Positions 1-64,000 of a stretch of 64,000 bases of DNA are shown here, piece by piece (the first letter of the stretch is position 1; every line of letters begins with the position of its first letter). A program made the position numbers and the translations under genes. The stretch is taken from the NCBI RefSeq assembly GCF_001458435.1, contig NZ_CYSF01000009.1, forward strand, positions 1 through 64,000, written 5' to 3'. The notes under the pieces were generated by a model. That model was not told where the DNA came from, searched no databases, and was given only the letters and a program-made list of their open reading frames with translations. Source of the stretch: Thalassovita mediterranea. Its GTDB lineage: Bacteria; Pseudomonadota; Alphaproteobacteria; Rhodobacterales; Rhodobacteraceae.

Positions 1-99
1 GTCGATGGCGGCTGCGCGCAGCTGATGACCCAGAACGTAATGTGCAACGATGCTGTTGTTGATGATTTCAGCGGTGTTCAGAACGGTCATCTGGGTCAT
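1..99 (-). CDS. Partial hypothetical protein (N-terminus only)
   Basis: A reading frame starts with ATG at 97-99 and runs off the left edge, giving 33 residues that begin MTQMTVLNTAEIINN. A purine-rich stretch (GAGAAAGAGA) lies just upstream on the minus strand and could be its ribosome binding site. The visible part has no signal peptide, membrane segment or motif I recognise. The rest of the gene is outside the window, so no function can be given. Confidence 0.5.
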   Translation of the reverse strand, partial: MTQMTVLNTAEIINNSIVAHYVLGHQLRAAAID

Positions 100-314
100 G
101 GTGTGTCTCTTTCTCGTTTGTCGCTTATGCGATTGTTCGCTCGTGCTCTCTACAAACGAATATAGATATCCGCCTTTATCGCCTCAATTGAGATAAAGTA
201 TGGCGCGCCCTCTCGATGGTCCTAAGGGGCATAGGCTGTTCCGGCGGGGTTAGGTACGCATCCTGCCAGATGGGGGTAAAAACCGCGCTCTCGAACCGCT
301 GGCGCGGGTCCAGA

Positions 315-339
315 AAGGATATATCCGCGATATATCCTT
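315..339. promoter_or_regulatory. Perfect 11-bp inverted repeat in an otherwise empty gap
   Basis: AAGGATATATC, CGC, GATATATCCTT form a perfect inverted repeat with a 3-base centre. It lies in the gap (about 100-417) between the left-edge gene and the rpiB terminator, where I see no convincing gene. The symmetry and AT-rich arms suit a protein-binding site. No T-run follows, so it is not an obvious terminator. Which gene it would serve is unclear. Confidence 0.4.
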
Positions 340-417
340 CGGGAGGTATCAGGCAGGGAAAATGGGGGATTCGGGCGGGGAACGCGTATCTGCGAAGACC
401 TGTACGCCCTTCCAACA

Positions 418-447
418 CCAAAAAGGCGCCCCAAACGGGACGCCTTC
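418..447 (-). terminator. Intrinsic terminator downstream of the RpiB-family gene
   Basis: Read on the minus strand, AAGGCG-T-CCC and GGG-G-CGCCTT form a GC-rich stem with a short GTTT loop, followed by a T-run. It sits 21 bp past the stop codon of the RpiB-family gene. Confidence 0.8.
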
Positions 448-468
448 AGACAATCATCAAAGGAGGGA

Positions 469-909
469 TCAGTCCTCGATCATATCCACGCGGGTGGCGT
501 GACGACCGCCTTCGAATTCCGCCGCAAGGAAGGCATCAACAATTTCCAGTGCCAAACCTTCGCCAACGACGCGCGCGCCCAGCGACAGCATTTGTGCGTT
601 GTTATGGGCGCGGATCATCTTGGCGGAAAACACGTCCGAGCATACACCGCAGCGAATGCCAGGAACCTTGTTCGCGGCAATCATGATGCCTTGACCGGTG
701 CCACACACGATGATGCCCAGATCCGCCTCACCGGCAGCAATCTTTTCTGCTGCCGCCTTGCCGTGCAGCGGGTAGTGCGTGCTTTCAGATGTCATCGGAC
801 CGATGTCATCGACCGCATAGCCTTTGGCGGCGACGTGCTTGGCGATGTTTTTGCGCAGTTCGATGTCAGCGTGATCGCTGGAGATGACGATGCGTGTGGT
901 GGCAGTCAT
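469..909 (-). CDS. rpiB: RpiB/LacAB-family sugar-phosphate isomerase
   Basis: 146 residues, the usual size for RpiB, which interconverts ribose 5-phosphate and ribulose 5-phosphate in the cytosol. The family hallmark CGTGQG with its catalytic cysteine is followed by IAANKVPGIR, and the C-terminal FEGGRHATR phosphate-contact region is present. Several usual positions differ: SDHAD instead of SDHAG near the N-terminus, STHYPLHG instead of the common DYPxYA, and HNNAQML in place of the HNDxNVL of E. coli RpiB. The last difference recalls RpiB-like enzymes acting on other aldose phosphates, so the true substrate may not be ribose 5-phosphate. It stands alone with its own terminator. Confidence 0.85.
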   Translation of the reverse strand: MTATTRIVISSDHADIELRKNIAKHVAAKGYAVDDIGPMTSESTHYPLHGKAAAEKIAAGEADLGIIVCGTGQGIMIAANKVPGIRCGVCSDVFSAKMIRAHNNAQMLSLGARVVGEGLALEIVDAFLAAEFEGGRHATRVDMIED

Positions 910-999
910 GGCGTTGGGTTCCCGATGTCCAAGTTATGCTGGACGCCTTGGAACAGGTTCGTGATGATTTGTCAATTTGGCGAACAGCGCCCAGACCGA

Positions 1000-1584
1000 T
1001 CATGCCTCCAGTTCTGCATCCCAGTATAGGTAATCCATCCAGCTGTCGTGCAGCATGTTTGGCGGGAATTTGCGGCCGATGTTGTTCAACTCGGACGCTG
1101 TCGGCTGGCGCGGCACCTTGCGCAGCGACATGCCAGATCGACGCAGGCTTTTCGATCCTTTGCGCAGATTGCAGGGCGAACAGGCCGCCACCACGTTTTC
1201 CCAGGACGTAATCCCACCCGCCGCGCGCGGTACCACATGATCAAAGGTCAAATCGCCACGGCTGCCACAGTACTGACAGGAAAATTCGTCCCTTAAAAAC
1301 AAATTAAAGCGCGTGAAGGCCACGCGCTTTCTAGGTTTTACATAGTCTTTCAACACCACAACAGACGGGATGCGTATGCGGGTACTGGGGCTGGCGACAT
1401 GGACATCGTATTCCGCCACGATATCCACCCGATCCAGCCAGACCGCTTTCACCGCCTCCTGCCAAGGCCACAGCGACAACGGATAGTAGGACAAGGGCCG
1501 ATAATCCGCGTTTAAAACCAAGGCGGGGTGCTGTTTCAACGCGCCCCGTTCGCGCACAAAGTCATGCCTGAAATCGCCATCCAT
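1000..1584 (-). CDS. HNH endonuclease family protein
   Basis: 194 residues with a C-terminal HNH module. CQYC (Cys103, Cys106) and CSPC (Cys135, Cys138) would hold a structural zinc. TFDHVVPR (Asp115-His116) and the Asn of SWENVV supply the nuclease His and Asn. This is the widespread stand-alone HNH protein of alphaproteobacteria, whose biological role is not established. A strong GGAGGGGG ribosome binding site precedes the ATG. Nothing around it suggests a restriction system or toxin pair, so a housekeeping or DNA-repair role is more likely than defence. Confidence 0.85.
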   Translation of the reverse strand: MDGDFRHDFVRERGALKQHPALVLNADYRPLSYYPLSLWPWQEAVKAVWLDRVDIVAEYDVHVASPSTRIRIPSVVVLKDYVKPRKRVAFTRFNLFLRDEFSCQYCGSRGDLTFDHVVPRAAGGITSWENVVAACSPCNLRKGSKSLRRSGMSLRKVPRQPTASELNNIGRKFPPNMLHDSWMDYLYWDAELEA

Positions 1585-1757
1585 GAGGTCGCCCCCTCCT
1601 GCGCTACAATATAGTGCAGATCACATGGGGCGCCAAAGGACCCCAGATCCTTGCCTTATCAACCACTATATATCCTGCGGATCAGCAAACAACCCCCATG
1701 ATATAGAGTGAACGCCCCTAGCATTGGCGCAGACAGATGACAGCGGTATGACGCCCA

Positions 1758-1803
1758 GAAAAACGGCAAACGCCGCCCGACCAAGCGGTGGTCGAGCGGC
1801 GCT
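1758..1803 (-). terminator. Probable terminator downstream of the esterase gene
   Basis: On the minus strand GCCGC-T-CGACC and GGTCG-G-GCGGC form a long stem with a 7-base loop. GTTTGCCGTTTTTC follows and supplies the T-rich tail. It lies beyond the esterase stop and beyond the repeat at 1804-1862. Confidence 0.55.
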
Positions 1804-1862
1804 TTCAATGTTCCTGAAATACTCCGGGGGAATGCGGCGCAGCCGCAGGGAGCAGCGCCCCC
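1804..1862. repeat. Intergenic repeat (TTCAATGTTCC...ACTCCGG family), copy 1
   Basis: TTCAATGTTCCTGAAATACTCCGGGGG is followed by a GC-rich arm rich in GGCGCAGCCGC and ending GCGCCCCC. Related copies occur at 11322-11366 and 13068-13088. All three sit between or at the ends of genes. Confidence 0.7.
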
Positions 1863-1879
1863 ATCCCCCAGCCGGACCG

Positions 1880-2545
1880 TTACAGCCCCAATTTGTCGCG
1901 CATAAACGCCAGCGCAACCGACAGTCCGTCGGGCGCGATCCCGTGGGCGGTGCCCTTCATGATGTGGGCGTAAACCTCTTTGAAACCGGCTTCATCCAAT
2001 GCCTCTGCCGCTTCGGGCAGGGATTGCGGCGGCACCACGTCGTCCTGATCCCCGTGGACCAAGAGGATCGACGGCTTGCTCACCGCCTCATCCTTCAGCA
2101 GCTCCGGCGCCAACAGACGACCCGAAAACGCCACGATGCCGGCAATCTCATCCTCACGGCGCGGCGCGACCTGCAGCGACATCATGGTGCCCTGCGAAAA
2201 CCCGAACAGCACCATCTGTTCCGGCAGCAGATCCTCATCCACCAGCACCGCATCAAGGAAGGCATTCAGATCCTCGGACGCCTGCATCAGCCCGCGCTCT
2301 GCCTCTTCCTCGGACGAACCGTCGATCCACGGGATCGGGAACCACTGGTATCCCATCGGCGCACCGGCGCAATTTTCCGGCGCGTCGGGGGCAATGAACA
2401 GCGTGTCGGGCAGATGATCGGCCAGTGGATCGGCCAGACCCAGCAGGTCCGCGCCATTGGCGCCATAGCCGTGCAGAAAGACAACGACCGACCGTGTCAC
2501 CCCTGATTTGGCCTCTTTGCGGCCTGCCTGCAATACACGTGTCAT
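1880..2545 (-). CDS. Phospholipase/carboxylesterase family alpha/beta hydrolase
   Basis: 221 residues with the complete serine-hydrolase triad: Ser117 in GFSQG, Asp168 in HGDQDDVVP and His201 in GTAHG. An oxyanion-hole HGYGANG lies near residue 25. This is the YpfH/EstB-like cytosolic family acting on short acyl esters; the natural substrate is unknown. The ATG at 2543-2545 shares bases with the TGA of the upstream glycosylase gene (ATGA overlap), implying translational coupling. The frame is open further upstream, but that part is the end of the glycosylase gene read in another frame. Confidence 0.85.
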   Translation of the reverse strand: MTRVLQAGRKEAKSGVTRSVVVFLHGYGANGADLLGLADPLADHLPDTLFIAPDAPENCAGAPMGYQWFPIPWIDGSSEEEAERGLMQASEDLNAFLDAVLVDEDLLPEQMVLFGFSQGTMMSLQVAPRREDEIAGIVAFSGRLLAPELLKDEAVSKPSILLVHGDQDDVVPPQSLPEAAEALDEAGFKEVYAHIMKGTAHGIAPDGLSVALAFMRDKLGL

Positions 2546-3174
2546 CTGATACCTTCCCGTTGTTTGACATGCCTGTAATAGGCAAAGAGCTGGCGCGCTG
2601 CAACGGCGCGCCATGGTGCCCAATTTTCACTAAGCGCGCGCAGTTCCCGCTCCTTAGGACGCGCCTCCATCCCGTATAGATGCTGCGCCGCCACCTGCAG
2701 CGCCAGATCACCGGGGGCAAAAACATCTGCCCGCCCGAGAGAGAACATCGCATAAATCTCTGCCGTCCAGACGCCGATCCCCTTCACGGCCGTCAGCGTC
2801 TGGATCACCTCTGCATCCGGCGCGCTGCGCAGGGCGTCATAATCAATCCCCGCCTCTGCCAGCGCCAGCGCATAACGCGCCTTTTGCTGTGACAGGCCAA
2901 GGGCGCGCAGATCGTCAAAGCTGTAGGCCAACACACCTTCGGGGCTGGTGCATCCTGCCTCCTGCAAGCGTTTCCAGATCGCATTGGCCGATGCCACGCT
3001 GACCTGCTGGCTGACAATCGCGGACAAGAGTTCGCCAAACCCATCCGGTTTGCACCGCAGCGGCAAGGGCCCCGTCGCCTGATAGGCCACCGCCATGCGC
3101 GGGTCATGCTGGCACAGCCATGCGACCCCTTCGGCCACGCAATCGTCTGTCTCAATAATCCGACCGACACTCAT
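2542..3174 (-). CDS. DNA-3-methyladenine glycosylase II (AlkA family)
   Basis: 210 residues of the HhH-GPD base-excision repair superfamily, which removes alkylated purines from DNA. The helix-hairpin-helix is at about 128-142 (LTAVKGIGVWTAE), and Asp156 in FAPGDLAL is the expected catalytic aspartate. LLSAIVSQQVS near residue 50 is the usual substrate-pocket helix. No N-terminal AlkA domain and no FeS cysteines are present, so this is the short alphaproteobacterial form. A TTG lies one codon before the chosen ATG, but GGGGGGATC suits the ATG at 3174. It forms a two-gene unit with the esterase. Confidence 0.85.
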   Translation of the reverse strand: MSVGRIIETDDCVAEGVAWLCQHDPRMAVAYQATGPLPLRCKPDGFGELLSAIVSQQVSVASANAIWKRLQEAGCTSPEGVLAYSFDDLRALGLSQQKARYALALAEAGIDYDALRSAPDAEVIQTLTAVKGIGVWTAEIYAMFSLGRADVFAPGDLALQVAAQHLYGMEARPKERELRALSENWAPWRAVAARQLFAYYRHVKQREGIR

Positions 3175-3223
3175 CAAGATCCCCCCCGCATATCTCTACC
3201 AGCACATCCCTAAAGACACCCGT

Positions 3224-3964
3224 TCAAGGCATCAGTTTCTGCTGCAACGCCCAGTCAAGCGCCGCCTCGACACTGTCCACTGTCAAACCTGCGGGTTGAA
3301 CGGGTCGCTCTATCATAATCACCCGAATGCCCAGATCCCGCGCCGCTTGCAATTTGGCGCGACCGACAGCGCCGCCCGCGTTTTTGACCACCAGCGTGTC
3401 AATGCCGAGGCCCTCAAAGGTCGCGCGTTCATCGGCCAGTGAAAATGGCGGGCGCGCCACCAGATAGCGCCCGTGTGGCAGGGGAAAGTCACCGTCGACC
3501 GGATCGACCACCCGCAGGGTCACATCGGAATGCGCCAAATCCATAAAGTCTGGCAGGCTTTTGCGCCCCGTGGCCAGAAACACCCGCGCCCCCGCCGCAA
3601 TCCGCGCCACGGCTTCCGTTGGCGACGCAACTGTGGTCCAGAAATCCCCCACCTCTGGCAGCCAAGCAGGGCGCAGCAACTGACAATAGGGCAGGTCCAG
3701 TTCCGCTGCGACCTTGGCCGCGCGCAGGGAGATCGCATTGGCAAATGGATGGGTCGCATCCAGCACCGCCTTGATATCCTTGCCCTTTAGATACTCACGA
3801 AAGGCCTCTTCGCCGCCAAATCCCCCCACACGGGTCGGCACGGGCAAGGGTTTTGGCGCCTCTGTCACCCCAGCCAGCGACGCGATCACCGGCACGCAGG
3901 CGCGATCCAACCCTTCGGCCAGTTTGCGTCCCTCACCCGTGCCTGCCAGCAACAACAGCGTCAT
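3224..3964 (-). CDS. cobK: Precorrin-6A reductase
   Basis: 246 residues. CobK reduces precorrin-6A (or the cobalt form) with NADPH during corrin-ring synthesis. The N-terminal LLLAGTGEGRKLAE is the family start, and DATHPFANAIS, FLATGRKSL and VVKNAGG are characteristic blocks. It follows cbiD with an ATGA overlap, so the two are translationally coupled. With cobA and cobB on the other strand it forms a small part of the cobalamin pathway. The other cob genes must lie elsewhere in the genome. Confidence 0.93.
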   Translation of the reverse strand: MTLLLLAGTGEGRKLAEGLDRACVPVIASLAGVTEAPKPLPVPTRVGGFGGEEAFREYLKGKDIKAVLDATHPFANAISLRAAKVAAELDLPYCQLLRPAWLPEVGDFWTTVASPTEAVARIAAGARVFLATGRKSLPDFMDLAHSDVTLRVVDPVDGDFPLPHGRYLVARPPFSLADERATFEGLGIDTLVVKNAGGAVGRAKLQAARDLGIRVIMIERPVQPAGLTVDSVEAALDWALQQKLMP

Positions 3965-5031
3965 GGGGCACCTGTCGGCGCAGCGGTACGCGACAACAGA
4001 TTGCCCGCGCGGTCAATGATCACGATGTCCGCGCCCACCTCGTCCGGCAGCATAGCGCGCACCTGTTCCAGCGCCTTGGCGGCGATCAGATCGGCCATTG
4101 GTTTCCCCATGATTTCATAAGCTTGCAGCGCGGTATTACAGCGCGCCAGCTCAGGGTTTTCCAGCCAATTGGCCAGCATTTGGAAATCGACCTGAGAGCG
4201 TCCAGAATGCAGATCCCGCGCCCCTTGGGCCAGTTTGGTGATCTTGCCGATGCCGCCACCGATGGTGATATGCGGCACCGGATGTTTTGCCACGTATTTC
4301 AGCAAGCCGCCCGAGAAATCGCCCATATCCAACATCGCGTGATCCGGCAGGCGATAGAGCCCCTGCACCACCTTTTCAGACGTCGCACCAGTACAGCCCG
4401 CCACATGGTGCAACCCCTCGGCCCGCGCCACATCCACACCGCGATGGATTGAGGCAATCCAGGCCGCGCAGCTAAAGGGGCGCACAATCCCCGTGGTGCC
4501 AAGGATGGACAAGCCGCCGACGATACCCAGACGCGGGTTCCATGTTTTCTTTGCCAGTTCTTCACCTGCTGGCACAGAAATGGTGATCTGAACATCAGGC
4601 GCACGGCCCAATCGCGCAGCAACTTCTTCGACCGTTTGGGTCATCATCTGACGCGGCACCGGGTTGATTGCGGGTTCGCCCGGGGGGATCGGCAGGCCGG
4701 GTTTTGTCACCTGCCCCACGCCCTGACCGCCAACAAAAACCACACCACCGGCTGACGCCTCCACCCGCGCCAGAATCAGCGTGCCGTGGGTCACGTCAGG
4801 ATCATCGCCCGCATCCTTGATAATCCCCGCCTCGGCCCAGCCGTCACCCTGACGGGCGTTCACCACCTCAAACTCGGGCCGTTCGCCACGTGGCAAGGTA
4901 ATGCGCACACGGGCGGGCACCGCTTCGCCCCACAGCATTTTCAATGCTGCGCGGGTGGCCGCAGTGGCACAGGCACCGGTGGTCCAGCCACGGCGCAACT
5001 CCTTGGGATCTTTCTGGGGTTTCCTGCTCAT
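3961..5031 (-). CDS. cbiD: Cobalt-precorrin-5B C1-methyltransferase (CbiD)
   Basis: 356 residues, full length for CbiD, which transfers a methyl group from S-adenosylmethionine to C1 of the corrin ring. The N-terminal LRRGWTTGACATAATRAA is the family signature, and GTTGIVRPFSCAAW and TGATSEK follow. CbiD is the anaerobic-pathway enzyme, yet its homologue replaces CobF in several Rhodobacteraceae that otherwise use the aerobic route, which fits the cobK next door. The start ATG at 5031 is about 100 bp from the divergent cobA start, so the two operons share a control region. No cobalamin riboswitch is evident in that short gap. Confidence 0.93.
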   Translation of the reverse strand: MSRKPQKDPKELRRGWTTGACATAATRAALKMLWGEAVPARVRITLPRGERPEFEVVNARQGDGWAEAGIIKDAGDDPDVTHGTLILARVEASAGGVVFVGGQGVGQVTKPGLPIPPGEPAINPVPRQMMTQTVEEVAARLGRAPDVQITISVPAGEELAKKTWNPRLGIVGGLSILGTTGIVRPFSCAAWIASIHRGVDVARAEGLHHVAGCTGATSEKVVQGLYRLPDHAMLDMGDFSGGLLKYVAKHPVPHITIGGGIGKITKLAQGARDLHSGRSQVDFQMLANWLENPELARCNTALQAYEIMGKPMADLIAAKALEQVRAMLPDEVGADIVIIDRAGNLLSRTAAPTGAP

Positions 5032-5131
5032 CCGCTCTCTCCTGAGGCCGGACTATAAGACGCGGCGCAACTGCCGCCAATATGTCGTTTACAGACTTCA
5101 CCCCGCGACCGCTTGCGGGCATATAGGGCAC

Positions 5132-5983
5132 ATGACAGATTCACTCACCCTCCCGCAGTATGATTGGCCCACCATGGAACCCGGCTGGGTTTGGCTATGT
5201 GGTGCAGGTCCCGGCGATCCGGGCCTGTTGACCCTGCACGCGGTGAATGCGCTGCAACAGGCGGATGTGGTGATCTATGACGCACTGGTGCAAGAGGCGA
5301 TCCTGCAATGGGCGCCGCAGGCGGAACATGTCTACGCCGGCAAACGCGGCGGCAAACCGTCTGCGAAACAGCGCGACATCTCGCTGCGACTGGTCGATCT
5401 GGCGCGCGAAGGTAAACGGGTGCTGCGCCTCAAAGGCGGTGATCCCTTTGTCTTTGGGCGCGGTGGCGAAGAGGCGCAGACGCTGATCCAACACGGCATC
5501 AACGTGCGCATCATCCCCGGCATCAGCGCAGGCATCGGCGGTCTAGCCTATGCGGGCATTCCGGTGACCCACCGCGATGTGAACCAATCCGTGACCTTCG
5601 TGACCGGCCACGATCAAACCGGCGACACCCCGTCGTCGCTGAACTGGAAAGCGATTGCCGAAGGCGCGCAGGTGCTGGTCATCTACATGGGCATGAAACA
5701 TGTGGACCGCATCGCTGGTGAATTGCTGACCGCGGGCCGCCCCGCCGATGAACCCTGCGCCGTTGTCTGTTCCGCCACCACCGAGGATCAGCAGGTGCTG
5801 GAAACCACGCTGGGCCAGATGGCTGCGGATATTGAGGCATCGGGCCTGAAACCGCCTGCAATCCTGTGCATCGGCCGGTCTGTCCTGATGCGGCAGGTGC
5901 TGGATTGGCAAGGTCTGATCGCTGGGGAAACCCCGCGCAATCTGGACCCGCTGGGCCGTGGGCGCCCCGCCGAACAGGCGTGA
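5132..5983 (+). CDS. cobA: Uroporphyrinogen-III C-methyltransferase
   Basis: 283 residues of the tetrapyrrole methylase family, which methylates uroporphyrinogen III twice to give precorrin-2. It has VWLCGAGPGDPGLLT at the start, LRLKGGDPFVFGRGGEE (the core signature), the VTHR loop and the YMGMKH block. It is the single-domain SUMT, not the fused CysG. The ATG at 5132 was chosen because the family begins just before the GAGPGD motif; the longer open frame upstream overlaps the divergent promoter. Its stop overlaps the GTG start of cobB. Confidence 0.93.
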   Translation: MTDSLTLPQYDWPTMEPGWVWLCGAGPGDPGLLTLHAVNALQQADVVIYDALVQEAILQWAPQAEHVYAGKRGGKPSAKQRDISLRLVDLAREGKRVLRLKGGDPFVFGRGGEEAQTLIQHGINVRIIPGISAGIGGLAYAGIPVTHRDVNQSVTFVTGHDQTGDTPSSLNWKAIAEGAQVLVIYMGMKHVDRIAGELLTAGRPADEPCAVVCSATTEDQQVLETTLGQMAADIEASGLKPPAILCIGRSVLMRQVLDWQGLIAGETPRNLDPLGRGRPAEQA

Positions 5984-7284
5984 GCGCCGCACTGGAGATA
6001 TCGGGTAAAGGCCTGATCATCGCCGCGCCTTCATCGGGCGCGGGCAAAACCACATTGACGCTGGCCCTGCTGCGCCTGTTGGCGCGGCAAGGCATCAACG
6101 TCCGTGGCGCCAAATCCGGCCCTGACTATATCGACCCCAAATTCCATGAGGCCGCATCCGGCGCCCCCTGCCTGAACCTGGACGCATGGGCAATGACACC
6201 GGGCCGCTTGCGCAGCCTTGCCGCGGATGAGGACAGCGCCCTGATCGTTGAGGGCGCGATGGGCCTGTTTGACGGTGCCCCGCCGCAGGGCAAGGGCGCG
6301 GTGGCCGATCTGGCGCGTTTGTTTTCGCTGCCCGTGGTGCTGGTGGTGGATGCAGGCCGCATGGCCGGATCGGTGGCCCCGCTGGTGGCTGGCTTTGCCC
6401 GCTTTGACAGCGCCGTGCGCGTTGGCGCGGTGATCTTGAACAATGTAGGATCTGATCGGCATGAGGCGATGCTGCGCCGCGCCCTTGCGCCACTTGGCCT
6501 GCCAGTGCTCGCCGCAATGCGTCGACACAAAGCGCTGAGCATGCCGTCACGCCACCTTGGCCTTGTGCAGGCGGGGGAACGGGCGGATCTGGACAGTTTC
6601 CTAGAGGCGGCAGCGGATGCGCTGGCGGACAGTCTGGATCAGGACGCGCTGCTGGCGCTTATGGCGCCGACACCGCAGGCCGCGTCGCTGCCGCAAACAC
6701 CGCCACGCATGGCCCCACCTGCGCAACGCATCGTAGTGGCGCGCGATCAGGCCTATGCGTTCTCCTATCCGCATCTGCTGGCCGACTGGCACGCTGCGGG
6801 GGCAGAAATTACCTTTTTCTCCCCCCTCGCGGATGACGCGGTGCCGGAGTGTGATTTCCTCTACCTACCCGGCGGCTATCCAGAGCTGCACGCAGGCCGT
6901 TTGGCGGCCAACGCGACCTTCCTAGACAGCCTAAGAAACGCCGCACAAGACACTGTTATTTATGGAGAATGCGGCGGCTACATGACGCTGGGCGACGGGC
7001 TGATTGATGCCGACGGCACCCGCCACCAGATGGCCGGTCTGTTGCGGCTGGAAACCTCCTTTGCCAAGCGCAAACTGCATCTTGGCTACCGCGATCTAAC
7101 GGCAAGCGACGGCCCGCTGAAGGGCGCGTGGAAAGCGCATGAGTTCCACTATGCCACCACGCTAAAGGCCGAAGGCACGACCCTGTTCACAGCCCAAGAC
7201 GCCGAAGGCAACGCCCTGCCCGACATGGGCCTGCTCGAGGGCAATGTTTACGGATCCTTCGGCCACCTGATTGATCGCGCATAA
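5980..7284 (+). CDS. cobB: Cobyrinate/hydrogenobyrinate a,c-diamide synthase
   Basis: 434 residues starting at a GTG that overlaps the cobA stop (GTGA). The N-terminal dethiobiotin-synthase-like half has a P-loop, SSGAGKTT at about 18-25, for ATP. The C-terminal class I glutamine amidotransferase half has Cys331 in YGECGGYM as nucleophile and a late HxFH-type segment (KAHEFHY). It amidates the a and c side chains of the corrin ring with glutamine. The overlap with cobA implies co-translation. Confidence 0.93.
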   Translation: MSAALEISGKGLIIAAPSSGAGKTTLTLALLRLLARQGINVRGAKSGPDYIDPKFHEAASGAPCLNLDAWAMTPGRLRSLAADEDSALIVEGAMGLFDGAPPQGKGAVADLARLFSLPVVLVVDAGRMAGSVAPLVAGFARFDSAVRVGAVILNNVGSDRHEAMLRRALAPLGLPVLAAMRRHKALSMPSRHLGLVQAGERADLDSFLEAAADALADSLDQDALLALMAPTPQAASLPQTPPRMAPPAQRIVVARDQAYAFSYPHLLADWHAAGAEITFFSPLADDAVPECDFLYLPGGYPELHAGRLAANATFLDSLRNAAQDTVIYGECGGYMTLGDGLIDADGTRHQMAGLLRLETSFAKRKLHLGYRDLTASDGPLKGAWKAHEFHYATTLKAEGTTLFTAQDAEGNALPDMGLLEGNVYGSFGHLIDRA

Positions 7285-7309
7285 AAGCGCGGCCTCAAAT
7301 ATTCCAAAA

Positions 7310-7325
7310 TGTGCATTTCTGCACA
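7310..7325. promoter_or_regulatory. Inverted repeat upstream of the MFS gene
   Basis: TGTGCA, TTTC, TGCACA form a perfect 6-bp inverted repeat 79 bp before the MFS start codon. It could be an operator. No T-run follows it. Confidence 0.3.
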
Positions 7326-7403
7326 GGTCAGTCGCAGCACCGTAGGGACCACAGCGACGTCACGACGCTTGCGGCGTTGCTATCGAAGGGTTAGCAAACC
7401 TGC

Positions 7404-8645
7404 ATGAGTACCGCGACCACATCACCCGACCAATCTGCCCCCGAAGACAACCGCAAGGCCAAGCGCAATGTGGTAATCCTTGTGCTGGCGCAGGCGATCC
7501 TTGGCGCGCAGATGCCGATGCTGTTCACCATCGGTGGTCTGGCGGGTCAAAGTCTGGCGTCAAACATCTGTTTCGCCACCCTGCCGATCACCATGATTGT
7601 GCTGTCGTCGATGCTGTCGGCCACGCCGGTGGCGGCGGTGATGCAACGGTTTGGTCGCCGCGTTGGCTTCATGATGGGCACCGGATTTGGCGCGGCGGGT
7701 GCAGCGGTGGGCGCCTATGCGCTGTCAATTTCGTCTTTCCCGCTGTTTCTGGTCGGTAGCTTCCTGACCGGCACCTATATGTCGGCGCATGGATTCTACC
7801 GCTTTGCAGCCGCAGACACGGCATCGGACGCCTACCGGCCCAAGGCGATTTCCTACGTGATGGCAGGCGGTCTGGCCGCCGCAATCATCGGCCCACAGCT
7901 GGTGAAGCTAACCTCTGACGCTTATGTCGTGCCCTTCCTTGGTGCCTATGTGGCGATCATCGCGATCAACCTGATCGGATCACTGCTATTCCTGTTTTTG
8001 GACATCCCCACCCCGCCAAAACCCAGCGCCGATGCGCCCCAGGGCCGCACGCGCTGGCAGCTGATCACCACGCCGGTGATTGCCGTGGCGGTGATCTGTG
8101 GCATGGTGTCCTATGCGCTGATGAACCTGGTGATGACATCGACGCCGCTGGCGGTTGTCGGCTGTGGCTTTGAACAGGACAACGCCGCCGATATCGTCAC
8201 TGCACACGTGTTGGCGATGTATATTCCCAGCTTCTTCACCGGTCACCTGATCGCCCGTTTCGGCACGCAGAAGATCATTGCCGCCGGCCTTGTCATCCTT
8301 GCCGGTGCCGGTGTTGTCGCCCTGCAGGGCGTGGAGCTGGAAAACTTCTTCATCGCGCTGGTGCTGTTGGGCATCGGCTGGAACTTCGGCTTTATCGGCG
8401 CGACCTCGCTGCTGGCGGCATCGCATACGGTAGAGGAACGTGGCCGCATGCAAGGCCTCAACGACCTGCTGGTGTTTGGCGGTGTGACGCTGGCATCGCT
8501 TGCCTCGGGCGGGTTGATGAACTGTTCCGGTGGCGAGGCAGCCGTGGGCTGGGCCGCGGTGAACATCGCCATGGCGCCCTTCCTGATGCTGGCCGGTGGC
8601 GCGCTGATCTGGCTGATGTTCCAGCCCAAGGATGAGCTGGCTTAA
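7404..8645 (+). CDS. Major facilitator superfamily transporter
   Basis: 413 residues with about 12 hydrophobic segments, an N-terminal hydrophilic tail of about 20 residues and a short central loop near residue 200 (PTPPKPSADAPQG). RFGRRVGF after the second helix is the motif-A-like loop of MFS carriers, and a similar RFGTQKI loop occurs in the second half. It acts in the inner membrane. The substrate cannot be read from the sequence. Its position after cobB might be chance, because a 119-bp gap with its own inverted repeat separates them. Confidence 0.8.
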   Translation: MSTATTSPDQSAPEDNRKAKRNVVILVLAQAILGAQMPMLFTIGGLAGQSLASNICFATLPITMIVLSSMLSATPVAAVMQRFGRRVGFMMGTGFGAAGAAVGAYALSISSFPLFLVGSFLTGTYMSAHGFYRFAAADTASDAYRPKAISYVMAGGLAAAIIGPQLVKLTSDAYVVPFLGAYVAIIAINLIGSLLFLFLDIPTPPKPSADAPQGRTRWQLITTPVIAVAVICGMVSYALMNLVMTSTPLAVVGCGFEQDNAADIVTAHVLAMYIPSFFTGHLIARFGTQKIIAAGLVILAGAGVVALQGVELENFFIALVLLGIGWNFGFIGATSLLAASHTVEERGRMQGLNDLLVFGGVTLASLASGGLMNCSGGEAAVGWAAVNIAMAPFLMLAGGALIWLMFQPKDELA

Positions 8646-8670
8646 AGCGAAGCCGACGTAAGGAGGCGAG

Positions 8671-8746
8671 GCCCCGGATCAAGTCCGGGGCAGGTGATCT
8701 CGAATGTGCGGCATGTGCGCAACGCGCCCCGGACGTGTTCCGGGGC
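8671..8746. repeat. REP-like palindrome pair 1
   Basis: GCCCCGGATCAAGTCCGGGGC (8671-8691) and GCCCCGGACGTGTTCCGGGGC (8726-8746) face each other, with GAGG before the first and CCTC after the second. The same paired layout recurs at 14137-14196 and 38750-38843. The rest of the gap to 8914 holds further short inverted repeats but no gene. Confidence 0.8.
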
Positions 8747-8914
8747 CTCATGATGCGGAGCTATGCAACCCCGAACCTACCGCCAGACAGCCCCCCATAT
8801 CGCGCGGGCGTCAGCCCGTGCTGCGTCCGCCCCGTCAAACCACAGGTTTGCCTACGGCAAAACGGGGGCGGTTCGGGCGCTGCCAAATCTTCGATTTGGC
8901 ATTAGCCTAGCGCC

Positions 8915-9688
8915 TCACCAACGCCCGCTGACACTGCGCCACATCAGGCCAAACCGTTTTGCCGCCTCGGACGGCAGCAGTGCCTCATCCAGCACCGCCA
9001 TCGGGTTGTCGACCGCGCGTTTCAGCACTGGCCCCGCCAGCCAACCGGCCAACAGCACAGGCGCCGCGTCACGGTGAATATCGCTGCGCCGCCGCCGTGC
9101 CCGCGCCAGCCGTTCCAGACCACCGGCGGCCAAGGCCTGCACCGCCTCTGGCCGACCGTCCAGCAATGGCACACGCCCCGACTGTTCCAGCGCCGGAATG
9201 GCGCGCAGGAAATTGGCCAACCCCTGCGCATAGCCCAGATCACGCACCACATCTGCATCGCCACCGCCAAGGACATTCACCGCCACCTGCAACAGGTTGG
9301 AGGAGGTATCTTGCAAATACCCTTCAAAATCCGCCGCATCCTCGAACGGATCCTTGTAAATATCCCACCGCCGCGCAGCACAAAGCTGATCCATCAACCC
9401 CGCCTGATCTGCTGGCAACACCTCAGCCAGCGCGGCTGTCACCTCTGACCCGCGCGGTTCACGGCCCTGCCCCAGCGCCTCAAACGCATCGCGCCACCAT
9501 TGCAGGCGCATTTCAGCAATCATCTCTTCCTGCGTGACCCAAGGCGCGCGGGCGATTTCGACATTTGCGGCATAAAGCGCAAACAGCAGATCGCGTGCCG
9601 CCACGGGTGCGGCCATGACCGCCATAAACCGATCAGGATCGCCGCGCTGCACCAGATCGGCGCAGGCGATAAAATCCGCCTCTGCCAT
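8915..9688 (-). CDS. Squalene/phytoene synthase family protein (NDUFAF6-like)
   Basis: 257 residues. LYAANVEIARAPWVTQEEMIAEMRLQWWRDAF is the first family block in degenerate form (quoted in pieces here: LYAANVEIARAP, then EMRLQWWRDAF). YLQDTSSNLLQ and YAQGLANFLRAIP correspond to the second block. The paired aspartate-rich DxxxD motifs needed for prenyl-diphosphate chemistry are not intact, which resembles the NDUFAF6-type subfamily linked to respiratory complex I assembly rather than true carotenoid synthases. No carotenoid genes lie nearby. It ends 3 bp from the cimA stop side, so it may be co-transcribed with cimA as the distal gene. Confidence 0.75.
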   Translation of the reverse strand: MAEADFIACADLVQRGDPDRFMAVMAAPVAARDLLFALYAANVEIARAPWVTQEEMIAEMRLQWWRDAFEALGQGREPRGSEVTAALAEVLPADQAGLMDQLCAARRWDIYKDPFEDAADFEGYLQDTSSNLLQVAVNVLGGGDADVVRDLGYAQGLANFLRAIPALEQSGRVPLLDGRPEAVQALAAGGLERLARARRRRSDIHRDAAPVLLAGWLAGPVLKRAVDNPMAVLDEALLPSEAAKRFGLMWRSVSGRW

Positions 9689-9691
9689 CGA

Positions 9692-11308
9692 TCAAGCCGC
9701 CCCGCAGTGCAGGATTTTCCAGTTGATCGCATCCAAGAGCGCATCGAACGACGCATCAACTATGTTGGCCGAGACGCCAACGGTGGACCACCGCCGCCCC
9801 TCGCCATCCTCACTGTCGATGATCACGCGCGTGACCGCTTCGGTGCCGCCTTGGGTGATGCGCACCTTGAAATCCACCAGACGCATATCGGCCAGCACCT
9901 CAGAATAGCGCCCCAAATCCTTCGCCAGCGCCTTGGCCAGCGCGTTCACCGGACCACGATCGCTGCCGGTTTCATCGAGGGATTCAGAGACCGAGAGCTT
10001 CTTTTCCCCGTCCACCTTCACCACAACCACGGCCTCGGACAGCGAGACCATCTTGTTGTACTTGTTCTTGCGCCGTTCAACGGTCACCTTGTAGCGCTTC
10101 ACCTCAAAAAACGCGGGCAGTTCGCCCAGTTCCCGCCGCGCCAGCAACTCAAAACTCGCCTGTGCGCTGTCGTAGGTATACCCTTCGGCCTCACGCGCTT
10201 TGATCACCTCTAGGATACGGGCCAAGGCGGGGTTGCCCGCCTCTACCGCGATGCCCGCATCCGCCAGACGGCGGCGCAGGTTCGATTGGCCCGCCTGATT
10301 GGACATCGGAATGATCCGCGCATTGCCCACGCTGGCGGGATCAATGTGTTCGTAGGTCGACGGATCCTTGAGGATCGCGCTGGCATGCAGCCCCGATTTA
10401 TGCGCAAAGGCCGAGGCGCCCACATAAGCGGCCTGCCGATGCGGCACACGGTTCAGGATATCGTCCAACAGGCGCGATGCCTTCACCAGACCTGTCAGCG
10501 CCTCACGGGTGATGCCAATGTCAAACTGGCTGGCGTAGGGTTCCTTCAACAACAGCGTCGCGATCAGCGTTGTCAGGTTGGCGTTGCCACAGCGCTCGCC
10601 CAGACCGTTCAGCGTGCCTTGGATCTGACGCGCACCTGCATCAACGGCGGCCAGCGAGCCTGCAACGGCGTTTTCGGTGTCATTGTGGGTGTGGATCGCC
10701 ACGTGATCGCCCGGGATGCCCGATGCAATCACCGCGCGGACGATATCGCCCACCTCTTGCGGCAGAGTGCCACCATTGGTGTCACACAGAACAACCCAAC
10801 GCGCGCCTGCGTTGTAGGCGGCATGGATCGCCTCCAGCGCATAGTCCGGATTGGCCTTGTAGCCGTCAAAGAAGTGTTCGGCGTCAAACAGCGCCTCGCG
10901 CCCGGCCTTCACGATATGCTCAATAGACCGGGCGACGTTCTCGGTGTTCTCCGCCAGCGTGATCCCCAGCGCGGTTTCCACGTGGAAATCATGGGCTTTG
11001 CCCACCAAACAGACCGAGGATGTGCCCGCGTTCATCACGCCCGCCAGAACCTCATCGTTTTCGGCAGAACGGCCCGCGCGTTTGGTCATGCCAAAGGCAG
11101 TGAAGCGTGCCTTCAGCTTCGGCTTATCCTCAAAAAACTCGCTATCGGTGGGGTTCGCACCGGGCCAGCCGCCTTCGATGTAATCCACCCCCAGCTCATC
11201 CAGCGCCTGCGCGATCTGGTGCTTTTCAGCGGTGGAAAACTGCACCCCCTGCGTCTGCTGCCCATCGCGCAATGTGGTGTCGTAGATATATAGCCGCTCG
11301 CGTGACAT
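9692..11308 (-). CDS. cimA: Citramalate synthase
   Basis: 538 residues. CimA condenses pyruvate and acetyl-CoA to (R)-citramalate, a threonine-independent entry to isoleucine. It has the HMGL-type TIM barrel, with YDTTLRDGQQTQG at the N-terminus, the metal ligands in HTHNDTENAVAGS, and GLGERCGNANL. The C-terminal LeuA-type regulatory domain runs from about residue 400. The chosen ATG at 11308 follows a good GAGGGGAG site and starts directly at MSRERLYIYDTTLRDG. The frame stays open upstream to 11368, but that stretch is only the intergenic repeat translated by chance. Confidence 0.9.
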   Translation of the reverse strand: MSRERLYIYDTTLRDGQQTQGVQFSTAEKHQIAQALDELGVDYIEGGWPGANPTDSEFFEDKPKLKARFTAFGMTKRAGRSAENDEVLAGVMNAGTSSVCLVGKAHDFHVETALGITLAENTENVARSIEHIVKAGREALFDAEHFFDGYKANPDYALEAIHAAYNAGARWVVLCDTNGGTLPQEVGDIVRAVIASGIPGDHVAIHTHNDTENAVAGSLAAVDAGARQIQGTLNGLGERCGNANLTTLIATLLLKEPYASQFDIGITREALTGLVKASRLLDDILNRVPHRQAAYVGASAFAHKSGLHASAILKDPSTYEHIDPASVGNARIIPMSNQAGQSNLRRRLADAGIAVEAGNPALARILEVIKAREAEGYTYDSAQASFELLARRELGELPAFFEVKRYKVTVERRKNKYNKMVSLSEAVVVVKVDGEKKLSVSESLDETGSDRGPVNALAKALAKDLGRYSEVLADMRLVDFKVRITQGGTEAVTRVIIDSEDGEGRRWSTVGVSANIVDASFDALLDAINWKILHCGAA

Positions 11309-11321
11309 GCTGGCTCCCCTC

Positions 11322-11366
11322 TTCAATGTTCCCCAAATACTCTGGGGGTTTGGGGGCGACGCCCCC
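11322..11366. repeat. Intergenic repeat, copy 2
   Basis: TTCAATGTTCCCCAAATACTC followed by TGGGGGTTTGGGGGCGACGCCCCC. It has the same layout as copy 1: an AT-containing core, then a GC palindrome. It lies just upstream of the cimA start codon and just downstream of cysS, so it falls inside a probable transcript. Confidence 0.75.
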
Positions 11367-11392
11367 AAGTCGTTCCAACAAGCCCTATGGGC

Positions 11393-12847
11393 TTACAGCC
11401 CTTCCAGCTTCGCCGCGTCAAATCCGGCACCGGGCAGCAGTTCCACCCCAGCCTTGCTCATCCGCACCTCAACACCGGCATCCATCAACGCGGTTTTCAG
11501 TGCATCCACAGGGGCGAAGTCTTTGGTTTCCATCGCAGTCGCGCGTAGGCTTACCAGTTTCTCAGCCAGTTCATTCAAATGCTGGTTCACGAGCAACTGA
11601 TCCACGGCACCACCAAACACCCACTTGCCCATCTCTGCGTCATCAAGCAACAAGCCCAACAGACGCGCTGAGGCCGCGAAATCGTCAATTTCAGTTTGTT
11701 CGACTTCGCTTCGTTGGCGTTGCAACATGGATTTGGCCATATGTCCCAGCTCTGTCAAAGCGAGAGACGTGTTCAGATCGTCGGCAAGCGCATCGACGAC
11801 TACCTGTGCAGGGGTTCCATTTTTGCTCGCTGCATTGGACAACCCTCGCCACTTCCGCAGCGTCGCCTCCGCCTCTTTCGCCTTCTTCTCGGTCCAGTCC
11901 ATCGGCTTGCCGTAATGTGTGGAGAGGAAGACAAAGCGGATCACCTCACCCGGCACGCCCTGATCCAACAGATCGCGCACGGTGAAGAAGTTGCCAAGCG
12001 ACTTGGACATCTTCTTGCCCTCAACCTGCAGCATCTCATTATGCATCCAGAACCGGGCAAACTCGCCCTGCGGATGGGCACAGCAGCTTTGCGCAATCTC
12101 GTTTTCGTGGTGCGGGAACTGCAAATCGTTGCCGCCGCCGTGAATGTCAAAAGACGCGCCCAAGAGCTCATAGGACATGGCCGAACACTCAATATGCCAG
12201 CCCGGACGCCCACGCCCCCACGGGCTGTCCCAACCGGGCAGATCATCGGTGGAGGGTTTCCACAACACGAAATCCATCGCGTTCTTCTTGTAGGGCGCCA
12301 CCTCTACCCGTGCGCCAGCGATCATGTCATCGACCGACCGGCCCGACAGGGCGCCGTAATCGCTATAGCTTTCGACCGAAAACAGCACGTGACCTTCGGC
12401 AGCATAGGCATGGCCCTTGGCGATCAGATCCTCGATCATCGCGATCATCTGCGCGATATACTCGGTCGCACGCGGCATGTAGTTGGGCTTAACCGCGCCA
12501 AGTGCGCCCATGTCCTTCAGATACCAGTCGATCGTCTCATTCGAGCGTTCGGTGACCAACTCCTCCAGCGTGCCTGCCGCACCTGCCTCTTTGCGGGCCA
12601 GCGCGGTTGCGTTGATCTTGTCATCCACATCGGTGAAGTTACGCGCGTAGGTAACATGCGCCTCGCCATAAACATGGCGCAACAAACGGTAGAGCGTGTC
12701 AAAGACGATCACAGGCCGCGCATTGCCCAGATGGGCGCGGTCATAGACCGTGGGACCACAGACATACATCCGCACGTTTTTGTCGTCGATCGGGGTAAAG
12801 ACCTCTTTCGACCGGGTCTTGGAATTGTGCAGTTTAATCTCAGTCAT
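11393..12847 (-). CDS. cysS: Cysteinyl-tRNA synthetase
   Basis: 484 residues, a class I synthetase charging tRNA-Cys. The HIGH-like motif is HLGN in [16 protein letters not shown], and KKMSKSLGN is the KMSKS loop. Zinc ligands are visible as the Cys of YVCGP, the Cys of HIECSAM and HHENE. The start at 12847 ([13 protein letters not shown]) matches the family start, and the longer open frame upstream adds no recognisable sequence. It is separated from cimA by the repeat copy at 11322-11366. Confidence 0.95.
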
Positions 12848-13067
12848 AGCGTCCTCACAGGCACCCATCTTCGCTGTCAGCGGGCTTAGCAAGATCAACC
12901 GATGTTTGGAAGATAAAGAACACCCCGCCTGAGCAACCTCAGCAGGTAATAATGCCGCAGATAATGGTGCAGGTCATTGTGTTCATGTGGGTGTGATAGC
13001 GGCGCGTGCGCAGAGGCGCAACGGAAATGTCGTGACGCGCAAGATGTTGGGCCCTGCACGCCCCCTT

Positions 13068-13088
13068 TTCAACGTTCCTCAAATACTC
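13068..13088. repeat. Intergenic repeat, copy 3 (core only)
   Basis: TTCAACGTTCCTCAAATACTC, the core of the family seen at 1804 and 11322. Its last bases form part of the TGA stop of the DUF3179 gene. A long GC palindrome is not obvious here. Confidence 0.65.
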
Positions 13089-14052
13089 ATTTCACCATCC
13101 ACCTGCCATCTGGCCAAAACGCATGAAAGGCAAAGGCGAACATCACATCATGCGCCACATCCCGGCCCTGCCCGTCCCGCACGCGGATCGCACCCACCGC
13201 GCGGCCCTGCCCAATAGCGGCGGTGTCGAGGGCGGAGGCCTGTTCATCCTCCCAACTGATCGTGACGCCGTTTTCTGTTACCTGCCCTTCTTCGCGCAAG
13301 CGGTCAAAGGTCCAGGCCGCATCGCCAACCCGCACCACGCGCATCAGGGGCGCAATGCCGTGAGGTGGGTTTTCTCCGCTATAAAGGAAGGGCCGATGCG
13401 AAGTGTCGTAACTGCGATACGGGTTCTGCCCATAGGCGCGGGGAAAATTCGGTTCCGCCATCACCACACCGTCAGGATGCGCGGCGCGAAAGGCGGACCA
13501 GCTTTCCATCCAGACCGGCAGTTGCGTCAACTCCCGCCCCGTCAGATCACCGACAATGGCGGTGCCAAGCGCCTGTTGCCACCAGCTCTCAGTCTCGCGG
13601 TCATACATCACCATATCGGAATGGCGCAGCTTACCCGAGACACCAAATGACAGCTCCCCCTCAGCAATGCGGCGGTCAAACACGATGGCCGAATTGCACA
13701 GGGGACAATAGGTCACCGCCACAGGCGTATCGCCGATACGGTCATTCACGATCTCATGCCACATCAGGTAGCGCAGCGGATAGGCGCGCGCGGGCTGACC
13801 GTCCAGCGCCACGGTGATCACGCTTTCCCGCGGTTCCAACGCTGTATCCTCACCCTGCGGCATAAACTGCGGATCATCAATTGCTGGAATGCCATCCTTA
13901 GGCGGCCCGCCCGACAGGATCTGCGCCCAGTTTTCCACCGTGGTTTTGTCGAAATTGGTTTTGGGCCATTCATAGCCCCAAAAACTAGGATCCGCAGCCG
14001 CAGGCAGCGTCAGGCCGAGGGTGACGGTCAAGGCAGTTAACAGGCGTTTCAT
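13087..14052 (-). CDS. DUF3179 domain protein, exported
   Basis: 321 residues with a clear signal peptide (MKRLLTALTVTLGLTLPAAADP, cleavage after AAA). The mature part has the DUF3179 hallmarks: YLMWHEIVND, VTYCPLCNSAIVFDR with two cysteines, FGVSGKLRHSDMVMYDRETESWWQQ (cited in pieces), and a C-terminal AFHAFWPDGR. The family function is unknown; the CPLC pair suggests a metal or redox site in the periplasm. The ATG at 14052 has a GCAGGAGGATC site. Upstream on the same strand is a REP pair rather than a gene, so it is probably monocistronic. Confidence 0.85.
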   Translation of the reverse strand: MKRLLTALTVTLGLTLPAAADPSFWGYEWPKTNFDKTTVENWAQILSGGPPKDGIPAIDDPQFMPQGEDTALEPRESVITVALDGQPARAYPLRYLMWHEIVNDRIGDTPVAVTYCPLCNSAIVFDRRIAEGELSFGVSGKLRHSDMVMYDRETESWWQQALGTAIVGDLTGRELTQLPVWMESWSAFRAAHPDGVVMAEPNFPRAYGQNPYRSYDTSHRPFLYSGENPPHGIAPLMRVVRVGDAAWTFDRLREEGQVTENGVTISWEDEQASALDTAAIGQGRAVGAIRVRDGQGRDVAHDVMFAFAFHAFWPDGRWMVK

Positions 14053-14136
14053 GGGCGATCCTCCTGCCCGCAAGTGTGGCGAAGAGAGGCGGATCAGGGA
14101 AGAGACCCCACGGGGATGTGAAGTTTGCGAAGAGAG

Positions 14137-14196
14137 GCCCCGGATCAAGTCCGGGGCGCGTAGGTGGATGAGCCCGCCCCGGACGTGATCCGGGGC
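14137..14196. repeat. REP-like palindrome pair 2
   Basis: GCCCCGGATCAAGTCCGGGGC (14137-14157) and GCCCCGGACGTGATCCGGGGC (14176-14196) face each other, flanked by GAGAG and CCTC. The first element is identical base for base to the first element at 8671-8691. Confidence 0.8.
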
Positions 14197-14222
14197 CTCG
14201 CACCACTCCCAGCCCTTAAAAC

Positions 14223-14252
14223 AAAACCCCGACGCGGGCGCATCGGGGTTTC
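14223..14252 (-). terminator. Intrinsic terminator downstream of the cyclophilin pair
   Basis: Minus strand: AAACCCCGA, a short loop, then TCGGGGTTT followed by TGTTTT. It lies beyond the stop of the distal cyclophilin gene at 14289. Confidence 0.75.
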
Positions 14253-14288
14253 GTCTTTTCTGAAATGCGAACCAATGACTCGGTCACA

Positions 14289-14837
14289 TTACTCCGTCAC
14301 AGTGACCTTTTTCATCACATCGGGCTGGCCCAGAACGGCGCCGCCGCGGCCTTTGCCGCGTTTGATGGCGTCGACCACATCCATGCCAGAGGTCACCTCA
14401 CCCACAACGGTGTATTGGCCGTTCAGGTGCGGTGCCGGGGCAAACATGATGAAGAACTGCGAGTTGGCGGAATTCGGGCTCTGGCTGCGGGCCATGCCGA
14501 CAACGCCGCGTTCAAAGGCGCGTTCGGAAAATTCGGCCTTCAGATCGGGGCGGCTGGATCCGCCACGGCCTGCCATGCGCATGTCGCTGCCCACAACACC
14601 GAATTCCACATCACCTGTCTGCGCCATGAACCCTTCGATCACGCGGTGGAATACCACGTTGTCGTAGGCGCCTTCAGCGGCCAGTTCGGTGATCTGCGCG
14701 ACGTGACCGGGGGCCACATCCTCGTAGAGGTCGATGGCGATGGTGCCGTTGGCTTCGCCCTCTACCTCGATGGAGATACCGGCAGCGGCGACGGGGCCTG
14801 CTGCCAGAACCAGTGCTGCTGCCAGTGCCTTATACAT
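14289..14837 (-). CDS. Periplasmic peptidyl-prolyl cis-trans isomerase (cyclophilin)
   Basis: 182 residues. An N-terminal signal peptide ([20 protein letters not shown]) directs it to the periplasm. The cyclophilin core shows [15 protein letters not shown], with the catalytic-site Arg and the Phe/Met pocket, then [11 protein letters not shown] and LNGQYTVVGEVTSGMDVVD. It assists proline isomerisation in exported proteins. The ATG at 14837 lies inside the 3' end of the cytosolic cyclophilin gene (8-bp overlap); a TTG three codons earlier is an alternative start. The two genes look like a tandem duplication with one copy given a signal peptide. Confidence 0.9.
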   Translation of the reverse strand: MYKALAAALVLAAGPVAAAGISIEVEGEANGTIAIDLYEDVAPGHVAQITELAAEGAYDNVVFHRVIEGFMAQTGDVEFGVVGSDMRMAGRGGSSRPDLKAEFSERAFERGVVGMARSQSPNSANSQFFIMFAPAPHLNGQYTVVGEVTSGMDVVDAIKRGKGRGGAVLGQPDVMKKVTVTE

Positions 14838-15336
14838 CGGCGGCAACCTTCACGCTGATCATGCGGTCGGGGTTCGCTGGCGGCTCACCACGAACGATCG
14901 CGTCAACATGTTCCATGCCCGAGGTCACCTGACCGTAAACGGTGTACTGACCGTTAAGGAAGCTGTTGTCTTTGAAGTTGATGAAGAACTGCGAGTTGGC
15001 GGAGTTCGGGTTCATCGAACGTGCTGCACCCAGGCTGCCACGGGCGTGCGGGATTTTGGAAAACTCTGCGGGCAGATCAGGCAGATCGGAACCACCGGTG
15101 CCAGCGCGGCCGGGGTTATAGTCTACTTCCATGTTGGCGTGCTGAACGTCGCCAGTTTGGGCCATGAAGCCGTCGATCACGCGGTGAAAGGCGACGTTGT
15201 CGTATTTGCCAGCGCGTGCCAGCTCTTTCATGCGTTCAACGTGCTTGGGCGCAACGTCGGGCAGCAGTTCGATGACAACGGTGCCACCCTTCAGTTCCAT
15301 CAGGATGGTGTTTTCGGGATCTTTGTATTCGGCCAT
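14830..15336 (-). CDS. Cytosolic peptidyl-prolyl cis-trans isomerase (cyclophilin)
   Basis: 168 residues without a signal peptide. [28 protein letters not shown] and [19 protein letters not shown] form the complete cyclophilin active site. It overlaps the start of the periplasmic paralogue and is the promoter-proximal gene of the pair. The gap to the divergent pgk gene is about 140 bp and must hold both promoters. Confidence 0.92.
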
Positions 15337-15478
15337 CTGGGCCTCCTATTGGTCAAAACTTGACAGATATCTATGCTGCCTGCCGCCAATTGCCAAGCAT
15401 GAGGTTGACCTGCAGGCGATACCGCGCCATGAACCGCGCCGACAGCTTAGCGTATTTTCGGCATTTGGAGCATGGGAC

Positions 15479-16663
15479 ATGGCCTGGAAAACCCTCGACG
15501 ATATGGATCTTAACGGCAAACGCGTGCTGGTGCGCGTGGATATCAACGTGCCGGTGGCCGATGGTATCGTGACCGACGCGACCCGCATCGAACGGATCGT
15601 GCCCACCGTGAATGACATTCTGGCAAAGGGCGGCAAGCCGCTGCTGATCGCCCACTTTGGCCGTCCCAAGGGCAAGGTTGTGCTGGACATGTCGCTGCGT
15701 GTGCCCCTGCCTGCGCTTGAGGCTGCGCTTGGCCGTTCGGTTGCCTTCATCGAAACGCTGGAAGGCGCTGAAAACCCGACTGCCGAAGTTGAGGCCGCCG
15801 AAGTGGCGCTCTTGGAAAACATCCGCTTCCACCCGGGCGAAGAGAAAAACGATGCCGAGTTTGCCGCCCGTCTGGCGAAACTGGGCGATGTGTTCTGCTC
15901 GGACGCGTTTTCCGCCGCCCACCGTGCGCACGCCTCGACCGAAGGTCTGGCGCATCACATGCCCGCCTGCGCAGGCCGCCTGATGCAAGCCGAACTGGAA
16001 GCACTGGAAGGCGCGCTGGGCCAGCCCGTGCGCCCCGTTGTGGCCGTTGTTGGCGGCGCCAAAGTGTCGACCAAGCTGGAGCTGCTGGGCAATCTGGTGG
16101 AAAAGGTCGACCATCTGGTGATCGGTGGCGGTATGGCCAACACCTTCCTTGCCGCGCAAGGCATCGACGTGGGCAAATCCCTGTGCGAACACGACATGAC
16201 CGACACCGCGTCCGAAATCCTGACCAAAGCGTCCGCCGCGGGCTGTGACATCGTGCTGCCCGCCGATGTGGTTGTCGCCGCTGAGTTCAAAGCGAACGCA
16301 GAAAACGCCGTTGTCGCCAATGACGCCTGCCCTGCCGATCAGATGATCCTGGATGCTGGCCCCGCAGCGGTTGAAAAAATCAGCACCATTCTGGATGGCG
16401 CGAAAACCCTGATCTGGAACGGCCCGCTGGGCGCGTTTGAGATTGAACCCTTCGACACCGCCACCAACTCCGCCGCCCAGAAAGCGGCCCAACTGTCCAA
16501 AGCGGGCAGCCTGACCTCGGTTGCAGGTGGTGGTGACACGGTTGCCGCGCTGAACCAGGCAGGCGCAGCGGCGGATTTCACCTACATCTCCACCGCAGGC
16601 GGTGCCTTCCTTGAATGGATGGAGGGCAAAACCCTGCCCGGCGTTGCCGCACTGCAGGGCTAA
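15479..16663 (+). CDS. pgk: Phosphoglycerate kinase
   Basis: 394 residues, standard for Pgk, which makes ATP from 1,3-bisphosphoglycerate in glycolysis. RVDINVPV near the N-terminus, AHFGRPKG, the nucleotide site [13 protein letters not shown] and the C-terminal [13 protein letters not shown] are all present. The ATG at 15479 begins [19 protein letters not shown], matching the family. The open frame before it is non-coding sequence. It is followed 247 bp later by class I aldolase on the same strand, so the pair may be co-regulated, although the gap is long enough for a second promoter. Confidence 0.95.
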
Positions 16664-16909
16664 ATCGACACGGATCAGCGGCTGGGCCGGATACGCTAAC
16701 GGCCCACCGCGATCCTACCCGAAATCCCCGATAAACCCCGCGACATTTTCAGGACGATATGCTAGGAACCGCGCTGTTTAACGTATTGACCTGAAACTTT
16801 TCCCATCGTTAGCGCCACCAAGATTGCCAGTCAGTAACCTCTCGCTTATTGCAGCGCTGAACTTGGACGCTTTCCCAACTGAACACGTATTCACACGCAG
16901 GACGACATC

Positions 16910-17803
16910 ATGACCAACCAGACCCAAAGTGAACTGATCGGCACCGGCAACGGCTTTATCGCGGCTCTGGACCAATCCGGCGGTTCGACCCCGAAGGCGC
17001 TGCGCCTCTACGGCGTGACCGAAGACGCCTATTCTTCCGAAGAAGAAATGTTCGGCATCATCCACGACATGCGCGCCCGCATCATCAAATCCGCGGCCTT
17101 CAACGGCGACCGCGTTCTGGGCGCGATCCTGTTTGAACGCACCATGGACGGTGATATCGACGGCAAACCCACCGCCACCTACCTGTGGGAAGACTGCAAG
17201 GTTGTGCCCTTCCTCAAGGTCGACAAAGGTCTGGCCGACGAAGAAGACGGCGTACAAATCCTGAAGCCGATGCCCGAACTGCACGCGCTGCTGGCCAAAG
17301 CAGTGTCCAAAGGCATCTACGGCACCAAAATGCGTTCGGTCATCAACGCCGCGTCGGCTTCCGGCATCAAGGCCGTTGTTGCCCAGCAGTTTGAGATCGG
17401 CAAACAGATCCTCGCCGCCGGCCTGATGCCGATCATCGAACCCGAAGTGACCATCACCATCGCCGACAAAGCCGAAGCCGAAGAAATCCTGCTGGCCGAG
17501 ATCAAGGCACAGCTGGACGCACTGGCCGACGATCAGCAAGTGATGCTGAAACTGACCCTGCCCGAAGCGGCCAACACCTACAAACCGCTGGCCGACCACC
17601 CCCGCGTTCTGCGCATGGTCGCCCTGTCCGGCGGCTATGAGCGTGACGAAGCCAACAGCCGTCTGGCCGCCAACACCGGCATGATCGCCTCGTTCTCGCG
17701 CGCGCTGACCGAAAGCCTGTCGGCCCAGCAAAGCGACGAAGAGTTCGACGCCGCGCTCGACGCCTCGGTCCAGTCGATCTACGACGCTTCTGTTGCGGGC
17801 TAA
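16910..17803 (+). CDS. Class I fructose-bisphosphate aldolase
   Basis: 297 residues. This is the class I (Schiff-base) bacterial aldolase, cleaving fructose 1,6-bisphosphate without a metal. [14 protein letters not shown] at the N-terminus, [15 protein letters not shown] and the Schiff-base lysine in [12 protein letters not shown] mark it, with ALSGGY binding the phosphate. No class II zinc histidines are present. GAGGACG-type sequence upstream of the ATG is weak. A strong terminator follows. Codon choice is strongly GC-ending, as expected for an abundant enzyme. Confidence 0.93.
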
Positions 17804-17826
17804 GGTCTGAACGATATGAATTGAGA

Positions 17827-17857
17827 AAGGCGCCTCCGATTGGGGGCGCCTTTTTTA
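17827..17857 (+). terminator. Intrinsic terminator after class I aldolase
   Basis: AAGGCGCCTCC, GATT, GGGGGCGCCTT followed by TTTT. It is a long GC-rich stem 24 bp past the aldolase stop. Confidence 0.9.
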
Positions 17858-17922
17858 TTAAGATCTTCAACATGTTCAAGCCGATCCTGACGGAGCAGAA
17901 CACCAAGCAGTTATTGAGTGCG

Positions 17923-18459
17923 TCACTCTTTCTCGGCTTCCTTCATCTCTTGCATCAGCTTTTTCGCTTCTTCTCGGATTTCCTCTTTACGCGCGACCTC
18001 AGCCGCTTCAGCTGCTGCTTGGCGCTCAAGTTCTTCGTGTTGCGCCATCATTTCTTGGGCTTCCATTTGTCCAAGCGCAAACATGTTTTCGTTTCGGACG
18101 TAGATCAAACCAATGGGTGCCAATATCGGTAAGAAGAAACCAGCTAGTGCATACTTCACCAACTTAAGAAGAATAAAAATATGCCCCTCAAAGACCAACA
18201 TATTTCCCCCCATCAGGAATCCGAGCGACTTTTCAATCGCGTAGACCGCATAAGGTATCAAAAGAAAGGCTAGTACAGCGTAACCAATCAACACAACAAA
18301 TGTCAGCGTATCGGACGAGGTCAGCCAATAGTCTTGGACGGATAGCAGAGCCATCAAAGCACCAAAACCGCCGAGTATGATCCCAAACAGACGATACCTC
18401 CAAACAATCGATGCGCGCATCGAAAATGTACCAAACGGATTCATAGGATCGAATGCCAT
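17923..18459 (-). CDS. Membrane protein with C-terminal coiled coil, unknown function
   Basis: 178 residues. Four hydrophobic stretches at about 24-42, 54-75, 78-90 and 97-120 suggest a small integral membrane protein. The last 45 residues (AQEMMAQHEELERQAAAEAAE and on to KEAEKE) are charged and helical, likely a cytoplasmic coiled coil. I recognise no family. Base composition is more AT-rich than its neighbours and the upstream gap is AT-rich too, which may indicate an acquired gene. Confidence 0.65.
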   Translation of the reverse strand: MAFDPMNPFGTFSMRASIVWRYRLFGIILGGFGALMALLSVQDYWLTSSDTLTFVVLIGYAVLAFLLIPYAVYAIEKSLGFLMGGNMLVFEGHIFILLKLVKYALAGFFLPILAPIGLIYVRNENMFALGQMEAQEMMAQHEELERQAAAEAAEVARKEEIREEAKKLMQEMKEAEKE

Positions 18460-18789
18460 CTTCTATTCCCCTTTTGAATTAATAATTTTCAAGGAATTCA
18501 CCCTATGCGATTCCGGTCAAGTGTTTGTTCTTTTTCGGAGGACTTGGGAAAATTAAGATCAAACATATAATTATTAAAATAGTCTTTTTCTGACAGACTA
18601 GCTCGAAACCAAAGGGACACACCAAAGCCCTGGGACACAAAACTGACAGAAATCAAGCTTTCCTAACCCCACAAAGCCCGCGCTAAAACGTAACGCCACA
18701 TTCCGCCGCCCACCGCAATCGTCCCGCGTTGACTTCTGCCGCTGGCAGCGCACACTCGCCGTGACAGACCATCAACGCCGAGAGCCGCC
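18460..18789. other. AT-rich intergenic region without a recognisable gene
   Basis: 330 bp between the membrane-protein gene and the divergent GNAT gene. It includes runs such as ATATAATTATTAAAATAG. It presumably holds the two promoters. I see no RNA gene or repeat in it. Confidence 0.5.
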
Positions 18790-19296
18790 ATGATAATCCG
18801 CCCCGCCCTGCCCGCTGACGCCGCCGCATTGGCCGAGATTTACAATCATGCGGTCCTCAATACCGTCGCGCTCTTGATGAATGACACCGTGGATGCGGCC
18901 AATCGTGCTGCCTGGATGGAGGCACGGCAGGCGGACGGTCTGCCGGTTCTGGTGGCCGAAGAGGACGAGCAGGTCATCGGCTATACCTCTTACGGACCAT
19001 GGCGGCCTTTTCACGGGTTTTGCGATACGGTGGAACATTCCGTCTACGTGCGCCACGATCTACGTGGCCGTGGCACGGGTCATCAGTTGCTGGCAGCGCT
19101 GATTGACCATGCCCGTGCGGCAGGCCTTCACGTGATGATCGCGGCGGTGACAGCGGGCAATGATGCGTCGATCAAACTGCACGAACGGCACGGCTTTGAA
19201 ATCACGGCCCGGATGCCGCAGGTCGGGCAAAAGTTCGGCCAGTGGCTGGACTTGATTTTCCTGCAACTCAGGCTCGACGCCCGCGACGCGCCCTAA
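18790..19296 (+). CDS. GNAT family N-acetyltransferase (phosphinothricin acetyltransferase-like)
   Basis: 168 residues. IRPALPADAAALAEIYNHAV at the N-terminus and YVRHDLRGRGTGHQLL, the acetyl-CoA pyrophosphate loop, place it among the Pat/Bar-like GNATs. HERHGFEITARMPQVGQKFGQW is the typical C-terminal block. These enzymes acetylate small amino compounds such as methionine sulfone or glutamate analogues; the true substrate here is unknown. It stands alone. Confidence 0.88.
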   Translation: MIIRPALPADAAALAEIYNHAVLNTVALLMNDTVDAANRAAWMEARQADGLPVLVAEEDEQVIGYTSYGPWRPFHGFCDTVEHSVYVRHDLRGRGTGHQLLAALIDHARAAGLHVMIAAVTAGNDASIKLHERHGFEITARMPQVGQKFGQWLDLIFLQLRLDARDAP

Positions 19297-19492
19297 GTCG
19301 CCGGAACTGGGCAGCATGATCTGCGCGGCAACGGGTCAGAACGTCGCTTTTCAACAACAAAACCGCAGTTTTCCACAGAAAACCGCCCTCTCTTTTGGCT
19401 AGGGGGATTCCCAAAACGAATCACCTATGGCATGCTGTTTCCACCATCCGGCAGAGGTGGACACCGCGGCAGCGGGTATGAGAGGCAGACAC

Positions 19493-19792
19493 ATGCAGCG
19501 CAGCAAGCGACGCACACTTGGGATTTGGGCATATTTTGCCATCGCGTTCCTGCTTGGGACCTATTTCACTTTTGCAGCCGTGCAGGGTGACTATGGTGTT
19601 GTGCGCCGTGCCGAAATCATCTCCGAAAGCAAAATGCTGCAGCGTGAACTCGCCATGGTCGAGGCCGAAGTGGCGCGGATGGAAAACCTGACCCGCCGTC
19701 TGTCTGATGACTATCTGGACCTAGACCTGCTGGATGAGCAGGCACGCGATGTGCTGGGCCTGCTGCGCAGCGACGAAATCGTCATTCGCTAA
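19493..19792 (+). CDS. FtsB/DivIC-type septum formation initiator
   Basis: 99 residues. One transmembrane helix at about 10-28 is followed by an extracytoplasmic coiled coil (LQRELAMVEAEVARMENLTRRL) and the short conserved LDLLDEQARDVLG block. It matches the FtsB/DivIC family that links FtsL and FtsQ at the division septum. The start at 19493 has AGAGG upstream; an ATG at 19478 in the same frame is also possible. Its position just ahead of the pyruvate dehydrogenase operon is common in alphaproteobacteria. Confidence 0.85.
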   Translation: MQRSKRRTLGIWAYFAIAFLLGTYFTFAAVQGDYGVVRRAEIISESKMLQRELAMVEAEVARMENLTRRLSDDYLDLDLLDEQARDVLGLLRSDEIVIR

Positions 19793-19909
19793 ACACCTCC
19801 CTTCCCCTAAAAACACAGCTATTTTTACCGTTGTCAGAGAGCATCTTTCTGCCAAAGTTCCGTTGCGACACATTAGTTCTCGCCACAGGGCACAAAATGC
19901 TTTATGAAG

Positions 19910-19927
19910 TAGTTTAACACTAAACTA
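19910..19927. promoter_or_regulatory. Inverted repeat upstream of pdhA
   Basis: TAGTTT, AACACT, AAACTA form a perfect 6-bp inverted repeat 28 bp before the pdhA ATG, within an AT-rich stretch that likely holds the promoter. It may be an operator for the operon. Confidence 0.35.
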
Positions 19928-19954
19928 TTTAGCTATTAGGGGGAGCCCGCCACG

Positions 19955-20944
19955 ATGGCTGCTAGAAAAAGCACAAAGAAACCAAACGTTTCTGCCGAAG
20001 AGCTTAAAGGCTACTACCGCGACATGCTGCTGATCCGTCGATTCGAGGAAAAAGCAGGTCAGCTGTACGGCATGGGTCTGATCGGCGGTTTCTGCCACCT
20101 CTACATCGGTCAAGAAGCGGTTGTTGTCGGCCTTGAGGCCGCGACCAAAGAAGGCGACAAGCGCATCACCTCTTACCGAGATCACGGCCACATGCTGGCC
20201 TGTGGCATGGACCCCAACGGCGTGATGGCCGAACTGACCGGTCGCGAAGGCGGCTATTCCAAGGGCAAAGGCGGCTCCATGCACATGTTCTCGAAAGAGA
20301 AACATTTCTATGGCGGCCATGGCATCGTTGGCGCGCAGGTGCCGCTGGGTGCTGGTCTGGCGTTTTCGGACAAATACCGTGGCAACGACAATGTGACCTT
20401 CGCCTACTTCGGTGATGGCGCGGCGAACCAGGGTCAGGTTTACGAAACCTTCAACATGGCTGCGCTCTGGGATCTGCCGGTGATTTTCGTCATCGAAAAC
20501 AACCAGTACGCCATGGGCACCGCACAGGCGCGTTCCACATCGACCGCCGACATCTACACCCGCGGCGAACCCTTTGGCATCCCCGGCGAAATCGTCGACG
20601 GTATGGACGTTCTGGCCGTGAAAGCCGCCAGCGAAAAAGCTGTCGCCCACTGCCGCGCCGGCAAAGGCCCCTACATCCTAGAGGTCAAAACCTACCGCTA
20701 CCGCGGCCACTCTATGTCGGATCCGGCGAAATACCGTACCCGCGAAGAAGTACAGAAAATGCGCGACGAACGTGACCCGATTGAACAGGTCCGCGACATG
20801 CTGCTGACCGGCAAACACGCGACCGAGGATGACCTGAAGGCGATCGACAAGGAAATCAAAGCGATCGTCAACGAATCCGCAGAATTCGCCAAGACCAGCC
20901 CGGAACCCGCGCTCGAAGAGCTGTGGACCGACATCTACGCCTAA
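19955..20944 (+). CDS. pdhA: Pyruvate dehydrogenase E1 component, alpha subunit
   Basis: 329 residues. E1-alpha binds thiamine diphosphate and decarboxylates pyruvate. The ThDP motif is GDGAANQGQVYETFNMAALWDLPVIFVIENN, cited here as GDGAANQGQ through VIENN. SKGKGGSMHMF and YRYRGHSMSDP with the phosphorylation-loop-like region are also present. It has AGGGGGAG before the ATG. It is the first gene of pdhA-pdhB-DUF5076-pdhC. The two-subunit E1 with a lipoylated beta subunit is the alphaproteobacterial, mitochondrial-like form. Confidence 0.96.
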   Translation: MAARKSTKKPNVSAEELKGYYRDMLLIRRFEEKAGQLYGMGLIGGFCHLYIGQEAVVVGLEAATKEGDKRITSYRDHGHMLACGMDPNGVMAELTGREGGYSKGKGGSMHMFSKEKHFYGGHGIVGAQVPLGAGLAFSDKYRGNDNVTFAYFGDGAANQGQVYETFNMAALWDLPVIFVIENNQYAMGTAQARSTSTADIYTRGEPFGIPGEIVDGMDVLAVKAASEKAVAHCRAGKGPYILEVKTYRYRGHSMSDPAKYRTREEVQKMRDERDPIEQVRDMLLTGKHATEDDLKAIDKEIKAIVNESAEFAKTSPEPALEELWTDIYA

Positions 20945-20965
20945 CTCGTTGAGGAGACACAGATA

Positions 20966-22336
20966 ATGGCAACCGAAATCCTGATGCCCGCCCTGTCCCC
21001 CACGATGGAGGAAGGCACGCTGGCCAAATGGCTGGTCAAAGAAGGCGACACCGTCAACTCCGGCGACATCCTGGCCGAAATTGAAACCGACAAGGCCACC
21101 ATGGAATTTGAAGCGGTGGACGAAGGTGTGATCGGCAAGATCCTGATCGCAGAAGGCAGCGAAGGTGTGAAGGTCAACACCCCCATCGCCGTACTGATCG
21201 AAGAAGGTGAAAGCGCGGACGACATCGCCGCCCCCGCTGCCGCGCCCGTGGCAGAGGCTGCACCGGCCCCCGCCGCAGCGCCTGCACCCGCAGCCGCCGC
21301 AGCCCCCGTTGCAAAACCCGCCGACCTGACGCCTGATTGGCCCGAAGGCACCCCGATGAAGCAACAGACCGTGCGCGAAGCAATCCGCGACGCCATGGCC
21401 GAAGAGATGCGCCGCGACGGTGACGTTTTCCTGATGGGCGAAGAGGTCGCTGAATATCAGGGCGCCTATAAGGTATCTCAGGGCCTACTGGATGAATTTG
21501 GCGCCAAGCGCATCATCGACACCCCAATCACCGAACACGGTTTCGCCGGTATCGCTACTGGCGCAGCCTTCGGCGGTCTGCGCCCGATTGTCGAGTTCAT
21601 GACCTTCAACTTCGCCATGCAGGCGATTGACCAGATCATCAACTCGGCGGCCAAGACGCTCTATATGTCTGGCGGCCAGATGGGTGCGCCGATGGTCTTC
21701 CGTGGCCCGAACGGCGCCGCCGCCCGCGTGGGCGCGCAGCACAGCCAGGACTACGCCGCATGGTACGCGCAGATTCCCGGCCTGAAGGTCGCGATGCCCT
21801 ATTCGGCAGCCGACGCCAAGGGCCTGATGAAAACCGCGATCCGTGACAACAACCCGGTGATCTTCCTGGAAAACGAAATCCTCTACGGTCGCTCGTTCGA
21901 CGTGCCCGCGATGGATGATTTCACCGTCCCGTTCGGCAAGGCCCGCATCTGGCGCGAAGGCTCTGACGTAACGCTGGTGTCCTTCGGCATCGGCATGCAA
22001 TACGCGCTGGAAGCGGCGGACAAACTGGCCGAGGAAGGCATCAGCGCCGAGGTGATCGACCTGCGCACCCTGCGCCCGATCGACTATGACACCGTGCTGA
22101 ATTCGGTCATGAAAACAAACCGTTGCGTCACGATCGAGGAAGGCTTCCCCGTCGCCTCCATCGGCAACCACCTGTCGGCCACCATCATGGAACGCGCTTT
22201 CGATTATCTGGACGCACCCGTGATCAACTGCACCGGCAAGGACGTTCCGATGCCCTACGCCGCCAACCTTGAACGTCACGCGCTGATCACCACCGACGAG
22301 GTGATCGCCGCCGTGAAACAAGTGACCTACCGGTAA
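20966..22336 (+). CDS. pdhB: Pyruvate dehydrogenase E1 beta subunit with N-terminal lipoyl domain
   Basis: 456 residues. Residues 1-80 are a biotinyl/lipoyl domain with the lipoylation lysine in ETDKATMEF. An Ala-Pro-rich flexible linker (about 88-118) follows, then the E1-beta transketolase-like domain from [16 protein letters not shown] onward. The added lipoyl domain is normal for alphaproteobacterial PdhB but absent from most E1-beta proteins. 56 bases of the lipoyl coding region are identical to pdhC. GAGGAGACAC precedes the ATG, 21 bp after pdhA. Confidence 0.96.
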
Positions 22337-22346
22337 CGGAAACAAA

Positions 22347-22637
22347 ATGTTTGGTTTCGGAAGAAAGAAGAAGGTTCGGATAGAACAACCGCTGTTGATC
22401 GCAATGCGCGATCAGGATCCAAACGGTCCAATGGTGGTCCACATCGATCCAAGCCAGCTTGCAAGCGCCCAAGAGACCGGATTGGTGCTGGCTGATTTTG
22501 CCAAGCACTTTTCCAACGCGCTTGCGGAGTATGATCTGGCGGAAAGCCCTGAAAAGGCAATGGAACAAATCCGTCTTCTTTTTGACGCTGAACTGGATAA
22601 TCCCACGCAAGACGCCGAAGGCGGCCTTGTACAATAG
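22347..22637 (+). CDS. DUF5076 family small protein
   Basis: 96 residues, basic at the N-terminus ([11 protein letters not shown]), then a compact domain with [23 protein letters not shown] and [15 protein letters not shown]. The pattern of a C-terminal xIRxLFDAExxxPT matches DUF5076, a family of unknown function found in alphaproteobacteria. It sits 10 bp after pdhB and 13 bp before pdhC on the same strand, so it is part of the pyruvate dehydrogenase operon. That suggests a role with the complex, but no activity is known. Confidence 0.75.
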
Positions 22638-22650
22638 TGAGGAAATTGAG

Positions 22651-23961
22651 ATGCCAATTGAAATTCTGATGCCGGCCCTGTCCCCCACGATGGAGGAAGG
22701 CACGCTGGCCAAATGGCTGGTCAAAGAAGGTGACACCGTCTCCTCCGGCGATCTGATCGCCGAGATCGAGACTGACAAAGCCACCATGGAGTTCGAAGCC
22801 GTGGACGAAGGCGTTGTTGGCAAGATCGTGGTGGCCGAAGGCTCCGAAGGGGTGGCGGTGAACACCGTGATCGCAGTGCTGCTGGAAGACGGTGAAAGCG
22901 CGGATGACATCGGTTCTAGCGCCCCCGCGGCCCCAGCCGCAGCTGCGGCTGAGGCGGCTCCTGCAGCCGTCGAAGCGGCAGCTCCTGCCGTTGCAGCACC
23001 TGCCCCTGCGGCCCCCGCCGCAACGGATGGCACCCGCATCTTTGCCTCGCCTCTGGCGCGTCGCATCGCAGCGGACAAGGGCCTCGATCTGGCAACCCTC
23101 ACCGGTTCCGGCCCCCGTGGTCGCATCGTGAAGGCCGACGTCGAAGGTGCCACCGCCGCACCAGCGCCTGCGCCCGCCGCCGCCGCGCCTGCCCCGGCCA
23201 AAGCGGCAGCACCTGCCGCCGCGCCCACAGGCCCGTCGACCGAGGCTGTGGTCAAAATGTACGAAGGTCGCACCTTCGAAGAGGTCACGCTGGACGGCAT
23301 GCGCAAAACCATCGCCGCCCGCCTGTCCGAGGCCAAGCAGACCATCCCGCATTTCTACCTGCGTCGTGACATCAAACTGGACGCGCTGCTGAAATTCCGC
23401 AGCCAGTTGAACAAACAGCTGGAAGCGCGCGGTGTGAAACTGTCGGTCAACGATTTCATCATCAAAGCTGTGGCAAACGCGCTGCAACAGGTGCCCGAGG
23501 CAAACGCCGTCTGGGCCGGTGACCGCGTGTTGCAGATGAAAGCATCCGATGTGGCCGTTGCGGTTGCAATCGAAGGTGGCTTGTTCACCCCCGTGCTGCA
23601 AGACGCTGATATGAAATCGCTTTCTGCCCTGTCGGGTGAGATGAAAGATCTGGCGTCCCGCGCCCGTGAGCGCAAGCTGGCACCGCATGAATATCAGGGC
23701 GGCAGCTTCGCGATCTCGAACCTCGGGATGTTTGGCATCGACAATTTCGACGCCATCGTGAACCCGCCCCACGCCGGAATTCTGGCCGTTGGCGCGGGCG
23801 TCAAGAAACCCGTTGTGGGTGATGACGGCGAGTTGACCGTGGCGACCGTGATGTCGGTCACCATGTCGGTGGATCACCGCGTCATCGACGGCGCAGTGGG
23901 CGCCAACCTGCTGGCGGCAATCGTCGAAAACCTGGAAAATCCGGTGGCGATGCTGGCGTAA
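22651..23961 (+). CDS. pdhC: Dihydrolipoamide acetyltransferase (pyruvate dehydrogenase E2)
   Basis: 436 residues. One N-terminal lipoyl domain (lysine in ETDKATMEF) and an Ala-Pro linker are followed by the peripheral-subunit-binding domain ([20 protein letters not shown], about 130-165), a second linker and the catalytic CAT domain. The CAT domain ends with [17 protein letters not shown], which holds the catalytic His. The start at 22651 ([12 protein letters not shown]) has GTGAGGAAATTGAG upstream. E3 (lpd) is not in the window directly after it; a terminator follows instead. Confidence 0.96.
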
Positions 23962-23984
23962 GCTGACCCGACCCTGCGATTTAG

Positions 23985-24014
23985 AAAGCCCCGGCGAAAG
24001 CTGGGGCTTTTGTT
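23985..24014 (+). terminator. Intrinsic terminator of the pdh operon
   Basis: AAAGCCCC and GGGGCTTT with a 10-base loop, then TGTTT, 24 bp past pdhC. Confidence 0.8.
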
Positions 24015-24104
24015 TGCGCCGGATCGCGCGCGACCCCGAGGGCGGCTTGAAGCACGCGAAGTCGATCAATCACACATCGACGTTTCAGCATGTCCAAAAG
24101 ACGT

Positions 24105-24141
24105 AAATCGCGCCCGCCCTTGGGGGCGGGGTCGGGCGCGA
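24105..24141. repeat. 37-bp GC-rich repeat, copy 1
   Basis: AAATCGCGCCCGCCC, TTGGGGGCGGGG, TCGGGCGCGA. The identical 37 bases occur in inverted orientation at 35005-35041. A shorter partly related arm (GGATCGCGCGCGACCCCGAGGGCGG) lies at about 24021-24046. Both copies are in gaps next to terminators. Confidence 0.85.
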
Positions 24142-24234
24142 TCCGGTTCGCTGTGCGAACCGGAAGGGTCTGCCAAAAACAAACCCCGCAGCCTTTCGGC
24201 CACGGGGGTCCAAATCTCATCTAACGGCCAGCGC

Positions 24235-25038
24235 TTACTGCCCCAGCAATTGATCCATACTGACAGAGGGCTGCGAACAGCCCGCTTCGCCCACCACTTT
24301 GGCCGGCACGCCAGCCACGGTGGTTTTGCACGGCACCTCATGCAGCACAACAGACCCAGCGGCGATGCGCGAGCAGTCGCCAACCTTGATGTTGCCCAGC
24401 ACCTTGGCACCCGCGCCGATCAGAACACCGTTGCCAATTTTCGGGTGGCGGTCCTCTTCTTCTTTGCCGGTGCCGCCCAGCGTGACCGAATGCAGCATCG
24501 ACACGTTGTCGCCCACGACCGCGGTTTCCCCGATAACAATGGAATGCGCGTGGTCGATCATGATCCCCTTGCCGATGCGTGCGGCAGGGTGAATATCAAT
24601 CCCGAACATTTCCGACACCCGCATCTGGAAGAAATAGGCCATATCCTTGCGCCCCTCATTCCACAGCCAATGGCCAATGCGATAGGCCTGAAGCGCCTGA
24701 AATCCCTTGAAGAACATCATCGGCTGCAAATAGCGATGACAGGCCGGATCGCGTTCACGCACCGCCACCAGATCAGCGCGCGCTGCCATCGCCAACGACG
24801 GATCGGCGGCATAAGCGGCATCCGCGATTTCACGGATCAACTGCTCTGACATCTCGGCAGAGGCGAGCTTCACCGCCACACGATAGGCCAGCGCTGCTTC
24901 GACGCTGTGGTGGTGCAGAATGCTGGAGTGGATCAGACCGCCAAACAGCGGTTCCTCGGCGATGGCGACCTCGGCTTCCTGTCGGATCTGCGACCAGACG
25001 GGATCAACCTGGGTCAGGATTTTGCGGGTTTCGGCCAT
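24235..25038 (-). CDS. cysE: Serine O-acetyltransferase
   Basis: 267 residues with this start. CysE makes O-acetylserine, the first step of cysteine synthesis. The N-terminal helical SATase domain is followed by left-handed beta-helix hexapeptide repeats (IHPAARIGKGIMIDHAHSIVIG region), with catalytic Asp-His in DHAHS and the HPKIGNGVLIGAGAKVLG block. Three in-frame starts (25062, 25050, 25038) are possible; I chose 25038 because AGAAGGATGG lies upstream at a workable distance. It is next to the GTA remnant, and cysE is a known neighbour of the GTA cluster in Rhodobacterales. Confidence 0.9.
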   Translation of the reverse strand: MAETRKILTQVDPVWSQIRQEAEVAIAEEPLFGGLIHSSILHHHSVEAALAYRVAVKLASAEMSEQLIREIADAAYAADPSLAMAARADLVAVRERDPACHRYLQPMMFFKGFQALQAYRIGHWLWNEGRKDMAYFFQMRVSEMFGIDIHPAARIGKGIMIDHAHSIVIGETAVVGDNVSMLHSVTLGGTGKEEEDRHPKIGNGVLIGAGAKVLGNIKVGDCSRIAAGSVVLHEVPCKTTVAGVPAKVVGEAGCSQPSVSMDQLLGQ

Positions 25039-25159
25039 GTGTTCTGCCATCCTTCTGCTCATCAGAATGCGCTGACTATAACAGATAGCGCGGATTGGCA
25101 AAACGCAAATCCGTGACGGGGGGTATCACAGCAACTCGGTTTGTCGCCTCGCAATCGAC

Positions 25160-25894
25160 CTAGCCCAAGGTTAACCGTGCCGCCGCCCCCGCGCCATAGC
25201 TGGCCGAAATTTGCCTCACCTCTACCACACGGTCTGTGACGCCGCCGTTCAAAGCCTGTTCTGCCGCTGTGTAGGCCCATTCGGTCTGATCGATGACCAC
25301 CTCGCGAACAACCGTGCTGCCATCCAGAACCCGCAGAAGATACTGCTCACGCTCTTCGCCCAGTGGTACGTCGAGGCCATCCCAACTGTCGCCATCAATC
25401 CGCGTGCGACGGATCCAGCGGATCATCAGATCACCGTTCGCTGCTGCGGCCCGCAGATGCACAGGCGCATAGGGTCGTAACCCGCGCCCAGCAAAGGCGT
25501 GGACCTCATGCACAAAACTCGGGTCATCATAGCCCCGCCGCGCCGGTCCAATGCGAAAATGCTGTGCCAACCCACGGGTGTTCGCCGCCAGCCCCAATTG
25601 CTGCGCCGTGCCGTCCAACAGCACGACATAGCTGCCAACAGGCCACAGATCGGCCATCTCAACCTCGCTGCCCTGTTGACCGCGTAGCAGGCCGCGCAGG
25701 TGATAACGCGGGCCATAATCCCCCAGCGCCACCAAATCAGCGCTGGTAAACTGCGCCACCTCCCAGCCGTCCGGCGTGCCATTGCCAATGGCAATCACAT
25801 TCGCACCCGCCAATACCTCGTCAGGCGTCCGGCTCTCCAGATGCCCGCTTAAAAGGCCGAGGCTAACCAGCTCAATGCGACCACAGGCCTCACG
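25160..25894 (-). pseudogene. 3' remnant of GTA gene g15 (tail/host-specificity protein)
   Basis: The frame encodes the C-terminal part of the Rhodobacter GTA g15 protein, a phage tail tip/host-specificity protein. Recognisable pieces are ANVIAIGNGTPDGWEVAQF, RYHLRGLLRGQQG and the Ig-like IRWIRRTRIDGDSW. Similarity seems to begin near GRIELVSLGLLSGHLES, just after two stop codons at 25895-25900, so about 235 codons remain of a protein normally over 1,000 residues. No proper start exists; a TTG at 25811-25813 is the first start-like codon. It lies in the same frame as the terminase remnant upstream, as expected for an in-frame internal deletion of the GTA cluster. Confidence 0.75.
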
Positions 25895-25900
25895 CTACTA

Positions 25901-26788
25901 CTCGGTATGAGTGCGGTCCAGACCGTTTTGGGTCTAAAGGGCACCCTCTGCCTCGTTCAGCAGTTCACCGGCCAATTCCTGACGCCCCAAGCGAGTACCT
26001 GCGTAGCGCGCCTCGACCTCCTCAAGGAAACTGTCGGCCAGATCGGCGCGGTTGGCTGAGGTTGCGGCATGGGTGACAGCGGTGCTGTCGCGCCCCAGAA
26101 GATCTTTGAGTGCTTTTACATTTCGCGGCGTGGTGGTGACGCAAACCTGCGGCTGTTCGCCCAGACGCAGGCCAAATTGCAGCATGTCCCATGTGTCCTG
26201 TGCCTTGGGCCATTTGGCCAGCTCATCCACCCAGGCGCCGTCAAACTGCGGACCGCGCAAGCTCTCTGGATCATGGGCGGAGAATATCTGCGCCTCGGCC
26301 CCATTGGGCCATCGCAACAGGCGGCGGCTGGCGATCCAGTCAGGACGGCGATCGGGGGGCGAACAGGCCAGAATGCCGCTTTCGCCAAACACCATCACCT
26401 CACGCGCCTGATCCAGCGTTTCCCCCACGATGGCGAGGCGCTGACAACGCCCCTTGTCCAGTGGTCGCGCCCCTTCGACCTGCGCGCGCACCCATTCGGC
26501 ACCGGCGCGCGTCTTGCCCGCGCCGCGCCCGCCAAGGATCACCCAAGACCGCCAATCGCCCGCAGGGGGCAGTTGATGATCCAGCGCCCAGAACTCAAAC
26601 AGATAGGGTAGCGCAAGGATCTCTTCCTCGCTCAGCTCATCAAGGAAGGCATTTTGCAGGGCCACATCGGCGCAACCGATCCAACCGGCAGCGGATCTGA
26701 TCCCGAGCGTGGTCGAAATCGACGGTGTAGGCAGCGGCCTGTCCGGCGCGCGCTTGCTCTCGGTCATTGAATTTTGCCTCCAGCTCAA
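25901..26788 (-). pseudogene. 5' remnant of GTA gene g2 (large terminase)
   Basis: The N-terminal ATPase half of the GTA/phage large terminase. Walker A is WVILGGRGAGKTRAGAEWVRA (GGRGAGKT the core); LRGPQFDGAWVDELAKW carries the Walker B region, and VTTTPRN is the coupling motif. Translation stops at a TAG (25934-25936) after NEAEGAL, where related terminases usually continue with a Trp. Eleven more codons (from TQNGLDRT) extend the homologous frame before TAG TAG at 25895-25900. The whole nuclease half is gone. The 5' end overlaps g1 by up to 149 bp; the true old start may be an internal GTG. Confidence 0.75.
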
Positions 26789-26990
26789 AGGCGATTTTCA
26801 ACCAGTTGCGCAGATCACTGATCAGGCGCAGGTTGTCGCGCACCGCCCCGTCGTCATCCAGACGGATGCGGTATTGCATCGCTTGCATGTCATGTTTGAG
26901 GTCCGCCAATGTGGCGGCCACCTCGGTGAGTTGCGCGTCCAGCGGATCATCAATCCGCGGCGCGTCTGTGGTGTGATTGGCTTGGTTCAT
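26640..26990 (-). CDS. GTA g1-like protein (putative small terminase)
   Basis: 116 residues, mostly helical and charged. LTEVAATLADLKHDMQAMQYRIRLDDD and DNLRLISDLRNWLKIAFELEAKF (cited in parts) resemble the first gene of Rhodobacterales GTA clusters, thought to be the small terminase. It lies directly before the terminase remnant, as g1 lies before g2 in intact clusters. The C-terminal tail (RRCGPAKCLP) is read from DNA that also encodes the start of the terminase, which suggests that the normal stop has been lost. With the rest of the cluster gone it is probably non-functional. Confidence 0.6.
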   Translation of the reverse strand: MNQANHTTDAPRIDDPLDAQLTEVAATLADLKHDMQAMQYRIRLDDDGAVRDNLRLISDLRNWLKIAFELEAKFNDREQARAGQAAAYTVDFDHARDQIRCRLDRLRRCGPAKCLP

Positions 26991-27075
26991 CTGATGCCTG
27001 TCCCCTTACCGTTCGTGGAAGGTGGCATGAGCGGCATGAACAGGGTGCTAAGGCTGCGTGCGGTGGGGGAGGACG

Positions 27076-27103
27076 TTGACATCAACGCGCAGATGTCGCT
27101 AAT
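27076..27103 (+). promoter_or_regulatory. Candidate promoter of the leader/attenuator transcript
   Basis: TTGACA at 27076-27081 is a perfect -35 box. GCTAAT at 27098-27103 matches four of six -10 positions, with a 16-bp spacer. Transcription would begin near 27110, almost exactly at the leader ATG (27112), which would make the leader peptide leaderless. Confidence 0.5.
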
Positions 27104-27111
27104 GCAGGCGC

Positions 27112-27156
27112 ATGATCAAAACACGTGCCACTTCGACGACTTATTACCGCTCCTGA
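27112..27156 (+). CDS. Candidate leader peptide (MIKTRATSTTYYRS)
   Basis: A 14-codon frame with Thr at four positions and a Thr-Thr-Tyr-Tyr run (ACG ACT TAT TAC) placed immediately 5' of the first stem of the attenuator. The stop TGA falls in the loop of that stem. There is no Shine-Dalgarno sequence, consistent with leaderless translation as known for alphaproteobacterial leader peptides such as peTrpL. A ribosome stalled on the Thr/Tyr codons would cover strand 1 and free strand 2. Confidence 0.5.
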   Translation: MIKTRATSTTYYRS

Positions 27157-27207
27157 GGGGCGGTTTTGGTGTGTGATCAAAAACCGCTGCTGGCTGGCGG
27201 TTTTTTT
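27146..27207 (+). promoter_or_regulatory. Candidate transcription attenuator with three competing stems
   Basis: Strand 1 ACCGCTCC (27146-27153) pairs with strand 2 GGGGCGGT (27157-27164). Strand 2 GCGGTTTT (27160-27167) pairs perfectly with strand 3 AAAACCGC (27180-27187), the antiterminator. Strand 3 pairs with strand 4 GCGGTTTT (27197-27204), followed by more Ts, forming the terminator. The structures are mutually exclusive. The NTF2-like gene starts about 43 bp after the T-run. Confidence 0.6.
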
Positions 27208-27249
27208 GGTTGAAATCTCTGGTCGCAGCTTGTCAAGAAAGAGAAGCCT

Positions 27250-27636
27250 ATGACGACTAAAGACCTGTGCAATTCCTACCTTGCAGCGTTGAACTCTGCC
27301 GATCTGGCGGCGGTGCAAGCGATGTTTCCGCCAGACGGCATCGTGGTGTCCCCCCTTTACGGTGAGCAGAATGCGCATGCGTTCTACGCTGCCCTATTTG
27401 CGGACACCAACCAGTCTGAAACTACGTTGCTAAATGTTTTCGATACCTCGGACGATGGGGCAAAGGTTGCGCTGCATTTCCAGTATGTCTGGACCTTAAA
27501 TGGGGGAAAGGTTGTGCGTTTTGAATGCGTCGATGTTTTTGAACTGACCGAAGATCGCCAGCAATTCAAGAAGCTGACGATTATCTACGACACCGCCCAC
27601 CTACGGGCTGATTTCGATCAGGTGCGGACACAGTAA
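27250..27636 (+). CDS. NTF2-like (SnoaL/DUF4440-type) protein
   Basis: 128 residues. YLAALNSADLAAVQAMFPPDGIVVSPLYG at the N-terminus (cited in part) and HFQYVWTLNGGKVVRFECVDVFEL, then KLTIIYDTAHLR, give the alternating pattern of the NTF2-like cone fold. Such proteins bind or isomerise small hydrophobic molecules; no function can be assigned. AAGAGAAG precedes the ATG. The gene is preceded by an apparent attenuator, so its level may respond to charged tRNA for Thr or Tyr, which is odd for this family. It is followed by a bidirectional terminator. Confidence 0.75.
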   Translation: MTTKDLCNSYLAALNSADLAAVQAMFPPDGIVVSPLYGEQNAHAFYAALFADTNQSETTLLNVFDTSDDGAKVALHFQYVWTLNGGKVVRFECVDVFELTEDRQQFKKLTIIYDTAHLRADFDQVRTQ

Positions 27637-27656
27637 GCGTTTGAATCCAAAACGCA

Positions 27657-27690
27657 AAACCCCCGCCACAGTGGGCGGGGGTTTCTATTT
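27657..27690. terminator. Bidirectional terminator between the NTF2-like gene and mltG
   Basis: AAACCCCCGCC and GGCGGGGGTTT with a short ACAGTG loop. A run of A on one side and T on the other suits termination in both directions between the convergent genes. Confidence 0.8.
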
Positions 27691-27708
27691 TCTCAGACCA
27701 GAAACGGA

Positions 27709-28863
27709 TCAGTTGTTGTTCCGCTCTGCCTCGATCTGGCGCCATTTGGCGACGTTGCGGTTATGCTCTGCCAGTGTTTCGGCGAAGGCGTGGCCGCCGG
27801 TGCCGTCCGCGACGAAGAACACGTAGTTGGTGCTGGCGGGATCAAGGGCTGCCTCGATGCTGGCCTTGCCGGGGTTGGCGATGGGCGTCGGTGGCAGCGC
27901 GTCGATCACGTAGGTATTCCAAGGCGTTTCGCGGCGCAGCTCGCTTTGACGCAGGCCACGGCCCAACACGCCCTGCCCTTTGGTGATGCCATAGATCACC
28001 GTGGGGTCTGTTTGCAGGCGCATGCCGCGGTTCAGACGGTTGATGAAAACCGAGCCAACCGTGCGGCGTTCTTCGGCCACGCCGGTCTCTTTCTCGATGA
28101 TCGAGGCAAGGATCAGTGCTTCTTCAGGGGATTTCAGCGGCAGGCCGTCGACGCGGTTTGCCCATGCCTCGGCCAGAATGGCGTCCTGCGCGGCAACCAT
28201 GCGGTCGATGACCGACTGGCGGCTGTCGCCCTGTTTGACCTCATAGCTGTCAGGGGCCAACGTGCCCTCGGCAGGCAGGTTTGCCACCTCACCTGTCAGG
28301 ATGCCCACCGATTTCAGGCTGTCCACCACCTGCCAAGAGGTCACACCCTCCGCCAGCGCAACGCGGTGGCGGGTGTCGCCCTGTTCTGCGGCGGCAATGA
28401 AGGGCGCGGGCGCTTCATCCTCAGCCGGATTGAAGCTGGCGGTTTCCACGAAACGGCTGGTGGCCGGATCCAGCTCACGCACCAGAATGCGGCTGCGGGT
28501 GACGCCGATGCGATAGACCACTTCGGTGCCGCAGGTGCTGGCGCCGCCACGGGTCAGGATATCAACGATCTCTGCCATCGAGGCGCCTTCGGGCACCAGA
28601 AAGGCACCGGCCTTCAGCTGGTCCGCCTTGCCGGAGTAATCCGCGCCGATGCGAAACAGCGGGCCGCTGGAGATGGCACCGTCGCGTTCCAGGCGGGCGC
28701 TCATCCGGGACATGTTCGCGCCGCTTTCAACGCGCACACAAATCGGGGCCTCAAGAGGCCCCGCATTTTGGTAGCTTTGCTGCCCCCACAGGACGACACC
28801 GCCCGCAAGGAACAGCAAAACAACTAGAAACGTCAATGCGTTAGAGGCTAGTGCCTTCCACAT
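27709..28863 (-). CDS. mltG: Endolytic murein transglycosylase
   Basis: 384 residues. One N-terminal membrane anchor (about 8-28) is followed by a LysM-like YceG region and the catalytic domain with Glu in ASIIEKETG, then RLQTDPTVIYG, the SPYNTY-like ETPWNTYV and PPTPIANPGKASIEAALDP. It cleaves nascent peptidoglycan strands at the inner membrane and sets glycan length. The start is 1 bp after the fabF stop, so both are translated from one transcript (acpP-fabF-mltG order is common in this group). Confidence 0.94.
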   Translation of the reverse strand: MWKALASNALTFLVVLLFLAGGVVLWGQQSYQNAGPLEAPICVRVESGANMSRMSARLERDGAISSGPLFRIGADYSGKADQLKAGAFLVPEGASMAEIVDILTRGGASTCGTEVVYRIGVTRSRILVRELDPATSRFVETASFNPAEDEAPAPFIAAAEQGDTRHRVALAEGVTSWQVVDSLKSVGILTGEVANLPAEGTLAPDSYEVKQGDSRQSVIDRMVAAQDAILAEAWANRVDGLPLKSPEEALILASIIEKETGVAEERRTVGSVFINRLNRGMRLQTDPTVIYGITKGQGVLGRGLRQSELRRETPWNTYVIDALPPTPIANPGKASIEAALDPASTNYVFFVADGTGGHAFAETLAEHNRNVAKWRQIEAERNNN

Positions 28864-28864
28864 A

Positions 28865-30124
28865 TCAGTCGACTTTCCCGAACATCACAGAGGCGTTGGT
28901 GCCGCCAAAGCCGAAGCTGTTGGACAGGGCCACTTTGATTTCGCGTTCAACCTTTTTGTTCGGCGCCAGATCCAGTTTCGGCTCTACCGCAGGGTTGTCG
29001 AGGTTGATGGTCGGCGGGGCCACCTGATCGCGGATCGCAAGGATGGAGAAGATCGCCTCAATCGCCCCAGCTGCGCCCAAGAGGTGACCGGTGGCGGATT
29101 TGGTCGAGGACATGGTCGCCTTCGCCGCCGCATCGCCCAGCAGGCGTTCAACCGCGCCCAGTTCGATGGTGTCGGCCATGGTCGAGGTGCCGTGTGCGTT
29201 GATGTAGTCGATCTGCGAGGGCTCAACACCCGCGTCACGGATCGCCGCCTTCATCGCGCGTTCGCCACCTTCGCCGTCCTCAGAGGGGGCGGTGATGTGG
29301 TAGGCATCGCCGGACAGGCCGTAACCCAAAACCTCGGCATAGATCTTGGCGCCGCGCGCTTTGGCGTGTTCGTAGTCTTCCAGAACCACGATGCCCGATC
29401 CTTCGCCCATGACGAAGCCATCACGGTCCTCATCATAGGGGCGGCTGGCCGCCTGCGGATCGTCGGAGCGCTTGGTCGACAGCGCCTTACAGGCGTTGAA
29501 ACCTGCGATGCCAATTTCACAAATCGCTGCTTCGGCACCGCCGGCAACCATCACGTCTGCATCACCGTATTTGATCATACGGGCCGCGTCGCCAATGGCG
29601 TGGGCACCGGTGGAACAGGCGGTCACGACCGAGTGGTTCGGGCCTTTGAAGCCGTATTTGATCGACACCTGACCAGAAATCAGGTTGATCAGCGCACCGG
29701 GGATAAAGAAGGGCGACACGCGGCGCGGGCCTTTTTCCTTCAGCAGCAGGGTGGTTTCGGCGATGGATTGCAGACCACCGATGCCAGACCCGATCATTAC
29801 GCCGGTGCGTTCTTTCTGTTCGTCGGTTTCCGCAACCCAGCCGGAATCCTCAACCGCCTGCTGTGCAGCGGCGATACCGTAGAGGATGAAGTCATCCACC
29901 TTGCGGCGTTCTTTGACCGACATCCAGTCGTCAGGGTTGAAAGTGCCATCGCTGCCATCGCCGTGGGGCACTTCGCAAGCGTAATCGGTTGCCAGATGGC
30001 TGGCATCAAAACGGGTGATCTTGCCCGCACCGGACTGACCGTCCAGCAGGCGTGACCAGCTCTCTTCCACACCACATGCCAGCGGGGTCACCAGACCCAG
30101 ACCTGTCACAACAACTCGGCGCAT
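28865..30124 (-). CDS. fabF: 3-oxoacyl-ACP synthase II
   Basis: 419 residues, full length KAS II, which elongates acyl-ACP with malonyl-ACP. The catalytic Cys is in VTACSTGAHAIGDA, and the two His are in YINAHGTSTMADT and KSATGHLLGAAG. RRVVVTGLGLVTPLACGVEESW starts the protein. It is separated from acpP by 369 bp containing a GC-rich repeat and the acpP terminator, so it probably also has its own promoter. Confidence 0.96.
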   Translation of the reverse strand: MRRVVVTGLGLVTPLACGVEESWSRLLDGQSGAGKITRFDASHLATDYACEVPHGDGSDGTFNPDDWMSVKERRKVDDFILYGIAAAQQAVEDSGWVAETDEQKERTGVMIGSGIGGLQSIAETTLLLKEKGPRRVSPFFIPGALINLISGQVSIKYGFKGPNHSVVTACSTGAHAIGDAARMIKYGDADVMVAGGAEAAICEIGIAGFNACKALSTKRSDDPQAASRPYDEDRDGFVMGEGSGIVVLEDYEHAKARGAKIYAEVLGYGLSGDAYHITAPSEDGEGGERAMKAAIRDAGVEPSQIDYINAHGTSTMADTIELGAVERLLGDAAAKATMSSTKSATGHLLGAAGAIEAIFSILAIRDQVAPPTINLDNPAVEPKLDLAPNKKVEREIKVALSNSFGFGGTNASVMFGKVD

Positions 30125-30329
30125 ATCTGCTCTCCTTTGCCTCGGCAGTTTGCGCCTTCAATAGCTGAGATTGAGCAACAGGCGCAAGTAGATCGGCGGC
30201 AGTATTGGGGTACAGGCGTGCTGTTGCCAATGGAAAAACGGCTGTGAGTGGTGGGAATAGCGGCTGTAGGTGCCGAGAATGGCAGGATTAATGAGATCGT
30301 TTGAGCAAAAGCGCCGAACCGAGGGGTGG

Positions 30330-30386
30330 CGCAATCGCGCCGCCCCGTGGGGGCGGTTCGGCGCGGCCCAACAGTGCCTGTTGGGC
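30330..30386. repeat. GC-rich inverted repeats in the fabF-acpP gap
   Basis: CGCCGCCCC-GTG-GGGGCGG and CCCAACA-GTGCC-TGTTGGG are adjacent hairpins between fabF and acpP (gap 30125-30493). They resemble in style, but are not identical to, the repeats at 24105 and 56331. No gene is visible in this gap. Confidence 0.5.
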
Positions 30387-30440
30387 GGGACATTACTCAT
30401 AAGCCAAAAAGCCTATGCCCCCAAAGTCACCAAACAACAA

Positions 30441-30470
30441 AAAACCCCCACCCAGATGGGCGGGGGTTTC
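30441..30470 (-). terminator. Intrinsic terminator after acpP
   Basis: Minus strand: AAACCCCCGCCCATCTGGGTGGGGGTTTT, a long stem followed by T-runs, 24 bp past the acpP stop. Confidence 0.85.
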
Positions 30471-30493
30471 TTTAGGTCATTCGACAGGGAGGC

Positions 30494-30727
30494 TTAGGAA
30501 GCTTCGCTGATGAATTTAACCGCGTCACCGAACGACTGGATGGTCTCGGCGGCGTCATCGGGGATCTCGATGCCGAACTCTTCTTCGAAGGCCATAACCA
30601 GCTCAACGGTGTCCAGGCTGTCTGCGCCCAGATCGTCGATGAAGGAAGCGTTTTCGACAACTTTGTCTTCTTCAACGCCCAGGTGTTCTACAACGATTTT
30701 TTTGACGCGGTCTGCGATATCGCTCAT
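30494..30727 (-). CDS. acpP: Acyl carrier protein
   Basis: 77 residues, acidic. Ser37 in [18 protein letters not shown] is the 4'-phosphopantetheine attachment site. It carries acyl chains for FabD, FabG and FabF, all encoded nearby. GAGGACAG lies just upstream of the ATG. A strong terminator isolates it from fabF, giving the short abundant transcript usual for acpP. Confidence 0.97.
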
Positions 30728-31062
30728 TTTCTGTCCTCATTCGTTTGGGCGCTTTGGCCCAGTTGATCGCCCTGCCCGAAAGTAGGTCGGTAAAGTGCCC
30801 CTCCGGGCGGATCTGGTCCCGCGCGCCACTTCTGACATGCGGAACATTCTCAAGGCCGGAACCCCCCGCCCTTAAAAAAATCTGCGTGGCCTATAGCATA
30901 TGGTGAAGCCAAGGCAAACGATTTCGCGCGTTTCGCTACCAGCGTTTTTGCATTGCGCAAACGATCTGACAGCGAATTCCGCGCTTCACATAAGCATTCC
31001 TGACGATGACACAAGAGAAAAGTGACCCTAGGGCACCTTTCTGCTTACATCAAAGACCGGAA
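30728..31062. other. Intergenic region upstream of acpP
   Basis: 335 bp between acpP and the fabG stop, with fabG also on the minus strand. It should contain the acpP promoter and the end of the fabD-fabG transcript. I see no hairpin-T-run terminator, RNA gene or repeat that I can support. Confidence 0.5.
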
Positions 31063-31800
31063 TTACAGCATCGCCATGCCACCGTTCACATGCACGGTTG
31101 TGCCGGTGACATAGCCTGCCTCGGGGCTGGCCAGATAGAGAACCGCTGCGGCGATTTCTTCGGGGGTGCCCATACGGCCTGCGGGGATTTTGGTGTTGAT
31201 CGCCGCTTTCTGGTCGTCGTTCAGCTTATCGGTCATTGCGGTGGCGATGAAACCCGGCGCAACGGCGTTGGCGGTGATGCCACGGCTGGCGACCTCATAG
31301 GCGATGGATTTGGTCATGCCGACCATACCTGCCTTGGCGGCGGCGTAGTTCACCTGACCGGGGTTGCCTGTGGCGCCCACGATGGACGAAATGTTGATGA
31401 TGCGGCCCCAGCGTGCCTTCATCATCGGGCGCATAACACCACGGCACAGGCGCATCGACGAAGTCAGGTTCACATCCAGAACCGACTGCCATTCCTCATC
31501 CGACATCCGCATGAAGATCTGATCGCGGGTGATACCGGCGTTGTTGACCAGAATGTCCAGACCGCCCATGGCGGCAATCGCGTCTTTGGGCAGCGCATCA
31601 ACGGCGGCTGCATCGCTGAGGTTGCAGGGCAGAACATGCGCGTTATCGCCCAGCTCAGCGGCCAGTGCCTCCAGCGGTTCAACGCGGGTGCCCGACAGGC
31701 CCACAGTGGCGCCCGCACCATGCAGCGCTTTGGCAATGGCACCACCGATGCCACCAGATGCGCCGGTTACCAGCGCTTTTTTACCAGTCAAATCAAACAT
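31063..31800 (-). CDS. fabG: 3-oxoacyl-ACP reductase
   Basis: 245 residues, a short-chain dehydrogenase reducing 3-oxoacyl-ACP with NADPH. TGASGGIGGAIA is the cofactor glycine motif, NNAG the structural motif, and Ser (ISSIVG), Tyr and Lys (YAAAKAG) the catalytic set. GFIATAMTDKL and the C-terminal YVTGTTVHVNGGMAM are typical of FabG. It is the last gene of fabD-lipoprotein-fabG. Confidence 0.96.
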   Translation of the reverse strand: MFDLTGKKALVTGASGGIGGAIAKALHGAGATVGLSGTRVEPLEALAAELGDNAHVLPCNLSDAAAVDALPKDAIAAMGGLDILVNNAGITRDQIFMRMSDEEWQSVLDVNLTSSMRLCRGVMRPMMKARWGRIINISSIVGATGNPGQVNYAAAKAGMVGMTKSIAYEVASRGITANAVAPGFIATAMTDKLNDDQKAAINTKIPAGRMGTPEEIAAAVLYLASPEAGYVTGTTVHVNGGMAML

Positions 31801-31813
31801 CTGTCTGCCTCTC

Positions 31814-32419
31814 TTACTTGACTATCACAGGCTCTGTCAGGAGCCGATATTTCGTAATCTCTGCTGCGGTCATATTGTGCATGCCGTCAGCCGGTGCTGC
31901 ATCCAGCGTGAACCAGTAGAAGTCCGCCGATCCCAGCATCCGTTCTGTATAGTCGACATAGACCTGATGCACGGGATGGTCCGCTGGGTAATCCTTGGCG
32001 GTTTCTGATCCAACGCCCCAGCTATGCACGCCGATGATCGCGCCCTGTTCCATGCTGCGGTTGACCCCCGCCAGAAACAGATCGGACCCACCGGAATAGA
32101 CCTCGCTGGTGGCGGTCAGGTAGGTATCAAACCCCAGATCGCGCACGCGGTGCCCCAGCATCAGGTTGGTGTCATCGTCCACTGACCCCGGCACCTCCAG
32201 CAAGACCAGTCGGGTCAGGCCGGGGTTTTCGGCAACCACCTCTTCAAAGGCGGCAAGGGTGTTCTGGTTCAGCGTGCCGCTGACCTGCAGATCCTGCCCA
32301 TCAACCACGAAAGACGTGGTCTGCCCCATGTTAAGGTAGACAGTTTCCAACGTGCCGCAGCTGCTGATCGCAACCGCGGCAAGACCTGCCGCGCCAAGGG
32401 CCAGAAAACGATACTTCAT
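31814..32419 (-). CDS. Lipoprotein with ClpP/crotonase-like fold
   Basis: 201 residues. The N-terminus MKYRFLALGAAGLAAVAISSCG is a lipoprotein signal with lipobox ISSC. The mature part has features of the ClpP/SppA/crotonase superfamily: LVLLEVPGSVDDD at the first oxyanion region, SEVYSGGSDLFLAG in the nucleophile-Ser region and GAIIGVHSWG at the His region. Whether it is a protease is unknown. Its ATG overlaps the fabD stop by one base (TAATG) and it ends 13 bp before fabG, so it is embedded in the fatty-acid operon. An envelope role coupled to lipid synthesis is a guess from that position. Confidence 0.7.
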   Translation of the reverse strand: MKYRFLALGAAGLAAVAISSCGTLETVYLNMGQTTSFVVDGQDLQVSGTLNQNTLAAFEEVVAENPGLTRLVLLEVPGSVDDDTNLMLGHRVRDLGFDTYLTATSEVYSGGSDLFLAGVNRSMEQGAIIGVHSWGVGSETAKDYPADHPVHQVYVDYTERMLGSADFYWFTLDAAPADGMHNMTAAEITKYRLLTEPVIVK

Positions 32420-33357
32420 TACAGGCTGGCCACCGCTTTGGTCACATCCTCAGGGGTGCCAACGGCGGTGCAGGCAATCGAACGCTCGATGCGGCGCACC
32501 ATGCCCGACAGCGCCTTGCCCGCGCCCACTTCCCAGATGGCGTCCACGCCTTGGGCCGCCATAAAGCCAACGCTTTCGCGCCAGCGCACCGAACCAGTGA
32601 CCTGATCAACCAGCAGCGACCGGATGGTGGCGGGGTCAGATACCGCCTCTGCCACCACGTTGGCGACCACGGGCACGACGGGGCGGTTGATGTCCACCTC
32701 TGCCAGCGCTTGTGCCATCACCTCGGCCGCGGGGGCCATCAGTTCGCAATGAAACGGTGCGCTCACGGGCAGGATCACCGCGCGTTTGGCGCCCTTTTCC
32801 TTGGCCAGTTCTACGGCGCGTTCCACCGCGTCTTTGTGGCCAGACACCACAACCTGACCCGGATCATTGTCGTTTGCGGCCTGACAAACCTCACCCTTCG
32901 CGGCCTCTTCGGCCACGGCTTTGGCGCCTTCGAAATCCAGGCCCAGCAGGGCTGCCATGGCGCCAACGCCAACCGGAACAGCCTGTTGCATCGCCTGACC
33001 GCGGGTGCGCAGCAGACGCGCCGCGTCCGAGATCGACAGCGCGCCAGCGGCGGCCAGTGCCGAATATTCACCCAGCGAGTGACCGGCGACAAACGCCGCC
33101 TGATCCGCCAGCACAACGCCCTCAGCCTCCAGCGCCTTCATCGCGGCGAGCGAGGTCGCCATCAGCGCGGGCTGGGCGTTTTGGGTCAGGGTCAGCGTGT
33201 CCTGTTCGCCTTCCCAGATCAGGGTGGACAGTTTTTCGCCCAGTGCCTCATCCACCTCATCAAACACCGCTTTGGCGGCCGGATAGGCCTCTGCCAGTGC
33301 TTTGCCCATTCCGATGGTCTGAGCCCCCTGCCCGGGGAAAACAAATGCTTTGGTCAT
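32419..33357 (-). CDS. fabD: Malonyl-CoA:ACP transacylase
   Basis: 312 residues. FVFPGQGAQTIGMGK at the N-terminus, the nucleophile Ser in GHSLGEYSAL, the Arg of RTRGQAMQ and the His in APFHCELM make up the active site. It loads malonyl groups onto ACP for FabF. It leads a three-gene unit ending in fabG, with the upstream 260 bp free of genes and likely carrying the promoter. Confidence 0.96.
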   Translation of the reverse strand: MTKAFVFPGQGAQTIGMGKALAEAYPAAKAVFDEVDEALGEKLSTLIWEGEQDTLTLTQNAQPALMATSLAAMKALEAEGVVLADQAAFVAGHSLGEYSALAAAGALSISDAARLLRTRGQAMQQAVPVGVGAMAALLGLDFEGAKAVAEEAAKGEVCQAANDNDPGQVVVSGHKDAVERAVELAKEKGAKRAVILPVSAPFHCELMAPAAEVMAQALAEVDINRPVVPVVANVVAEAVSDPATIRSLLVDQVTGSVRWRESVGFMAAQGVDAIWEVGAGKALSGMVRRIERSIACTAVGTPEDVTKAVASL

Positions 33358-33619
33358 GTTTTGGCCTCGTCCCGAATTTCATGTCCCTGTTATCTCTGGT
33401 GACGTGGTGTAAACCCACAGAGGCCGCACCACAAGGGAAAGCCACAAAACCACCCCTGAGTGACCAAAAGGGCAAAGAGACCCCGCCCCCTGCCCAAGGT
33501 CCGCGTTAGGTCCGCACAAGGGCAGATCACCTGTGCGTGTGCAGCGGTTTATGGCACAGACCAATCGCGCTAGGCTGGCAGCAAGCTGAATTTACATGAC
33601 TTTTAATCGGAGAGAGCAC

Positions 33620-34894
33620 ATGTCCCTCACCAATACCCAGGCGCGCTATGGCAGCGTCGCCAAGGCGCTGCACTGGTCGGTCGCGCTATTGATCCTTGCA
33701 ATGCTGCCCGTCGGTTTCATCGCCGCCAAACTGGCCGAGGCCACTCAGGCCGGCAGCCCCATTGTGCCCATCGGGGTGCTGACCACTATGTTTTCCGCGC
33801 ATAAAACCTTTGGGGTGCTGGTGCTGATCCTTGCAGTTTTGCGCATCCTCTGGGCGTTTAGTCAGCCGCGCCCTGCACCTTTGCACCCCGAACGCCGGTT
33901 GGAAACACTGGCGGCAGAAGCGGTGCATTGGATGCTTTATGCCTTTATCCTCTTGGTGCCGCTGACCGGTTGGATCCACCACGCCGCCAGCAGCGGTTTC
34001 GCGCCGATCTGGGGACCGTTTGGGCAGAATCTGCCACTGGTGCCAAAGGATGAGGCGCTATCACATTTGTTTGCGCAGCTGCACTTTGCTGCCGTTCTGG
34101 GCATGTTGGGCACGCTGGGCCTGCATATTGCGGGGGCGTTGAAACATCAGGTGATTGACCGCGACGTGACATTGGCGCGGATGCTGCCCGGTCGCCGCGT
34201 GCCAGACGCCGCGCTGTCCGGTGTCGGGGCTGAGGCGCATGGCAAACTGCCCAGTCTGCTGGTGGCCGTTCTGGCGCTGGCTGTCGGCGCTGGCATCACC
34301 GCGCAGGTGATTGGCGGCGATCATGAGGCGACGCATGTGGAAATCGCAGAGGTTGAGGCGGCGCGTGATACTGAAGTCGCGGCGATGGCGGAGGCCCCAG
34401 CCACCAGCGATCTGCCGCTGTGGCAGGTGCAATCGGGCACCTTGGCCCTGAAGATCACCCAATTGGGCAACATGGTCGCAGGACAGTTTGACAGCTGGCA
34501 GGCCGATATTCGCTATGACCCAGAGGCGACAGGTGCGGACAAGGGGTCGGTTGTGGTCACAATCGACATCGCCAGCCTCAGCCTTGGCACCGTGGCGGGG
34601 CAAGCGATGGGCGCGGATTATTTCGACAGCGCGCAATTCCCCACCGCCCGTTATGAGGCCGCGTTGATCGAACAGGACGGCGCGCTAGTGTCCAAGGGCA
34701 CACTGACCATCAAGGGGATCGCGGTACCGCTGGAGTTTCCCGTCGCGCTGACGATTGACGGCGACGTGGCGCAGGCCTCTGGCGCCTTTGCCCTAGACCG
34801 TCGCGCCTTTGGCATCGGGGACACGGTGCCGGATGAGGGCACGCTGGGCTTTGGTGTGGACCTGACGTTTGAGTTGGAGGCTGCGCGTCAGTAA
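33620..34894 (+). CDS. Cytochrome b561 - YceI fusion protein
   Basis: 424 residues. Residues 1-190 are a four-helix cytochrome b561 domain with haem-ligand His in KALHWSVAL, SAHKTFGVL, HWMLYAFILL and LGLHIAGALKH. A fifth hydrophobic helix (about 207-228) leads into a periplasmic YceI lipocalin-like domain at about 255-424 (LPLWQVQSGTLALKI, KGTLTIKGIAVPLEFP, VDLTFELEA). In E. coli these are separate adjacent genes yceJ and yceI; here they are fused. A role in quinol or polyisoprenoid redox handling is inferred from the parts. The ATG at 33620 follows CGGAGAG; an ATG 24 bp earlier is less likely. Confidence 0.88.
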   Translation: MSLTNTQARYGSVAKALHWSVALLILAMLPVGFIAAKLAEATQAGSPIVPIGVLTTMFSAHKTFGVLVLILAVLRILWAFSQPRPAPLHPERRLETLAAEAVHWMLYAFILLVPLTGWIHHAASSGFAPIWGPFGQNLPLVPKDEALSHLFAQLHFAAVLGMLGTLGLHIAGALKHQVIDRDVTLARMLPGRRVPDAALSGVGAEAHGKLPSLLVAVLALAVGAGITAQVIGGDHEATHVEIAEVEAARDTEVAAMAEAPATSDLPLWQVQSGTLALKITQLGNMVAGQFDSWQADIRYDPEATGADKGSVVVTIDIASLSLGTVAGQAMGADYFDSAQFPTARYEAALIEQDGALVSKGTLTIKGIAVPLEFPVALTIDGDVAQASGAFALDRRAFGIGDTVPDEGTLGFGVDLTFELEAARQ

Positions 34895-34917
34895 CGGCAG
34901 ATGCAGGGAAGATTAGG

Positions 34918-34949
34918 ACCGCTCGGCAGCAATGCCGAGCGGTTTTTTT
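34918..34949 (+). terminator. Intrinsic terminator after the b561-YceI gene
   Basis: ACCGCTCGGCA, GCAA, TGCCGAGCGGT followed by six more Ts. A perfect 11-bp stem. Confidence 0.92.
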
Positions 34950-35004
34950 GTAATGTGACGCGCACCAGTAAAGCCTTTTCCACCGGATCGCGCAGCGGTC
35001 CGGT

Positions 35005-35041
35005 TCGCGCCCGACCCCGCCCCCAAGGGCGGGCGCGATTT
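35005..35041. repeat. 37-bp GC-rich repeat, copy 2 (inverted)
   Basis: The exact reverse complement of 24105-24141. It lies between the b561-YceI terminator and the terminator of the convergent yceI gene. Confidence 0.85.
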
Positions 35042-35149
35042 CAACGAAATACAAGAAACTCAGCGTTTGGGACACTGCTCATTCATCGGCCAAACGGAGA
35101 GCCGCCCTCGGTGTCGGGCGCGAACCTTCTGTTCCTCTGCCCCCCAAAC

Positions 35150-35184
35150 AAAAAACCGCCCGACACTTCTGCCGGACGGTTCCT
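35150..35184 (-). terminator. Intrinsic terminator after yceI
   Basis: Minus strand: CCGTCCGGCAGAAG, TGTCGGGCGG form an imperfect stem followed by TTTTTT, 28 bp beyond the yceI stop. Confidence 0.8.
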
Positions 35185-35211
35185 AAACTATCGCTACAAA
35201 TAAACGGTAGC

Positions 35212-35811
35212 TTATTCGGCTTTCATCGCCTCGATCGAGATCTGCAGTTCAACCTCGTCGCTGACGAAGGGCGCGAACTGGCCCAGACCAAACTCGCTGC
35301 GGATCACGGTGGCGGTGGCGTCAAAGCCTGCCCATTCCTTGCCCGCCATCGGGTGGGTGCCGGTCTGGTTCAGTTTAGCGTCCAGGACAACGGGTTTGGT
35401 CATGCCGTTCAGGGTCAGATCGCCGGTGATCTTGGCGGTGTTCTCGCCGGTCACTTCGATGCCGGTGGAGGTGAAGCTGACAATCTCATCGCCCTTGGCA
35501 TTGAAGAAGTCGGGGCCCATGAAGTGGGCAAAACGCGCTTCCCAACCGGTCATCATCGACGACAGCGGCATGGAGACGGACACGGAAGAGGCCGCAGGGT
35601 TTTCCTGATCAAACGCGATCTCACCTTCAAAGCCCGAGAACAGGCCATAGGTGGTCGAATAGCCCAGGTGGTTGTAGCTGAACACGATCTGGCTGTGGCT
35701 GGCATCCAGCACATAGTTTTGCGGTGCGGCTTCGACCATGGTGGCCAGCGACAAGGCAGCGGCGGCGCCGATCAGGCTGTGTTTCAGGCCGGATTTCAGG
35801 GTGGTTTTCAT
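35212..35811 (-). CDS. yceI: YceI family periplasmic protein
   Basis: 199 residues with a signal peptide (MKTTLKSGLKHSLIGAAAAL to VEAA). The mature protein is a YceI barrel: YVLDASHSQIVFSYNHLGYS, FEGEIAFDQENP, TGDLTLNGMTKPVVLDAKLN and ATATVIRSEFGLGQF (cited in pieces). YceI proteins bind long isoprenoid or quinone-like lipids. It is convergent with the b561-YceI fusion, so the locus encodes two YceI domains, one membrane-tethered and one soluble. Confidence 0.92.
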   Translation of the reverse strand: MKTTLKSGLKHSLIGAAAALSLATMVEAAPQNYVLDASHSQIVFSYNHLGYSTTYGLFSGFEGEIAFDQENPAASSVSVSMPLSSMMTGWEARFAHFMGPDFFNAKGDEIVSFTSTGIEVTGENTAKITGDLTLNGMTKPVVLDAKLNQTGTHPMAGKEWAGFDATATVIRSEFGLGQFAPFVSDEVELQISIEAMKAE

Positions 35812-36036
35812 GACGGTGTCCTCTCGGATGTGGAACTGTTGGAATTGCCGCTAAAGTGCCGAAACCAAATCACAACGCAATCCCCGCCGCCCCACACGAC
35901 CTGCGCGCAAATGCACAAGAGCAGCCGAAAACCTCGTTTTCAGCCTGCGAACATGCACATGATAAAAAACCAAAACGGCCACCAGTCCGGCAGCCGCAAG
36001 GAAAGAAGCATCTATAAATAAGGGCAATTGCCGTTG

Positions 36037-36576
36037 TCAGGCGTCGCTGAGCGGGTGATCGAACAGCGCCTCAGCCTGTTGCGCGGCCAAGCGCATATCG
36101 CGGGTGCCCTTGGCGTCACGGATCAACACATCTCCGTTATCCAATGCCTCGCGCGTGGCACCATGCAACGACAGGCGCGCAATGGTGCGTTCGGTCCCAT
36201 CGGCATTGATCAGCAGTTGGCGCAATTCCCCGCGTGCCTGATCGAGCGCATACCCGATCACCGGCGCAGTATCGCGCCCCTTGCGAAACAGGGTAAAGCC
36301 CGCGCCGATGAACACACAGGTCAGACCCGCGCGGATCAACTGCTGTTCCGCACTTTCCATTGCTTCGGGCACCAGCCACAGGCCAAAGGCGGCAAGGCAT
36401 AGCACCACCCCAAGAAAGACCATTGCGCTGCGCAGCAGAACCTCATTGTCATTGGCAGAGGCGACGGTTTTCAGGGTCTGACAATGGCGCAAGGACGGCA
36501 ACGCCTTGCCCGCGCGTAGCTGAGCGGCAACATGCGGGCGAGTGGCTGCAAAATTCACATTGGTTGTCATATCCAT
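36037..36576 (-). CDS. Hypothetical membrane protein
   Basis: 179 residues. A cytoplasmic N-terminus of about 45 residues containing the roseobacter-typical SANDNE is followed by two transmembrane helices (about 48-68 and 80-97) and a C-terminal soluble domain with LLINADGTERTIARL and GDVLIRDAKG. I do not recognise the family. AAGGA lies 9 bp before the chosen ATG. It stands alone between yceI and the ribosomal operon. Confidence 0.6.
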   Translation of the reverse strand: MDMTTNVNFAATRPHVAAQLRAGKALPSLRHCQTLKTVASANDNEVLLRSAMVFLGVVLCLAAFGLWLVPEAMESAEQQLIRAGLTCVFIGAGFTLFRKGRDTAPVIGYALDQARGELRQLLINADGTERTIARLSLHGATREALDNGDVLIRDAKGTRDMRLAAQQAEALFDHPLSDA

Positions 36577-36958
36577 TTCGGCGCGTCCTTGTCCCTAAAA
36601 CGTGTCCTGAAGAGTGCGGTATCTGCCGGATAAGGAGGCCGCATTCTGATTTCCCCTGTGGGCATAGTCTTGGTAAAGGTTGGGGCGAAAATGGGGCACG
36701 AACGTGGAGTTACCGCGACGCCCTGCCCCGTGCAGTACGGCGCCCACCTCTGCCCCCTGCTCTACCGCCTGCCCGAGCGGCATCTGCGCCCTGCAAAATA
36801 AAGCCGCTGCACAGGTGCGCAAAGGCTTGCCAGATCGCCCAATCCGTCGTAAAGGGGCGGACCTTTCGCAGTTAGTTAAACCGCGCAGTCTCTCGTGGAT
36901 GGGTCGCGGAAGGTGAGGCCCTCCTATGAAATGCGCTTGCAAATGAACTGGAGTTCAC
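36577..36958. promoter_or_regulatory. Leader region of the rpsF-rpsR-rplI operon
   Basis: 382 bp without a convincing gene. A hairpin CCGCG (36881-36885) with CGCGG (36905-36909) lies in the probable 5' leader of rpsF, where an S6:S18-type autoregulatory structure would be expected. I cannot confirm the family consensus by eye. Confidence 0.35.
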
Positions 36959-37315
36959 ATGCCGTTTTATGAGCATGTCTTCATCTCGCGCCAGGACCTG
37001 TCCAACGCGCAAGCTGAAAGTCTCGTCGAACATTTTGGCACCGTCCTGGCGGACAACGGCGGTAAAGTCGTTGAAAGCGAGTACTGGGGCGTCAAAACGA
37101 TGGCCTACAAGATCAACAAAAACCGCAAGGGCCACTACGCTCTGCTGAAAACCGACGCACCTGCTTCGGCTGTTCAGGAGATGGAACGCCTGATGCGCCT
37201 GCATGACGACGTAATGCGCGTTCTGACCATCAAGGTTGACGAGCACGCCGAGGGTCCTTCGATCCAGATGCAGAAACGTGACGAACGTGGCGAACGCCGC
37301 GAACGTCGTTCGTGA
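36959..37315 (+). CDS. rpsF: 30S ribosomal protein S6
   Basis: 118 residues. MPFYEHVFISRQDLS at the start, EYWGVKTMAYKINKNRKGHY in the middle and a charged C-terminal tail (RDERGERRERRS) are S6 features. It binds S18 in the platform of the small subunit. GGAGTTCAC precedes the ATG. It is first in the conserved order rpsF-rpsR-rplI. Confidence 0.97.
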   Translation: MPFYEHVFISRQDLSNAQAESLVEHFGTVLADNGGKVVESEYWGVKTMAYKINKNRKGHYALLKTDAPASAVQEMERLMRLHDDVMRVLTIKVDEHAEGPSIQMQKRDERGERRERRS

Positions 37316-37341
37316 TCTCAGCTAGGAAAGGACGCTAAACC

Positions 37342-37569
37342 ATGGCAGCCAAACCGTTTTTCCGCCGTCGCAAAGTTTGCCCGTTCTCGGGTGAAAACGC
37401 GCCGAAAATCGACTACAAAGACACCAAACTGCTGCAGCGCTACATCAGTGAGCGTGGCAAAATCGTGCCTTCGCGTATCACCGCCGTATCGGCCAAGAAG
37501 CAGCGTGAACTGGCCCGTGCCATCAAACGCGCCCGCTTCCTCGCCCTGCTGCCCTACGCTGTTAAGTAA
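37342..37569 (+). CDS. rpsR: 30S ribosomal protein S18
   Basis: 75 residues, basic. [38 protein letters not shown] (cited in part: CPFSGE through IVPSRI) and [11 protein letters not shown] are the S18 signature. It partners S6 in the 30S platform. AGGAAAGGACG lies upstream of the ATG. Confidence 0.97.
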
Positions 37570-37580
37570 GGAGAAAGCAC

Positions 37581-38192
37581 ATGCAAGTTATCCTTCTTGA
37601 ACGTGTGGCCAAACTGGGCCAGATGGGCGACATCGTAGACGTCAAAGCCGGCTACGCACGCAACTTCCTGCTGCCGCAAGGCAAAGCACTGACCGCATCG
37701 AACGCCAACAAGGCACAGTTCGACGCGCAGAAAGCACAGCTGGAAGCACGCAACCTGGAAACCAAAAAAGAAGCCGAAGCACTGGGTGAAAAGCTGGACG
37801 GCCAGCAGTTCATCGTGATTCGTCAGGCTTCTGACGGTGGTAACCTCTACGGTTCCGTCACCCCGCGTGACGCCGCAGATGTTGCGACTGAGGCTGGCTT
37901 CTCGGTTGACCGTAAGCAGGTTGTTGTTCTGGACCCGATCAAATCGCTGGGCCTGCACAAAGTTGCAGTCGTTCTGCACCCCGAAGTGACCGTACACATC
38001 GACCTGAACGTAGCCCGTTCGGACGAAGAAGCGGAACTGCAAGCCTCGGGTAAATCGATCCAGGAACTGGCAGCAGAAGCAGAAGCAGAAGCAGAGTTCG
38101 AAATCGCCAACCTGTTTGACGACATCGGCGCTGCTGCATCGGACGACGACGACGCCCCCGTGGCATCGGAAGAAGCCGAAGCCGAAGAGTAA
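37581..38192 (+). CDS. rplI: 50S ribosomal protein L9
   Basis: 203 residues, longer than the roughly 150 of E. coli L9. [36 protein letters not shown] (cited in part: [13 protein letters not shown]) is the conserved N-terminal domain. After the C-terminal domain comes an acidic tail ([12 protein letters not shown] and [16 protein letters not shown]) of about 50 residues, usual in Rhodobacterales. AAGGAGAAAGC precedes the ATG 11 bp after rpsR. Confidence 0.96.
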
Positions 38193-38210
38193 TCTTCGCC
38201 GCTTGAGCAT

Positions 38211-38243
38211 AAGAGGGCCGTCAGAGATATCTGGCGGCCCTTT
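38211..38243 (+). terminator. Intrinsic terminator of the ribosomal operon
   Basis: GAGGGCCGTCAG, AGATAT, CTGGCGGCCCTTTTC with a T-run, 19 bp past rplI. Confidence 0.88.
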
Positions 38244-38251
38244 TCTTTTGC

Positions 38252-38665
38252 CTACTCCCCGAAGGTCGCACCCACCCCGAGCGGCGCGGTGCGGATCAGA
38301 CGGCTGTCGCTGACGGCGGCCTGCCGATGTTTCATCGCCGCGCGGTAGATGGGATCGCCCAGCATATCGACGAAAGCCTGCGGCGACGGGTATTCAGCGA
38401 TGAAACACAGATCCCACTGTTCATCACCCGGCCCGATCAGCATCTGTTCCATCGCGCCGCGCCAGACGATACGCCCACCCAGCCGCTGAAACACCGGTGC
38501 GCTTTCGCGGCCATAGGCGGCGTAGGCCTCTGCCCCTGTGGCTTCGCGCCCGTCGTCATATTGCGCCTGATTGTGCAGTCGCACGAGGTTCAGCATATGG
38601 ATCGGCCCGGCGCGGTTGTTGGCCTTGAAGGTGTTGAAATCATCTTTGTCGAATGCGGTGTGCAT
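38252..38665 (-). CDS. DUF1330 family protein
   Basis: 137 residues. PIHMLNLVRLHNQAQY, EAYAAYGRESAPVFQRLGGRIVWRG, FIAEYPSPQAFVDMLGDPIYRAAMKHRQAAVSDSRLI (cited in parts) give the dimeric alpha-beta barrel pattern of DUF1330. Function is unknown; these are small cytosolic proteins. It is convergent with rplI and shares the space around the rplI terminator. Confidence 0.85.
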   Translation of the reverse strand: MHTAFDKDDFNTFKANNRAGPIHMLNLVRLHNQAQYDDGREATGAEAYAAYGRESAPVFQRLGGRIVWRGAMEQMLIGPGDEQWDLCFIAEYPSPQAFVDMLGDPIYRAAMKHRQAAVSDSRLIRTAPLGVGATFGE

Positions 38666-38749
38666 GCCCTACCCTCCCAAGTGATGAGCACAGGATGCAC
38701 GCATTTCAAAGGCAATGACTAGGGGCATGTTCTGAAAACAAGAGGGGTG

Positions 38750-38843
38750 GCCCCGGATCACGTCCGGGGCGGGTTGTCTACGTGTCATCGCGCCCCCGGA
38801 TCAAACACGGCATGACATCGCGCCCTGGGCGTGATCCGGGGCC
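38750..38843. repeat. REP-like palindrome group 3
   Basis: GCCCCGGATCACGTCCGGGGC (38750-38770) is followed by CCCCCGGATC at 38793-38802 and GGGCGTGATCCGGGGCC ending at 38843. It has the same sequence family and facing layout as at 8671 and 14137, with one arm degenerate. It lies between the DUF1330 gene and the tig terminator. Confidence 0.7.
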
Positions 38844-38932
38844 TCTGCCGTCGCGAGGCACACATAAGGCAAGAACATAAGCCTAGAACACAAGGCGACA
38901 CAGAGGATTAGAAGAGGTGTCCCCCCCCAACG

Positions 38933-38966
38933 AAAAAGACCGCCCCGAGGGGCGGCCTTTCTTTGA
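38933..38966 (-). terminator. Intrinsic terminator after tig
   Basis: Minus strand: AAAGGCCGCCCC, TCG, GGGCGGTCTTTTT. A strong stem with T-run. Confidence 0.85.
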
Positions 38967-38984
38967 TCGGAGCAGGCGGGCGAC

Positions 38985-40319
38985 TTATTCGTCGTCCAGT
39001 GCCTCAACGGCCTTTTGCAGGTCGTCTTTGCTGATCTCTTTATCGGTGACTTTGGCACCTTCAACGATGTGATCAACAACTTTGTCTTCGAACAGCGGCG
39101 CGCGCAGCTGCTGCTGCATCTGCTGGTTTTGCTGAACAAATTCAAAGAACTGACGCTCTTGACCCGGGTACTGACGTGCCTGGTTCATGATCGCTTGGGT
39201 CATTTCGGCGTCGGTCACTTCGACCTCTGCCTTTTGGCCCAGTTCTGCCAGCAGCAGGCCCAGACGCACGCGGCGTTCGGCCAGTTTGTTGTGCTCTTCG
39301 GTCGGCTCGATCTTGTCGTGGTCGTGGCCTTCAACCTCAGGGTTTTCCTCGTGCCACAGCTGGTGTGCAATCTGGCTTGCTTCTGCTTCAACCAGCGACG
39401 GCGGCAGGTCGAAGGAGACCAGACCGTCCAGCTGATCCAGCAGGCCGCGCTTCAGCACGGCGCGCGATGCACCGGCGTATTCCGCTTCCAGACGCTCGGA
39501 TACTTGGGCTTTCAGACCTTCCAGATCTTCGGCGCCGAATTTCTTGGCCAGCTCATCGTCGATCTCAGCCGCTTTCGGGGCTTTGACTTCTTTGATCTTA
39601 CACTCGAACACGGCCGCTTTGCCGGCCAGGTTTTCTGCGCCGTACTCTTCGGGGAAGGTGACGTTTACGTCTTTTTCTTCACCCGCTTTGGAGCCAACCA
39701 GCTGCTCTTCGAAGCCGGGGATGAAGGAGCCGGAGCCCAGGACCAGCGGGTAATCTTCGGCGGCACCACCGTCGAAGGCTTCGCCGTCTACTTTGCCCAG
39801 GAAGTCAAACACAACCTGATCGCCATCTTCGGCCGCTTCGCCTTCGGCGCGGGCCTCAAAATCTTGTGCGGTTTCGGCCAGCGATGCCAGCGCTTCGTCA
39901 ACGGCTTCAGCTTCGGCTTTCACAACCAGACGCTCCAGCTCAATACCGCCGAAGTCTACTTCGGGGATCTCAGGCAGGGCTTCGTAGGACATGGTGACTT
40001 TGACGTCGTCGCCCTCTTTCCAGTTTTCGCCGTCAACCATTTCAACAGCCGGCTGCATCGCAGGGCGGTCACCGCTGTCTTCGAAGTGCTTGTTCATCGC
40101 ACCGTCGATGGTTTCCTGCATGGCTTCACCCAGCAGACGCTGACCGAACTGCTTTTTCAGCAGCGCCATGGGCACCTTGCCCTTGCGGAAGCCTTTCATT
40201 TCGACTTCGGGCTGGGCCTCTGCCAGCTTCTCGTTGACCTTAGCGTCCAGCTCAGCAGCCGGAACAACGATTTCGTAACCGCGCTTCAGGCCTTCGTTCA
40301 GGGTTTCGGTAACTTGCAT
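38985..40319 (-). CDS. tig: Trigger factor
   Basis: 444 residues, the ribosome-bound chaperone and peptidyl-prolyl isomerase. The ribosome-binding loop [17 protein letters not shown] is at about 44-60. The FKBP-type domain is near 150-245 ([20 protein letters not shown] region), and the C-terminal helical arms follow. Starting at [16 protein letters not shown] (40319) gives the family start with TGAGGAAACAA upstream; an in-frame codon 12 bp earlier is unlikely. It ends in an acidic tail (VEALDDE). Confidence 0.95.
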
Positions 40320-40484
40320 TTGTTTCCTCACAAGGGTGACAGGCCACCCGAACGGTCGCCTGATGAAATTTGCGTCTTACTACGGCTCAGAACGCGCGGT
40401 TTCAAGCCTCAATTGACCTCAATTCACCAATGCGTGCTGGAATGGCAGGGGAAGAGCGGGCAAATGCCGTTGCGCGCGGTCCCT

Positions 40485-41123
40485 TCAGAGGTGGCGGGCG
40501 CGAAACCGCTGCCATTCGCGGCTGGTCGGGCGTTGGCCTGTGTAGACCTCGATATAGTCGGGCATACGGTTGATGCGGCCTTCGCGGTCCTCTTCGATCT
40601 GCATCGAGATATAGCCGACCTGCGTATAGAGCATGGTCAGCGCCCGCACCTCTGCCTGCGTCTGATCAAAGCCAAAGCGCACAAACATATCCGCCATTGC
40701 CTGTTTGCGCCGCGCATCCGCCTGATCGACACGCTGGCCCAGATCCGCGTCATTGCGCGCCCAGTTGCGGATCGCCAGATCCAGTGGCGCGTCGAACAGA
40801 TCGTCATCAATCCAGCAGTCAAACAGGTTGAACACCGCCTCGGCAATGCTTTCTGCGTAGGCCTCTGTGCGGGCGATCAGGTTGCCGGTGTTCTTCTGTT
40901 CCCAGCGGTTGACCATTGCCTCCAGCAGGGCATCGCGATCCTTGAAATGCCAGTAGAACGAAGTGCGCGATACGCCGAGGCGTTTGGCCAGTGGCATGAT
41001 CTTTACCGCATCAACGCCCGCCTCTGTCAGCAGCTCATAAGCGGCCTGTAGCCAGTCCGCCTCTGACTGGCGGTCGGGACGGTCGGATGATTGGGGCGCG
41101 CGGGCCTGCGTTTGAGGTTCCAT
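40485..41123 (-). CDS. TetR family transcriptional regulator
   Basis: 212 residues. The N-terminal TetR HTH is at about 25-70 (WLQAAYELLTEAGVDAVKI, then LAKRLGVSRTSFYWHFKDRDALLEAM). The C-terminal ligand domain has no recognisable family signature. It diverges from the MttB-family gene, and a perfect 12-bp palindrome overlapping a TTGACA box lies in the shared gap. It therefore likely represses the methyltransferase-oxidoreductase operon in response to the substrate or a product. Confidence 0.88.
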   Translation of the reverse strand: MEPQTQARAPQSSDRPDRQSEADWLQAAYELLTEAGVDAVKIMPLAKRLGVSRTSFYWHFKDRDALLEAMVNRWEQKNTGNLIARTEAYAESIAEAVFNLFDCWIDDDLFDAPLDLAIRNWARNDADLGQRVDQADARRKQAMADMFVRFGFDQTQAEVRALTMLYTQVGYISMQIEEDREGRINRMPDYIEVYTGQRPTSREWQRFRARHL

Positions 41124-41165
41124 ACCCCGTGGCTAACAAAATCACCTGCGTGACACAAGCAACTT

Positions 41166-41177
41166 GACACATGTGTC
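41166..41177. promoter_or_regulatory. Candidate TetR operator GACACATGTGTC
   Basis: A perfect 12-bp palindrome overlapping TTGACA at 41164-41169. It is 42 bp from the tetR start and 98 bp from the mttB-family start. A related half-sequence, TGACACAAG, lies at about 41151-41159. The site is where a TetR repressor of both genes would be expected to bind. Confidence 0.5.
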
Positions 41178-41274
41178 GATTCAGTGGACGCTTATGTCAG
41201 GACTTGAGCTGAAATCACATGTTTCATCCGAGGACCACCACCCACATTCGCGCCATCAAGAAGGAGGATGCTTG

Positions 41275-42822
41275 ATGACCATAGCCCAACGCCGCCGCAA
41301 AAAATCAAACCGTGACACCATTGCCCCCGGCGCCAATCCGCATCTGCGCGTGCCTTACATCACGCGGGGCATTCCCACCTATGACCTGTTGAACGATGAC
41401 GCGCTGGAGCGGATTGAGGACACCGCCGAACGCATTCTGGCCGAGATCGGGATTGAACTGCGCGAAGATGCAGAAGCCATGCGCCTGTTCAAAGAGGCTG
41501 GTGCAGAGGTGCGCGAAGACAGCGCAGAGGTCTGGCGCGTACGTTTTCCGCGCGGGATGGTGCGTGAAATTTTGCAAACCGCGCCCGAGACATTCATTCA
41601 ACACGCCCGCAATCCTGCAAACAATGTGCAGATCGGCGGCGATGCAATGGTGCTGGCGCCCGCCTATGGCAGCCCCTTTGTGATGGATCTGGATCAGGGG
41701 CGGCGTTATGGCACCATCAAGGATTTCCAGAACTTCATCAAACTAGCGCAATCCTCGCCCTGGCTGCACCATTCTGGCGGCACCATTTGCGAACCCACCG
41801 ATATTGCAGTGAACAAGCGACATCTTGACATGGTGCAATCGCATATTCGCTATTCTGACCGTCCCTTCCTCGGCTCGATCACCGCGCCGGAGCGGGCTGA
41901 GGACAGTATTGAGATGTGTCGCATTCTGTTTGGCGCCGATTTTGTCGATCAGAATTGCGTCATCATGGGCAATTTCAACACCACATCGCCGCTGGTGCTG
42001 GATGGCGTGACCTCCGCCGGGATCCGCGCCTATGCGGCGGCGAACCAGGGATCAATCCACCTGCCCTTCCTGCTGGGTGGCGCGGTGTCGCCGCTGACCA
42101 TGGCGGGGTCGATCGCGCAGTGTCTGGCGGAAACGCTATCGTCTTGTGCGCTTGCCCAGTTGACCCGCCCCGGCGCGCCGGTGGTGATGGCGGGGTTCCT
42201 GTCGTCGATGGCGCTGCGCACCGGATCGCCCACCTTTGGCACACCGGAACCTGCGCTGGGGTCGCTGGTGATGGGGCAGTTGTCACGGCGGTATAAGCTA
42301 CCTCTGCGCTGTGCTGGCAACTTCTCCACCTCCAAGATGCCCGACGGGCAGGCAATGCAGCAGGCAATGATGTCGATGATGTCAGCGGTTCAGGGCGGTG
42401 CGAATTACATCCTGCATTCGGCGGGCTTCCTCGATGGGTTGCTGTCGATGTCTTATGAGAAGTTTATGATGGACCTCGATATGTGCGGCGCGCTGCATTC
42501 CTATATGCGCGGGCTTGAGGTGACAGACGACACGCTGGGCTTTGACGCGCTGGCGCAGTTTGGACCGGGCGAGCACCTGTTTGGCACCGATCACACGCTG
42601 CGGCACTATAAAACCGCCTATTGGGACAGCGGGTTTAACGATGATCAGCCGTTTGAAACATGGGATGAGGCAGGCCGCATTGACGCCAGCGCCCGTGCGA
42701 ATACCCAATGGAAACAGGTGCTGCGTGATTACGAAGCGCCGCCGCTGGATATCACCAAGGATCAAGAGATCATGGCCTTTATCGAACAGAAGAAAGCGTC
42801 AATGCCGGATGCCTGGCACTAG
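41275..42822 (+). CDS. MttB family (trimethylamine methyltransferase-like) protein, non-pyrrolysine
   Basis: 515 residues of the MttB superfamily. No in-frame amber codon is present, so it belongs with the non-pyrrolysine members, some of which (for example MtgB) demethylate glycine betaine or related quaternary amines onto a corrinoid protein. Recognisable blocks are IEDTAERILAEIGIEL, HHSGGTICEPTDI and CAGNFSTSKMPDGQAMQQAMMSM. The ATG at 41275 follows AAGGAGGATG; an upstream open stretch lacks a ribosome site and overlaps the promoter. No corrinoid-protein (MttC-like) or RamA gene is nearby, so its methyl acceptor is unclear. It is followed by the DgcA-like gene. Confidence 0.82.
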   Translation: MTIAQRRRKKSNRDTIAPGANPHLRVPYITRGIPTYDLLNDDALERIEDTAERILAEIGIELREDAEAMRLFKEAGAEVREDSAEVWRVRFPRGMVREILQTAPETFIQHARNPANNVQIGGDAMVLAPAYGSPFVMDLDQGRRYGTIKDFQNFIKLAQSSPWLHHSGGTICEPTDIAVNKRHLDMVQSHIRYSDRPFLGSITAPERAEDSIEMCRILFGADFVDQNCVIMGNFNTTSPLVLDGVTSAGIRAYAAANQGSIHLPFLLGGAVSPLTMAGSIAQCLAETLSSCALAQLTRPGAPVVMAGFLSSMALRTGSPTFGTPEPALGSLVMGQLSRRYKLPLRCAGNFSTSKMPDGQAMQQAMMSMMSAVQGGANYILHSAGFLDGLLSMSYEKFMMDLDMCGALHSYMRGLEVTDDTLGFDALAQFGPGEHLFGTDHTLRHYKTAYWDSGFNDDQPFETWDEAGRIDASARANTQWKQVLRDYEAPPLDITKDQEIMAFIEQKKASMPDAWH

Positions 42823-42908
42823 CGCACCATACGCATCCGTATTCACACAAGACACCAGCGTATTAACCTGACCTAAACCAGCCACCCGCCAGAGCAGAGA
42901 CGCCAAAA

Positions 42909-44954
42909 ATGACCCAAGACCCGCTGCTGCAGCCCTATCAGCTGAAACACCTGACCCTGCGCAATCGCATCATGACCACCGCCCATGAGCCCGCCTACCC
43001 CGAAGATGGCATGCCGAAAGAGCGCTACGCCGCCTATCACGCGGAACGGGCCAAGGCAGGCGTGGCACTGGCGATGACCGCAGGGTCCGCCGCCGTTAGC
43101 CGTGACAGCCCGCCGGTGTTTAACAACATCCTCGCCTACCGCGATGATGTGGTGCCCCATATCCAGCGCCTGACTGATGCCTGTCACGAACACGGCTGCG
43201 CGGTGATGATCCAGCTGACCCATCTGGGACGGCGCACGGGCTGGAACAAGGGGGATTGGCTGCCCTCTGTCTCTTCCTCGAAACACCGCGAACCAGCGCA
43301 CCGGGCGTTCCCAAAACTGGCCGAGGATTGGGATATCGACCGTATCATCAGCGATTTCGCCGACGCTGCGGAACGGATGAAGGCCGGCGGTATGGACGGG
43401 ATCGAGGTGCAGATTTACGGCCACCTCCTTGATCAGTTCTGGTCGCCGTTAACCAATGATCTGGATGGACCATACGGCGGCGCGACATTGGACAGTCGGA
43501 TGGCGATGCCCCTGGCGGTGATTGATGCGATGCGAAAACGGGTGGGTGATGATTTCATCATCGGCGCCCGCTACACCGCAGATGAGGCAGAGGCAGGCGG
43601 GATCACCGCCAGCGAAGGGATCGAGATTTCCAAGCGGTTGGCGGACAGCGGGCAGATCGACTTCCTCAACGTGATCCGTGGCCGCATCCATACGGATCCG
43701 GCGATGACCGATGTGATCCCCGTGCAGGGGATGAAAAACGCACCGCACCTAGATTTCGCGGGCGAGGTGAAGAAGGCGACCGGCCTACCCACCTTCCACG
43801 CGGCGAAGATCCCCGATGTGGCCACTGCGCGGCATGCCATTTCGGCTGGGCTGTTGGATATGGTCGGCATGACGCGCGCCCATATGGCCGATCCCCATAT
43901 CGTGAAAAAGATCGTTGAGGGGCGCGAGGAGGATATTCGCCCCTGCGTCGGCGCCACCTATTGTCTGGACCGCATCTATCAGGCGGGCGAAGCACTGTGC
44001 ATCCACAACCCCGCCACAGGCCGCGAACTGACCATGCCGCATGAGATCACGCCCGCTGAGACACGCAAAAAGGTGGTCATTGTCGGCGCTGGCCCTGCTG
44101 GACTAGAGGCGGCGCGCGTTGCGGCGGAGCGTGGTCATGATGTGACGGTGTTTGAGGCCCAGCCTGATCCCGGCGGGCAGGTCCGCCTGACCGCGCAATC
44201 CCCGCGTCGGCGCGAAATGATCTCCATCATCGACTGGCGCATGGTGCAATGTGCGGCGCGGGATGTGGAGTTTCGCTTTAACACTTGGGCGGAGGCGGAG
44301 GACATCACCGCATTGTCCCCCGATGTGGTGATTGTCGCGACAGGCGGCATGCCCAACACGGAACTGTTTGAAAGCGGCAAGGAACAGGATCTGGTCGTCA
44401 CCGCATGGGATCTGATCGCGGGCGATGTGAAACCTGCACAAAACATCCTGATCTATGACGAAAGCGGCGACCACCCTGCCCTGATGGCTGCCGAGGTGGC
44501 CGCTGAAGCGGGTGCCAAGGTCGAGGTGATGACGCCAGACCGCACCTTTGCGCCTGATATCATGGGGATGAATCTGGTGCCTTACATGCGTGCGCTACAG
44601 GATAAGGACGTCACCTTCACCGTCACCCGCCGCCTGCTGGGGGTCGCGCGCGATGGCAACCAGCTGCGCGCCAGCATTGGCACCGATTACAGCGATCACC
44701 AACAAGATCAGACCTATGATCAGGTGGTGGTGAATTATGGCACCCTGCCCTTGGCCGACCTCTATTTCGATCTGAAACCGCTGTCGCGCAACCTGGGCGC
44801 GGTGGACTATGACGCGCTGATCAACGGGCAGCCGCAACAGGTGATGCGAAACACAGAGGGCACCTTCCAGCTGTTCCGCATCGGCGATGCGGTCAGTGCG
44901 CGCAACACCCATGCGGCAATCTATGATGCGCTGCGGCTGGTGAAGGATATCTGA
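42909..44954 (+). CDS. NADH:flavin oxidoreductase of the DgcA/TMADH type
   Basis: 681 residues. The N-terminal OYE-type FMN barrel (about 1-370) has TTAHEPAYPEDGMP, QLTHLGRRTGWN and GIEVQIYGHLLDQFWSPLTN. A C-terminal nucleotide-binding domain starts at VVIVGAGPAGLEAARVAAERG. The linking FeS region reads CVGATYC then ALC, with Ala where TMADH has its second cysteine. Related enzymes demethylate dimethylglycine, N-methylproline or trimethylamine. With the MttB-family gene 86 bp upstream it probably forms a two-gene demethylation operon under TetR control. Confidence 0.85.
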   Translation: MTQDPLLQPYQLKHLTLRNRIMTTAHEPAYPEDGMPKERYAAYHAERAKAGVALAMTAGSAAVSRDSPPVFNNILAYRDDVVPHIQRLTDACHEHGCAVMIQLTHLGRRTGWNKGDWLPSVSSSKHREPAHRAFPKLAEDWDIDRIISDFADAAERMKAGGMDGIEVQIYGHLLDQFWSPLTNDLDGPYGGATLDSRMAMPLAVIDAMRKRVGDDFIIGARYTADEAEAGGITASEGIEISKRLADSGQIDFLNVIRGRIHTDPAMTDVIPVQGMKNAPHLDFAGEVKKATGLPTFHAAKIPDVATARHAISAGLLDMVGMTRAHMADPHIVKKIVEGREEDIRPCVGATYCLDRIYQAGEALCIHNPATGRELTMPHEITPAETRKKVVIVGAGPAGLEAARVAAERGHDVTVFEAQPDPGGQVRLTAQSPRRREMISIIDWRMVQCAARDVEFRFNTWAEAEDITALSPDVVIVATGGMPNTELFESGKEQDLVVTAWDLIAGDVKPAQNILIYDESGDHPALMAAEVAAEAGAKVEVMTPDRTFAPDIMGMNLVPYMRALQDKDVTFTVTRRLLGVARDGNQLRASIGTDYSDHQQDQTYDQVVVNYGTLPLADLYFDLKPLSRNLGAVDYDALINGQPQQVMRNTEGTFQLFRIGDAVSARNTHAAIYDALRLVKDI

Positions 44955-44958
44955 TTAG

Positions 44959-44984
44959 AACAGGGGGCATACCTGCCCCCTGTT
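44959..44984. terminator. Strong hairpin after the DgcA-like gene
   Basis: AACAGGGGGCA, TACC, TGCCCCCTGTT is a perfect 11-bp stem 4 bp past the stop. It lacks a T-run, so termination may be partial or Rho-aided. Confidence 0.6.
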
Positions 44985-45492
44985 AACCACGCCCAATTTC
45001 ATCCATCCGCCCAATCGTCGAAATGCGCAAGTGGTGGCAAAACCCCAACGCCACGGGTGAGGAAACAGCGCCGCTGATCGCACCGGTGGCTGCACTGTGG
45101 ATCAATCCCTGGGCGTTCACAAAGGTGTCTACGCTATTCGGGTCTGCCAGATTCGGCTCGGCCTCGCCGGTACTGACCGAGAGCCCCTCAGCGATCAGAC
45201 CCGGATCCTGCCTACCATCGAAACGACCCGCTAAGGAGCTGGTCGTGGAAGTGTCAAAATCACCGGTATTACGGACCGCGTAGGTATTGGAGTAGAGGGC
45301 ATCTTTGCTGACGGTTTGCCCCTACGCGTCATCAGTCACAACAAAGGACGAAGGCGCAGAAGAACGGCCTATTTTGGCAACACAGCCATGCGGTAACAGG
45401 CACGCAGTTGCCATAAAAGTAGGGGCGCCAGCGAAGCGATCCGCGGACGCCCCGTTCATAGCCGCAGCATCTGGTGGTGGGCAATTCACCAC
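44983..45492 (-). pseudogene. Decayed reading frame, unknown exported or surface protein
   Basis: A minus-strand frame with a good GGGAGG-type site before GTG (45490-45492) runs to TAA at 44983-44985, interrupted by a TAG at 45322-45324. The first part (MATACLLPHGC) may hold a short hydrophobic or lipoprotein-like segment. The second part, rich in Thr, Ser, Gly and Asn (NTGDFDTSTTSSLAGRFDG, GEAEPNLADPNSVDTFV), looks like an extracellular beta-rich domain. I do not recognise the family. The rest of the 640-bp gap (44955-45595) shows nothing else. Confidence 0.35.
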
Positions 45493-45595
45493 CTCCCTGG
45501 TTCAGACAGTGGCTGACGATCACGGACCAATTTCCGCTGAACTGATGCTGCGCATTACATACACGGGCGTAGGGTAACGCATGCGGCGCAGTGCA

Positions 45596-46867
45596 TTAAT
45601 CCAGCGCGGACACCGCCGCCTGCACGGCCGCCTCGGTCAGGGCCAGATCAGCTTGTGTCAGGGACAGGCTGGGATACATTTTCGACGGGCTTTTGAATAC
45701 GCCGCCACGCCGCAATGCGGTGCTCCAACGCGCTGCACGTTCGGGATATTTGTGATGGGCAGTGCGATAATCGACGCAGGGCGCATCTGTGAAATAGAGA
45801 TCAAACAGTGTTTCATCACCGCACACCTGATGGGCGATGCCCGCCGCCGACAGCGCCTCCGATTGCATCTTTTGCAACTGTGCCCCCAACGATCTGAGAC
45901 GGTCATAGCTGCCCTCACGCTTTAGGACCTGCATTGTTTTCAATCCCGCCGCCGCCGCAACCGGATTGCCAGACAGTGTACCCAGTTGCATCAACCAACC
46001 TTCGGCACCAACCTGTGATTTGTCGAAATGACGCATGATGTCACTACTGGCCGCAAGCGCCGCCAAGGGAAAGCCGCCACCGATGATTTTACCCAAGGTG
46101 CAGATGTCAGGCACCACCCCATAGCGTTCCTGCGCCCCGCCATAGGCCAGCCGGAAGCCCGTGACGATTTCGTCAAAGATCAGCAAAACTGCGAACCTGT
46201 CACACAGGTCGCGCAGTCCCTGCAAAAACCCCGGCGCTGGCGGGATAATGCGTTGGAGAGGTTCCACCATGATCGCCGCAATGTCGTGGTGTTCGCTCAA
46301 CAACGCCTCAACCGCCTGCAGGTCATTGTAGGGGGCGACCAACATATGCTCGGCCACGCTTTGGGGGATGCCCGCACTGTCCGGCACCGCTTGGGGGAAG
46401 TTCACCCGTTTTGTCGGCGCAAGGCTCATCTGTGCCTCGGCGCTCATGCCGTGATACCCGCCTTCGAATTTCAGGATCTTATCGCGGCCCGTATAGGCCC
46501 GCGCCAGCCGCATCGCGTACATGTCTGCCTCACCGCCTGAGGCCACAAAGCGCACCTGTTGCGCACAAGGAACCGCGTCCACAATCGCCTCGGCCAGCTC
46601 AACGCCTTTGGCGTTGTTGGCAAAGAAGGTCATGCCATTTGGCAACTGGTCCAGCACCGCCTCCATCACCTCGGGGTGGCCATGCCCCAGCAGCATTGGG
46701 CCGGACCCGATCAGGTAATCCACATACTCTGTGCCGTTTTCATCCCACACCCGGCTGCCCTGACCCCGCGCGATGAAGATACCGGGATCGAAATTCCCAA
46801 AGCCCCCCGCAGGCAACACCTCTTGAGCGCGGGCGATCCATTCGTCTTGGGTCAACAGTTTTTGCAT
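45596..46867 (-). CDS. Class III aminotransferase (glutamate-1-semialdehyde aminomutase-like)
   Basis: 423 residues, fold-type I PLP enzyme. YLIGSGPMLLGHGHPEV, VASGGEADMYAMRLARA, FEGGYHGMS, IFDEIVTGFRL (the PLP Asp) and LGKIIGGGFPLAA (the PLP Lys) are present. It is not the haem-pathway HemL by context: it is the distal gene of a minus-strand unit with an epimerase-like enzyme and a DMGDH-like flavoprotein. It could transaminate an amino acid or aldehyde released from the N-methylated substrate. It starts 3 bp after the epimerase gene. Confidence 0.85.
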   Translation of the reverse strand: MQKLLTQDEWIARAQEVLPAGGFGNFDPGIFIARGQGSRVWDENGTEYVDYLIGSGPMLLGHGHPEVMEAVLDQLPNGMTFFANNAKGVELAEAIVDAVPCAQQVRFVASGGEADMYAMRLARAYTGRDKILKFEGGYHGMSAEAQMSLAPTKRVNFPQAVPDSAGIPQSVAEHMLVAPYNDLQAVEALLSEHHDIAAIMVEPLQRIIPPAPGFLQGLRDLCDRFAVLLIFDEIVTGFRLAYGGAQERYGVVPDICTLGKIIGGGFPLAALAASSDIMRHFDKSQVGAEGWLMQLGTLSGNPVAAAAGLKTMQVLKREGSYDRLRSLGAQLQKMQSEALSAAGIAHQVCGDETLFDLYFTDAPCVDYRTAHHKYPERAARWSTALRRGGVFKSPSKMYPSLSLTQADLALTEAAVQAAVSALD

Positions 46868-46870
46868 GGG

Positions 46871-47974
46871 TTACCTCATTTCCATTACTGGTGTGCCTAG
46901 AATGTCCAGATCCGGCGACACCCCCAGCCCGGCGCCCGTGGGCGGCGCGATACGTCCATTGTTGCGTTGGGGCGCAGTCTGGCACACGCGCGGTGCCACG
47001 TAAGAGGACAGATCACAGGTATTCATCAGCGCGCCGTTCGGCACGGTCGCGGCGAAATGCAGGGCCGCAGCAGTGACCACATCCGATCCCCATGTGCATT
47101 CCGCACAAATCTCAGCCCCCAGATGTACCGTCAGGTCGCGCGCACGGCGCATTGCCGAAAGGCCGCCGAATTTCGATAGTTTTAGGGCCACAGCATCCAA
47201 AACACCCAATTGGTGCGCTCGGAGCAAGCTGTCGAGGTCATGGGCGCCTTCGTCTATCTTCATCGCCAGCCCCGTGGCCTGGCGCACAGCAGCGCAGTCC
47301 TCCAGGGTTTTGCAGGGCTGTTCCAGCATCACATCCAGATGCGCCACCGCACGGCCGGTGCGGGTCGCTTGCAGTTTACTGGCACCGCAGTTCCAATCCC
47401 CATAAACCAGCGGCCCATCACCGACCGCTTCGCGCACTTTGATCAAGCGTTCCGCGTCGCGCTGCCAATCACGATCAGCCCCTAATTTCACCTGAAACTG
47501 CCGGATCCCGCTGGCATAGGCGTCCTTGGCGATGCGGGCCATATCATCCGGTGCGATGCAGGTAATGGAATGATAGAGTGGCATGTCCTGCCGCACGCGC
47601 CCACCCAACAACGCAAAGAGTGGTTGATCCGTGGCTTTGCCAAACAAATCCCAAAGCGCGATATCGATCATCGACTTGGCGTAGCGATGTCCCAAAAGAT
47701 GGGCGTCTAGGTCCAGCATCACAGCATCAACCCCCAATGGTGATGCCCCGATAAGTTTTGGTGCCAGTTCCTGCACTGCACTGGCAACGCCACCGGCATA
47801 GGCTGGCAGGTAATGCGGGATAGGACACACCTCTCCCCAGCCCTGATGGCCGCTATCCGTCTCAAGCCGCAGGATATGAGAGGTCACTGTGGCACAGGTT
47901 TTACCTTCGGCCATGTAGTAGGTTTCATGGCTGGTCAGATCGACCGCCCAAAGGGTGAGGCCAGTGATCTTCAT
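46871..47974 (-). CDS. Enolase-superfamily enzyme (MR/MLE subgroup, betaine epimerase-like)
   Basis: 367 residues. The capping domain has GWGEVCPIPHYLP and GHRYAKSMIDIALWDLFGKA. In the barrel, a Lys in FQVKLGADRDW, metal ligands Asp (VYGDWN), Glu (MLEQPCKTLED) and Glu/Asp (KIDEGAHD), and a second Lys in ALKLSKFGGL make a complete racemase or epimerase active site. The pattern resembles HpbD, the hydroxyproline/proline betaine 2-epimerase, at family level. Dipeptide epimerase or other acid-sugar functions cannot be excluded. It overlaps the flavoprotein stop by ATGA. Confidence 0.82.
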   Translation of the reverse strand: MKITGLTLWAVDLTSHETYYMAEGKTCATVTSHILRLETDSGHQGWGEVCPIPHYLPAYAGGVASAVQELAPKLIGASPLGVDAVMLDLDAHLLGHRYAKSMIDIALWDLFGKATDQPLFALLGGRVRQDMPLYHSITCIAPDDMARIAKDAYASGIRQFQVKLGADRDWQRDAERLIKVREAVGDGPLVYGDWNCGASKLQATRTGRAVAHLDVMLEQPCKTLEDCAAVRQATGLAMKIDEGAHDLDSLLRAHQLGVLDAVALKLSKFGGLSAMRRARDLTVHLGAEICAECTWGSDVVTAAALHFAATVPNGALMNTCDLSSYVAPRVCQTAPQRNNGRIAPPTGAGLGVSPDLDILGTPVMEMR

Positions 47975-50418
47975 GCGGTCACCAACACATCCTGGCGGGG
48001 TTTCAGACTGTCGGGGTCATAGGCCGGTTGCCCAAGCACCCGCGCGGCCCGTGGCACGCCGTGGATCAACACCGTCAACTCGGTCCCAACTTGGGCTGCC
48101 TCTGGCTTCAGATAGGCAAAGGCCAGCACCTTGCCCACCGTTGGTCCAAAAACCACAGAGGCGGTGGAACCAACAACCTGATCACCCAGATATACCGCTT
48201 CGCCACCGTGGCCGTCGGCGCGTCCGTCAGGTTCTATTTCCAGATAGGCACAAATCCACGGCAGGTTGGCATTGAGGGTGTGCTCCTTGCCCAGATAAGG
48301 CTTGTCGTTGCGCGCAAAGCGCAGAACATCCGCTTCGGCCAGAGTGACTTCGTTTGTGAGCTCCCCTGCCCCTTTGAACGCCTTTTCCATGCGCATCGCA
48401 TTCATGGCAAAGCTGCCATAGTTGGTGATCCTATGATCCATACCAGCGGACCACAGCGCATCATAGACATCCAGACAGGCATCATTAGGCATGTGGAATT
48501 CCCAGCCTAATTCACCTGCATAGGACATGCGGAGCGCCCAGATTTGATGACCTGCCACTATGATCTGTTGCGCCGACAACCAACGAAATCCCGCGTTCGA
48601 TAGATCAGACGCAGTGCAGGCCGCCAGAACATCACGCGCCTTTGGCCCGTTCAACGCCAGCGCCGACCAGCTGTCCGATAGCGCGGTGATCGTCACGGTT
48701 TCATTCACACGCTGGTGGTTCAGGTGATCCAGCAAGCGTTGTTCAAAAAAGGCCGCACAAACGAGGTAGAACCGATCTTCATCCATGCGCACGATTGTGG
48801 TTTCCAGTTCGATCCGCCCCCGCCGGTTCAGCATGTGGGTCAGAATGATCGCGCCCACCTTTTGCGGCATCCGGTTGGCGGTCAAACGATCCAGCAGCGC
48901 ATAGGCATCAGGCCCTTCGACCAGCACCTTGCTAAAGGCGGTCACATCCATGATGCCGACATCTTCGCGGACGGCTTTGACCTCGGCTGCGATTAGATCA
49001 TCCACGACGGTACGATTAAAGGAGTAGTGATCTTCCTGTGCCACGCCGTCACGCGCAAACCAGCGGGGGCGCTCAAAGCCATAGACCTCTTCGTAAACTG
49101 CACCTTCGTCTTTCAAGCGCTGATAAAGGGGCGATGGTTTAATCGGGCGCCCTGCCAGACGGTTGAAATGCGGAAAAGGGATTTCGTGGCGCAGGCAGTA
49201 GTCCTCTTCGGCCTTGATCACCTGCCAGTCCTTGGTGGCATAGGCGCCGAACCGCCTCGGATCATAGTCACGCATGGAAATATCCGCTGCGCCATGCACC
49301 ATCCAACGGGCCAGTTCACGGGTTAGCCCCGGCCCCCAGCCGATACCGATCTGCGTGCCGCAACAACACCAGTAGTTGCGCACACCCGGTGCAGGTCCAA
49401 TCAAAGGATTACCATCCGGCGGGTGGCTAATTGCCCCGTGAACATCCCGTTGCAGCCCCAGTTCGGCAAAAATCGGCATGCGGTTCAGGCTTTCTTCTAG
49501 CCAGGGCATGACGCGATCGTAATCCGCGTCAAACAGCCAGTTTTCATATTCCCAAGGACAGTGATCATGCCAAACGGAATTCGGGTTGGTTTTTTCATAG
49601 ATCCCGATCAGACCACGGTTTTGTTCCATGCGAATGTAGCCAGACACCTTTTTATCGTCGCGGATCACCGGCAACTCTTGGTCCAGCCCCTGAAATTCGG
49701 GCACGGGTTCGGTGACGAAATAGTGGTGGGTCATCGACGTCATCGGCAACTGCAGGCCAGACCATTCGCCCATTTGCCGCGCATAGGTGCCGCCCGCGTT
49801 GACCACATGCTCACAGGTGATTGTGCCCTGATTGGTTTCGACCACCCATTCCCCATTGCCGTTTTGAGTAATGTTGGTGGCCTGACATCTGCGGATGATG
49901 CGAACGCCTTTTTGCCGCGCCCCTGTGGCCATCGCCATCGTGACATTCGTGGGGTCTACATGCCCGTCATCAGGGGTGTGAAGCGCCCCCAACACCCCGT
50001 CGAGATTGTAGAACGGGTGCAATTCCGCAACCCGTTCAGGTGTCACAAGCTCAATATTAAATCCCAGCGACCGACCCACCGACAACGTATGGCGCAGCCA
50101 GTCCATCTCATCCTCAGTGTAGGCCAACCGGAACGAGCCGCAGCCATGCCAGGTGACCGGCTGACCGGTCTCTTTTTCCAACGCGCCAGAGTAGAGGCCG
50201 ATGTTGTAGTCAACGCATTTGCCCAACCCGAAACTGGATGTGGAATGGGTGATCTGCCCCGCCGCGTGCCATGTAGACCCGGACGTCAACTCAGCCTTTT
50301 CCAACAAGACGGTGTCAGCGCCCCAGCCTTCGTGGGCCAGGTGATAGGCCAGCCCTACCCCCATGACACCGCCGCCAACGATTACCACACGCGCTGAAGT
50401 CGGAAAATCAGGTCCCAC
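47971..50418 (-). CDS. FAD-dependent oxidoreductase with GcvT domains (dimethylglycine/sarcosine dehydrogenase-like)
   Basis: 815 residues. The N-terminal DAO domain has RVVIVGGGVMGVGLAYHLA, and SGSTWHAAGQ, whose His is the covalent FAD site in this family. A central FAO_M region is followed from about residue 420 by the GcvT and GcvT_C domains that pass the methyl carbon to tetrahydrofolate. It should oxidise an N-methyl group of a secondary or tertiary amine. I chose the GTG at 50416-50418, which has AAGGA six bases upstream and begins MGPDFPTSARVVIVGG. Earlier ATGs at 50466 and 50475 lack ribosome sites and fall in the operator. It leads the epimerase and aminotransferase. Confidence 0.87.
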   Translation of the reverse strand: MGPDFPTSARVVIVGGGVMGVGLAYHLAHEGWGADTVLLEKAELTSGSTWHAAGQITHSTSSFGLGKCVDYNIGLYSGALEKETGQPVTWHGCGSFRLAYTEDEMDWLRHTLSVGRSLGFNIELVTPERVAELHPFYNLDGVLGALHTPDDGHVDPTNVTMAMATGARQKGVRIIRRCQATNITQNGNGEWVVETNQGTITCEHVVNAGGTYARQMGEWSGLQLPMTSMTHHYFVTEPVPEFQGLDQELPVIRDDKKVSGYIRMEQNRGLIGIYEKTNPNSVWHDHCPWEYENWLFDADYDRVMPWLEESLNRMPIFAELGLQRDVHGAISHPPDGNPLIGPAPGVRNYWCCCGTQIGIGWGPGLTRELARWMVHGAADISMRDYDPRRFGAYATKDWQVIKAEEDYCLRHEIPFPHFNRLAGRPIKPSPLYQRLKDEGAVYEEVYGFERPRWFARDGVAQEDHYSFNRTVVDDLIAAEVKAVREDVGIMDVTAFSKVLVEGPDAYALLDRLTANRMPQKVGAIILTHMLNRRGRIELETTIVRMDEDRFYLVCAAFFEQRLLDHLNHQRVNETVTITALSDSWSALALNGPKARDVLAACTASDLSNAGFRWLSAQQIIVAGHQIWALRMSYAGELGWEFHMPNDACLDVYDALWSAGMDHRITNYGSFAMNAMRMEKAFKGAGELTNEVTLAEADVLRFARNDKPYLGKEHTLNANLPWICAYLEIEPDGRADGHGGEAVYLGDQVVGSTASVVFGPTVGKVLAFAYLKPEAAQVGTELTVLIHGVPRAARVLGQPAYDPDSLKPRQDVLVTA

Positions 50419-50465
50419 AGCATGTCCTTTCGAGTCGCTTTTCCTATCGACAGCGTAAGCAATCA

Positions 50466-50497
50466 TTTGTACCATCGTCAATTATGAATGGTACAAA
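50466..50497. promoter_or_regulatory. Perfect 10-bp inverted repeat at the rpiR-flavoprotein divergence
   Basis: TTTGTACCAT (50466-50475), 12 bases, ATGGTACAAA (50488-50497). It straddles the rpiR start codon and lies 48 bp upstream of the flavoprotein GTG. The symmetry and place suit the operator of the RpiR regulator controlling itself and both divergent operons. Confidence 0.6.
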
Positions 50498-51368
50498 CAT
50501 ATCAAATACGATTCTGGACCGCCTTGCCGCAGACCTGTCCGATCTCACCCCAGAGGCACGCAAGGTTGCGACCTATGTGTTGGAAAACCCTTTGGATGTA
50601 GGGGTATCCACCGTGCGCGAAATCGCTGAGGCGGCGCAGGTCAAACCCAACACCGTGGTGCGCATGGCGCGGCAGTTCGGATTTGAGGGCTACGAGGATT
50701 TCCGTGCCCCATTTCGCGACGCTATCCGAAATGGCGCTGCGGATTTTCCCGACCGCGCCCGCTGGCTGCAGAACATCCGCAAATCAGATGATCTAGGCGG
50801 TCTTTATGCCGATATGGTGCAGGATATGCTGCGCAACATCGAAGAGACATTTGCCGGCATTTCTGCCGAGCAGCTGAAGGCCGCAGCAACCGCGATCTGG
50901 AATTCGCGCAACGTTTTTGTTTTGGGCGTTGGGGTCCACAATTCCAATGCACGCAATTTCACCTATCTGGCGTCTACCGGCATGGTGCAGATCCAAGCGA
51001 TCCCGAAACCCGGATCAACGCCTGTTGACGATCTGGCCTGGGCCGACGAACGGGATGTGCTGATTGCCATCACCTGCAAACCCTACCGCAGCGAGGTGGT
51101 CGAGGCCGTCAACATCGCCAAAGAGCAAAACATGCAGCTGGTTTGTCTGTCAGACAGTCCCGCCAGCCCGATCCTGCGGCAGGCAGACCACGGGTTCGTG
51201 GTGTCGGTTGAGACGCCACAATTCTTCCCTTCCTCCACCAGCATTATCGCGGTTTTGGAAACCCTGCTGTCATTTGTCATCGCCGAGTCGACCGAAGAAA
51301 TCGTCGACCGTGTCGAAACATTTCACAACCGCCGCCACCGTCTTGGAATGTACTACGAGGAGCCTTGA
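50484..51368 (+). CDS. RpiR family transcriptional regulator
   Basis: 294 residues. The N-terminal HTH_6 domain is at about 10-80 (LTPEARKVATYVLENPLDVG, REIAEAAQVKPNTVVRMARQFGFEGYEDFR). A SIS sugar-isomerase-like effector domain is at about 125-260 (NVFVLGVGVHNSNARNF, ITCKPYRSEVVEAV, SDSPASP). No Shine-Dalgarno sequence precedes the ATG, and the operator-like inverted repeat covers the start, so it may be leaderless. Its stop overlaps the Rieske ATG (TGATG), making it the first gene of the oxygenase operon. The SIS ligand is presumably a metabolite of the pathway. Confidence 0.9.
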   Translation: MNGTNISNTILDRLAADLSDLTPEARKVATYVLENPLDVGVSTVREIAEAAQVKPNTVVRMARQFGFEGYEDFRAPFRDAIRNGAADFPDRARWLQNIRKSDDLGGLYADMVQDMLRNIEETFAGISAEQLKAAATAIWNSRNVFVLGVGVHNSNARNFTYLASTGMVQIQAIPKPGSTPVDDLAWADERDVLIAITCKPYRSEVVEAVNIAKEQNMQLVCLSDSPASPILRQADHGFVVSVETPQFFPSSTSIIAVLETLLSFVIAESTEEIVDRVETFHNRRHRLGMYYEEP

Positions 51369-52453
51369 TGACTGAACCGCTACGCTCTTTGGCCGCCCGC
51401 TACTACACGGATCCGCAGGTGTTTCGACTGGAAACTCAGGGCCTGCTGGCGCGCACATGGCAATTCGGCTGTCATGTGTCGGATCTGGAAAACACAGGTG
51501 ACTATGCGACCTTTGACATCGCGGGCGAGAGCCTTTTTGCCATACGCGGACATGACGGGCAGATCCGGGTCTTTTACAACGTCTGTCAACATCGGGCGCA
51601 TCAGTTGGTATCCGGCAAGGGATCGACCCGTGTGGTGGTCTGCCCCTATCACGCCTGGAGCTATGAACTGACCGGCGCCCTGCGTGCAGGGCCCAACCTC
51701 AAAGCGGTGGAGAACTTTGATCGCAGCAAAGTCTGCCTGACCGAAGTGCGCGCCGAAGAGTTCCTTGGTTTTGTTTTTGTAAACCTCGATCCTAGCGCCG
51801 CCCCGATGGAGGACTGGTTTCCCAATGCGCGCGCCGAGCTGGAGGAATGGGTTCCCAACTGGCGTGACCTGAAACCGCTGGAATGGGTCGAGATACCCGA
51901 AAACTGCAATTGGAAAGTTTCGGTCGAAAACTATTCGGAATGCTACCACTGCGCCCTGAACCATCCGACCTTTGCCAATGGCGTCATCAAGCCGGAAACC
52001 TACGATATCCAGCCACAGGGCAAATGTCTGCGCCACACCACAGAATGTCAAAGTCTTGAGGCGATGACCTATGACATAAATTCGGGCTTTGCCCATCAGC
52101 ACGAATATTCCAGTTGGTTCCTGTGGCCAATGTTCTCCTTTCAGGTCTATCCGGGCAACGTGCTGAACACCTATCATTGGCGTGCGATTGACCCCGATCA
52201 CGTTGTGGTCTGGCGCGGGTGGTATTCCATCGGCGGCGCAGAAGACGCCAAGGTGCGCCAACTGGCCCGTCAGGACCGCGAAACCACCGTCGAAGAGGAC
52301 ATTCATCTGGTTGAATCGGTTCAACGCGGATTGCACTCTCGTGGGTATGTTCCCGGACCACTGGTGGTCGACCCGAATGGGGGCGTCAATTCCGAGCACC
52401 CCGTCATGCACCTACAGAAATGGATGAAAGACGCAATTGATGGCCCAAATTAA
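51368..52453 (+). CDS. Rieske-type oxygenase alpha subunit (quaternary amine monooxygenase-like)
   Basis: 361 residues. The Rieske [2Fe-2S] site is CQHRAHQLV and CPYHAWSY (C-x-H ... C-x2-H). The mononuclear iron region is VENYSECYHCALNHPTF, the motif seen in choline monooxygenase, stachydrine demethylase and carnitine oxygenase alpha subunits. It would hydroxylate an N-methyl or adjacent carbon, releasing an amine or formaldehyde and an aldehyde. GAGGAGCC precedes the ATG. No reductase gene is in the window, so its electron donor must be encoded elsewhere. The stop lies inside the aldehyde dehydrogenase gene. Confidence 0.88.
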   Translation: MTEPLRSLAARYYTDPQVFRLETQGLLARTWQFGCHVSDLENTGDYATFDIAGESLFAIRGHDGQIRVFYNVCQHRAHQLVSGKGSTRVVVCPYHAWSYELTGALRAGPNLKAVENFDRSKVCLTEVRAEEFLGFVFVNLDPSAAPMEDWFPNARAELEEWVPNWRDLKPLEWVEIPENCNWKVSVENYSECYHCALNHPTFANGVIKPETYDIQPQGKCLRHTTECQSLEAMTYDINSGFAHQHEYSSWFLWPMFSFQVYPGNVLNTYHWRAIDPDHVVVWRGWYSIGGAEDAKVRQLARQDRETTVEEDIHLVESVQRGLHSRGYVPGPLVVDPNGGVNSEHPVMHLQKWMKDAIDGPN

Positions 52454-53894
52454 AGAGCATTGGCAAAACTACATCAACGGCACATGGGTCGATGGCGGCG
52501 CGGGCCGTATAGATGTGGTGAACCCCGCGACAGGTGAGGTTCTGGCCCAGCAGGCCTTGGCGGACGCTGCGGATGTAGACCGCGCCGTGCGCGCGGCGCG
52601 CGACACACATCTGTCGGGCGCCCTGTCTGGCCTGCGCCCCGTAGAACGGGGCCGCATGGTGCAAGCGATGGGGCGGTTCCTGTTGGAGCATATAAACGAC
52701 ATCGCTCCCGTTCTCACACTGGAACAAGGCAAACCCCTCTGGGAAGCGCGTACCGAAATCGAAGGCGCGGCGCGCTATTTTGAATACTATGGCAATCAGG
52801 CAGAAACCGTCGAAGGTCGTTCTATTCCGCTAGGGGCGCAGTATCTGGATTTCACCGTACACGAGCCGTATGGCGTCTCGGCACAGATTATCCCGTGGAA
52901 CTATCCGCTGGAAATGACTGCACGTTCATTGTCGGCTGCATTGGCGACTGGCAACACCTGCGTCATCAAAACGCCAGAACTGACGCCGCTAACCAACGCA
53001 TGGTTCGCCCATGCCGCCGAACATGTGGGCCTACCCACAGGCGCGGTCAATATCCTCTGCGGGTTGGGGCAAGATGCGGGCGCGGCGCTGGCATCGCATC
53101 CCTTGGTCAATCAGATCGTTTTCACCGGATCCGTCGCCACAGGCATCGCCATCGCCACCGCTGCGGCTCGCAATGTGGTGCCTTGCGTCCTGGAACTGGG
53201 CGGCAAATCGGCGGCGATTGTTTATGATGACGCGGATCTTGATGCCTTTGAAAGCGACGCCCGCTGGGGCATCTTTTTCAATGCTGGGCAGGTCTGTTCC
53301 GCCATGTCGCGGGTCATCGTTCACGAAAGCAAACACGACGAACTGGTCGCGCGTCTGTCCAAAGTTGCCCAAGGCCTAAATGTCACCGACGGCATCAACC
53401 TGCCCGAATTTGGCGCCAACATGGGGGCGATGGTCTCCACCGCCCAACGCGACCGCGCCGAAGTAATGGTACAAACCGCCCTGTCCCAAGGCGCCCAGGT
53501 GGCTGCAGGCGGCCACACGCTTAACCGTGCGGGCGCATTTTTGCAGCCCACAGTCCTCAGCGCGGTGCGCCCCACAATGGACATCGCGCAACAAGAGGTC
53601 TTTGGTCCGGTTTTATCGGTCCTGCCCTTCAGCACCGATCAAGAAGCGATCGAAATATCCAACGGCACAGATTATGGACTGGTTGGGGGGGTATTCACCC
53701 GCGATCTGGATCGCGCCACAACAGCGGCAAACCAAATTCGCGCCGGTCAGGTCTTTGTGAACGAATGGTATGCGGGCGGGGTCGAAACCCCGTTTGGCGG
53801 GTATGGCAAATCCGGTTACGGCCGCGAAAAGGGCCGTGAAGCGCTGTGGAACTATGTGCAGACCAAAAACATCGCAATCAAAATGAGGGGCTGA
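52440..53894 (+). CDS. NAD(P)-dependent aldehyde dehydrogenase
   Basis: 484 residues. IIPWNYPLEMT and FTGSVATG bind the cofactor, LELGGKSA carries the general-base Glu, and NAGQVCSAMSR has the catalytic Cys. The C-terminal ETPFGGYGKSGYGREKG is typical of betaine/aminoaldehyde-type enzymes. It overlaps the oxygenase gene by 14 bp, so it likely oxidises the aldehyde formed by that enzyme. The best start is ATG at 52440. Confidence 0.92.
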   Translation: MAQIKEHWQNYINGTWVDGGAGRIDVVNPATGEVLAQQALADAADVDRAVRAARDTHLSGALSGLRPVERGRMVQAMGRFLLEHINDIAPVLTLEQGKPLWEARTEIEGAARYFEYYGNQAETVEGRSIPLGAQYLDFTVHEPYGVSAQIIPWNYPLEMTARSLSAALATGNTCVIKTPELTPLTNAWFAHAAEHVGLPTGAVNILCGLGQDAGAALASHPLVNQIVFTGSVATGIAIATAAARNVVPCVLELGGKSAAIVYDDADLDAFESDARWGIFFNAGQVCSAMSRVIVHESKHDELVARLSKVAQGLNVTDGINLPEFGANMGAMVSTAQRDRAEVMVQTALSQGAQVAAGGHTLNRAGAFLQPTVLSAVRPTMDIAQQEVFGPVLSVLPFSTDQEAIEISNGTDYGLVGGVFTRDLDRATTAANQIRAGQVFVNEWYAGGVETPFGGYGKSGYGREKGREALWNYVQTKNIAIKMRG

Positions 53895-53897
53895 ACC

Positions 53898-54290
53898 ATG
53901 GCCATTTTCGACGAAGATCTTTTTGCGCAAGGTCTGCAGCAACGCAAATCCACCTTAGGCGCTGCCTATGTCGAACAGAACCTCGCCGCAGCTGACGATT
54001 TCACCCGCCCCTTTCAGGAAGCGATGACAAGTTGGTGCTGGGGATTCGGCTGGGGTGACGATGCGATTGATGCCAAGACCCGCTCGATGATGAACTTATC
54101 GATGATCGGCGCATTGGGGAAAATGCACGAATGGGAGGTCCATCTGCGCGGCGCGCTGAACAACGGCGTCACACAGGATGAGATTCGCGCCATCATTCAT
54201 GTGATCGGTATCTATTGCGGTGTCCCGCAGGCATTAGAATGTTTCCGCATCGCCCGAAAGGTGCTGGCGGATGATACCGGGCAAACCTGA
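53898..54290 (+). CDS. Carboxymuconolactone decarboxylase-like (AhpD-fold) protein
   Basis: 130 residues. TRSMMNLSMIGALGKMHEWEVHLRGALNNGV and IRAIIHVIGIYCGVPQALECFR (cited in parts) are the alpha-helical CMD core with its Glu and His. There is no CxxC pair, so it is not a peroxidase of the AhpD type. Decarboxylase or lactone-hydrolysing activity is possible. It follows the aldehyde dehydrogenase by 3 bp and closes the operon. Its role in a betaine-type pathway is unknown. Confidence 0.82.
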   Translation: MAIFDEDLFAQGLQQRKSTLGAAYVEQNLAAADDFTRPFQEAMTSWCWGFGWGDDAIDAKTRSMMNLSMIGALGKMHEWEVHLRGALNNGVTQDEIRAIIHVIGIYCGVPQALECFRIARKVLADDTGQT

Positions 54291-54661
54291 TGGGACACAC
54301 TGCCTTTGATTCGTCATTCACCGCGATCGCTGCCATAGTGATGCAGTCTTGCGTCCCCGTGTGCAGATGGTTGGTGCGCCCGAGGTGATGCAAATCCCAC
54401 ACAGTTTGCGTCTGCTATGGGCGCACCGAACGTCCCCCAAGGGCACTGCCAAGGCGCTGCTCAAAAATCGCGCAATCAGCCGCGCCAGTAGCCCTGCCGG
54501 ACATGCCTGGGAAGGACAAACTGATTCACCTGACTACCGCTACGGGCGCAGCGCTGATATCCGACCACCAAAGTACACTCGTCAAAGCTAAGTCACAGTA
54601 CGATTGAAGCACAGACGATGGTCAGATCAGGTCTTATTTTCATGAGTATTTTCGAAAATTG
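54291..54661. other. Intergenic region with no recognisable gene
   Basis: 371 bp between the oxygenase operon and tRNA-Leu. Short open frames exist on both strands, but none has a ribosome site or family features. No terminator with a clear T-run is seen after 54290. Confidence 0.5.
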
Positions 54662-54746
54662 TGGTGCGGGTGAAGGGACTTGAACCCCCACGCCTTGCGG
54701 CGCCAGAACCTAAATCTGGTGCGTCTACCAATTCCGCCACACCCGC
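54662..54746 (-). tRNA. tRNA-Leu (anticodon UAG)
   Basis: Minus strand: acceptor stem GCGGGTG with CACCCGC, discriminator A and encoded CCA. The D-arm is GCGGAATTGGTAGACGC, the anticodon stem CCAGA/TCTGG with loop TTTAGGT gives UAG, a long class II variable arm (GCGCCGCAAGGCGT) follows, and the T-arm is GGGGGTTCAAGTCCC. It reads CUA and related leucine codons. Confidence 0.95.
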
Positions 54747-54915
54747 ATCCGGTTTGCGAAATCACCCCTCAGGCGCGCTTCGCAGAGCCGCTATCTAGCA
54801 AACCTTTCCACAAGATGCGAGAGGAAAATTTCACTAAAAAACAGAAGACAAGCGACGTTATCCACAGTAAGCTGCTTGTATAAAAAAATACAGGCAGAGC
54901 AGTAGGACATAGCCC

Positions 54916-55410
54916 ATGAAACCGAAAACGGTCAGGGCGCGGCGTGGCGGTAACGTCACCAAAGCCCCAACGGAGGCGACCTTTGGCATTTTGCCAGGGA
55001 CGCAAATCCTTACCTTGGACGGCGCATTGCCGGTCGAGGTCTTGTCGCCAGGCGACAAAATCATCACGCGCAGCAGTGGCGTTGCGATGCTGAAAGGCGT
55101 CGAATGCGGCTACAAGACCTGTGAGACAGTGCGCGTGCGCGCTGGATCATTGGGCCATGACCGCCCGGGCATGGATACCATCCTGCCCTCCAAGCAGAAG
55201 ATCCTGATCCGCGACTGGCGCGCACAGGCGCTCTACAATGAGCCGCAGAAACTGATCGAAGCGCAGAACCTCATCGACGGTGAATATCTGCGCCTACAAC
55301 CGGCCGCACAGCATATGGTGTTCCGCCTGTTCTTTGACGAACCGCAGGTGATCTACGCCGACGGTCTGGAACTAGATTGCGCCACCGCCAGCATCCGCAT
55401 GATGGCCTAA
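54916..55410 (+). CDS. Hint-domain protein
   Basis: 164 residues. FGILPGTQILTLDGALPVEVLSPGDKIITRSSG (cited in part: LPGTQILTLDG, EVLSPGDKIITR) is the start of the Hint_2 domain common in Rhodobacterales, but the residue before the PGT motif is Leu rather than the usual splicing Cys. The protein ends soon after LELDCATASIRMM. No secretion signal or RTX repeats are attached, unlike the large proteins in which Hint_2 is usually found. It may be an independently evolved, non-splicing Hint protein. Confidence 0.75.
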   Translation: MKPKTVRARRGGNVTKAPTEATFGILPGTQILTLDGALPVEVLSPGDKIITRSSGVAMLKGVECGYKTCETVRVRAGSLGHDRPGMDTILPSKQKILIRDWRAQALYNEPQKLIEAQNLIDGEYLRLQPAAQHMVFRLFFDEPQVIYADGLELDCATASIRMMA

Positions 55411-55433
55411 GCCTCAGCGATAAAGACAATGAA

Positions 55434-55461
55434 CGGGCCTGCATTTGCGGGCCCTTTTTCA
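55434..55461 (+). terminator. Intrinsic terminator after the Hint-domain gene
   Basis: GGGCCTGCA, TT, TGCGGGCCC followed by TTTTTC, ending 5 bp before the stop codon of the convergent NAD(P)HX gene. Confidence 0.8.
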
Positions 55462-55466
55462 TTGGC

Positions 55467-57038
55467 TCATTGGTCGAAGAGCGATTTCAGCACCGCAGGC
55501 AGTTGTTCTGGCAAATCCTCGGCAATCAGGCCGGGGCCAAAATGGCGCGCACATTCAACATGTAGATAGGCGGCGGTTCCTGCGGCCTCATGCGGCGCAA
55601 ATCCGCGTGCCAAAAGGCCCGTGATGAAGCCCGCCAGCACATCCCCTGCCCCTGCGGTGGCCAACCACGGCGCGGCGCGATCGTAGTGGGCCGCGTGGAT
55701 GCTGGCGCGCCCGTCTGGGTCTGCGATCACGGTATCCGGCCCTTTGAACAACACGGTGCAGCCTGCACGTTTGGCCGCCGCGCGGGTGGCGTCTAGTTTG
55801 GAGTAGGCTGGGCCTTTGGTCGGTGGTTCCGCGAGTTTGGCGGCGATGTCTGGGAACAGGCGGGCAAATTCGCCACCATGTGGGGTCAGCACGCAGTTTG
55901 GGTGCAGCATTCCAAAAAGCGTCTGCGGATCCTCCGCATAGGCGCTGAGGGCATCGGCATCCAAAACGCAGGCGCGTTTTGAGGCCAGCGCAACAGGCAC
56001 CAGATCTCGTACCCGATCGTGGCCGAGTGCTGGCCCAAGGCACAGCGCGTTGAGGCGCTTGTCCTCCAACACCTCTACCAACGCATCACCATCTTGTACC
56101 CGCGTCAGCATCAGCGCGGTGATTTGCGCCGCCACCTCCATTTGCGCTGAGGGCGGCACGCCAAGCGTTACCAACCCCGCCCCAATCCGCAAGGCCCCGC
56201 GCGCCGCCAACCGCGCCGCGCCGGTTTTGCCGGAGCCGCCGGAAAGGATGAGGGCGTGGCCGTGGGAGAATTTGTGTGCGCTGTGTTTGTCTAATTGTTC
56301 AGGCACCGCCTCTACCGCATGAACCAAACCGTCCGGCGCAGCCGGACAGCCCCCGACCGCCCCCATGGGCGGGGGCTTCACCCCCACCCGCGGTCTGGGG
56401 CTATCCGCCAGCCCGATGTCTTTGATAACCGTCTTGCCACATAATTCAGGGCCACTTTGTAGAACATGCCCTAGCTTCATTCGATGAAAGGTCACGCTGA
56501 GATTCGCCTGCAAGCAATGGGTTTCGCCCAGCGACCGCCCACTGTCCGCGCAAAGTCCTGAGGGCAGATCAACAGAAACAACAGACACTTGCCCTTCATT
56601 GAGCGCCTCGCGCACAGCGGGTAAATCCACAAACGGACGCGTCAACCCCGTCCCGAACAGCGCATCCACCACAACATCCGCCAGCAAGGAGGTCGCATCA
56701 GTCAGCGACTCAACCGCCCCACTCTCACACCAGCGCTCATAATTCACCCGCGCATCCGGCGGCAGTTTTTCGGCGTCCCCGTATAGAAACACCTCCATCG
56801 CCCAGCCCCGCGCGGCCAGCAGGCGGGCGACCACAAATCCGTCGCCGCCATTATTGCCCGGACCACACAGCACAATCGCGCGCCCCGACCCATCTGCCAG
56901 CGCGGGCCATTCTTCAAAAATCGCCTCAACCACGCCAGTGCCTGCACGCTCCATCAGCTCTAGCCCAGTGACCTCCCCTGACTGAATCGCCGCCTGTTCA
57001 ATGGCGCGCATTTGGGCGGCGGTTAGCAATTCTGTCAT
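55467..57038 (-). CDS. nnr: Bifunctional NAD(P)H-hydrate epimerase / ADP-dependent dehydratase
   Basis: 523 residues. The N-terminal epimerase (NnrE, about 1-210) has LCGPGNNGGDGFVVARLLAARGW. The C-terminal dehydratase (NnrD, about 245-520) has LILSGGSGKTGAA, VLTPHGGEFARLF and the ATP-binding LATAGAGDVLAGFITGLLA. Together they repair hydrated NADH and NADPH. The linker (about residues 212-236, SPRPRVGVKPPPMGAVGG) is encoded by GC-rich palindromic DNA that looks like an inserted repeat kept in frame. The ATG at 57038 follows GAGGCAG; an in-frame codon 24 bp earlier is less likely. Confidence 0.92.
   Translation of the reverse strand: MTELLTAAQMRAIEQAAIQSGEVTGLELMERAGTGVVEAIFEEWPALADGSGRAIVLCGPGNNGGDGFVVARLLAARGWAMEVFLYGDAEKLPPDARVNYERWCESGAVESLTDATSLLADVVVDALFGTGLTRPFVDLPAVREALNEGQVSVVSVDLPSGLCADSGRSLGETHCLQANLSVTFHRMKLGHVLQSGPELCGKTVIKDIGLADSPRPRVGVKPPPMGAVGGCPAAPDGLVHAVEAVPEQLDKHSAHKFSHGHALILSGGSGKTGAARLAARGALRIGAGLVTLGVPPSAQMEVAAQITALMLTRVQDGDALVEVLEDKRLNALCLGPALGHDRVRDLVPVALASKRACVLDADALSAYAEDPQTLFGMLHPNCVLTPHGGEFARLFPDIAAKLAEPPTKGPAYSKLDATRAAAKRAGCTVLFKGPDTVIADPDGRASIHAAHYDRAAPWLATAGAGDVLAGFITGLLARGFAPHEAAGTAAYLHVECARHFGPGLIAEDLPEQLPAVLKSLFDQ
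56331..56400. repeat. Palindromic element inside the NAD(P)HX gene
   Basis: GTCCGGC-GCA-GCCGGAC (56331-56347) and GCCCCC-ATGGGC-GGGGGC (56359-56376) are followed by CACCCGCGGTCTGGGG. It is a whole number of codons within the open frame and falls exactly between the two enzyme domains. Confidence 0.6.
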
Positions 57039-57160
57039 CTCTGCCTCATGGTGATGTCGCATTTACGCGCTATTGTGACGTGATTTCCATCGGGTTTCGC
57101 GCCTTAAAAATCGGCGTTTGGATCGGTTTTTCGATATACGAGTTTTTATTTCGTCTATTT

Positions 57161-57179
57161 TTTGTGCAAGTCGCACAAA
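57161..57179. promoter_or_regulatory. Inverted repeat upstream of glnB
   Basis: TTTGTGC, AAGTC, GCACAAA, a perfect 7-bp inverted repeat 180 bp before glnB in an AT-rich control region (gap 57039-57358). It is a candidate site for a nitrogen regulator, although it is not a clear match to the enteric NtrC consensus. Confidence 0.4.
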
Positions 57180-57319
57180 TTTTAAACCGACCCCCAAAAA
57201 GCGCCCGAAATTTAAGCCCTACCTACTCTATCCGTTTGAGCCGCGCAGTGGAAAGTGTTCTGTCAATTTCCAACGCAATACGGTTGGCGGCGGGGAGGCC
57301 TGCCAAAGACCCCGGTTAA

Positions 57320-57697
<378 letters not shown>

Positions 57698-57730
57698 TTA
57701 CCCAATTTTCTTAAACGAAGGGACAAGAGC

Positions 57731-59137
57731 ATGAGCGCAGAATCCGTTCTCAAGCTGATCAAAGACGAAGATGCGGCCTACGTCGACATCCGTTTCACCG
57801 ACACGCGCGGCAAGCTGCAGCACGTGACCGTGGATGTGGACCTGGTGGACGAAGACTTCCTGGAAGAAGGCTTCATGTTCGACGGCTCCTCCATCGCGGG
57901 CTGGAAGTCGATCGAAAACTCGGACATGAAACTGATGCCCGACACCCTGTCGGCCTACGTTGATCCGTTCTACGCAGAAAAAACCATCGCGATCCATTGC
58001 TCGATCGTTGAGCCCGACACCGGCGAAGCCTACGAGCGTGACCCGCGCGGCACCGCCCAGAAGGCCGAAGCGTACCTGAAATCCTCGGGCATCGGTGACG
58101 TTGCTTACATGGGTCCAGAAGCTGAATTCTTCCTGTTCGACAACGTGCGTTTCGCCAACACCATCAACAAAGTATCCTACGAAGTTGATGCGGTAGACGG
58201 TTCCTGGAACACCGACACCGAATACGAAATGGGCAACACCGGCCACCGTCCGGGCGTTAAAGGCGGCTACTTCCCCGTCAACCCGATCGACGATGCACAG
58301 GAAATCCGTTCCGAGATGCTGTCGACCATGAAGCGCACCGGCATGAAAGTGGACAAGCACCACCACGAGGTTGCGTCCTGTCAGCACGAGCTGGGTCTGA
58401 TCTTTGACAGCCTGACCAAGCAGGCCGACGAGCTGCAGAAGTACAAGTACATCATCCACAACGTTGCCCACGCCTACGGCAAATCGGCCACCTTCATGCC
58501 GAAGCCGATCTACGGTGACAACGGCACCGGCATGCACGTGAACATGTCGATCTGGAAAGACGGCAAGCCGCTGTTCGCTGGCGACAAATACGCTGATCTG
58601 TCCCAGGAAGCGCTGTACTTCATCGGTGGTGTGCTGAAGCACGCGAAAACCCTGAACGCCTTCACCAACCCGTCGACCAACTCCTACAAGCGTCTGATCC
58701 CGGGCTTCGAAGCACCTGTTCTGCGCGCCTACTCGGCACGTAACCGTTCGGGTTGTGTACGTATCCCATGGACCGAATCGCCGAAAGCGAAACGTGTTGA
58801 AGCACGCTTCCCCGATCCTTCGGCCAACCCCTACCTGTGCTTCGCAGCACTGCTGATGGCTGGTCTGGACGGCATCAAGAACAAGATCGATCCGGGCGAA
58901 GCCATGGATAAGAACCTGTACGACCTGCCGGCCGAAGAACTGGCTGACATCCCGACCGTATGTGGTTCGCTGCGCGAAGCGCTGGACGCGCTGGCTGCAG
59001 ACCATGACTTCCTGCTGGCCGGTGACGTGTTCACCAAAGACCAGATCGAAGGTTACATCGACCTGAAGATGGAAGAGGTTGAAACCTACGAACACACCCC
59101 GCACCCGGTTGAGTTCGGCATGTACTACAGCTGCTAA
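57731..59137 (+). CDS. glnA: Glutamine synthetase type I
   Basis: 468 residues. [19 protein letters not shown] near the N-terminus, the metal and glutamate sites in [10 protein letters not shown] and [30 protein letters not shown] (cited in part) and Tyr397 in KNLYDLP, the adenylylation site, all agree with GSI-beta. It makes glutamine from glutamate and ammonia. It lies 33 bp after glnB and ends at a strong terminator. Confidence 0.98.
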
Positions 59138-59167
59138 TTCGGGCCTCCGAGTTAACAGTATGAATTG

Positions 59168-59198
59168 GAAGGGCGCTCCTTTGGGGCGCCCTTTCTGG
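59168..59198 (+). terminator. Intrinsic terminator of glnBA
   Basis: AAGGGCGCTCC, TTTG, GGGCGCCCTTTCTGGTTT, 30 bp past glnA. Confidence 0.85.
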
Positions 59199-59303
59199 TT
59201 TCTGGATCAGAACACATCCCCCTTGCCCAAACGTCACACAGCGGGCATTGTGCCTTTGCAAGCAATTGCCTAGCGTCACGGGCTGACAGAAAAGACCACC
59301 CTT

Positions 59304-60155
59304 ATGAAGATTGATCCGCTCTGGGACTTTGACGATCTGACCGCCACCAAGGCGCGGTTTGAGGCTGCGCTTGCTGCCGCCTCTGCGCCGGAGGATCAGA
59401 TCACCTGCCTCAGCCAATTGGCGCGCATCGCGGGGCTGGATCAGGACTTCACCCTTGGTGAAACCCTGCTGGATCAGGCGCGCGCGATTGGGCCGTCACC
59501 GGCAACACAGGCGCGCATCACTTTGGAAACGGCGCGCCTCGCCCATGCAGAAGGGCGCGCGGCAACGGCGGCGACGCTGTACCATCAGGCCGCCACGCAG
59601 GCGCGCAACGCTGGTGCGCTGGACGTGGCGCTTGAGGCGCTGAATGAACAGGCCAAGGGCGTGCCTACGGCCGTGGCCCTTGCAATCGTCGATCAGGGTG
59701 AAACCCTGACACGCAACACCCCTGCCCTGCGCCACCACCTAGGGCCGCTTTATCAGCAGACCGGGCGGTCGCTGTTTGAAGAGGGTGATTTGAGCGGCGC
59801 GCTAGAGATGTTTCAGCGCGACCATGCCCTGCGCCGATCCCTTGGCCAGGCGGCGGAGCGCCACGCGGCGGGGCTACACATCGCGCGCACATTGCGGATG
59901 CTGGGCAGATTTGCCGAAACATCGGATCAATTACAGAACCTAGTGGTCGAACTGGGCCCGCATGGTCGCGGGTTGGGTGAGGTGTTTGAGGAACGCGCCG
60001 AACTAGCCCATGCCACAGGCAAACCGGATGAGGCGCGCCAATACGCGCTAGACGCCCGCGCACGTTTTGAAAAGCGGGGGATGAGCGCGGACACGCATCC
60101 GTCGCGCTTCATGCGTTTGGCGATGCTGGCCGGTGAAGCGCCCAACGAGACCTAA
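59304..60155 (+). CDS. Tetratricopeptide-repeat protein
   Basis: 283 residues made of helix pairs with TPR-like spacing, for example QARITLETARLAHAEGRAATAATLYHQA, LYQQTGRSLFEEGDLSGALEMFQRD and HIARTLRMLGRFAETSDQLQ (cited in parts). No signal peptide or enzymatic domain is seen, so it is probably a cytosolic scaffold of unknown partner. Its stop codon overlaps the stop of the convergent DUF3445 gene by two bases, with no terminator between. Confidence 0.7.
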   Translation: MKIDPLWDFDDLTATKARFEAALAAASAPEDQITCLSQLARIAGLDQDFTLGETLLDQARAIGPSPATQARITLETARLAHAEGRAATAATLYHQAATQARNAGALDVALEALNEQAKGVPTAVALAIVDQGETLTRNTPALRHHLGPLYQQTGRSLFEEGDLSGALEMFQRDHALRRSLGQAAERHAAGLHIARTLRMLGRFAETSDQLQNLVVELGPHGRGLGEVFEERAELAHATGKPDEARQYALDARARFEKRGMSADTHPSRFMRLAMLAGEAPNET

Positions 60156-60907
60156 TCGGCTGTCAGCTCACGCCCCAGATCGCCGCTCAGCATATAAGTA
60201 TGTATCGAAAACACCGCCGCGCCGGTTTCGGGCAAACGTAGGATCGCCTGTTTCTCTGACCGAAGGAAAGCCGCATCTTCGCGCCCGACATAGGCGCGAG
60301 TGTCATATTCGGGGCGGGGGAAGTGCAGCTCGCTGGTATCGTACCACAGGATATTGAACCGCCACAAAGGCCGCCCTGCCCGCACACCATCAAACAGCCG
60401 CTGCACCCGTTTGCCGATGTTGTCATCATAACTGTCCACCGGCACATGGATCGCCAGCAGCGGCTTGCCCAGTTTCTGCGCCAAGGTCCAGCTGGAGGGG
60501 AAGCACAGAACAGCCGCCGTCAGCACATGTTCATCACCCTGTTTTTGCAGGATACACAAATCTTCCTGCACCAACTGGCCGAGTGTTGCCAAAGGATCGC
60601 CCAGATCCAGCGCAACAGTTACCCCGTCGGGACGCAACACGCGGTCTTCGCCCACTTTATAGTCCGGATTGGCGCGCAACTGATCCAACACCAGCGCCAG
60701 AAGTTCCTGCAAAGGCGCCTCTGCCTCGGGCAGCGCACCAATGACAGCGTCGCGTTTTTCGGCAATCAGGGCCGTCCTATAGGCCATCTGGCCTAGAAAA
60801 GCGTCGTCCGCATGCAGCCAATTGGCCATATCCAGTGGCTGAATACCCGGCAGCGGACGCTGGGTCCGCAGGTCATAGGGCAGTTTTTGCTGTAAAATCT
60901 GTGTCAT
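60152..60907 (-). CDS. DUF3445 haem-dependent oxidative N-demethylase-like protein
   Basis: 251 residues. LPYDLRTQRPLPGIQPLDMANWLHADDAFLGQMAYRTALI (cited in part: QPLDMANWLHADDAF) and VLCFPSSWTLAQKLGKPLLAIHVPVD, then RFNILWYDTSELHFP and REDAAFLRSEKQAILRLPET match DUF3445. Members are haem subunits of dimethylamine/oxidative N-demethylase systems; others are uncharacterised. The partner subunits are not beside it. The ATG at 60907 begins MTQILQQKLPYD; an in-frame codon 9 bp earlier is possible. Confidence 0.82.
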   Translation of the reverse strand: MTQILQQKLPYDLRTQRPLPGIQPLDMANWLHADDAFLGQMAYRTALIAEKRDAVIGALPEAEAPLQELLALVLDQLRANPDYKVGEDRVLRPDGVTVALDLGDPLATLGQLVQEDLCILQKQGDEHVLTAAVLCFPSSWTLAQKLGKPLLAIHVPVDSYDDNIGKRVQRLFDGVRAGRPLWRFNILWYDTSELHFPRPEYDTRAYVGREDAAFLRSEKQAILRLPETGAAVFSIHTYMLSGDLGRELTAD

Positions 60908-61135
60908 AGCAGCCATTTAACAAAATTCGAAAATATTTGAAAAGAGGCCTAACAGACAGATGGCCTAGGCCGTTAGATATACTAAGCCGCCACAGACAAA
61001 GAATGGCGGATGGTATGAGGCTTGCACACCCCTATCGCATGCAAGTGGTCAAAACGCCCCTGACGGGGGCGCGGGAACCTGCGCTTTTGGCGCCACCCTC
61101 TGGTGGGCGAATCCTTTGCCTAACCCGAGTCGCAT

Positions 61136-61152
61136 TGGCATGCCCTTTGCAC
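61136..61152 (+). promoter_or_regulatory. Candidate sigma-54 promoter
   Basis: TTGGCATGCCCTTTGCA at about 61135-61151 matches the -24/-12 pattern TTGGCAC-N5-TTGCA with one change, and the GG and GC dinucleotides are exactly 12 bp apart. The start of transcription would be near 61163, leaving a leader of almost 300 bp before the exported-hydrolase gene. No activator site is obvious. Confidence 0.5.
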
Positions 61153-61457
61153 AGCACCCGGTGATTTCGGGGCGCAAAAAGTGACATGGGCACGACGGCA
61201 CCCCGTCTGGTTTTAGGAAAATATTTTCGGCTCTTTCGGTGAATCGCCACCTCCTTTGGGGGGTACGCGACATCGAATAAGTCGGCATTTTTCACATCGC
61301 GTGGACTTGGCGCAGTGCGAGTCGCAGTCTCCTCTCAGCACTACATTTCAGGCAGCTTCCCCGCCTATCGAGCGCACTAAAAAACACTCTGGGGACGCGT
61401 CAGAAACATCGAGAACAAGACCGCAACCACCTTTTCGTCAGAAGAGAGGGAACGATA

Positions 61458-63206
61458 ATGATCAGTCTGAACGCACACGCACTGGGCGCAAATGAGTACT
61501 CTGAAGAACTCTTTGGCGCGAACATCTTGGCCAGCCGCGACCAGCTGGGCGAAGACGGCACCTATGATGAAAAGGCTGCCGCCCTTGGCATTGATCACAT
61601 CCGTTACCCTGGTGGTTCGCTGACCGAAGACTATTTCGATCTGACCAACCCGGACAAAAACAGCGCGATTGACCCCGACACTGGCCACGAAGTTGAACTG
61701 CTGCCCTATAGCGAGTTCATGGCCTATGCCGAAGAAAACAACATCGATGTCACCATCGTGCTGCCCACCCGCAATTATCTGAGCGCCGAAAACGATGCCA
61801 GCGGTCACCGCACCGCCAACATCGACGAAGATGCGCTGCGCACCTTTATTCGTGACACATTGGACGGTGAATACGGCGAACCCACAATTCGTGGCTTTGA
61901 GATCGGCAACGAATACTGGGGCAGCGGTGAAATGGACGCGCTGGAATACGGCCGTGTCTCGTCGCGCATGGCCGAAATCATCAACGAAGAACTGGACAAC
62001 CACCCACAGGCGGATGTGTTTTCCGAAATCGACATTCTGGTCCAGAACGGTCAGAACTACGGTAGCTCGCGTCTGTCAGATGACTATGACCACATCGTAG
62101 AAGGCAGCGACCAGCTGAGCGCGGTCATGTCGGACTATGGCCTGACACTCGACCCCGATATTTTCATGTACAACAACGGCGAAGTGGCCTGGCCCAAGGT
62201 AATGAATGAAATCATCATCTCGGAGTTTGACACTGAATCCGAAATCAACGCTGTGGATGGCCTGGCCTTCCACATCTATTCCAAAGGTGCCGACCGCGTT
62301 AGCAGCCGCGACTTTGATCTGCGGTCTGCCGAACAGACCTGGGATGAACATTTCGATGGTCTGGAAAAACACGTAACCGAATGGAACCTGAAGGCGAGCC
62401 GCAGCTGGGACGTTGAAAACGAATATGGCCTGAAACAGGCCCATGAGATGCTCAACATGAGCGAAGAATTCACCGAACATGGTGTGGATTCCGCTTTCGT
62501 CTGGGCTGTGCAGCAAAATAACCTCAGCAACCTCGCCGGCAACGAAGGCGAAGATGGTCCGCTGAACGTGCCGGGCGAAATGTTCCGCATGATGAACGAA
62601 GTGCTGCCCAACACCACCGCGATCGACCTGTCGGCCGCAGACCGTAGCGAACACGAAGCTGCAACCGAAGATGCTTCGGTTCATGCTTTCTATAGCGAAG
62701 ACACCTTTGTCAGCTTCATCGCGTCGACGACCGATGATCCGCAGCAGGCAAATGTCGACTATTCGCAGATCCTGGACCAAGGCGGCACGATCCGCATTGA
62801 GGTTCTGGGCGTTCAAGACGGCTACAACCCAACCGACAGCGGCAGCCCAGCCGAAATCACTCAGCTGGACCCTGCTGAGGTGTTCCAGAACGGCATTTTC
62901 AGTGCCGAATTGGACGCCCATGAAATTGTCCGCATTGTGGTGGAAAATCCGGACTACACGGATGAATTCGAACAAGTTGTCCTAGACAATCCGGCGCCAG
63001 ACCCGGTCGAAGACGGTGGGTCAGATCCAGGCATACCTGTGATACCCGACACTGGCCCCGATGACGACTACGAAGACCCACCCGAAGACGACGACGATGA
63101 CGACAGAGCTGCAGCCGGAGATAGCCCAGACGGCGGTGGCGCAATGGCAGGAATAGGCGGTTTACTTGGCTTCCTCCCGCTGCTGTCTCTTCTTGGTGGC
63201 TTCTAA
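61458..63206 (+). CDS. Glycoside-hydrolase-like protein, probably exported
   Basis: 582 residues, acidic. The N-terminal 420 residues look like a clan GH-A hydrolase: IDHIRYPGGSLTEDYF, the acid/base Glu in FEIGNEYWGSG and the likely nucleophile Glu in KHVTEWNLKASRSW. A beta-sandwich follows (about 400-500). An Asp/Pro-rich linker (DDDYEDPPEDDDDDDR) then leads to a Gly-rich hydrophobic end (GIGGLLGFLPLLSLLGGF). There is no N-terminal signal peptide and no RTX repeats, so type I export with an unusual C-terminal signal or C-terminal anchoring is possible. AGAGAGGGAACG precedes the ATG. Confidence 0.75.
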   Translation: MISLNAHALGANEYSEELFGANILASRDQLGEDGTYDEKAAALGIDHIRYPGGSLTEDYFDLTNPDKNSAIDPDTGHEVELLPYSEFMAYAEENNIDVTIVLPTRNYLSAENDASGHRTANIDEDALRTFIRDTLDGEYGEPTIRGFEIGNEYWGSGEMDALEYGRVSSRMAEIINEELDNHPQADVFSEIDILVQNGQNYGSSRLSDDYDHIVEGSDQLSAVMSDYGLTLDPDIFMYNNGEVAWPKVMNEIIISEFDTESEINAVDGLAFHIYSKGADRVSSRDFDLRSAEQTWDEHFDGLEKHVTEWNLKASRSWDVENEYGLKQAHEMLNMSEEFTEHGVDSAFVWAVQQNNLSNLAGNEGEDGPLNVPGEMFRMMNEVLPNTTAIDLSAADRSEHEAATEDASVHAFYSEDTFVSFIASTTDDPQQANVDYSQILDQGGTIRIEVLGVQDGYNPTDSGSPAEITQLDPAEVFQNGIFSAELDAHEIVRIVVENPDYTDEFEQVVLDNPAPDPVEDGGSDPGIPVIPDTGPDDDYEDPPEDDDDDDRAAAGDSPDGGGAMAGIGGLLGFLPLLSLLGGF

Positions 63207-63654
63207 GACAAAGACTTGACGACATAGGGTGCTGACCCTGACTTCGGTTAAACACAGAAACACATAGGATCTCTGGATCTCTTCGACGTACCATTCCGAA
63301 GATTGAGAACGACGATCCCAGCATATCGCGGCCACATCCCGGCACGCCTCAGCCAAGCTGAAGCAAGATGACCCGGAAGACCGCACAAAAAAATCCAAAC
63401 ATTCTAAATCTGCGCCGAAGTGTGTCTAATTGCGACCTATACTTTGGATAGGTTTTTACCCCCCTCCGCCTCTCCCTCTACCCCCCTCTGCAAGCCTGCT
63501 GGTGGACCAAGGATAGCCCCGGCGCTCGTTCTGATACGGCCATGCACATTGGGCGATATCGTGGGGTGCGAAGGGGCGCACCGCATCCGGAGGGTTGTAA
63601 GGGTTTAAGTAAGGGGGGCAGGCGTGGAATGCAGGGCTTGGGCGATGTCGCCCA
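63207..63654. other. Intergenic region with a pyrimidine-rich tract
   Basis: 448 bp between the hydrolase gene and the DUF6314 gene. A stretch of almost pure C and T (about 63452-63491) is conspicuous. No gene, RNA or clear terminator is visible. Confidence 0.45.
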
Positions 63655-64000
63655 TCACGCGCGGCGATAATGTGACCGCATCACATAATCTTTGCGCGGG
63701 CCCTTCACTGTCCATGTGGCCCGCCATTCCGGCCAGTGGGTGAAATCCATCACCACATCATATTGATCGGGGCTGCACCAATGGGCCGCCGCGATCTCGC
63801 CGTCGGGGCGGAACCGAAAAAAATCGCGACCATCGGCGAAGAAGGTGGCGATCTGATCACCATCAGGACGCCAGATATAGCGCTGACTGCCCTGCATCGG
63901 CGGTTGGCCTGCGACCTCTAACGTGCCCTCTTCGACCAGCATCAACCCGTCCTCATGACGGCTAAAGGTCGCTGTTCCCGACAGCGTCATATTGGGGCCA
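63655..64000 (-). CDS. DUF6314 family protein, 5' end outside the window
   Basis: At least 115 residues. SGTATFSRHEDGLMLVEEGTLEV, SQRYIWRPDGDQIATFFADGRDFFRF and HWCSPDQYDVVMDF, with WRATWTVKGPRKDYVMRSHYRR at the end (cited in parts), match the small DUF6314 barrel family of unknown function. The frame stays open to the right edge (GPN before the first ATG at 63990), and family members begin about 25 residues earlier, so the start is beyond the window. Confidence 0.7.
   Translation of the reverse strand, partial: GPNMTLSGTATFSRHEDGLMLVEEGTLEVAGQPPMQGSQRYIWRPDGDQIATFFADGRDFFRFRPDGEIAAAHWCSPDQYDVVMDFTHWPEWRATWTVKGPRKDYVMRSHYRRA

Follow-up and report, generated by a model that had tools for sequence, protein, structure and literature searches.

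The question raised by this locus is what a 14-codon frame, placed directly behind a promoter and followed by overlapping hairpins, does ahead of a small SnoaL_2 gene. The window, as we call the whole stretch of 64,000 nucleotides analysed here, stems from Thalassovita mediterranea, and its relevant features are collected in Table 1. The initial annotation had described a transcription attenuator with a probably leaderless Thr/Tyr leader peptide. We consider it likely that the block is a ribosome-mediated attenuator that sits on a mobile single-gene cassette and responds to the translation of Tyr codons. Promoter spacing, the frame, the Tyr-Tyr pair, the paired strands and the linkage to the gene support this reading through sequence comparison and folding; the stalling itself, its physiological trigger and the termination are our inferences. 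A conserved Tyr-codon attenuator is probably real, and it is probably leaderless.

Table 1. Features of the leader block, the gene and its borders (positions in the window).
Feature	Position	Strand	Remarks
Stretch with promoter, leader and gene	27069-27658	+	absent at two same-genus sites, with 199 and 224 nt of other sequence there
Sigma-70-type promoter, TTGACA-16-GCTAAT	27076-27103	+	read directly; predicted start at most 1-2 nt from ATG
-35 hexamer TTGACA	27076-27081	+	direct reading
-10 hexamer GCTAAT	27098-27103	+	direct reading; spacer 16 nt
Leader frame MIKTRATSTTYYRS-stop, probably leaderless	27112-27156	+	14 codons; ATG at 27112, TGA 27154-27156
Closing helix P0	27113-27179	+	encloses hairpin 1:2; TGATCA 27113-27118 with TGATCA 27174-27179
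Control codons TAT TAC (Tyr-Tyr)	27142-27147	+	found in 13 of 13 copies
Hairpin 1:2	27146-27164	+	stop codon in loop; strand 1 27146-27153 with strand 2 27157-27164
Alternative pairing 2:3 (antiterminator)	27157-27188	+	predicted folds; strand 3 about 27179-27188
Hairpin 3:4 and T run (predicted intrinsic terminator)	27179-27207	+	strand 4 about 27196-27205; T run 27201-27207
Possible strand 5 (tentative)	27212-27229	+	could pair with strand 4 region or gene start region; depends on fold length
SnoaL_2/NTF2-fold gene, 128 aa	27250-27636	+	Pfam PF12680, 38.4 bits (gathering cut-off 27)
Terminator-like hairpin between gene and mltG	27657-27684		similar GC-rich stretch at same-genus sites

Direct reading of the promoter, the ATG, the 14-codon frame, the stop codon in the loop and the run of seven T agrees with the coordinates given in the initial annotation. 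The promoter is missing from the output of a generic promoter scan because that scan accepts only A as the second base of the second hexamer, and the base here is C. The region 27100-27220 folds with a z-score of -3.05 (1 of 200 shuffles equally good), and the shorter stretch 27112-27212 reaches only -2.00 (8 of 200). Predicted folds of the window leader agree with the annotated mutual exclusion of the pairings 1:2, 2:3 and 3:4, and the block recurs upstream of 12 other copies of the gene.

The 13 copies come from 12 genomes, 11 of Rhodobacterales plus one Novosphingobium plasmid. The carriers are Limimaricola (four loci in three species), Primorskyibacter, Phaeobacter sp. J2-8, Phaeovulum, Paracoccus sp. 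DMF-8, an uncultured Rhodobacteraceae genome, Allgaiera, a Marinibacterium plasmid, the Novosphingobium plasmid and the window; one Limimaricola genome (G114) holds two diverged leader-gene cassettes, L010 and L013. The leader peptides read MIKTRATSTTYYRS (window), MIRCHQTLSYYRRP, MITSRQITSYYRRP, MMRRRQPPSYYRRH, MFRCHQTSSYYRRP, MICCHQTLSYYRRS, MILRCHQTPCYYRHP, MISQHIQLAQGTYYRRS (three copies), MISQHIQLTQGTYYRRS, MINQRIQLAQGTYYPRP and MVSPFSHRDYYRRT. All 13 begin with an ATG and have their Tyr-Tyr pair at stem strand 1; the stop codon falls fully inside the 1:2 loop in eight copies and across the edge of that loop in five. Past the start, Tyr-Tyr are the only invariant residues. The first Tyr codon is always TAT, and the second is TAC in 11 copies and TAT in two, a synonymous change. 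Tyr is preceded by 9, 10 or 12 codons (27, 30 or 36 nt from the ATG), and the length of the leader thus changes by threes; the distance from leader start to gene is 134-148 nt throughout. The proposed Thr/Tyr leader therefore has to be reduced to its Tyr part: Thr-Thr occurs in the window copy alone, so that the conserved signal is Tyr and Thr can be ruled out as the sensed residue. Short ATG frames with Tyr-Tyr and at most four codons afterwards, a rule defined after the pattern had already been noticed, were found in 12 of 71 upstream regions of relatives versus 6 of 14,200 dinucleotide shuffles, with relatives of approximately 35% identity as the background.

The promoters speak for a leader that begins with its start codon. 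In all 11 copies of the promoter table the -35 TTG begins 35-36 nt 5' of the ATG (TTGACA copies: seven of seven), which places the ATG at about +1 and supports the annotated leaderless frame; the -10 hexamers are poor in most copies. This table and the fold tests below cover 11 of the 13 copies, omitting L006 and L022, whose leader peptides are identical to that of L019.

The comparison with relatives, which the initial annotation had suggested as a check, thus found leader codons and pairing conserved, although the block does not precede every orthologue. It is absent in seven intact orthologues with 60-66% identity in the best segment, namely L014 (Aliishimia), L015, L017 and L020 (Methylocystis), L018, L024 and L026, and likewise in the more distant L027 and L028. 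A further locus without the leader, L030, matches the gene from residue 21 onward and stands outside the count of seven. In L015, a TATTATC 29 nt ahead of the gene belongs to a frame of different layout and was excluded from the count. Aliishimia, which has no Tyr leader, shows an ATG with TAA as the very next codon at a comparable distance, 138 nt upstream of the gene start at 3001, which might be a start-stop stall element. Judged from these sequences, the leader appears to be a trait of one alphaproteobacterial branch and not of the entire protein family.

Pairing was evaluated in an alignment (A7) of 11 copies, without L006 and L130, in which 34 pairs in four helices are formed in 93.4% of the cells. 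Two-sided changes occur in 17 of these pairs, a number reached by none of 500 shuffles and compared with 2-8 pairs in slid controls; the closing helix P0 accounts for such changes in 11 of its 15 pairs. This covariation is support and not proof, as the aligned sequences are related to one another and were fitted to the very structure that they are used to assess. The Novosphingobium copy, located via the gene alone and lying outside the alignment, has the P0 pair ATGGTC:GACCAT versus TGATC:GATCA in most others. By mononucleotide shuffling P0 is significant in most other copies but not in the window (121 of 1000 as stable) or in L025 (119 of 1000), and its cognate arms are frequently not each other's best partners.

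In the mechanism that we propose, transcription would begin at the leader ATG or beside it, with ribosomes starting directly on the 5' end. With plentiful Tyr-tRNA, the ribosome would reach the stop codon at the 1:2 loop and mask strand 2, hairpin 3:4 would form, and transcription would stop at about 27207. A ribosome slowed at TAT-TAC would instead mask strand 1, strand 2 would pair with strand 3, and in the absence of a terminator the NTF2-fold gene would be transcribed. When the window leader is folded as far as the 3' end of strand 4, hairpin 3:4 has a predicted probability of 0.90 on ribosome-free RNA; this drops to 0.00 if a ribosome has its A site at the first or the second Tyr codon, and comes to 0.87-0.96 if the ribosome has reached the stop. 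None of 1000 dinucleotide shuffles of the window copy matched this three-state switch: 21 equalled its values in the two terminator states, and not one of the 21 also switched off at Tyr. Under a looser rule (a difference of 5 pairs) 2 of 1000 shuffles passed. This predicted switch of the window (0.90/0.00/0.87) and the position of Tyr-Tyr at strand 1 in 13 copies lend support to the attenuator logic first recognised in the annotation. A stall anywhere from Ala6 to Arg13, including Ala6-Thr10, would also switch the window RNA; Tyr is thus marked out by conservation and not by position.

The equilibrium switch differs among the copies. It is weak in four of the 11, the Phaeovulum, Paracoccus, Allgaiera and Novosphingobium copies (L019, L021, L023 and L130), which barely switch, with probabilities of 3:4 on Tyr of 0.67-1.00. 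L013, L016 and L010 switch in part (0.06-0.70 on Tyr), and the stalled Limimaricola-type copies are variable (0.03-0.70), with the lowest values in L011 and L012. In the barely switching copies, pairing 2:3 could form first during transcription.

The run of seven T after hairpin 3:4 is confined to the window copy, and the ten other folded copies have 2-6 T in the next 10 nt. In these relatives translational control may therefore matter. The same leader and stall switch might chiefly govern initiation on the NTF2-fold gene: in the OFF state 3:4 would be formed and a fifth strand would pair with the gene start region, and in the ON state 2:3 would be formed, strand 4 would pair with strand 5, and the start would be freed. 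Besides the scarcity of T past 3:4, folds that include 12 coding nucleotides point in this direction, with a freer start region in the ON state in ten of 11 copies. The same number was obtained with 18 coding nucleotides, where nine of the ten were equalled by at most 4 of 100 shuffles (11 of 100 for the window). With 24 coding nucleotides, however, the difference shrinks to at most 0.09 in eight of the 11 copies, the window among them, and the window has a good terminator. The Shine-Dalgarno stretch shifts by less than 0.1 in nine of 11 copies; its release was ruled out as the main switch, as the change is at least 0.1 in two copies only. Initiation as the chief target thus seems unlikely to us, and translational control may serve as a rival explanation or as an additional layer.

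Alternatively, the leader might sense something other than the supply of Tyr-tRNA, either by a nascent-peptide arrest at its YYR(R)x-stop end or by stalling on a ribosome-targeting drug. The end of the leader is indeed its conserved part in the 13 copies, and the E. coli toiL uORF responds, according to the abstract, to at least five classes of antibiotics (PMC12121999). However, the residues past Tyr-Tyr vary among the copies (RS, RRP, RRS, RHP, PRP, RRH, RRT), and their codons sit in strand 1, so that base pairing can account for the Arg residues. We therefore regard an arrest of this kind as distinctly improbable.

Whether the attenuator-like block occurs apart from the gene was addressed with a covariance model (R2), searched against 394 genomes of the family with ten candidates scored per genome and stricter filters. 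It recovered six strong places in five genomes, each ahead of the gene studied here, and no copy ahead of another gene in the 394 genomes. The strong places are training copies or near-identical to them, and the useful outcome is therefore the absence elsewhere, within the limits of the search. Weak matches in G277 and G324 (E 0.05-0.07) were rejected on inspection because the Tyr-Tyr leader is absent. The pattern ATGATC-N-TATTAYCGC is present in at least 221 of the 394 genomes; by eye, most of the matches listed repeat one coding-like stretch, and 30 fetched loci contained three unrelated short in-frame cases and no comparable block. BLAST of three leader sequences against plasmids returned no additional copies, but its sensitivity is limited, since the Marinibacterium plasmid copy, already known, was missed too. 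In Rfam 15, the window region 26950-27720 gave nothing at the gathering cut-off, with P9 as the best model (26.4 versus 43 bits), and six loci, one of them the window's own, gave nothing at E 0.05.

The surroundings of the copies indicate that leader and gene travel together. At two same-genus sites, the terminase-side genes and mltG have 199 or 224 nt of other intergenic sequence between them, and homology with the window stops at about 27069 and restarts at about 27659. The promoter-leader-gene stretch thus replaces other sequence there and is not a clean insertion, a pattern that by itself is compatible with gain as well as with loss. Stronger evidence comes from the Phaeovulum, uncultured, Marinibacterium, Allgaiera and Paracoccus copies, which are homologous from about -211/-246 to about +446/+471 of the gene start; beyond this span homology ends and the surroundings differ, and leader and gene therefore form one unit. 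The Marinibacterium copy (L131) lies on a conjugative plasmid (PLSDB typing) and adjoins an annotated IS110-type transposase gene, and the Novosphingobium copy, also on a plasmid, has a recombinase and a Tn3 transposase as neighbours. Few genomes carry the gene: at 1e-10 it has matches in 8 of 295 from the family, three of these being distant (34-36%). Eight of eight other same-genus genomes lack the gene and any match to the leader DNA, and a gene search at 1e-25 in 385 genomes of the class retrieved the window's own genome as the sole match. A set of 194 relatives of G259 contained nothing beyond the already known copies, phage records held no relative of the SnoaL_2 gene, and eight pattern matches in viral contigs were all non-relatives.

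Several further observations were made around the cassettes. In the Primorskyibacter locus (L012) an upstream frame resembles, by eye, an IS110-type transposase. Sequences of the type AGCGG(C/T)C(A/G)TT, some of them imperfect palindromes, occur near cassette ends, 3' of the gene in L011, L012 and L025 and 5' of it in L022, L023 and L131; they may be recombination sites or dispersed repeats. Beside the cassette, the minus strand of the window carries a cluster (25160-26990) that comprises a small gene (26640-26990), a homologue of the terminase large subunit (25934-26788) and, about 120 bp past it, the C-terminal part of a phage-type tail protein (25160-25813). The arrangement looks like the remnant of a gene transfer agent or prophage cluster, most of which has been lost.

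These results also bear on the idea that the block encodes an independent small RNA that ends at 27207 and is unconnected with the downstream gene. A short terminated transcript would be expected in any case, and the weak match to the Pseudomonas small RNA P9 (26.4 bits versus an Rfam cut-off of 43) fits such a molecule. All 13 copies, however, begin 134-148 nt ahead of the gene, although most were found via the gene; the gene-independent R2 search found none elsewhere, leader and gene share one homology unit across differing surroundings, and the frame is kept. Such a small RNA is thus very improbable. That a terminator and a short frame came together by chance, for which the weakness of P0 alone in the window and the weak z-score of the shorter stretch might be cited, is hardly credible in view of the shuffle tests and of the conservation across Rhodobacterales and on a sphingomonad plasmid.

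The model of the product of the downstream gene (pLDDT 87.6) matches the folds of limonene epoxide hydrolases, ketosteroid isomerases and the mobile-cassette protein Bal32a; as far as a modelled structure can tell, the NTF2 fold alone does not give the function. Together with PF12680, these matches bear out the annotated control, itself predicted, over an NTF2-like gene and not an amino-acid synthesis gene. No neighbour genes common to the loci were seen by eye, and models of anti-phage defence, run against two proteins, gave no match. The cassette could be imagined as a mobile stress or defence unit, whose enzyme neutralises some agent by which Tyr-tRNA is emptied or blocked, such as an inhibitor of tyrosyl-tRNA synthetase or an analogue of tyrosine, and whose leaderless Tyr switch is a five-strand cascade that acts on both termination and start access. 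If this were true, the gene would be on only while the agent slows Tyr codons, but we regard the whole of this picture as a speculative and rather doubtful one.

If the Tyr-codon attenuator operates as proposed, a single small enzyme gene takes with it, as it moves among Rhodobacterales and onto plasmids, one of them from a sphingomonad, an attenuator that relies on Tyr codons and apparently lacks a 5' untranslated leader. An uncharacterised enzyme would thereby be tied to the decoding of Tyr, and whatever slows Tyr codons should induce its gene. The copies also form a natural gradient of hairpin 3:4, from a canonical terminator to forms with few U, along which the balance of termination and translational control could be compared within one family. 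A literature search, to which subscription journals were mostly closed, yielded no paper on a Tyr-codon attenuator and none on an attenuator before a SnoaL gene.

Among known systems, Bal32a (1tuh), an NTF2-like protein from a soil mobile gene cassette according to its PDB title, has a matching fold (Z 15.1 over 118 aligned residues, rmsd 2.0, 19% identity) and shares the trait of a mobile gene. The likeness is one of fold and mobility, and the cassette described here is defined by its homology span and not as an integron cassette. The erm and cat leader peptides belong to mobile resistance genes with their own stall-dependent switch; the present gene is likewise mobile and would bear such a switch of its own, but it has conserved tandem Tyr codons and no known resistance function. 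Classical attenuators are those of the trp, his, ilv, leu, thr and phe operons, and E. coli TrpL ends in WWRTS-stop, of which the YYR-x-stop layout of the leaders here is reminiscent. In amino-acid biosynthesis operons the controlled gene makes the control amino acid, whereas here it codes for a SnoaL_2/NTF2-fold protein. According to a study that modelled the trp system, tandem-codon attenuators belong mainly to amino-acid synthesis operons, and the control codons of that system are two Trp codons (10 and 11), followed by Arg (12), where a stall blocks the first hairpin (PMC1183508). In Sinorhizobium meliloti, the trpL RNA begins at the ATG of a 14-aa leader (PMC7298713). With trpL of E. coli and S. 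meliloti the present block shares a short leader, tandem control codons at strand 1, mutually exclusive pairings 1:2, 2:3 and 3:4, and the sequence of two control codons, Arg (Pro in one copy) and a stop 2-3 codons past Tyr. It differs from trpL in having Tyr for Trp codons and a lone NTF2-fold gene for an amino-acid synthesis gene. For control outside amino-acid synthesis, the E. coli toiL uORF ahead of topAI is a precedent: at the level of its abstract, ribosomes stalled by antibiotics open a gene that is not one of amino-acid synthesis, by freeing the ribosome-binding site and acting on Rho-dependent termination within the gene (PMC12121999). That switch thus differs in its release of the ribosome-binding site and in its Rho-dependent termination on antibiotics, and its abstract-level description is one without tandem control codons; like the Tyr-codon attenuator proposed here, it uses a short upstream frame in which stalling is sensed ahead of a gene outside amino-acid synthesis.
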